Virus record (IMG/VR): IMGVR_UViG_3300035670_001172 | Coordinates: 1 to 25,094 of that record | Length of the DNA: 25,094 bases | Strand: one strand, 5' to 3' | From: a virus | Part shown: one piece after another, positions 1 to 25,094 of the stretch | Layout: every line of letters begins with the position of its first letter | Position numbering within the stretch: the stretch's first letter is position 1 | Made by a program: the position numbers and the translations under genes | The notes under the pieces: generated by a model | The model's database searches: none | Told to the model about the DNA's origin: nothing | The model's input: the letters and a program-made list of their open reading frames with translations, nothing else

Positions 1-41
1 TTCGCCATCCTGATTACCTCGTCTTGTCGTATTTCAATCAT
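1..41 (-). CDS. Small phage protein, N-terminal fragment cut by window edge
   Basis: Only the first 13 codons lie in the window, reading MIEIRQDEVIRMA. The ATG overlaps the stop of the upstream gene in an ATGA arrangement, the same coupling used by most genes of this operon, which is why I accept so short a fragment. The residues DEVIRMA resemble EDIIKMA at the start of the protein encoded two genes upstream, so this may be another member of the same N-terminal module family. Function unknown. Confidence 0.45.
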   Translation of the reverse strand, partial: MIEIRQDEVIRMA

Positions 42-247
42 GGCATTCCTTTCAAGTGTTTTGCCATAAGCATTTGTTTTATGTGCTCAGGGATCTTGGG
101 CAGCGGAGCCCATGCAACTGCCCAATCTGTCCAAGTCCCGATTACGCAAACACCTCCAGCGTTTAGCAGCAGCATCTTTACTCCGCGCGGTGGCGTCTCA
201 TCGTCTGGTGTTCGCCAGACAGCGTTGCCGGCTAAATACTCTTTCAT
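38..247 (-). CDS. DUF551-like small phage protein
   Basis: A 69-residue protein. It has an early Trp-x-x-Pro segment (near residue 11), a central hydrophobic strand region (VKMLLLNAGGVCVIGTW) and a closing AWAPLPKIPEHI motif. This arrangement resembles DUF551-type phage proteins, which end in a W-x-PLP-x-x-P motif; these are small, carried in accessory regions and have no established biochemical role. The start is fixed by an ATGA overlap with the preceding gene. The opposite strand also has open frames here, but they lack family resemblance. Function unknown; the family call is by eye. Confidence 0.7.
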   Translation of the reverse strand: MKEYLAGNAVWRTPDDETPPRGVKMLLLNAGGVCVIGTWTDWAVAWAPLPKIPEHIKQMLMAKHLKGMP

Positions 248-480
248 GTCCTTGCTCGTATGGCATTGGCGCAGGCTTGCGTCCAGGCCATCTCGTTGTG
301 ATCAACTTTGCCTGTCTTGTATTCAGCGTCGATCATGTCGCAGCACACGGCCGCACACGCCTCACGCTCGGCAGCAGCGACAAGGGCAGCGAAGCGTGTT
401 ACAGACCCCAATGGTTTTTCGTCAGACCCGTACGCTAGACCAGCCTCCCGAGCCATCTTGATTATGTCTTCGTTTGTCAT
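244..480 (-). CDS. Conserved small phage protein (MTNEDIIKMAREAG family)
   Basis: A 78-residue protein from the ATG that overlaps the previous stop (ATGA); a further upstream ATG would add five residues but loses that coupling. It begins MTNEDIIKMAREAG, followed by a helix FAALVAAAEREACAAVC and ends AIRART. This two-part layout, a short N-terminal helix and an Ala/Glu-rich helix ending in Cys, recurs in many small phage proteins of Betaproteobacteria. No catalytic signature is visible. The N-terminal helix resembles the starts of two other genes in this operon, suggesting a shared interaction module. Function unknown. Confidence 0.7.
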   Translation of the reverse strand: MTNEDIIKMAREAGLAYGSDEKPLGSVTRFAALVAAAEREACAAVCCDMIDAEYKTGKVDHNEMAWTQACANAIRART

Positions 481-668
481 ACCGGCCTCGGCCACAGGTA
501 AGAGACCGCGTATTTATAACCCTTGTCAATCAGCGTCTGCTCTTTTACCTCACGCCCGCCAGGAAGAACGTACGTTTTTTTCTTGCTGTAGTGCGGGACG
601 ATCATGATTTCGTGCGCGTAATAGACATCTACCCAATCGTGATCCTGCATCTTTGCTTCTATTTTCAT
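477..668 (-). CDS. Hypothetical small phage protein
   Basis: A 63-residue, mixed alpha/beta-looking protein rich in Tyr and Lys (MKIEAKMQDHDWVDVYYAHE, later YVLPGGREVKEQTLIDKGYKYAV). It begins one base after the stop of the upstream gene (TGACATG) with an AGGA about eight bases before the ATG, and its own stop overlaps the next start, so it sits tightly in the operon. I do not recognise a family. An internal Met at residue 7 is an alternative start. Confidence 0.6.
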   Translation of the reverse strand: MKIEAKMQDHDWVDVYYAHEIMIVPHYSKKKTYVLPGGREVKEQTLIDKGYKYAVSYLWPRPV

Positions 669-669
669 G

Positions 670-1026
670 TCATTGTCCTATGTTAAAAGGGTTGTTATAA
701 AACTTTGTTTCTACGGTGACTCTGCTTTTGTGAAACTTGGGCTTTTGTTTGATCACGGGTTTTTCTTCAACTTTGTCGGTTACAAACTCGTAAACACGTT
801 CTTTCCCCAACACATTCACGATTACCTTTGTTTTTAGGTAGCCTTTTCTGGTCAAGTTCCTAAGATTTCTGTCGCAAGATCTTTTGTCCGTTTTCATTTG
901 CAACTGAACCTGTTTCAGAGTCGCTGGTGTCTTACGTTTCTTCAGGTAAGCAAGAACCTTTGACTGACCATCGGTCATTGTTGATTTCCATTTGATGGAG
1001 TCACTCATGTTGTGATCGCCGCTCAT
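670..1026 (-). CDS. Winged-helix-like DNA-binding protein
   Basis: A 118-residue basic protein. Residues roughly 20-75 read as a winged helix: a helix in SKVLAYLKKRKTPATLKQVQ, a recognition-helix segment DKRSCDRNLRNLTRKGYL, then a wing strand TKVIVNVLGKERVYEFV. The C-terminal 40 residues are Lys/Pro-rich and probably disordered. The chosen ATG overlaps the upstream stop (ATGA); a longer reading starting nine codons earlier is possible but would run into the upstream gene. The neighbour upstream is a second winged-helix-like protein, so the pair may regulate the phage early region. The target is unknown. Confidence 0.65.
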   Translation of the reverse strand: MSGDHNMSDSIKWKSTMTDGQSKVLAYLKKRKTPATLKQVQLQMKTDKRSCDRNLRNLTRKGYLKTKVIVNVLGKERVYEFVTDKVEEKPVIKQKPKFHKSRVTVETKFYNNPFNIGQ

Positions 1027-1343
1027 GATTTTCTTTGGTAGTAATAAGACCACGCGCCAATATGCTGCTTGAATAGCTTTTCCTTAGTGATCAGCTTGCG
1101 AGCCTCGAGCGCTCTCATCATCTTAAGAGCGTTTTGCGTTGTACATCCAAACTGATCGGCTAGGTTTTGCAATGACTTGGGCTCAGTAAGCGCATCCAAA
1201 TAGATCTTCTGAGTTTTGGTCAGCGGTCTAAATTGCCTGATAAGTCGCTTGCCAAACTTTTCAACAGACGCTTGGAATTTAGGCCTGCCCGATACCATCA
1301 CACCCATCGTCCGAGCCAATACAAGGATTTCTTGCTTATCCAT
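1023..1343 (-). CDS. Winged-helix/MarR-like phage protein
   Basis: A 106-residue protein. The start MDKQEILVLARTMG resembles the N-terminal helix of other genes in this operon. Residues about 40-95 form a helix-turn-helix pattern: LTKTQKIYLDALTEPKSLQ, LADQFGCTTQNALKMMRAL as the probable recognition helix, and EARKLITKEKL leading to a wing ending WSYYYQRKS. This fits a DNA-binding winged helix. It overlaps the preceding gene by eight bases and the following one by four, so it is translationally coupled. Probable transcriptional regulator; no operator can be assigned. Confidence 0.7.
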   Translation of the reverse strand: MDKQEILVLARTMGVMVSGRPKFQASVEKFGKRLIRQFRPLTKTQKIYLDALTEPKSLQNLADQFGCTTQNALKMMRALEARKLITKEKLFKQHIGAWSYYYQRKS

Positions 1344-1674
1344 TTCTTTCCTTTAGCTTGGCTTCGATGGCGCAAGCAAAATTGCCCCAGTGCTGATTTC
1401 CTGAATAGATCTCTTGTATTTCATAAGCCGTCAGCCCAACCCATTCACGCTTTGGTGGTGCGGTGTAAAGTGGTTCAACCCAATTACTTTCCGTTGGTTT
1501 ACAAGCAAATTTGTTTGATAATTTTCTGTCAGGTGATGTAGAACGCCACGCCACAGGCTCTTGCTCTGTCTCCAGTGCTTGGCGCAACACCTCAACGGCT
1601 TTTGTTTTTGCCGCCCAATTTCCCAGATTAGCCTCGAGCGCTTCCAAAGCAATTTGCATAGCTTCTCTGCTCAT
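1336..1674 (-). CDS. Conserved phage protein with EPVAW / PLYTAPP motifs
   Basis: A 112-residue protein of a layout frequent in phages and prophages of Betaproteobacteria. It has an N-terminal helix (MQIALEALEA, then KAVEVLRQALE), EPVAW at 39-43, EPLYTAPP at 67-74, REWVGLT at 76-82, and a helical tail (FACAIEAKLKERN). The motif pattern makes the reading frame very likely correct. No enzymatic signature is present and the role is not established. The start overlaps the stop of the MazG-like gene (ATGA). Confidence 0.75.
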   Translation of the reverse strand: MSREAMQIALEALEANLGNWAAKTKAVEVLRQALETEQEPVAWRSTSPDRKLSNKFACKPTESNWVEPLYTAPPKREWVGLTAYEIQEIYSGNQHWGNFACAIEAKLKERNG

Positions 1675-2015
1675 TTGTCAGCCCTCGCAATTGCCGCTGC
1701 ATTACTGTAAGTCTGGCCGTAACGCTTTCTAAGTTTCTCTATGTTTGCTTGCAGAACGTCTTCGCGGTCTATGCAGAATGCTTGCCGAATCCCTTGTAGG
1801 TAAAACTCTATGTCGCCAAGTTCTTCGATGAGGTTTGTGAAGTCCAGCGGCTTTTGGTAGATCGCAAACTTCTTGATCGTGTCTAAAAGCTCGCCAGCCT
1901 CACCAGATACGCCTATAGCCATGTGCAATGCGTAAGCCTGCATAGGTGTTAGCTCGTCGATGATTTCTTGCCCTGGCTTTGCTAACTGGCTTACTAGTTC
2001 GTGATGTTCTTTCAT
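1671..2015 (-). CDS. MazG-like nucleotide pyrophosphohydrolase
   Basis: A 114-residue protein of the all-alpha NTP pyrophosphatase superfamily. These enzymes hydrolyse (d)NTPs to monophosphate and pyrophosphate; phage versions are proposed to clean nucleotide pools or affect (p)ppGpp signalling. The metal-binding signature is visible as E39-x-x-E42 (SGEAGELLD) and E65-x-x-D68 (EELGDIEFYL). The length fits the single-domain family. I chose the ATG preceded by GAGG with a seven-base spacer; a longer frame starting 11 codons upstream would overlap the preceding small gene. The substrate cannot be deduced from sequence alone. Confidence 0.85.
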   Translation of the reverse strand: MKEHHELVSQLAKPGQEIIDELTPMQAYALHMAIGVSGEAGELLDTIKKFAIYQKPLDFTNLIEELGDIEFYLQGIRQAFCIDREDVLQANIEKLRKRYGQTYSNAAAIARADK

Positions 2016-2022
2016 AGTTACC

Positions 2023-2166
2023 TCAAAACGGCGCTGGTTCAAAAGCAATAGGCTCAGGCTTGATCTTCTTAGGCTTGACCCATTTATTGCCTACAAATGC
2101 AGGAAACGGCCATTTGCCAGCCTTTACTGCTTTCTTGATTGTTGCGTCTACTTTCTCGTCTTTCAT
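2023..2166 (-). CDS. 47-residue basic phage protein
   Basis: A short gene encoding 47 residues, starting MKDEKVDATIKKAVKAGKWP and ending KPEPIAFEPAPF. Its ATG overlaps the stop of the loader-like gene (ATGA), and its TGA lies eight bases before the MazG-like start, partly forming that gene's GAGG ribosome site. It fills exactly the gap between two solid genes. The protein is Lys-rich at the front (KKAVKAGKWPFPAFVGNKWVK) and Pro-rich at the end. I do not recognise a family. Support comes from spacing and coupling, not homology. Confidence 0.6.
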   Translation of the reverse strand: MKDEKVDATIKKAVKAGKWPFPAFVGNKWVKPKKIKPEPIAFEPAPF

Positions 2167-2477
2167 GCTCGCCTCATCAGTGATTTAAGTTTGCTGATCT
2201 CTTGCAATCCTCGCTCTTTATCAATCGGAGCAGCAAGCATTTTCACGATAGGCGGCGGCGCCATCCGACAAACGGCACGAAACTGGATGACATTCGGCGG
2301 TCTGTCTGGCAAGCATTCAAGACCGTAAGCAATCTCATGCGGCCGAAATCCTGAGAGTTCTTTAGCCCAGTTTTGCATGACTTCTTGGATCTGAACGTCT
2401 CTGTACTGATCCATAAAAGCCTTGCCATAAGTAAGCGCCATCTTTTTGAAGATGACCTCAATGATTTGAATGTCCAT
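2163..2477 (-). CDS. Replication protein P-like / helicase-loader-like phage protein
   Basis: A 104-residue protein. The first two thirds contain the pattern F-x-x-x-A-x-x-YG, then QNWAKELSGF, HEIAYGLECLP, PPNVIQFRAVCR. This resembles the short conserved core of phage replication P-type proteins, where a W-x-x-x-L helix is followed by a 'PP-x-x-x-x-F-x-x-x-C' segment. Lambda P loads DnaB helicase at the origin, and the position directly after a DUF1376 replication protein fits that role. The protein is much shorter than lambda P (233 residues), so it may be only the conserved core or a different adaptor. It starts with a one-base overlap (TAATG) on the upstream stop. Confidence 0.55.
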   Translation of the reverse strand: MDIQIIEVIFKKMALTYGKAFMDQYRDVQIQEVMQNWAKELSGFRPHEIAYGLECLPDRPPNVIQFRAVCRMAPPPIVKMLAAPIDKERGLQEISKLKSLMRRA

Positions 2478-3196
2478 TAGCCCTCCAGCAGGTCTTGGTG
2501 GGGTGTAATGTCGATTTCTCGTCGCTTACCAAAAATGGCTTCTATGTTTTGCTTGTATAAATCGTCTTTCTTGACCTCTTCCGTGACCCACTCAGCCTTA
2601 AAGCCTCTCCAGCCCCTAGCGCAGCAAAGCTGAAGAACCTTTTCTAACGTCATGCCAGCATTCACGGCTTCGCGTTTGATGCCTTTCAGCGCTGTTTCAG
2701 TAAGCGGTGATTTGTTAGCCTTCCTAAGCGCCAAAAAGTCTGACCAAACAGATTCGCTAACATCATCAGGCTTAAGCGAGCTTGCCGAGCTCTTCTTAAT
2801 AATTGGTTGTTGGTTATTGGTTATTGGTTCTTGGTTGTTGGTTGGGATCTGTTTGGCATCTGATTTCAGACCCTTTTCTAATTCCCATCTAATCTGATTC
2901 GCAGCTTTTGCAGACTTGGCTTTGCGTTGATACTTCTTTATTTCGCCATCAATCCTCTGATGCGTATACGATTTCAGATCCTCGTCATATCTGAAAAACG
3001 TACGCAACAGAATACGAACACAATCAAGATCGTCCCTAGCGCCAATCTTAAAAGCCAAAACATCAACATCGTCTGGTAGTGGGTTCTCTGACTCGTAATA
3101 AAGCCAAATAAGCCTGAGATAAAAGTAGCATTCCTTGGGGCTTAACGAAACAGTGTCGCGTAAAAAGTCCCCGATATGATGCGGGTAGTAGTGCAT
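2477..3196 (-). CDS. DUF1376 replication-initiation-type protein
   Basis: A 239-residue protein. The N-terminal DUF1376 domain (about 1-100) opens with HYYPHHIGDFLRDTVSLSP and has the RLIWLYYESENPLP helix. DUF1376 proteins are common in phage replication modules and are thought to act like lambda O, binding the origin. A low-complexity linker (about 118-132) contains TNNQEPI and TNNQQPI. The C-terminal part (about 148-205) contains VWSDFLALRKANKSPLTETA and CARGWRGFKAEW, typical of the same proteins. AAGGGAAG lies just upstream of the ATG. The linker DNA is a perfect tandem heptamer array, described separately. Biochemical function is inferred from family and neighbours. Confidence 0.8.
   Translation of the reverse strand: MHYYPHHIGDFLRDTVSLSPKECYFYLRLIWLYYESENPLPDDVDVLAFKIGARDDLDCVRILLRTFFRYDEDLKSYTHQRIDGEIKKYQRKAKSAKAANQIRWELEKGLKSDAKQIPTNNQEPITNNQQPIIKKSSASSLKPDDVSESVWSDFLALRKANKSPLTETALKGIKREAVNAGMTLEKVLQLCCARGWRGFKAEWVTEEVKKDDLYKQNIEAIFGKRREIDITPHQDLLEG
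2803..2844. repeat. Six perfect tandem TTGGTTN heptamers (candidate origin iterons)
   Basis: Six consecutive 7-base units, TTGGTT followed by G, A, A, C, G and G, fill 42 bases inside the linker of the DUF1376 gene. The period is 7, not a multiple of 3, so the first six bases are held constant across all three codon phases; protein-level selection for a repeated peptide would not by itself require that. Lambda carries its origin iterons within the linker-coding part of the O gene, so by analogy this may be the phage replication origin. Simple slippage expansion is the main alternative. Confidence 0.75.
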
Positions 3197-3227
3197 AGAC
3201 TTCCCTTCAAAGTCGCCTTCACTGATG

Positions 3228-3290
3228 GGTGCATATGGCAGGCGGGTGAAGGAACCGCTTTTCGGGAGCTACCCTAGCCAATGCGTACTA
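3228..3290 (+). ncRNA. Structured RNA candidate, C4-antisense-like
   Basis: Four nested complementary blocks are visible: GCAT (3231-3234) with ATGC (3281-3284), GGC (3237-3239 or 3241-3243) with GCC (3277-3279), GGGT (3244-3247) with ACCC (3271-3274), and CCG (3255-3257) with CGG (3263-3265) around a CTTTT loop. The asymmetric internal segment GAAGGAA is purine-rich. The layout recalls the C4 antisense RNA motif of phages and prophages, from memory only. It lies in the 108-base gap upstream of the DUF1376 gene. The plus strand is my preferred orientation, giving an RNA antisense to that gene's leader; a leftward 5' leader structure is equally drawable. Confidence 0.4.
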
Positions 3291-3304
3291 CTCAACAATC
3301 GTAT

Positions 3305-3619
3305 TCAGAAATCCACAATCTTGCAAGTCCATCCCGCTTTCAGCTTCCCCCAACCATGAACGGTGATCTTCCAGCCAGCCGCCAGGATCTTATCCAGATG
3401 CTCAGACTCTTGAATCTTCGTCACCCTTGCAGCCACATTGCCCCGGCTTGTTGTCTGCACTAAAAGCGTCTCGCCTTCCCTGATCGCCAGAATGTCGCCT
3501 ATGCCAAACAAGTCCTGGCGTATGCGAGCGTGAGGGTTCCAGCGCTCTACGATCTGACAGAGATAGCCTTCAGACCGTAGCTTTTCTAGTGATCTTTGAG
3601 TTGGTGATTTGCCGCTCAT
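3305..3619 (-). CDS. PD-(D/E)XK-like (VRR-NUC/resolvase-like) phage nuclease
   Basis: A 104-residue protein, first gene of the leftward early operon. It reads SPTQRSLEKLRSEG, then IVERWNPHARIRQDLFGIGD, then LLVQTTSRGNVAARV and a final basic stretch. This matches a widespread phage family with a compact restriction-endonuclease-like core: D36 and D42 (DLFGIGD) followed by Q55-T-T57, where Gln takes the place of the usual acidic residue in the (E/Q)xK motif. Such proteins are usually annotated VRR-NUC or Holliday-junction-resolvase-like. Activity is not proven for the family, and the missing Lys (Thr57) is a caution. No strong ribosome site precedes the ATG. Confidence 0.65.
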   Translation of the reverse strand: MSGKSPTQRSLEKLRSEGYLCQIVERWNPHARIRQDLFGIGDILAIREGETLLVQTTSRGNVAARVTKIQESEHLDKILAAGWKITVHGWGKLKAGWTCKIVDF

Positions 3620-3706
3620 CTGCTGGTTACTGCCTTTTGTCTGCCCGTGTGCATAAGTTGAAGATACCTGTTTTATAGTGAAGTTTCTTACTTAACGGGG
3701 TTTTAC
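3620..3706. promoter_or_regulatory. Divergent early control region
   Basis: This 87-base gap separates the leftward nuclease-like operon from the rightward recombination operon, so promoters for both must lie here or inside the first genes. An AT-rich core includes TATAGT on the plus strand (3674-3679), and its complement reads TATAAA on the minus strand. I could not pair either with a convincing -35 box at 16-18 bases. No clear operator palindrome was found. The function is deduced from gene orientation. Confidence 0.4.
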
Positions 3707-3784
3707 ATGAGGAAAATAGAATGGATGGCTTACATAGCATTGGGAATGTTTTACGGGGTTCTAATGTTCCTGTTCGTGAGGTAA
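3707..3784 (+). CDS. 25-residue single-span membrane peptide
   Basis: A very short frame that opens the rightward operon. It begins MRKIEWMAYIALG, continues as an uninterrupted hydrophobic run and ends FLFVR: one predicted membrane helix of about 18 residues with basic residues at both ends. GGGG sits six bases before the ATG. Its TAA lies two bases before the ERF start, and its last codons supply the GAGG of the ERF ribosome site, so the two are probably coupled. It could be a genuine small membrane protein or a translated leader that controls ERF expression. I do not recognise a family. Confidence 0.5.
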   Translation: MRKIEWMAYIALGMFYGVLMFLFVR

Positions 3785-3786
3785 AG

Positions 3787-4389
3787 ATGAACGTCTACAA
3801 CTTAATCGCAAAAGTATCTGCCGATCTTTGCCAGCATGGAATCTCTAAAGACCGCAAGAATGCTCAGCAGTCCTACAACTTTCGCGGGATTGATGACGTT
3901 TACAACGCCCTGGCTCCGATCATCAGCAAGCACGGTCTGGTGATTCTGCCTCGAGTTATGCGTCGGGAAGTCTCCGAGCGCATGGGCAAAACCGGATCGT
4001 CACTCTTTTATGTGGTGGTCGAGGCTGAGTTCGACTTTGTCTCTTCGCACGATGGAACTAAGCACACGGTTAAGACGTTTGGCGAAGCGATGGATTCAGG
4101 GGATAAAGCTACTAATAAAGCTATGAGCGCCGCTTACAAGTACGCAGCCTTCCAGACGTTTTGCATCCCCACAGAGGGCGATAACGACGCTGACGCGACC
4201 ACACATGAAGTAAAAGCAGAAACTCCAGAGTTCACAGAAAAATTGATGCTAATCGCGGCAGCAACCAAAGAGACCTTGAAAGAAGTGTATGAAAAGTATT
4301 ACAACGAATACAAGGATTATCCCAATCTGCAAAAGCAGATCATCAAGGTTAAAGATCAACGTAAAACAGCATTAGGAATAGGACAATGA
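3787..4389 (+). CDS. ERF-family single-strand annealing protein
   Basis: A 200-residue recombinase of the ERF superfamily (P22 Erf type), which anneals complementary single strands during phage recombination and circularisation. Characteristic blocks are QSYNFRGIDDVYNALAPII (about 28-47), LVILPRVMRRE, and the Gly/Ala block GEAMDSGDKATNKAMSAAYK followed by FCIPTEGD. The C-terminal 60 residues are a charged helical tail. I chose the ATG five bases after GAGG; a longer frame starting 22 codons earlier would run through the preceding small gene. Together with SSB and the YqaJ exonuclease downstream it forms a complete Red-like set. Confidence 0.9.
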   Translation: MNVYNLIAKVSADLCQHGISKDRKNAQQSYNFRGIDDVYNALAPIISKHGLVILPRVMRREVSERMGKTGSSLFYVVVEAEFDFVSSHDGTKHTVKTFGEAMDSGDKATNKAMSAAYKYAAFQTFCIPTEGDNDADATTHEVKAETPEFTEKLMLIAAATKETLKEVYEKYYNEYKDYPNLQKQIIKVKDQRKTALGIGQ

Positions 4390-4730
4390 ACACAGTAAAA
4401 GCGTTAGCTATAGATAAAGCGTTAAGACTGCTTAACGCGTCTGGATGCAAATATTTTGTAATTGACGAAGAAGGTAAAACTTACGGTGAATTGCCAACCG
4501 CAAAAAAACTTAAAAACCCACGAAAGTACAAACCGGGATTAATGGCTAATTATTTCAAACCTTTTTTGATTGACGTAAAAATTGGGGATGTCGTCGTCAT
4601 TCCTTTTAATGACTTTGACCCAAGAACTTTATCTGGCGCAATTACCGCTTATTTGTCTGGCAATTGGGGCAAACAATCTTATAAGTCTTGCACCACAAAA
4701 TCTTCTGTTGAAATATTGAGGTGCTCATGA
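4386..4730 (+). CDS. Conserved phage protein of unknown function
   Basis: A 114-residue protein coupled to ERF by ATGA. It contains KALRLLNASGCKYFVIDEEG, a basic middle (AKKLKNPRKYKP), GDVVVIPFNDFDPRTLSGAI and a closing SVEILRCS. The pattern, two small alpha/beta halves with a 'GDVV-x-x-P' turn, recurs in phage recombination operons as a conserved hypothetical; I recall no defined role. The basic centre is compatible with nucleic-acid binding. This gene is visibly more AT-rich than its neighbours. Confidence 0.65.
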   Translation: MNTVKALAIDKALRLLNASGCKYFVIDEEGKTYGELPTAKKLKNPRKYKPGLMANYFKPFLIDVKIGDVVVIPFNDFDPRTLSGAITAYLSGNWGKQSYKSCTTKSSVEILRCS

Positions 4731-5050
4731 GAGACCCTCACGCAGCGGTTGACTACATCCTAAAACATGCTGGCAAGTTTGCAGAAGCTCGCGCTCAGCG
4801 TGTTTATTTGGAAGAGTTTAGGAAGAGCAAGAAAGCGCTTCTAATGCAGCTAAACACGGCTCAGCCAATCTCGGCGCAAGAGCGTGATGCGTACGCTCAC
4901 CCTGAGTATTTGGAGCTTTTAGAGGGCTTAAAACAAGCCGTGGAAATAGAAGAAAAATTACGATGGGATCTTATTGCTGCTCAGGCTCGCGTGGAAATTT
5001 GGCGCTCAGAACAAGCAAATGCCCGAGCAGACATTAGGAATACGCAATGA
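4727..5050 (+). CDS. Conserved coiled-coil phage recombination-operon protein
   Basis: A 107-residue, almost wholly helical protein beginning MRDPHAAVDYILKHAGKFAE. It continues with YLEEFRKSKKALLMQ, AQERDAYAHPEYLELLEGLK and RWDLIAAQARVEIWRSEQA. This family recurs next to ERF/RecT, SSB and HNH-type genes in phages, which suggests a recombination or replication accessory role, but none is established. The ATG overlaps the previous stop and follows GAGG by five bases; a GTG two codons earlier is less likely. Confidence 0.75.
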   Translation: MRDPHAAVDYILKHAGKFAEARAQRVYLEEFRKSKKALLMQLNTAQPISAQERDAYAHPEYLELLEGLKQAVEIEEKLRWDLIAAQARVEIWRSEQANARADIRNTQ

Positions 5051-5337
5051 CTTATCGGAATCAAAAACTGTTGGAAACCGTACGCGAGTTTGAGTGTGCT
5101 TTATGCGGCGCTGAAGATGGAACGGTGGTGGCCGCACACAGCAATCAACTTAGAGACGGGAAAGGAAAAGGCATAAAGGCACACGACTATAGGATTGCAG
5201 CACTTTGCTACAGGTGCCACATGGCTATAGACCAAGGGCACAGAATGAATAAGCAGGAAAAAGAAGCAATGTGGGAGCAAGCACATCGCACAACAATCGG
5301 TTGGTTATTTGAAAGAGGAAAAGTATGGGTTCGGTAA
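5047..5337 (+). CDS. DUF1364-type zinc-binding nuclease-like protein
   Basis: A 96-residue protein with an HNH-like zinc arrangement: C17-x-x-C20, H31 in VAAHSN, the stretch GKGKGIKAHDY, then C54-x-x-C57-H58 and D62. DUF1364 proteins are small phage proteins related to HNH/Ref-like nucleases and occur in recombination regions; cleavage has not been shown for most. The position between ERF and SSB supports a recombination nuclease role. It starts in an ATGA overlap and its end overlaps the SSB start by 13 bases. Confidence 0.8.
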   Translation: MTYRNQKLLETVREFECALCGAEDGTVVAAHSNQLRDGKGKGIKAHDYRIAALCYRCHMAIDQGHRMNKQEKEAMWEQAHRTTIGWLFERGKVWVR

Positions 5338-5690
5338 ACAAAGCGATCATTATTGGTAACGCTGGCAAAGATCCAGAGACTAAGTACACAGACGCAGGGG
5401 TTGCGGTTTGCACTTTGACGTTAGCAACCAAACATTCTTGGAAAGAAAAAGACGGTCAGCGCCAGGAAAAGACTGAGTGGCATCGCGTTGTCTTTTGGGC
5501 AAAGCTGGCCGAAATCGTCGATAAGTACGTTAAGAAAGGCTCCCAGGTTTACATTGAGGGTCGAATTGAAACCCGAAAGTGGACAGACAAAAACGGTGTT
5601 GAGCGTTACACCACAGAGATTGTTGCTGACCAAATGCAGATGCTTAGCAGCAAGAAACAAGAAACCTACGATGATGAGGCACCGTTCTGA
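5325..5690 (+). CDS. ssb: Single-stranded DNA-binding protein
   Basis: A 121-residue bacterial-type SSB that coats single-stranded DNA during replication and recombination. The OB fold spans about residues 1-108, with IIIGNAGKDPETKYTDAG, the TEWHRVVFWAKLAE strand, YVKKGSQVYIEGRIETRKW and YTTEIVADQMQML. The acidic tip DDEAPF at the C-terminus is the protein-interaction tail (DDDIPF in E. coli). The linker is very short, typical of phage SSBs. GAGG lies seven bases before the ATG. It partners the flanking ERF and exonuclease genes. Confidence 0.95.
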   Translation: MGSVNKAIIIGNAGKDPETKYTDAGVAVCTLTLATKHSWKEKDGQRQEKTEWHRVVFWAKLAEIVDKYVKKGSQVYIEGRIETRKWTDKNGVERYTTEIVADQMQMLSSKKQETYDDEAPF

Positions 5691-6280
5691 TGGAACAAGG
5701 AACCGAGGAATGGAAACTTGCTCGGCTCGGGAAGGTGACAGCTTCCCGCGTCTCCGCTGCTAGAGCAAAAAAAGGTACGGCAACGCGAGCCGACTACATA
5801 GCCGACATCATTACAGAGCGTCTTACAGGCTCACCAATCGAGTCTTATACGAATGCTTATATGGAGTGGGGAACAGCCAACGAACCGCTCGCAAGGGCTG
5901 CATATGAGATTAAAACGGGCATCTGGGTCGAGCAGGTTGCCATCGTCAATCACCCGACGATTCCAAACTTTGCAGCTTCGCCTGATGGTCTAGTCTGGAC
6001 GGATGGATTACTAGAAATCAAATGCCCAAAAACGTCCACCCATTTAGGGTGGATGATGAAAGGCGAGCCACCTTCCGAACACAAACACCAGATGCTTGCA
6101 CAGCTTGCTTGTACGGGTAGAGAGTGGGTTGATTTTGTATCGTTTGATCCACGGCTTCCAGAGCATCTCCAGTTGTTTGTTGTGCGGTTTCAACCAGAGC
6201 GCAAAGACATTGAAGACTTAGAAAAAGACGTAATGACTTTTTTAGCGGAAGTTGACACAATGCAAAGGAAATTAGGATGA
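5690..6280 (+). CDS. YqaJ / lambda exonuclease-like recombination nuclease
   Basis: A 196-residue member of the YqaJ viral recombinase family, which includes lambda Exo (226 residues). It should resect double-stranded DNA 5' to 3', producing single strands for the ERF annealing protein. The catalytic triad spacing matches lambda Exo: D99 in SPDG, E109 and K111 in LEIKCP. Also visible are E65 (NEPLAR), H133-Q134 and Q138 in HKHQMLAQL, then REWVDFVSFDPRLP. The start overlaps the SSB stop by one base (TGATG). Confidence 0.95.
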   Translation: MEQGTEEWKLARLGKVTASRVSAARAKKGTATRADYIADIITERLTGSPIESYTNAYMEWGTANEPLARAAYEIKTGIWVEQVAIVNHPTIPNFAASPDGLVWTDGLLEIKCPKTSTHLGWMMKGEPPSEHKHQMLAQLACTGREWVDFVSFDPRLPEHLQLFVVRFQPERKDIEDLEKDVMTFLAEVDTMQRKLG

Positions 6281-6468
6281 GCTGGAGAGAGTTAATTGCC
6301 GAGCAAAGAACCCCGCGAACCTTCAAGCCTGTCGAAGAAATCTGGCGACAGTACGGCTGGAAGCCGCCCTCCACCGAATGCGAAGACACCATCGAAAAGC
6401 ACAAAGCATTTCGAGCATGGAGCCTCGGAGAACTGGATCTCGACAATCAAGGAAGTGAAAAGCAGTGA
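6277..6468 (+). CDS. Hypothetical small phage protein
   Basis: A 63-residue protein, MSWRELIAEQRTPRTFKPVE with later IWRQYGWKPPSTE and a helical acidic end. The ATG overlaps the stop of the exonuclease gene (ATGA) and AGGA precedes it closely. I do not recognise a family. The coupling and position indicate a real gene of the recombination operon, possibly an accessory factor. Confidence 0.6.
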   Translation: MSWRELIAEQRTPRTFKPVEEIWRQYGWKPPSTECEDTIEKHKAFRAWSLGELDLDNQGSEKQ

Positions 6469-6700
6469 TAGATCGGAAATTGCGGCAGCTTATGAGAAAG
6501 TTTTGCCGTTGGTCGTCGAGGATTGGGCTCACTGGCTTTTATCGAAGCCTAAAACTCGGCGGCTTCCGCTAATTGAGCAGATTGCAAAACATCATGGTGA
6601 CTCGGTAGGTGATATGGTGAAACGTAAACTTACCGAGCTACACCACGCGTCTTTTCAAAACTCCGCATTCCAGCAATCCCCAGCATCCCGGAAAGAATAA
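6455..6700 (+). CDS. Hypothetical phage protein, GTG start, overlaps late operon
   Basis: An 81-residue frame beginning at a GTG that overlaps the previous gene by 14 bases. The body (EIAAAYEKVLPLVVEDWAHW, LLSKPKTRRLPLIEQIAKHH, MVKRKLTELHH) looks like a genuine helical protein. The last 23 codons run antisense into the 3' end of the holin gene on the other strand. The start is uncertain because the ribosome site is poor; no in-frame ATG lies between the GTG and the conserved-looking body. No family recognised. Confidence 0.5.
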   Translation: MKSSDRSEIAAAYEKVLPLVVEDWAHWLLSKPKTRRLPLIEQIAKHHGDSVGDMVKRKLTELHHASFQNSAFQQSPASRKE

Positions 6701-7043
6701 CCCAAAGAGCTTCGGTATCAAGCATCGGCGGAGGGCTTACTTCTTTGGGGACAATCTCTTCCGCTTGCAGCCAAACCCACGCCCAAACAAGTAGCGGGTA
6801 GAAAAGAAACTGGTAGGCCATAGCCCCAGCGCCAACCCAACCTACTGCTGGCCTCCAGCCGGATACAAATAAATTCTGATTTTGCGCCTCAGTCTTATTG
6901 ACTTCCATTTGCGCTAAATCAGTTGCTTGATCTATACGCTTGCCTTCCAACTCTAGTTCTATGCGCTCTTTATCCGTCGTTATAAGGTCACTAGCAACCT
7001 TTCCAACAGAGTCGATGATTGCGCCTATGCCTAGCGGGTTCAT
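6630..7043 (-). CDS. Holin of the 3TM / GTA-holin family
   Basis: A 137-residue protein of the 3TM holin family, which permeabilises the inner membrane so that endolysin reaches the cell wall. An amphipathic charged helix (about 23-57) is followed by the family signature SGWRPAVGWVGAG at 61-73. A long hydrophobic span follows (about 66-92, AYQFLFYPLLVWAWVWL), then a second span (about 112-126, ALWVILSGMLGIAGM) and a basic tail FEKTRGVAR. It directly follows the endolysin with an ATGA overlap, and is the last gene of the late leftward operon. Confidence 0.9.
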   Translation of the reverse strand: MNPLGIGAIIDSVGKVASDLITTDKERIELELEGKRIDQATDLAQMEVNKTEAQNQNLFVSGWRPAVGWVGAGAMAYQFLFYPLLVWAWVWLQAEEIVPKEVSPPPMLDTEALWVILSGMLGIAGMRSFEKTRGVAR

Positions 7044-7534
7044 AGCCTTAGCGCTCGATTTACCCAGCCAAGGAAGAACTTAATTTGAGTTCTATCGCGC
7101 TGAACGATGTCTCTGTATCGTGCGATCTTTGCGAGAGCGTAGTGAGCAATAAAGAGCTCTTCTGACATGCCGTTGAGAGCTGATATGGTTTTTGGGCCTA
7201 TAACCCCATCAGGAGCGGTTTTAGCGACAATCTGAGCAAGTTTGACTGCAACTGATACGCCAGCGTTAACACCAAAATTAAAGATGGATTGAGCAATCGC
7301 AGGGTTAAGCTCATCACCGCGTATTGGGTTCCAGAAGTTGGCTTTGTAAAAGTCTCTGACTAACTCTGTGGGCGGCGTTTGTTTAGCGTCTATAAAAGAC
7401 CATCCAGCCCATTGCGGATTTTTGTTTCTTGCTATGCCAGCGTAAGTCGTGCCGCCGGTATCGCCTGGGATTGTATGAAGGATATAGCCACCTTCATCAA
7501 CCATCATCTTGTCGTATGCTATCTCAAAACTCAT
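7040..7534 (-). CDS. Endolysin, glycoside hydrolase 108 N-acetylmuramidase
   Basis: A 164-residue peptidoglycan hydrolase. The catalytic Glu is E14 in VDEGGY, followed by the GDTGGTTYAGI motif (24-34), both diagnostic of GH108. The C-terminal half has NFGVNAG, PDGVIGPKTISALN (108-121) and a final FFLGWVNRAL, matching the peptidoglycan-binding domain usually fused to GH108. No signal peptide, so it needs the adjacent holin for export. It is coupled by ATGA to the TM gene before it and the holin gene after it. Confidence 0.95.
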   Translation of the reverse strand: MSFEIAYDKMMVDEGGYILHTIPGDTGGTTYAGIARNKNPQWAGWSFIDAKQTPPTELVRDFYKANFWNPIRGDELNPAIAQSIFNFGVNAGVSVAVKLAQIVAKTAPDGVIGPKTISALNGMSEELFIAHYALAKIARYRDIVQRDRTQIKFFLGWVNRALRL

Positions 7535-7764
7535 TTGTCTTGCTTGTGATCTAGCTTGTCAAAAATCTTAGCGAGCATACTTTTTATGTCGCTGATGTCT
7601 TTTTCGTAATCTGGTTTTAGAACGTAGGCATGGGGCAAGCCTTTTTCTAAATCTCTCAAGTCTCGCTGTAGTTCTTGCTGAGCTTCCCAAACCACACGGA
7701 AGAACCAACCGAATGCAGCAGAGAGAACACCAAAGGCAATGTTAAGCAGCGTCTGAGAGTCCAT
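7531..7764 (-). CDS. Small membrane-anchored coiled-coil lysis-cassette protein
   Basis: A 77-residue protein with an N-terminal membrane helix (about 5-26, TLLNIAFGVLSAAFGWFFRVVW). A charged coiled coil follows and ends MLAKIFDKLDHKQD. Such proteins are common beside phage endolysins and are annotated variously as holin-like or unknown. It could be an antiholin, a pinholin partner or an i-spanin-like component, though it lacks the length of a typical Rz. AGGT lies five bases before the ATG. No separate Rz/Rz1 pair is visible, so outer-membrane disruption is otherwise unassigned here. Confidence 0.7.
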   Translation of the reverse strand: MDSQTLLNIAFGVLSAAFGWFFRVVWEAQQELQRDLRDLEKGLPHAYVLKPDYEKDISDIKSMLAKIFDKLDHKQDK

Positions 7765-7770
7765 TTTTAC

Positions 7771-9645
7771 CTACGTGAAGAACAATAAGAAAGTCTGCGA
7801 TGGTGCAACACCATCGCTGATAGCTGAGGAAATGATCGTGCAAGACTCTATCGTTACCGTATCAAATGCACAGATTGTAATGACCTGATCGCTTATAGAG
7901 CAAGACTCGAAAACACTAGCGGAAATTAAATTTTCCGCATCAAAGGCGTCAGCAGCAGTGGACGATTCGTTAACACTTGAAAGATATGCAACACCTCGAT
8001 TTGTTTCATCGCTACCAATTGCGCTTTCCGCAATTTCAGCTTGAATAATGTTGCTAGAAAAAATAACGTCTGAAGCTATAGATGATTCACTAATTGCGCC
8101 ATCATGAATTTGATCTGAAGTGATGCTGTCACTAGCTATTGCAAACTCATCTACCCTTTCTTCAAGACCGGTTGCATCAAAAATAAGAGCGGTTTCAGCA
8201 ACGCTTGCTTCTAAAATTGCCTCGTTAGTCGTCAAATCCTCTAGCGTTAAAACTTCGGATACAAGCGCGACTAAAGTATGAAGTGATTCTGTACCGTCGG
8301 ATGCGCTAGACGATTCAGAAATTAAACCCAGTTTGATTTGTTCGCTATCTACCGCATCACTTGCCGTGGCTGACTCATCAACAGAGTCTTGGTAAACAAC
8401 ATTTGAATCCGTAATATCCGCGCCAATCGCACTTTCAGCGGCGGCAACATCAAACGATATGTTTGCAGCGGTAGCATCTGCACCAGTTGCGGTTTCTGCT
8501 ACATCAACTTGTGCTGATAGGGTTGTTTCTACAGCGTCGGTAGCTGTAGCTGTCTCTGCTTCTTCGACGTTTTGTGTGGCTAGCGTGGAGATACTGTCTG
8601 TAGCCGTAGCCGTTTCGGAAATTACACCTTCTATAGCACCCGAGCTGAACGTTACTGTTCCAGAGCCAGCCGTGATGGTGTAGGTGTTAAAACCACCTGA
8701 AGTTACTGTGGAGTATGTGACCCCAGAAAAAGTTGCGTTGTAAGTGTCTTTAACCCGCAGGACAACAACACCATTACCGCCGCGTTTACCCGTTGCACTG
8801 CCATATACGCCACCACCGCCACCACCTAGACCATCAGTACCTTGGGTTGCAACAAGAAAAGAACCGGAGTTACCCCCACCGCCGATACCCCCTGGCTGCG
8901 ATACGTTTGAGTTACCCCCCGCGCCACCACCTGCGTAATAAGCAGATGTGATTGATGAAAGCCTACCTGCACCACCCGCGCCACCTGCGTTACCCGCAGC
9001 ACCATTGCCGTTACCACCGCCACCGCCACCGCCCATAGCGATGCTTGAGCCATTACCCCCATTGCCACCTTGAGAACCTATACCGCCGGGGCCAGAAGAT
9101 GAGAAACCACCACCACCAGAGCCGCCATTACCACCGGCAACAGAAACGCCATTACCGCCTTTACCACCACCCAACGCAGTGAGGGAAGCAAATACAGAAT
9201 TACCACCATTTTGTGCGGCAACACCTGTAGCCGAGCCTGAACCGCCTGTACCGACCGTGACTGTATAAGCAGTGCTTAAATCGAAGGAAGCATTCAAAGC
9301 TTCAAGGAACCCACCGCCGCCGCCACCGGCCCCCATCGTGGTCCCTGTGCCCGAGCCGCCCGATCCACCGCCACCAGCGATGATGAGATAGCTAACAACG
9401 AAGTCAGAACCAACAGTTGCGTCAGAACCCGAAGCCGTTTCCGAGATGGAAACGTCAATAACATTAATTGCTTGGGTGGTATCTGATGCAGTTGCTGTTT
9501 CAGCTACGGCTGCTTGTGCATCAAGGAGGGAATCTAAAAGGTCTGTGCCGGTCGCTGATTCATTGACCAGATTGTCAGCGCTTGGGGTTACTGCGCCTGC
9601 GGTACTCGCATATGGGGTTTGTGCATAAGCGCTAAAACCGAACAC
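7771..9645 (-). CDS. Glycine-rich phage adhesin/tail-fibre protein with 20-residue repeats
   Basis: A 624-residue virion surface protein, starting at a GTG preceded by AAGG. After MFGFSAYAQTPYAS, a leader resembling those of other aquatic-phage surface proteins, come three copies of a repeat beginning E-[ST]-A-x-x-x-D (Glu at 29, 49 and 69). A glycine-rich domain of about 240 residues (roughly 91-330) follows, with GGGGG runs and a closing VTSGGFNTYTITAGSGTVTF. Then come 14 more repeats. Repeat spacing is exactly 20 residues except one 16-residue unit and the degenerate last copy. The end is VAPSQTFLLFFT. Likely a fibre or adhesin; the receptor is unknown. Confidence 0.8.
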   Translation of the reverse strand: MFGFSAYAQTPYASTAGAVTPSADNLVNESATGTDLLDSLLDAQAAVAETATASDTTQAINVIDVSISETASGSDATVGSDFVVSYLIIAGGGGSGGSGTGTTMGAGGGGGGFLEALNASFDLSTAYTVTVGTGGSGSATGVAAQNGGNSVFASLTALGGGKGGNGVSVAGGNGGSGGGGFSSSGPGGIGSQGGNGGNGSSIAMGGGGGGGNGNGAAGNAGGAGGAGRLSSITSAYYAGGGAGGNSNVSQPGGIGGGGNSGSFLVATQGTDGLGGGGGGVYGSATGKRGGNGVVVLRVKDTYNATFSGVTYSTVTSGGFNTYTITAGSGTVTFSSGAIEGVISETATATDSISTLATQNVEEAETATATDAVETTLSAQVDVAETATGADATAANISFDVAAAESAIGADITDSNVVYQDSVDESATASDAVDSEQIKLGLISESSSASDGTESLHTLVALVSEVLTLEDLTTNEAILEASVAETALIFDATGLEERVDEFAIASDSITSDQIHDGAISESSIASDVIFSSNIIQAEIAESAIGSDETNRGVAYLSSVNESSTAADAFDAENLISASVFESCSISDQVITICAFDTVTIESCTIISSAISDGVAPSQTFLLFFT

Positions 9646-9654
9646 ATTGTTGCC

Positions 9655-9957
9655 TTATAGCTGTGCAGTCGTGAGGTTGATGATTTGATCGGTGGTTACT
9701 GGGATTGTAATGGGTATTTCTTCAGAAGGTGCGGTTTGCCAAGCACTCTCAACCCAAGCCCTGTCCGCATGGTTCCAGTTCCACTGATAGCCTGCTCTGT
9801 CTGCTGGCTTAGGGTCACGGATGACCCATTCCCAGTTTAGCCATACAAGTTCCTTACCTTCAGGAACCTCTGCCGGTGGTGCTGGAGCCTGTTGCCAGCC
9901 TTCTGTGCCATCCGTTTCAGTGCTTGGGATAGACCCGTTCTTTGTCCAGTATTGCAT
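9655..9957 (-). CDS. Tail-fibre-associated small protein
   Basis: A 100-residue protein, MQYWTKNGSIPSTETDGTEG, with Trp/Pro-rich segments (LVWLNWEWVIRDPKP, YQWNWNHADRAWV) and a C-terminal strand region. Proteins of this shape sit between fibre genes in phage genomes and may be tail-fibre assembly factors or small virion decorations; no direct evidence separates these. AGGA precedes the ATG by about eight bases. It lies between two large adhesin-like genes, which supports a role with them. Confidence 0.65.
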   Translation of the reverse strand: MQYWTKNGSIPSTETDGTEGWQQAPAPPAEVPEGKELVWLNWEWVIRDPKPADRAGYQWNWNHADRAWVESAWQTAPSEEIPITIPVTTDQIINLTTAQL

Positions 9958-9966
9958 GGTCTAGTC

Positions 9967-12150
9967 CTATAGGGTTGGGAAGGCTGCTGTTGGTGAAGCC
10001 GTGATAATTCTTGCGTAGCCTTTGGTGATGCGGAAGTCTTGCATGTACCCGTTATAAGCCGCAACACCATCGTTTCTTGCTCCTATTCTTGCGTTTGTTG
10101 CTGCGGCAAAAGAAGCTAATGTAAAAGTACCTGCGCTTGTTCCATTGACATAGTACGTATTGGTCGATGATCCTGCGCTTCTCACCATCGCTATATACGT
10201 CCACGTATTAGCAGTTAACGTAGTGGTGGATGCTGTTTGCAGCAGACCCGTAGAATCATAAACCTGTAATTTGCCAGTAGAATTAATGAAAAGAACAAAA
10301 CCAGTTCCGGAGCTTGATCTTGTTTCGTAAATACATAAATCCCCAGAAACAGTTGTTGGGTATATCCAAGCTTCTAATGTATATGCTTCCGAACCACTAA
10401 TAGCCCAAGTTGAAAGAGTGTTTAAATAATCCCCCGTTCCATCAAAGTACATACTCCCACTGCCCCACTTAGCAGAGATAGCCGTACTTATCTGAGCATT
10501 CCCCACCGTCTCCAAGTCATTCTTACTTGTAGCATCGTAGATACCGGCGTTGGTGAAGTTGAGGAGGAGGCTGGTGTTGGGGATGGCGGTGAGTGGTGCG
10601 GTGGGGACTGTGATGGTTGTATTACTGACACCATAAACATCTGTACCATTAACAATTCTTAAGCCTGCCATGTAACCATTTAGCACTTTACCGTTTACGG
10701 TATTTGCCGCGACCCTCATTACGTTTCTTGTTGTGGGAGGGGTAGGGGTTGAGGTTGTTGTCCCAATACTTGACCCATTTAACCACCCACGAAGGGTAGT
10801 CCCATCTCTACCAATAGCAAAATGATTCCATTGCAAAATAGGCGGCGCAGTTACGTTTACAGCAACTATTGAACCCGTATAAAACTGGAAATACAATGTT
10901 CCTGTATCAATAAACGCTTGATAGGCAATTCCATTTGTCGCGTTCCATCCATCAACACCACCGCCTTTTGAAAAGAAATACATATCTCCTGTGGCGTTAC
11001 GATAGAACCAAAACTCTAATGTAAATGTCCCTGTTAAATTTAATGCAGATTCCGCTGTTGAATCAACACTCAAATAATCCGCATTACCATCAAAATACCC
11101 TGACCCACCATTAGTCGCAGCAGACCACGATGCAGTGGGGTTGAATGGGGAGAAGGCGACTACTCTGGTATCACCGTTTCTGGTAATGGTGAAGTTGTTA
11201 GTGCTGTTGTCTATGAAGCGGTTGGATTGGCAGGTGAGGAGGGATGTTTGAGTTCCTGTGATTGCAGATATGTTTGTTCCCGCCGATTGTGTGGTTGCTA
11301 GTGGTGATGTTGGTGGAGTGAAGGCTCCTGTGTAAACAGCCACACCTTTAACAGCACGTAAATTTGATACATATCCGTTTAAATATCCACTAGCAACACC
11401 ATCCCCGCCAGTCCCAATCCACCAGTTATTTGCAGTTCCTGTTACAGTTGCATTTGAAGAAGCTGTGCCATTTGCTACACCATCAACATACAAAGTTATG
11501 TTGTTTGATCCTGTACCGCTTCTTACTAACGCAATGTGCTGCCAAGTGTTATAAGCAATACTTGTTGTACTATTTATTACTGGAAATGATCCGTTAAATG
11601 CCACATTGTATTTTCCAGCCGTTCCACCGTTATGACTTGCAAAAATTGCAAAGCCACCGTTTGTAGTGTAAGTGCTGTAGTTATTTACGATTGTTGGGAA
11701 TGAGGCTATTTTTGAAACAACATAAACCCAAAACTCAACAGTAAAATCACCAGTAAATTGAAGCGCCGTTGAATACGGAAGCGTTAAGTAAGCATTTGTG
11801 CCGTTAAAATAATTCCCCCACCCCGTCTGACTGAACGGTGAGAACGTACCCTGTGTCGTATTGCCGTTGCGGGTAATGGTGAAGTTATTGGTAGAACCGT
11901 CTAAGAACGTGTTGTTCTGTGCGCCATTCGTACCGTTGCCTGGAAGCAGGAGCGTGGTGTATTCAAAATAGGGGTCAGCGGCATCTGCGCCAGAAAAAAC
12001 ATCTGTGCCTGTAGCAGATTCGCTTAATAGCGCGGCATAAAAATTAGGCCATGTACCGCCGCTTCGTCTGAGCTGTGCTTCAGTTAAAGACCAAACGCCA
12101 GAGAATGACGTATTAACTGGGCCAATAATCCCGCCGTTACCTCTGGGCAT
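9967..12150 (-). CDS. Phage surface protein with three LamG-like domains
   Basis: A 727-residue protein. Residues 1-60 hold a virion-attachment-type leader (GVWSLTEAQLRRSGGTWP) and one copy of the 20-residue-type motif (ESATGTDVFSGADAAD). Three concanavalin-A/LamG domains follow at about 113-275, 350-506 and 565-713, each with YFDG-like and FTVEFW-like strands and a closing G-Y-x-x-x-(L/F)R-x-x-(K/N)G motif. DGSTNNFTITRNG and DNSTNNFTITRNG precede the first two. LamG domains bind glycans or proteins, so this is probably a receptor-binding or capsule-binding appendage. AGGAGC gives a good ribosome site. Confidence 0.85.
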   Translation of the reverse strand: MPRGNGGIIGPVNTSFSGVWSLTEAQLRRSGGTWPNFYAALLSESATGTDVFSGADAADPYFEYTTLLLPGNGTNGAQNNTFLDGSTNNFTITRNGNTTQGTFSPFSQTGWGNYFNGTNAYLTLPYSTALQFTGDFTVEFWVYVVSKIASFPTIVNNYSTYTTNGGFAIFASHNGGTAGKYNVAFNGSFPVINSTTSIAYNTWQHIALVRSGTGSNNITLYVDGVANGTASSNATVTGTANNWWIGTGGDGVASGYLNGYVSNLRAVKGVAVYTGAFTPPTSPLATTQSAGTNISAITGTQTSLLTCQSNRFIDNSTNNFTITRNGDTRVVAFSPFNPTASWSAATNGGSGYFDGNADYLSVDSTAESALNLTGTFTLEFWFYRNATGDMYFFSKGGGVDGWNATNGIAYQAFIDTGTLYFQFYTGSIVAVNVTAPPILQWNHFAIGRDGTTLRGWLNGSSIGTTTSTPTPPTTRNVMRVAANTVNGKVLNGYMAGLRIVNGTDVYGVSNTTITVPTAPLTAIPNTSLLLNFTNAGIYDATSKNDLETVGNAQISTAISAKWGSGSMYFDGTGDYLNTLSTWAISGSEAYTLEAWIYPTTVSGDLCIYETRSSSGTGFVLFINSTGKLQVYDSTGLLQTASTTTLTANTWTYIAMVRSAGSSTNTYYVNGTSAGTFTLASFAAATNARIGARNDGVAAYNGYMQDFRITKGYARIITASPTAAFPTL

Positions 12151-12158
12151 GGCTGCTC

Positions 12159-12533
12159 CTAACTAATATCTTCGTATGAACAAAACACTTTTAAGTCGTT
12201 AGCCGTACCAGCCGTAGCACCTAACGATGTGTTCTCTTCCAAATAAATATAAGCATCTTTATCAACCACAACCAACGTCGCGTCAGCAGGAACAGCAACC
12301 GTCGAGCAAATCTGTGTAGCCGTACCACCAAGAGCCGCAGCCGAATAATAATTAATAGTGATCTCCGCAGCCGAAGTTCCGTCTACGTTAGCCACATAAA
12401 GCGAGTTGACTTTTAAAACCTTGCCCGAAGACGCAGCGTTGCTTAGGATGGACGTGGCTGATGTAGAACTTAAATCAACCGTTACCGACTTGCCGTTAAT
12501 CGTGGTCGGAGAAAGTAAGTTTGGTGCGGCCAT
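12159..12533 (-). CDS. Small phage structural protein
   Basis: A 124-residue, Ser/Thr/Ala-rich beta protein beginning MAAPNLLSPTTINGKSVTVD. It continues with VLKVNSLYVANVDGTSAAEI, VPADATLVVVDKDAYIYLEE and a final KVFCSYEDIS. I recall this arrangement from aquatic tailed-phage genomes, next to tail-fibre genes. It looks like a single beta-sandwich that could decorate the tail or baseplate. AGGAAC lies upstream of the ATG. Role not established. Confidence 0.7.
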   Translation of the reverse strand: MAAPNLLSPTTINGKSVTVDLSSTSATSILSNAASSGKVLKVNSLYVANVDGTSAAEITINYYSAAALGGTATQICSTVAVPADATLVVVDKDAYIYLEENTSLGATAGTANDLKVFCSYEDIS

Positions 12534-12541
12534 ATCAGTTC

Positions 12542-12883
12542 CTACCCAAAGATCATCGCCGCAATTGCAGCAGGATATACAGTCCGACTAGATGGTAGCG
12601 TTACGAATACGTTTTTAGTCCCGGCCCCAAAGTTAACAAGGCTTCCTGAGTTGCTGGAAGACAGCACTATATCCCGAGAAAGGGTCGTTCCGCTTGAAGT
12701 ATAAGTTCCGATCCCAACTTCCCAGTCAGAACCGGCGGCATCTGCAATAGTGTAAGTGGTCGTGTTGCCGTTTCCAATGACAGCAAACGATTGAAACCCA
12801 GTTGCAGCACCAGCTAGAGTTATTGTCCCTGTGCCAGTGCTGACCGAAGTTTCCTGTACACGATCCTTAACAACAAAAGCCAT
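12542..12883 (-). CDS. Small phage structural protein (MAFVVKDRV family)
   Basis: A 113-residue beta-rich protein, MAFVVKDRVQETSVSTGTGT, with GFQSFAVIGNGNTTTYTIAD, DWEVGIGTYTSSGTTLSR and SLVNFGAGTKNVFVTLPS. This motif series is common in phage tail regions and in the front part of longer fibre proteins. Here it stands as its own gene within a run of small beta proteins. Probably a virion decoration or fibre-base component; function is inferred from context. Confidence 0.7.
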   Translation of the reverse strand: MAFVVKDRVQETSVSTGTGTITLAGAATGFQSFAVIGNGNTTTYTIADAAGSDWEVGIGTYTSSGTTLSRDIVLSSSNSGSLVNFGAGTKNVFVTLPSSRTVYPAAIAAMIFG

Positions 12884-12884
12884 C

Positions 12885-13463
12885 TTATGCCGCCGCTAAG
12901 CTAAACGTGTAAGTAACTTGCAAAGTATCACCACTGCCCACAGTTCGATCGCCGCCCGTAAAGTCAGAAGCGGAGAATAGCGTACCAGATGTGCCACCTT
13001 TTGTGTCATTACTTATAAGAAAAGCACCGGCAATCGTCGCTGATCCGTTAATACTAAACGATGCCTTACTAGCCGAGTTAGTAACAACCGAAGGGTTAGC
13101 CGTGGTAGCGGCGGCAAAAGTTGCCGCAGGCCTAGTCGCATTACTGTAAGTTGTATTTTCACTCCAACCAGCGTGTAGAGCCGCAGTATCTGCCGCCGCA
13201 AAAGTTGTTCCGCTGCCTGGGCCAGTGACTAAACCAACATACCAAGACGTTATGCGAGCCGTAGCGCCATCCAGCGCTGTACCAGCCATGTACTGAAGAC
13301 CGGTGTTGACAACCAGATTGGGAGCTTCATCAAACCATTTCAAATTGCCATCTTTGTCGTAGCACTCAACAAAGTATTTGCCCATTGCAACCAAACCTTC
13401 GCCTAGCTGCGGACGCGAAATTAACTCGCCAGAAACAATATCAACTGATTTTGCAATTTCCAT
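12885..13463 (-). CDS. Phage tail-region protein (NTGLQYM / WYVGL family)
   Basis: A 192-residue beta protein. The first third has WFDEAPNLVVNTGLQYMAGT, the middle ITSWYVGLVTG and HAGWSENTTYSNATRPA, and the end GAFLISNDTKGGTSGTLF and GDTLQVTYTFSLA. This series is frequent in phage tail-fibre neighbourhoods as a stand-alone structural protein. AAGGAAAAA precedes the ATG. Probably a fibre or decoration subunit; the exact place in the virion is unknown. Confidence 0.75.
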   Translation of the reverse strand: MEIAKSVDIVSGELISRPQLGEGLVAMGKYFVECYDKDGNLKWFDEAPNLVVNTGLQYMAGTALDGATARITSWYVGLVTGPGSGTTFAAADTAALHAGWSENTTYSNATRPAATFAAATTANPSVVTNSASKASFSINGSATIAGAFLISNDTKGGTSGTLFSASDFTGGDRTVGSGDTLQVTYTFSLAAA

Positions 13464-13472
13464 GATTTTTCC

Positions 13473-14156
13473 TTAAGTTTGAATAGCCACCGCGATCACA
13501 TCCCAATAAGAACTATTACTATTGTAGATGCAACCAACATAAATCACTTTGCCGGCAATTGTCGCCGCCGGTAGCAAAGTGCTTATCTCTCGATAAATTG
13601 GGTCCCACGTTAAAGAGCGCGGCGTTCCGTTATCAAGAATTCTAAAGATCAATTTATCTCCGTTAAGAGGAGAACCAACCGGAGCCAAAATGGAAAGAGA
13701 TGAAGCTAAGGCGGTAAAGTCGTACTGATCATAAAGAGCAATGGAAGGCGTAACCGTGGTTAAAGTAGCAGTGCTATTTACCCTTGGGTCAATGCGCTTA
13801 CTTGTTAAGGTAGCCGATCCATTGCTCGTAACCATACCGCCAGTGGCGTTCAAGTTAATTTGCAACGCCGACAAAACGTCAGTCCCTAATGCGCCAGATG
13901 AAACCCATTCCGTATCTGACACAAAGTAAGGAATACCGCCCGTTGTACCTGAGACAGACAGCACAGGGCTTGATGTTGGGTTTGCCACAGAAACAATACC
14001 GCCTGTCCATGTAACGCTACCAACACCACCAATCGGACCCGTGGGGCCCGTAGGGCCACCCGCTGGGCCCGCCGGTCCGGTGGGCCCAATAATGCCCTGG
14101 TCAATAGTCAAAGCAATTTGATTGCCTGACGTTACAACCATATTGACATCGCTCAA
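13473..14156 (-). CDS. Collagen-like phage fibre protein, TTG start
   Basis: A 227-residue protein. It starts at a TTG that overlaps the previous stop (TTGA) and has GGGGTG five bases upstream; the nearest in-frame ATG, five codons later, lacks a ribosome site. About 23 residues in, a short collagen-like segment (GPTGPAGPAGGPTGPTGPIG) should form a trimeric stalk. The rest is a beta-rich domain of the type that ends phage fibres. Its repeat DNA is very like the two collagen-like tracts in the J-like gene, and recombination between them is possible. Confidence 0.75.
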   Translation of the reverse strand: MSDVNMVVTSGNQIALTIDQGIIGPTGPAGPAGGPTGPTGPIGGVGSVTWTGGIVSVANPTSSPVLSVSGTTGGIPYFVSDTEWVSSGALGTDVLSALQINLNATGGMVTSNGSATLTSKRIDPRVNSTATLTTVTPSIALYDQYDFTALASSLSILAPVGSPLNGDKLIFRILDNGTPRSLTWDPIYREISTLLPAATIAGKVIYVGCIYNSNSSYWDVIAVAIQT

Positions 14157-14635
14157 TTGGTCACCCCATCAGAACGAATCAAGAACAACAAAAAGATGAT
14201 CAAATCCTGCGCTGGAGTTGAACCGCTAGCAGGAATGGAAATTTTGATATTGCCGGAGAATCCAACCGGATTGACTGCATTGATGTCCAACTCAGGATCG
14301 GTTGAAAGAACCGACCACGCAGATTCATCAATCACCAACGTAAATGAGCCGCCAGCAAGGTTTTGATTTGTAATCGTAAGACTAACGGGGGACGGAGGAG
14401 GCGTGTAATCTGCTATATCAAAAGTCAATCCGTATCGGCTATCTTTGACGTTTGACAGCTGCCTACGGAGAATCTGGCTTGTAATTGTCGCGCCAGTAAG
14501 ATTGTTTGGCGTTCCGTCCTCATTGGAAAGCGTAATGTTCCAATAAGTCCTCTGGTTGTAGACAAGCTCACCAGCAATAATTTGATTATTGAACCCGCTA
14601 ACTTGCGTAAGCGTGTTCTTTGCAAATATAGCCAT
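14153..14635 (-). CDS. Phage structural protein, baseplate/fibre-associated
   Basis: A 160-residue beta-rich protein starting MAIFAKNTLTQVSGFNNQII. It has TYWNITLSNEDGTPNNLTGA, a pattern seen in phage domains that begin fibre or upper-baseplate proteins (BppU-like), and SLTITNQNLAGGSFTLVIDE. GAGGGATA precedes the ATG. It is the first gene after a 64-base gap that follows the glycosyltransferase gene. Structural role inferred from composition and neighbours; no specific family is certain. Confidence 0.65.
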   Translation of the reverse strand: MAIFAKNTLTQVSGFNNQIIAGELVYNQRTYWNITLSNEDGTPNNLTGATITSQILRRQLSNVKDSRYGLTFDIADYTPPPSPVSLTITNQNLAGGSFTLVIDESAWSVLSTDPELDINAVNPVGFSGNIKISIPASGSTPAQDLIIFLLFLIRSDGVTN

Positions 14636-14699
14636 TATCCCTCACTCGGTAATTAACGCTGCCTACCCACTCGCAGGACAGCATGGCTATCGTGTCTTT

Positions 14700-15764
14700 T
14701 CACGATTTTAACATTGCTTGCTTGTAAAAAGCTAGGTTATTTTTGAGCCTCTCATCATTTGGTGATAATTCCGCAGCCGCTTGACCGTAACGCACCGCCT
14801 CTTCTTTGAGTCCTAAATTGTGCGCCGAGATTGCCGCTAGGTCATAAGGCTTTGATCCCCATACTTCAGGGTCACAGGTGTAAACCAGCTCTTTATCTTT
14901 GATCTCTAGCGCCATCGTGGAAGCGTGGAAACACTCTTTCCACATATGCTTTCGGTATGCAGACGTTGCAAAATCAACCCAAGGCTCCCTAGTGCCTGGA
15001 GCTTCTGCAATAGCCATGCGATACCACTTCAAAGATTGCCAGTAATCAATCTTTTCATCGTAAGCCTTCCCCAATAGTCGCATGGCATAGCATCGTTCGT
15101 TTTGCCAAGTGGCTTCAGGCATAGCAAGATAAGAATTCAATGCAGCAATAGCCTCATCCCAAAGACTATAAAAGGTTAGCTCTCGCGCAAAGTAAAAAGC
15201 GTTTCGAGGGCATCGCGGATCTTCTTTTACCGCCATCCTGAGCAGGTCTAAATACTGCCCCCGGCTTTTAGTTGGATCAGGATGATGTGAAACCAAGAGT
15301 TTGTCAGTGTACGCATAGACTTCCTTTGTGCGCTGATCGGGTCTTGGGTATTCGTGCACCGGATGATGCCAATGATAGCCAACTCGATGGTGAATCTTTT
15401 CATAAAAGAAAAGAATGTTGTGCCCCCAATTAAACTTATACCTAAGTCTAGTTGTCTCTGGGGTCCATACCCGTTCAATTTCCTCGCGCCATCCGGGTTC
15501 TAAAACCTCATCCAAGTCTAGAGAAACACAAACATCGTAGTCGCCAGGAATAAGACATAGCGCCGTATCTCGCGCCAAGTCAAAACGCCAAGGTTTAACC
15601 GATATATCGTAGACAGTAGCGCCGCATCCCCTAGCTAAGCTCGCAGTGTTATCCGTCGATCCTGTGTCAGCAATTAAAATCATGTCGGCATCTTTTGCCG
15701 AATCACAGAATTTTTTTACAAATTGCTCTTCATTTTTTGCAATTGCGTACACGCAAATTTTCAT
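14700..15764 (-). CDS. Family 2 glycosyltransferase with TPR-like C-terminal half
   Basis: A 354-residue protein. The GT-A domain has the nucleotide-sugar motif IADTGSTDNT (31-40), WRFDLARDTAL and the metal-binding D83-x-D85 (SLDLDEVL). The C-terminal half (about 175-350) is helical with TPR-like pairs (FYFARELTFYSLWDEAIAAL, LKWYRMAIAEAPGTREPWVD, EEAVRYGQAAAELSPNDERL). It should transfer a sugar from an activated donor, either to a virion protein or to host surface or DNA components; position in the tail module favours a virion or cell-surface target. AAAGGAC is upstream of the ATG. Donor and acceptor are unknown. Confidence 0.85.
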   Translation of the reverse strand: MKICVYAIAKNEEQFVKKFCDSAKDADMILIADTGSTDNTASLARGCGATVYDISVKPWRFDLARDTALCLIPGDYDVCVSLDLDEVLEPGWREEIERVWTPETTRLRYKFNWGHNILFFYEKIHHRVGYHWHHPVHEYPRPDQRTKEVYAYTDKLLVSHHPDPTKSRGQYLDLLRMAVKEDPRCPRNAFYFARELTFYSLWDEAIAALNSYLAMPEATWQNERCYAMRLLGKAYDEKIDYWQSLKWYRMAIAEAPGTREPWVDFATSAYRKHMWKECFHASTMALEIKDKELVYTCDPEVWGSKPYDLAAISAHNLGLKEEAVRYGQAAAELSPNDERLKNNLAFYKQAMLKS

Positions 15765-15814
15765 GTTTTGTCCTTTTCTATTTGCCGACTAACGATTCTT
15801 AGCGCAACAATAGG

Positions 15815-18800
15815 CTATTTTATTTTTTGTTTTAACGATTCTACTTCTTCGGATAGCTCTTGTATGGCCTTGACAAGCGGCGCTATAAATTGGTTGTAAT
15901 CAATGTTTTGAATGTTTCTTGCGTCAGGCACGATAATTGTCTCATCATCATCTGTGATTGATTCAACTTCATCCGCAACGAAACCATGCAGCCTTGAAGC
16001 TGGATGAACGTTTTTGCGATACACAATCGGCTTTAATTGATTGATCCAACTTAGACCTCTCGTCTCTGGTTGTATATCGTGCTTTGTGGTTCTGTCAGAA
16101 ACAGCAGCAAGATATGTGACCAAAATCTCATTAACATTTCCGTAATACAAATCAACTGACGTGATCGAATTTGATGTCGTGAAATACAAACCACCGTTTG
16201 CATTTGTATTCATCGCCGTTAAAGTGCCGCCAGCTCTTGGCTGATAACCAAAAAATGACGAACCTCTAGCTGCGGTTGCAAACGATGGTATTGCGCTCGT
16301 GACAGTTACCGCGCTGCCGATTGTGCTGACAGAAATGCCAACGCCCGCAGAAACGCTAGACACAGCTCCAGAAGCTCCGGTCGGACCTGTCGCTCCAGTC
16401 GCGCCGGGTGGCCCAGCGGGACCCGTGGGACCCGTGGGTCCGGCAGCACTTGGGGATGCCCAAGTTCCATCATTTCTCAAAAAGGTAGATGTGCTACCCG
16501 CTGGCGCTGCAATCGTATAGCCATTCCACCTTACAGATATATTTGAATTTAATTCAAATGTCGCGCCACTAAAAAATCCAGATCTAGAATTTGCGTCACC
16601 AGATGCAACAGTGCCAACAATGGCTTTAGTGCCCGCTCCCGTCGCTAGCGCGTATATCGCTTGAGAATTGCTTCCTCCGCTTGCCCTCGTTTCTAAAGAT
16701 GTTCCGTTATACGAATTGACAAAATATCCAGCCAAAGCCGCCGAATTGTTTCCGTAAGCCTCGACGCCTTTACCAATTCCAGCAGAAGCCCTTACCGCAG
16801 ACGATGAATATGTGGATGCAGAAACTCCATAACCACTATCAGATGATGCTTGAATAGCCGCAGATATACCTTTTACAGAAATACCAAGGTCTTGTGAAAA
16901 TTGAGAATTAATGGCAACAGCCGGTTCTCCGCTTGAACCAGTTGATGCGCCCTCAAATCTTGCAAGCCCTCTTGAATAAACGCGATTAACAACCGCTGCG
17001 CCAGAATCTTTATCTAAGTACCATCCAGCCGTTCCAGGGTTCCAGCCAGTAACAGTCCAACCTGATACAGAAACCGGAAAGGTTGTGCTTAATGTAATTA
17101 CATAAGTCCCTGTCAATCCTGAGCCGGTTCCGTTTGCAGAAACAGTTCCAAAATATTCGATGCCCTGCGTATAGTTGTAGGCATACAAGACCATTCCAAT
17201 TGATATTCGACCCGTCGTTACCGAAGTGACGGTCATCGTGCTTGTGCTTGTTCCCGAGGTAAAGTTTGCAGTAAATTGAGCAAATGGCGGGAACCCTCCA
17301 TTCCAATTGTCAGACAATATGGATTGAAAGACATTGAAAGCCACCGGTACTTGCCATGTTGTTATATTTGTTGTCGGTGAATAGCTACCGTAAGAAGCCC
17401 AGATTGTCTGCCCGATAACAATCGTCGGCATACTTGCAGTCCAACCAGAAGGGACGGAAGAAGGCCCGGTGGTTGGTGCGGGAGTGGCGGGATACCCACT
17501 TACCTGACTTTGCTGTAAAAATACAATTCTTTGAACATCTACCGGGGCACCTGTTGGCCCAGAACTTCCGGTAGGGCCCGTGGGCCCAGACCCCCCCGTG
17601 GGGCCCGTGGGCCCGGCAGCCGGAGTTGGCGACCATACAAAAGAACCCGAATAAGCAGATCTAACCAAACTTACATCATTGCCAACCAAGAACCCAAAAT
17701 AATAAGTATCTGGCGCTAAATTTATATCAGTAAAAGTATAGGTTGAGCTATTAACAAATGTTTCGCCGTTAATAAGCTGAGCAATATTCCACAGCTTCCA
17801 ATCCGAATCCGCCGGAGTCGCTACTGTCGTGTAGTACAAACCTATTCTTGTGCATCTTCCTGTTGCTGGAATTGTGCAGATGACATCAAACGTAGGCGGC
17901 TGTTGCGACGGTTGAGGATTCGTAACGACAGGAGCATTCGCCGCAGAAATGTAACCAGCAGCAGGAAGCTGAGAATTTGGAGCTGCCGTAAACGCTGTAA
18001 TACTTGCATCGTCATAAACTACAGCGTTGTATTCCGAAAGTTCCAGCGTCGCGCCAAGATTGCCATCATCGACCGTCGCTTCCGAGACTTTCATAACCCG
18101 GAACAGTTTGTTAGTCCAACCGTAGTCTGCGTTAGTAATATCAACGACATCACCAGCATCCACTTGAATGCCAGGATAAGTAGCAGTAATCGTAACGATC
18201 AAATCTTCTCTGGCTTGTTCTAGCCTGCGATTTCCTAAATACTGGGCTTGCACAGAGTCATTCGTAAACTCTAGCGTTGTGGTCTGCTTGTTAGCCGGTT
18301 CATTGGGATACAGAAGTCCCGCTGGGGTTTCCATGTAAACAAGGTCGGGTTGATCCCTGTTTAACTTAGACGGAAACTCAATTTGTATCTGGTTTATCTG
18401 CTGATTTATATCTATAGCAGAGACTCTGATCTCACCGATTAGATTTGTATCGTTGAATGAGAAAGTGGACGATTCAGCCTTGTTTATAACAACCGACCAA
18501 AGCCCAGACGCCGCGTTATATGCCATCCAAGAATCGCAGCACTCCAACATCTTTTCGACGTTATCAAGCACCGGTCTACCAGTATCAACCACCCCGTTGA
18601 TTCTGTATCGAGCTTGTGTAGCAGACCCTCCGCCGGCTGGCGTGTAGGTGATGGTCTGATCAGAGTAAGTATTAAGAGCGGTTGCGCTTGTAGAGTCAAC
18701 CAATCCCGTCATGCCAGCGCCGTAGCGAGCGTCGGTCATGTAGTCGTACCAAACATCCCCAGGCTTTGCCACTGACCCGCCTTTGGGGTAATGTGAGCAA

Positions 18801-19447
18801 TAAAAGGTGATCGGAAGAAGACCGGTTGTCCCTGCGTCTGCGTTGTAATTTAATTTAACAATTGCAAAAGCTAATCCGTTCATTTGCCGGCCAGATGAGG
18901 GCCAGCGCAAAGCGACAGGAATATCCGCCCCTCCCATTGTCACGTTAGGAGCGGTTCCGTTCACTGCGGTTATGGTTCCAGCATTCGTTGATGTATAAAG
19001 ACTGATGTAAAGATTACCGCTGATCTTTGTATCTACATTTCCATCGCCATCAGTAAGAGAAACAACTTTTGTTTGGTCGGTTCCGTCAAAAGTGACCAAT
19101 CTATCGCCGTAGTAAAACTTTGTACGGTCATAGGAAAATGTTGCGGAAGCGTCGGACGATATGGAAGATATCGCCATAACGTAATACATTGTCTTTTGAT
19201 TGCTAGAAAGCACCGCGTCGACAAACGTACCTCCTAACCACGCATCGCCATAAACGACAGGAATTGAATTGTTGCTAGCAGGAGGAACTTGCTGTCTTGC
19301 ACCGGTATCTTGAGACTGCGGAGGCTTAGCTCCAAATGCCCGAGTAACGACAAATGACACCGCAAAGTTGATGGCAAACGTCGCTGCTGCCAACGCAACG
19401 CCCGTTAACTGAACACCTACTGCGGCTAAGATAATGGATGCTGGCAT
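15815..19447 (-). CDS. J-like tail hub/host-specificity protein with collagen stalks and S74 chaperone
   Basis: A 1210-residue fusion. A hydrophobic N-terminus (about 5-40) leads into a J-type central tail hub (about 45-600, with VPPASNNSIPVVYGDAWLGG, VDAGDVVDITNADYGW and fibronectin-like strands). A first collagen-like tract lies at about 609-634, a Ser/Thr/Gly-rich beta region after it, and a second GPTGPTG tract near 1000-1025. The C-terminus (about 1105-1210) is a peptidase S74 intramolecular chaperone with S1117-D and K1122 in SDRTTKHDIQP, then LHGFVADEVESI. The S74 domain normally trimerises the fibre and then cuts itself off. Hub and receptor-binding fibre are thus one polypeptide. Confidence 0.85.
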   Translation of the reverse strand: MPASIILAAVGVQLTGVALAAATFAINFAVSFVVTRAFGAKPPQSQDTGARQQVPPASNNSIPVVYGDAWLGGTFVDAVLSSNQKTMYYVMAISSISSDASATFSYDRTKFYYGDRLVTFDGTDQTKVVSLTDGDGNVDTKISGNLYISLYTSTNAGTITAVNGTAPNVTMGGADIPVALRWPSSGRQMNGLAFAIVKLNYNADAGTTGLLPITFYCSHYPKGGSVAKPGDVWYDYMTDARYGAGMTGLVDSTSATALNTYSDQTITYTPAGGGSATQARYRINGVVDTGRPVLDNVEKMLECCDSWMAYNAASGLWSVVINKAESSTFSFNDTNLIGEIRVSAIDINQQINQIQIEFPSKLNRDQPDLVYMETPAGLLYPNEPANKQTTTLEFTNDSVQAQYLGNRRLEQAREDLIVTITATYPGIQVDAGDVVDITNADYGWTNKLFRVMKVSEATVDDGNLGATLELSEYNAVVYDDASITAFTAAPNSQLPAAGYISAANAPVVTNPQPSQQPPTFDVICTIPATGRCTRIGLYYTTVATPADSDWKLWNIAQLINGETFVNSSTYTFTDINLAPDTYYFGFLVGNDVSLVRSAYSGSFVWSPTPAAGPTGPTGGSGPTGPTGSSGPTGAPVDVQRIVFLQQSQVSGYPATPAPTTGPSSVPSGWTASMPTIVIGQTIWASYGSYSPTTNITTWQVPVAFNVFQSILSDNWNGGFPPFAQFTANFTSGTSTSTMTVTSVTTGRISIGMVLYAYNYTQGIEYFGTVSANGTGSGLTGTYVITLSTTFPVSVSGWTVTGWNPGTAGWYLDKDSGAAVVNRVYSRGLARFEGASTGSSGEPAVAINSQFSQDLGISVKGISAAIQASSDSGYGVSASTYSSSAVRASAGIGKGVEAYGNNSAALAGYFVNSYNGTSLETRASGGSNSQAIYALATGAGTKAIVGTVASGDANSRSGFFSGATFELNSNISVRWNGYTIAAPAGSTSTFLRNDGTWASPSAAGPTGPTGPAGPPGATGATGPTGASGAVSSVSAGVGISVSTIGSAVTVTSAIPSFATAARGSSFFGYQPRAGGTLTAMNTNANGGLYFTTSNSITSVDLYYGNVNEILVTYLAAVSDRTTKHDIQPETRGLSWINQLKPIVYRKNVHPASRLHGFVADEVESITDDDETIIVPDARNIQNIDYNQFIAPLVKAIQELSEEVESLKQKIK

Positions 19448-19450
19448 GAT

Positions 19451-19888
19451 CTACTCTCGAAAGAAGGTCGCTTGCATGGGTTTGAAGTTGTATCTTGTGT
19501 AATCAATATTGGGCGAATTCGGCATAAGACTTGTACAGACAATCTGAACCCTTTTTTGGTCTAGCATGTCTTGAGCAAGTTTGTTAAACCTTAGCCAAAG
19601 CCTTCCCCCAACGGATGTATCTCTAAACTCAGGAACTACCCACCACGCCACCTCATGCAGCTCTTTAACGGATCTGTTCCAAAAGTTACTAGTCACATAA
19701 GCCGCCAAGAACCCTCGAAACTGATCGTCTATAAGCACAAAACCTCGGCCTTTGATCATCTCGTAGAAGAGCGCACGAACATGCCCTTCGTTCTGGTTTT
19801 GCTTTAGAGTTTCTATTCCTGCTTCATCGGCGTAAGCCTTCATCATTTCAATAAGATGCGGCATATCGTATTTTGTGGCGTATCTCAT
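19451..19888 (-). CDS. GNAT-like acetyltransferase in the tail module
   Basis: A 145-residue protein with a GNAT shape: MRYATKYDMPHLIEMMKAYA at the front, a strand GFVLIDDQFRGFLAAYV, the core strand ELHEVAWWVVPEFRDTSVGGRLW (read as VKELHEVAWWVV followed by PEFRDTSVGG) and a final NIDYTRYNFKPM. The usual acetyl-CoA loop Q/R-x-x-G-x-G/A is altered (R-D-T-S-V-G-G), so catalysis is uncertain. It sits exactly where lambda has K and I, between the L-like gene and J, and overlaps its upstream neighbour by ATGA. It may modify a tail protein or be a structural derivative. Confidence 0.65.
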   Translation of the reverse strand: MRYATKYDMPHLIEMMKAYADEAGIETLKQNQNEGHVRALFYEMIKGRGFVLIDDQFRGFLAAYVTSNFWNRSVKELHEVAWWVVPEFRDTSVGGRLWLRFNKLAQDMLDQKRVQIVCTSLMPNSPNIDYTRYNFKPMQATFFRE

Positions 19889-20541
19889 CCGGCTTGGCTT
19901 ATATCGTTTGGATCGGTTTGTGATGGCTGAACGGTTCCCGGATCTGATTGCGAACCAGACTTAGGCGGCGCTCCAAAGTCAAAGTATTGACCGCTAATTG
20001 CTGCCACGCGGCTCATGCTCGCGTCGGATGCGTAGCGTTGCTGCCAAGTAGTCAGATTTGTTTTGATTCCTGCAATTCTGTTTTCCAAGATGGACCGAAA
20101 AGAAGTGCAAGAAATCGACGCGGTAGCCGTACGGCTGCGGATGTTTTCGTTCCAATCTTCGGTGATAGAAATATTAGAAACGATGCCCTGATAGCGCTTG
20201 AAAAACTGTGTCGATGGGCTTGTGATAATTTGATAGTTAGAGTCGAAGAAGCCGCGCCAAATCTCTACAGTAGAGCCTTTGATGTTGGTTCCCAAGACTA
20301 ACGAAATGTTCGCCGGATCAATACCTATAAGACCAATCATCATGTCAATCGAAGTCGCTTTGATTTCTCGATTGACCGCACCCACAGAAAGAAGGCTCCC
20401 TAATCCTGAGAACGTATTCCCGCCCACAGTGATTGCGGCGGCAGCATTACAGAATGTATAGGTAGACGTTGAGGTTGTCAGTTTGACAAATTCGCCGTGG
20501 GTAATGCTCGCGCTTGAAAGCGCTGTCATTGGGGTACTCAT
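19885..20541 (-). CDS. Distal tail / minor tail protein (DUF2163/gpL-like)
   Basis: A 218-residue protein. It includes TFCNAAAAITVGGNTFSGLG, VNREIKATSIDMMIGLIG, VEIWRGFFDSNYQI, YQGIVSNISITEDW and a Cys-containing strand TASISCTSF. The 'early sandwich, then bound-distance L-I-G-I-D, then E-I-W-R-G' pattern is that of gene-transfer-agent and lambda L-type minor tail proteins that link the tail tip to the tube. The C-terminus is Ser/Pro/Gln-rich and probably disordered. ATGA overlaps fix both ends. The family name is my best guess from motif order. Confidence 0.65.
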   Translation of the reverse strand: MSTPMTALSSASITHGEFVKLTTSTSTYTFCNAAAAITVGGNTFSGLGSLLSVGAVNREIKATSIDMMIGLIGIDPANISLVLGTNIKGSTVEIWRGFFDSNYQIITSPSTQFFKRYQGIVSNISITEDWNENIRSRTATASISCTSFRSILENRIAGIKTNLTTWQQRYASDASMSRVAAISGQYFDFGAPPKSGSQSDPGTVQPSQTDPNDISQAG

Positions 20542-21185
20542 TGCACATTCTCCCTAAAGACGAAATCAGCATCCCAATCAACAAACGCCCCGCTCGTCAT
20601 TGGTCTTAATGTGTAAGTCGGGCAAACCTCAGCAACCACTGAGAACGTACAAGCAGACCCTACAGCTGTTAAAGTTCCCGCTGTAGGTGTACCAATCACC
20701 GGCCTATGCAAAGTTACGTTAACGGTCGATCCTGAGCCTCTCAAAACCTGTGTAGTGACTTTGTAGGGATAACTGCCCAACTGGATGAAGTCGCCAGCCT
20801 TGAACACAATTACCGAGCTTCCAACCGCAGGAAGATTGCCCACTGAAATCGTTGTTGCATTCGCCGCCGGCACAGAAGCAAGGGTAAGTGCTGCCGCTTG
20901 CCCGCTTGTCAGACCACCTTGATAAGCCGTAAACCATTCAAGGTTTGTTGAGCTAAACGTAATGGTTGCCGCTGTCTGCCTGTCGAGGTTGTCAATGGTT
21001 TGAATTACGTCTCGAACTTGTGGGTAATAAAGGAAAGCGTGAGGCTTGACAGTGAACACCCAAGGGACAGATGTAACGTACTGCGCCGTTCTTACTTGCC
21101 CCGATCTTGAGTATTGCTGGCCGACCATGCGCCGGTTATTTACCGTGATGGTCTGGCTGATGTCTAGGATGGTTTGGAAGCTCAT
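20538..21185 (-). CDS. Distal tail protein (Dit/gpM-like position)
   Basis: A 215-residue beta-rich protein directly after the tape measure, beginning MSFQTILDISQTITVNNRRM. It has WVFTVKPHAFLYYPQVRDVI, a probable inserted small domain (LPAVGSSVIVFKAGDFIQLG with VLRGSG), and a closing SGAFVDWDADFVFRE. The position after the tape measure and the two-sandwich look fit a distal tail or lambda M-type tail-tip component. It is ATGA-coupled on both sides. I cannot name a family with certainty. Confidence 0.65.
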   Translation of the reverse strand: MSFQTILDISQTITVNNRRMVGQQYSRSGQVRTAQYVTSVPWVFTVKPHAFLYYPQVRDVIQTIDNLDRQTAATITFSSTNLEWFTAYQGGLTSGQAAALTLASVPAANATTISVGNLPAVGSSVIVFKAGDFIQLGSYPYKVTTQVLRGSGSTVNVTLHRPVIGTPTAGTLTAVGSACTFSVVAEVCPTYTLRPMTSGAFVDWDADFVFRENVQ

Positions 21186-22918
21186 GCTCTGCCTCGCGGT
21201 GAGAGCGATTTCTGAGCGTAAGAATTAGCCGCCCAAACCGCTCGATTGCTGCCCATGATTCGATCTTCAAATGACTTCACATCAATTGCTTGTATGTTGT
21301 AATTATTGACCGTGGATGTTCCGCTCATTGCGTAAGACGGAACCACTTGACCAGCCATGCTTGGAACAAATAACTCCGGCCCTCTTTCTCCGACAAGATA
21401 CGGAGCGCCAGAGTTGACCGGACCGCCGCCGGCTCGCTTACCAAATAGACCGCCAAGAACGGGAACATTAGACATAAAGTTCTCAAACAGAGACGGAGCA
21501 CCTTTCATATCTGATTTGAAAATAGTGTCTAAGAATTTATCTAGCGATCTAGATGCTAGCTTTTGCAGAAGTGAAGAAAGAGCAGACTTAAATGCTTGCG
21601 CGGCAGACTTGCCCGACATGAATGCCTCGACAATCGTTGTGCCTATTGACTTAAACCCATCCCGAATGTCTTCTAACATTTCTAATTGCTCTTGCCCGTC
21701 TTTTTTCTTTTCCTGCATGTCTTCCCATTGCTTATTAGCCATGATCTCCGCTTGCTGGCTAAGGTCTAACATCACTTGCATACGTTCTTTTTCAATCTCG
21801 ACTTCGCGCTCATAATCCTTGACGATTTGATCCTGGCGCATCTTCCGCAAATCTTCCATAGCGGCAAGTTCTTGATTGGCTTCTTTTGTAAGCCTCATCA
21901 TTTCTTCTTGCTGCTCTGCTTCCTCTCGGCGTAAACGGATTATTTCCTCCATCTTGGCAAGACCGGCAGGGCCACCTTGCTTTGCAGCCTCAAACCGTAA
22001 CGCAGCTTCTTCGCCTTCTTTCAACTTAAGAATCTGCGCGTCTAAGCCCTCAAGATAAGTCTTTAACGATTTAGCGGCAGACTCAGCGCCAGAATCTTTT
22101 ACGGCCTTAACTCTTGTTCCAGATTGCCTGCCACCCTGCGTAACGCCAACCACTGGAGCGGGAACGGCAGGTTCTTCCTCACCAAAGCCAAGAAACTTTT
22201 TGATCCCCGTATAGGCATCTCGCGCTTTGCCCATCAGGGTTAAAAAGCCGATCTTCGCCTTCTCGGTCATCTGGTCAATAGCGTCGCCTATCTCACCGAT
22301 AGCCAATACACCCTTCTTTGCTTCGCCTGAGAACTTATCGGTATTTCTTGAAAGCTGATCGATCTTGGAAATATCTAAGTTGCCGAATTGCTTGCCAAAC
22401 AATTGAACCTGCAATCGAGCCCGTTCCGCGCCGGCGCTCATGCCAGAAAGAACCGATGTTAGGTCGCGGAAGATGTCGATTTCGGGTCTTAACAGACCGC
22501 CAGCGTCAGCAATACTTACGCCCAACTCTCTAAACAGATCTGCCTGTTCCTTTTGACCGTCTGCGGCAGCACCAAGCGTTACCGAAAAGCGATCCCACAT
22601 CTGCGCGGCGTTATCGGCTTCTTTCCCCGATTGCACCATCGCGCTTTGCAATGCTAAGACTTCCTCAATCGCTAGACCCGAGCCTTCGGCAAAATCATTA
22701 ACCGCATCTGCGGCTTTGAAAAATGAAGTGGCAAACGCTCCAGCGGCAGCGGCGGCTAGTAACATTGGGCTTCGTAGAGCTCCCATCGCAGTACCGAGAA
22801 CGTCGACACTGACTTTCATTTCGCGGGTTTTGGCTTTAGCCCTGTCAATCTCTTGAACGAACTTTGCGCTCTCAAGACCTAACGCGACTTGAAGGGCTGC
22901 GATTAGCTTACCGGCCAT
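21182..22918 (-). CDS. Tape measure protein
   Basis: A 578-residue tail-length determinant. It has an N-terminal helix bundle, a hydrophobic segment at about 50-68 (SPMLLAAAAAGAFATSFF) that may insert in the host membrane, and a long charged coiled coil (about 290-400, with runs of KLKEGEEAALRFEAAKQG and MMRLTKEANQELAAMEDLRK). The C-terminal region has LFGKRAGGGPVNSGAPYLVG and ERGPELFVPSMAGQ, typical of tape measures. At roughly 0.15 nm per residue this predicts a tail near 85 nm, short for a siphovirus. It overlaps the chaperone extension by 11 bases and has GGGGG upstream. Confidence 0.9.
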   Translation of the reverse strand: MAGKLIAALQVALGLESAKFVQEIDRAKAKTREMKVSVDVLGTAMGALRSPMLLAAAAAGAFATSFFKAADAVNDFAEGSGLAIEEVLALQSAMVQSGKEADNAAQMWDRFSVTLGAAADGQKEQADLFRELGVSIADAGGLLRPEIDIFRDLTSVLSGMSAGAERARLQVQLFGKQFGNLDISKIDQLSRNTDKFSGEAKKGVLAIGEIGDAIDQMTEKAKIGFLTLMGKARDAYTGIKKFLGFGEEEPAVPAPVVGVTQGGRQSGTRVKAVKDSGAESAAKSLKTYLEGLDAQILKLKEGEEAALRFEAAKQGGPAGLAKMEEIIRLRREEAEQQEEMMRLTKEANQELAAMEDLRKMRQDQIVKDYEREVEIEKERMQVMLDLSQQAEIMANKQWEDMQEKKKDGQEQLEMLEDIRDGFKSIGTTIVEAFMSGKSAAQAFKSALSSLLQKLASRSLDKFLDTIFKSDMKGAPSLFENFMSNVPVLGGLFGKRAGGGPVNSGAPYLVGERGPELFVPSMAGQVVPSYAMSGTSTVNNYNIQAIDVKSFEDRIMGSNRAVWAANSYAQKSLSPRGRA

Positions 22919-23225
22919 TGTTTCCCCCTAAGATGTCTAAAAACTCTGACTTAAACCCTGGCAGACTTGTGAATGCTAGGAAGTCGCGCTCTTGTCTTGT
23001 CATGTAATTTGGAGGTACGAAATATTCCTCCAAGTGCGGGAAAAACTCACGGCTCTTGATCGGGTTTTTAGACAACGCGTTGTAAACAATCGCCATCAGA
23101 TGCGAGATCAACATTAAGTTTTGTCTCGCGCCAATCATGCCATCACGGTACATCAATTCTAACTCTCGCGTGGTCACTACATCAAGACTGTCTATGACTT
23201 CGGGAGACTGACCGTTAAAGATCAT
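22908..23225 (-). CDS. Tail assembly chaperone T extension (expressed by -1 frameshift)
   Basis: This 105-residue frame is the T-like half of a G/GT chaperone pair. It contains TTRELELMYRDGMIGARQNL, SHLMAIVYNALSKNPIKSRE and a final FKSEFLDILGG. Its frame stays open upstream of the ATG as far as the slippery site, where ribosomes shifting -1 would add LKRSLYRQIRAA before the first Met and create a fusion of about 272 residues with the preceding gene. GT binds the tape measure and promotes tail assembly in lambda. An independent start at the ATG is possible, but no clear ribosome site precedes it. Confidence 0.8.
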   Translation of the reverse strand: MIFNGQSPEVIDSLDVVTTRELELMYRDGMIGARQNLMLISHLMAIVYNALSKNPIKSREFFPHLEEYFVPPNYMTRQERDFLAFTSLPGFKSEFLDILGGNNGR

Positions 23226-23257
23226 CGCCGCCCGAATCTGCCGATATAGTGACCGCT

Positions 23258-23725
23258 TTAGTTTTTTTCGACTTCCTTGTAGTCTGGATTCACCGCCTTC
23301 TCGATCAGATCGGTAAGGTGTTTGATCTGAGCCGGAGAAAACGATTCGGAAATGTCTTCGTAAGAAAGCGCAAAAAGTTCTTGCCCTTCCTCGAAACCAA
23401 CTAAGTTTATGAGCGCAATCTCACGCATGATCTCTTGGGCTTTGAACCGTGAGGCTTCTTTCAGGCTTCGCCCCTCGACCACAATGTCGTCGTCTTTACG
23501 CTCAACCTCTACCGTCTTGTTGATTTTGTACAGCTTCTCAAACGTGTCGACTAGCTTTGCGTATTCCTGCTCTAACAGAGCATCAGGAGGGTTTTTGATC
23601 TTGCCTTCAAGCTCAAGCATTTCCTTCCTGGTGGGAAGATAAACCTTTAGCGCATGACCAGCAAAATCGATGTCAGCGTACTTCTGTCTTTGGAACGAAG
23701 AACCGAATTTGTCTTGTAATCTCAT
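23258..23725 (-). CDS. Tail assembly chaperone G
   Basis: A 155-residue, mostly helical, charged protein placed between the HK97 gp10-like gene and the tape measure, where lambda has G. It contains DIDFAGHALKVYLPTRKEML and ends NPDYKEVEKN immediately at a run of seven A residues. A -1 shift at that run extends it into the T frame. G coats the tape measure before tail polymerisation. The start is set by an ATGA overlap with the preceding gene. Confidence 0.85.
   Translation of the reverse strand: MRLQDKFGSSFQRQKYADIDFAGHALKVYLPTRKEMLELEGKIKNPPDALLEQEYAKLVDTFEKLYKINKTVEVERKDDDIVVEGRSLKEASRFKAQEIMREIALINLVGFEEGQELFALSYEDISESFSPAQIKHLTDLIEKAVNPDYKEVEKN
23261..23267 (-). promoter_or_regulatory. 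-1 programmed frameshift site A-AAA-AAC
   Basis: On the minus strand the last codons of the G gene are GAA AAA AAC TAA. The heptamer A-AAA-AAC fits X-XXY-YYZ in the correct phase. Slipping -1 bypasses the TAA and continues CTA AAG CGG in the T frame. AAGGAAG lies a few bases upstream and could stimulate the shift, as an internal Shine-Dalgarno does in dnaX. I could not establish a downstream stem by eye. Confidence 0.8.
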
Positions 23726-24198
23726 TTTCTAACCTTTGCTCGTTGTTTTGCCGCCCAAAGATCCATGTGAGCGCTCATAAGAGACGCTAACCGATCAAGA
23801 GCGGAGCTTGCCATTGATTGAAAACTGTTTCGTATAAACGGCCTAGCAGGAACCTCTGCTGTACCGAATTCTATAGCCTCGGCTGCGGGTCTGTACTCAC
23901 CTTTAGCATCTTTATAACCAACACCAACGTCGACAAACCCGAAAGCAATAGTGTCGCGGGTAAGGTACTTTTTCTTTTTGTCTTTGCCCGTTGCAACCTT
24001 CGCGCCGTTGCGAACTTTAAGTTGTAGCTTTCCAGTATCGACAGGAACTCTTGCGCGGATCGCGGCCTTGACAGGTTCCATCGCAGACTTAAGACCGGGA
24101 AGTAATGATCGCCTAGCTTTGGTCGTGCCGAATTCTTGAGCTAATTCTAAAAGCGAATCCTCAAACTCTCGGAAACCTTTAACCTCAATCTTTCCCAT
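23722..24198 (-). CDS. HK97 gp10-like tail component
   Basis: A 158-residue protein. It begins MGKIEVKGFREFEDSLLELA, has PVDTGKLQLKVRN in the centre and ends with the diagnostic EFGTAEVPARPFIRNSFQS, which defines HK97 gp10-like minor tail or tail-completion proteins. These usually sit at the head-tail joint. Here the gene lies downstream of the tail tube gene rather than before it. It overlaps the small gene upstream by 14 bases and the G gene by four. Confidence 0.9.
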   Translation of the reverse strand: MGKIEVKGFREFEDSLLELAQEFGTTKARRSLLPGLKSAMEPVKAAIRARVPVDTGKLQLKVRNGAKVATGKDKKKKYLTRDTIAFGFVDVGVGYKDAKGEYRPAAEAIEFGTAEVPARPFIRNSFQSMASSALDRLASLMSAHMDLWAAKQRAKVRK

Positions 24199-24409
24199 TG
24201 GTCACGATCTTTTTGAAGATTAGATCGTTAAGACGAATTACATAATTTACTACTTCGTCTGGTGTCATGTCTGGCGCATGGTTTTCTGCAATCTTGTGGC
24301 AAAGGCTAATGTTGATAAGCCTTTGTTGAGGATACCCAAACCAGTTCTTAGAACCGGTTTGGGCTTGCGTGACTAGGTAAGCCAGCAGATCATCACTCGC
24401 TCTTTGCAT
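24185..24409 (-). CDS. Hypothetical small tail-module protein
   Basis: A 74-residue helical protein, MQRASDDLLAYLVTQAQTGS, with NWFGYPQQRLINISLCHKIA and TPDEVVNYVIRLNDLIFKKI. GAGGG is upstream of the ATG, and it overlaps the genes on both sides. I do not recognise a family. The setting between tube and gp10-like genes suggests a tail assembly accessory. Confidence 0.65.
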   Translation of the reverse strand: MQRASDDLLAYLVTQAQTGSKNWFGYPQQRLINISLCHKIAENHAPDMTPDEVVNYVIRLNDLIFKKIVTNGKD

Positions 24410-24581
24410 GAGCCCTCAACACTGAAAGACAGACTGCTTCGGCACCGCCGGGGCTGGCTTCCTGTAAGGCGGCATCCACCTCTTGAAGGGTAAAGGGATG
24501 CCCTTTTGCCATTGCATGAAGGTCGCCCCTAAATTCCGCCATCAATGCCACTAATTCATCAAGTGTTGTTTGACCAGCCAT
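24393..24581 (-). CDS. Hypothetical small tail-module protein
   Basis: A 62-residue helical protein beginning MAGQTTLDELVALMAEFRGD and ending LSVLRAHAKSE. I chose this ATG because GAGG lies eight bases before it; a longer frame would start deep within the tail tube gene. The overlap with the tube gene is then only 23 bases. Unknown function. Confidence 0.6.
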   Translation of the reverse strand: MAGQTTLDELVALMAEFRGDLHAMAKGHPFTLQEVDAALQEASPGGAEAVCLSVLRAHAKSE

Positions 24582-25053
24582 ATTGATTGCCTCTTGGATG
24601 AATCGTAAAAGTAACCTGAGCCTCTGCGCCAGGAGCAGGGTCAATCGTCCACTGACTGACGCGGCCATTGAAAGCGTAATAGACGTAATTGGTTCCATCT
24701 GTCGCAGCAATCACAAACGTACGGTCAATGGTTCCGTTGTAAGCGTCGCCCCTAAGTAAAAGAAGGTTTGTGTCTGCTGGATTCCACGCAGCCACAACCG
24801 TCATGGAAGTTGGCGCAGACTGCACCGGGATCTTGTCAGATTGACGCGAACCGGCAACTGAAAAGTTAGCGACTGCATCATCCTGACCAAATGCAGGAAT
24901 CGCCTCAACCGGAACAAGATTGCCAGAGACAGCAATCGCGGAAACCGAGGCATAAACGCTAAGGTTAGCCGTTGTTAAAACGGTTGGAGTAGCCCCCGGC
25001 TGGCAGTATAGAGAGGCTGAAAAGCCGGGTAAAACTTTATTTGGTAGTGCCAT
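24559..25053 (-). CDS. Major tail (tube) protein
   Basis: A 164-residue beta-rich protein at the head of the visible late tail genes. It starts MALPNKVLPGFSASLYCQPG, has VEAIPAFGQDDAVANFSVAG and KIPVQSAPTSMTVVAAWNPA, a tube-type strand (LLLLRGDAYNGTIDRTFVIA), YVYYAFNGRVSQWTIDPAPG and QVTFTIHPRG. Strand order and size fit tail tube proteins of siphoviruses. GAGGTG lies upstream of the ATG. It should assemble as stacked hexamers around the tape measure. Confidence 0.8.
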   Translation of the reverse strand: MALPNKVLPGFSASLYCQPGATPTVLTTANLSVYASVSAIAVSGNLVPVEAIPAFGQDDAVANFSVAGSRQSDKIPVQSAPTSMTVVAAWNPADTNLLLLRGDAYNGTIDRTFVIAATDGTNYVYYAFNGRVSQWTIDPAPGAEAQVTFTIHPRGNQYGWSNNT

Positions 25054-25061
25054 TTTTCACC

Positions 25062-25094
25062 TCACGAAGGAATATCTAAAGTAGAGTCTAAAAC
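25062..25094 (-). CDS. C-terminal fragment of upstream gene, cut by window edge
   Basis: Ten codons reading VLDSTLDIPS then TGA are visible just before the tail tube gene, whose ribosome site overlaps the region after the stop. One other frame is also open over this short length, so the assignment is weak. By position it could be a tail terminator or neck gene. Confidence 0.3.
   Translation of the reverse strand, partial: VLDSTLDIPS

Follow-up and report, generated by a model that had tools for sequence, protein, structure and literature searches.

Replication origins with repeats in or near the initiator gene

In phages of Gram-positive bacteria such as TP901-1, Tuc2009, and SPP1 (gene 38), a replisome organizer binds repeats that lie within or beside its own gene. 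In phage lambda and the lambdoid Stx phages, the origin repeats are in the middle of gene O, between the sequences for the DNA-binding and partner-binding domains. An easily opened, AT-rich tract follows these iterons, the gene for the helicase loader P comes next, and the repeats lengthen the protein (PMC7466680). Synonymous mutations in the iterons of lambda-type origins abolish plasmid establishment (PMC7466680). In the DnaA system, double-stranded DnaA boxes are followed, at a fixed distance, by short repeats that are bound as single strands (the DnaA-trio, or the motifs TTGT and TTATT in the DUE of E. coli; PMC10797057). The iteron plasmids RK2 and F have iterons plus a second class of repeats (13-mers) in the DUE, which Rep binds in a strand-specific manner (PMC10797057).

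Here we analyze a viral DNA stretch of 25,094 nucleotides from IMG/VR ("the window"), in which a DUF1376 gene contains tandem 7-bp repeats (heptads), and the relatives of this gene. As in lambda O, the direct repeats of DUF1376 genes lie within the proposed initiator gene, between the sequences for two domains, and they are conserved as DNA. The comparison to lambda O in the initial annotation holds for the placement of the repeats, but not for the components: lambda has ~18-bp iterons and an AT-rich tract, while DUF1376 genes have 11- or 12-bp repeats and a 6–8-bp ACCA array, and DUF1376 has no match to a Phage_rep_O model (PF04492). The Phage_rep_O genes that we sampled had no heptads; one had 21-bp repeats and another had 15-bp repeats. 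The Gram-positive replisome organizers are, by their descriptions, from other protein families and have other repeat units. The two-array geometry of DUF1376 genes resembles the DnaA system, but the proposed DUF1376 initiator lacks a DnaA-type ATPase, the repeat unit is 6–8 bp instead of 3, and single-strand binding is putative here. Finally, the repeats of RK2 and F are longer and, unlike those of DUF1376, are outside the rep gene.

The DUF1376 gene of the window

The gene (2477–3196, minus strand) encodes a protein of 239 amino acids, which we propose is an initiator or replisome organizer. It belongs to PF07120 (E = 1.1e-19; 71.1 bits, with a curated cut-off of 30.1). This was the only Pfam family that matched the protein; the Phage_rep_O model did not. 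Among the PHROGs, the N-terminal part matches "primosomal protein" and residues 101–205 match "replication initiation O-like", and the C-terminal part resembles phrog_678 ("O-like").

In the AlphaFold2 model, a confident winged-helix domain with a long helix (residues 1–109; 2870–3196, minus strand; pLDDT mostly 95–98) is followed by a linker of low confidence (residues 110–137), which is predicted to be disordered, and by a helical C-terminal domain (residues 138–222; 2531–2785, minus strand). In relatives, the C-terminal domain is swapped independently of the N-terminal domain. Structural neighbors in the PDB are generic winged helices, with weak matches to the N-terminal domain of DnaD (Foldseek probability 0.72–0.91). 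Searching the PDB sequences with a profile of the N-terminal domain gave no credible match.

The heptad array (2802–2844) lies within the linker-coding part and reads as six TTGGTTN units on the plus strand, exactly as the initial annotation had it. The units at 2803–2844 are TTGGTTG, TTGGTTA, TTGGTTA, TTGGTTC, TTGGTTG, and TTGGTTG, so that six of seven positions are invariant. On the minus (coding) strand, the units at 2802–2843 are AACCAAC, AACCAAG, AACCAAT, AACCAAT, AACCAAC, and AACCAAT. This array begins at offset 353 of the gene, in codon 118. The heptads cross the codon phase, as was also pointed out initially: three units make 21 bp, or seven codons. Among 20,000 codon shuffles that preserved the protein, none had a chain of six units, and the maximum of five was reached 10 times. 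No other array of this kind is found elsewhere in the window.

As for the rest of the window, a recombination module (3721–6280, plus strand; ERF annealase, an HNH-like protein, SSB, and YqaJ exonuclease) is divergent from the replication genes. A large protein with repeated SETATGTD/ESATASD motifs (7771–9645, minus strand) adjoins lysis and endolysin-like genes. Two proteins of the tail region (13473–14156 and 15815–19447, both minus strand) have collagen-like GPTGPTG repeats, and the longer one ends in an apparent S74-type chaperone domain. A glycosyltransferase-like protein (14700–15764) and a GNAT-like acetyltransferase (19451–19888) are also encoded among the tail genes, on the minus strand.

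Distribution of the array in the DUF1376 family

Scanning IMG/VR for four exact AACCAAN units yielded at least 120 arrays. Among the 120 arrays listed, 107 are inside open reading frames with a DUF1376 domain, and in all 107 the A/C-rich unit is on the coding strand. Because this set was found via the array itself, we also gathered DUF1376 genes by the N-terminal domain alone, from IMG/VR, from GTDB genomes, and by PF07120 searches, which gave 105 non-redundant genes. Of these, 65 contain four or more exact ACCA units, spaced at a constant pitch (the codon-shuffle mean is 1.7). The pitch is 7 bp in 50 genes, 6 bp in 14 genes, and 8 bp in one gene. ACCA ranked first among all 256 tetramers in this tandem-unit test.

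With a score that is blind to the sequence of the unit, 79 of the 105 genes have a strong 6–8-bp array in the linker, as compared to 9 of 200 control ORFs (other ORFs of the same loci). The remaining 26 genes mostly have shorter or degenerate versions of the array. Named phages with arrays include Acinetobacter phages AbP2 and Scipio, Thalassomonas phage BA3, Bordetella phage vB_BaM-IFTN2, and Moraxella phage Mcat32. On the other hand, ydaU from the Rac prophage of E. coli K-12, which is a DUF1376 gene (L277, 5120–5977), has no ACCA array. The array is thus a feature of the DUF1376 family, although not all members carry it. The linker of ydaU carries a CCCCCCCTAAATCCCCCCC stretch. We had considered mapping the array onto oriJ of Rac, but we dropped this: ydaU lacks the ACCA array, and we did not find the position of oriJ relative to ydaU in the literature.

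Among 398 sampled genomes of Pseudomonadota, 28 encode a PF07120 protein above the cut-off. Five exact AACCANN units were found in just 5 of 398 cellular genomes and never in a DUF1376 gene, so this exact pattern is not a useful genome-wide marker. The hexamer AACCAG is not a specific marker either: only 23 of 115 such arrays are in DUF1376 genes, and most of the others are in low-complexity genes of the EPEPEP type. Arrays of the AACCANN type are also present outside of replication genes, in cellular genomes (L490, 1500–1600, and L486–L489) and on one contig with three of them (L087); these are apparently intergenic simple repeats.

The array is constrained as DNA

To compare codons, we took genes that were gathered irrespective of their linker and defined the linker motif in them as the peptide N[Q/H]xPxTx. 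Third bases that are specified by the AACCANN unit are nearly fixed. The observed fixation (with the expected value in parentheses) is 0.985 (0.587) for AAC, 0.954 (0.550) for xxA, 0.923 (0.323) for CCA, 0.923 (0.193, with the rare ATA included) for NNA, and 0.938 (0.343) for ACC. At the two wobble positions not specified by the unit, the bases vary.

In 206 pairs of close relatives, the AACCA core diverged by 1.7%, versus 31% for the NN positions, most of which change the amino acid; the core value is somewhat trimmed because array recognition allowed each unit no more than one mismatch. In the N-terminal domains of the same pairs, divergence was 39.5% at wobble positions and 10.6% at first and second positions. 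The same core also occurs at a pitch of 6, 7, or 8, where it encodes peptides as different as NQNQ, PTPT, NQEPITN, and NQRTIEPK; among the hexamer and octamer classes, which retain the DNA core, we also see PIPI and EPEP. Judging from these comparisons, the ACCA core is constrained as DNA and not as peptide. The initial annotation had singled out relatives with the same linker peptide and a broken heptamer as evidence against its reading. We checked for this and saw the opposite: the wobble positions that the unit specifies are nearly fixed.

Some arrays have changed in concert, with every unit reading ACACAAN, AAACAAN, ACCCAAN, ATACAG, or AGACAG. We had intended ACACAAN as a pure control heptamer, but this failed: 12 of its 24 arrays are in DUF1376 linkers, so it is a concerted variant. 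A G-quadruplex on the TTGGTT strand would need four runs of GG in all members, and we rejected it because the ACACAAN and AAACAAN variants have no GG on either strand.

It seems unlikely that the array is just a simple repeat of the ordinary kind, prone to slippage, in a linker permissive enough to tolerate it. Tandem heptads do occur occasionally elsewhere, as in the five cellular genomes mentioned above, and AACCAG hexamers encode EPEPEP in unrelated genes too. But a repeat of this sort would show no bias towards particular genes, and its core and spacer would diverge alike. Instead, arrays are present in only 9 of the 200 control ORFs. Nor would slippage be expected to freeze the core while leaving the NN positions free, to keep this core at three pitches, or to hold a fixed register with 11-bp repeats (described below).

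A second array and natural chimeras

The initial annotation overlooked a second array, directly upstream of the heptads, which modifies its picture. The best period just upstream of the heptads is 11 bp in 39 of the 65 genes. The sequence of this upstream array varies by subfamily (for instance, AACGGACGTTC, AACAGGTGTTG, or GCGAACGCAAT). In the clade of the window, the upstream unit is 12 bp, AAATCAGATCTG. The window itself retains two degenerate direct repeats of ~12 bp (2844–2866, minus strand), which read AAATCAGATGCC and AAACAGATCCC on the coding strand. Clearer copies of AAATCAGATCTG are present in the close kin L126 and L129, and L018 and L056 also have clearer copies of the upstream array. 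The two arrays are in register: among 34 pitch-7 genes scored, 21 have their last in-phase AAC exactly 4 bp ahead of the first heptad, and these form the commonest class.

The array is where near-identical DNA gives way to unrelated DNA in ten pairs of genes. Six of these pairs share the array and the C-terminal side but differ in their N-terminal domains and upstream repeats. These six pairs imply that the upstream repeats travel with the N-terminal domain and that the heptads are common property. Chimeras with the crossover at the heptads include L073 versus L187, L078 versus L113, L080 versus L060, and L065 versus L137.

Because the upstream 11/12-bp array is subfamily-specific and moves with the N-terminal domain, it is a better candidate than the heptads for protein-specific iterons. 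The heptads are nearly identical across very different N-terminal domains, and they look more like a common element for opening or loading.

Might the array be primarily a recombination junction for swapping the N- and C-terminal domains of initiators? The ten pairs fit this explanation, as do the ERF, SSB, and YqaJ exonuclease proteins of the window, but crossovers arise at any conserved stretch, and the lambda origin occupies the same inter-domain position. Also, a junction would leave unexplained why there are several pitch classes, why the heptads keep their register with the 11-bp units, and why they are nearly identical across deep divergence. We consider this explanation improbable.

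Neighboring genes

In the window, the next gene encodes a protein of 104 amino acids (2163–2477, minus strand), and its start overlaps the stop of the DUF1376 gene. It is a candidate P-like helicase loader, but it matches only phrog_1524 (E = 4.8e-6), a family without an assigned function. Across 90 genes that follow DUF1376 genes, 28 match phrog_109, the P-like helicase loaders, and 27 match phrog_1524. Another ~13 match DnaC-like loaders, and a few others are helicases or primases. In relatives, the next gene is commonly a putative P- or DnaC-like loader, in line with the P-like neighbor of the initial annotation; the window's own neighbor has just the phrog_1524 match.

These neighbors are relevant to another explanation, that the array is an operator or a partition-like site by which the protein regulates its own gene, and not an origin. 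The predicted winged-helix domain would suit a regulator, and short tandem units could fit cooperative binding. But the site is deep within the coding region, beside genes for helicase loaders or helicases, and the PHROG assignments point to replication, so we doubt that this is its role.

A proposed origin within the gene

The DUF1376 loci combine constraint at the DNA level, family-wide occurrence, two arrays in register, exchange of cassettes at their junction, and a neighboring gene for a loader. A repeat that is kept letter-for-letter across the family, beside a set of repeats that changes with the subfamily, is therefore a strong candidate for a family-wide start site of replication. We propose that the linker of DUF1376 genes carries a bipartite, cis-acting DNA element inside the gene for its own initiator and that it is most likely the phage's replication origin (with a probability of roughly 70%).

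From the sequences and models, we infer binding, strand opening, and origin activity, as follows. The winged-helix domains of several DUF1376 proteins would bind the upstream 11/12-bp repeats. As each unit is about one helical turn, these domains would line up along the same side of the helix. The 6–8-bp ACCA/TGGT array that adjoins the repeats may then open or be held single-stranded, and the C-terminal domain, together with the loader from the next gene, would deliver the replicative helicase.

The array is in the lowest tenth of its gene's G+C content in 40 of 65 genes, and its AT-richness is marked only in GC-rich genes. The initial annotation had suggested looking for a peak in cumulative GC skew, but for both the window and phage AbP2, the skew tracks the direction of the genes, and the array does not stand out. 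The degenerate upstream repeats of the window, the match of its neighboring gene to phrog_1524 alone, and the lack of an ACCA array in E. coli ydaU also count against the origin.

Two explanations that do not involve a DNA site are less plausible than the alternatives above. An RNA-level element, such as an unstructured stretch of mRNA with only A and C, is very unlikely. The A/C strand is the sense of the mRNA in all 107 DUF1376 arrays among the matches listed, but this orientation is already dictated by the requirement that the linker peptide be hydrophilic, and directly adjoining the heptads are 11-bp repeats that look DNA-like in their helical pitch. The idea that the peptide is what matters, as a flexible and hydrophilic N/Q/P/T linker with the DNA repeat as a by-product, fits the predicted disorder and the hydrophilic residues that A/C-only repeats yield in every frame, but it is already disfavored, and we give it almost no weight: within the motif, it is the synonymous sites that are frozen and the amino-acid-changing ones that vary, and the pitch classes keep the DNA core with completely different peptides.

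The literature that we found on DUF1376, which was mainly titles and abstracts, reports no binding, unwinding, or replication for any DUF1376 system, and it contains no description of the two-array layout or the unit lengths for this family. Searching the literature for the repeat sequences returned only primers and chance matches. In-gene phage origins are already known; as far as the literature found goes, the arrangement in two arrays, the lengths of their units, and the involvement of this family are undescribed.

The same array in unrelated initiators

AACCAAN arrays are also present in the linkers of two initiators that are not DUF1376 proteins (in L066, ~2525–2551, and in L094, ~690–716 on the reverse strand). 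Both belong to phrog_2447, which is annotated as "replication initiation protein". In L329 (1219–1246) and L339 (9695–9722), genes that match DnaD-like or replication initiation PHROGs have GAACCA hexamers between the domains, and these encode EPEPEP.

Because the phrog_2447 initiators carry the same array, we tentatively raise the possibility that the ACCA/TGGT heptads are a portable origin module of unrelated initiators. The heptads might be a common element for strand opening or helicase loading and so correspond, in phages, to the DnaA-trio, with each family of initiators adding adjacent iterons of its own. This would allow initiator domains to be swapped freely.

If the proposed in-gene origin is right, one short sequence rule would show where replication starts in thousands of phages whose origins have not been mapped. 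DUF1376, a large family of "unknown function" in phages and prophages, would gain a function. And because natural chimeras already exist, these phages would offer a clean system for separating protein-specific iterons from a shared opening element by experiment.
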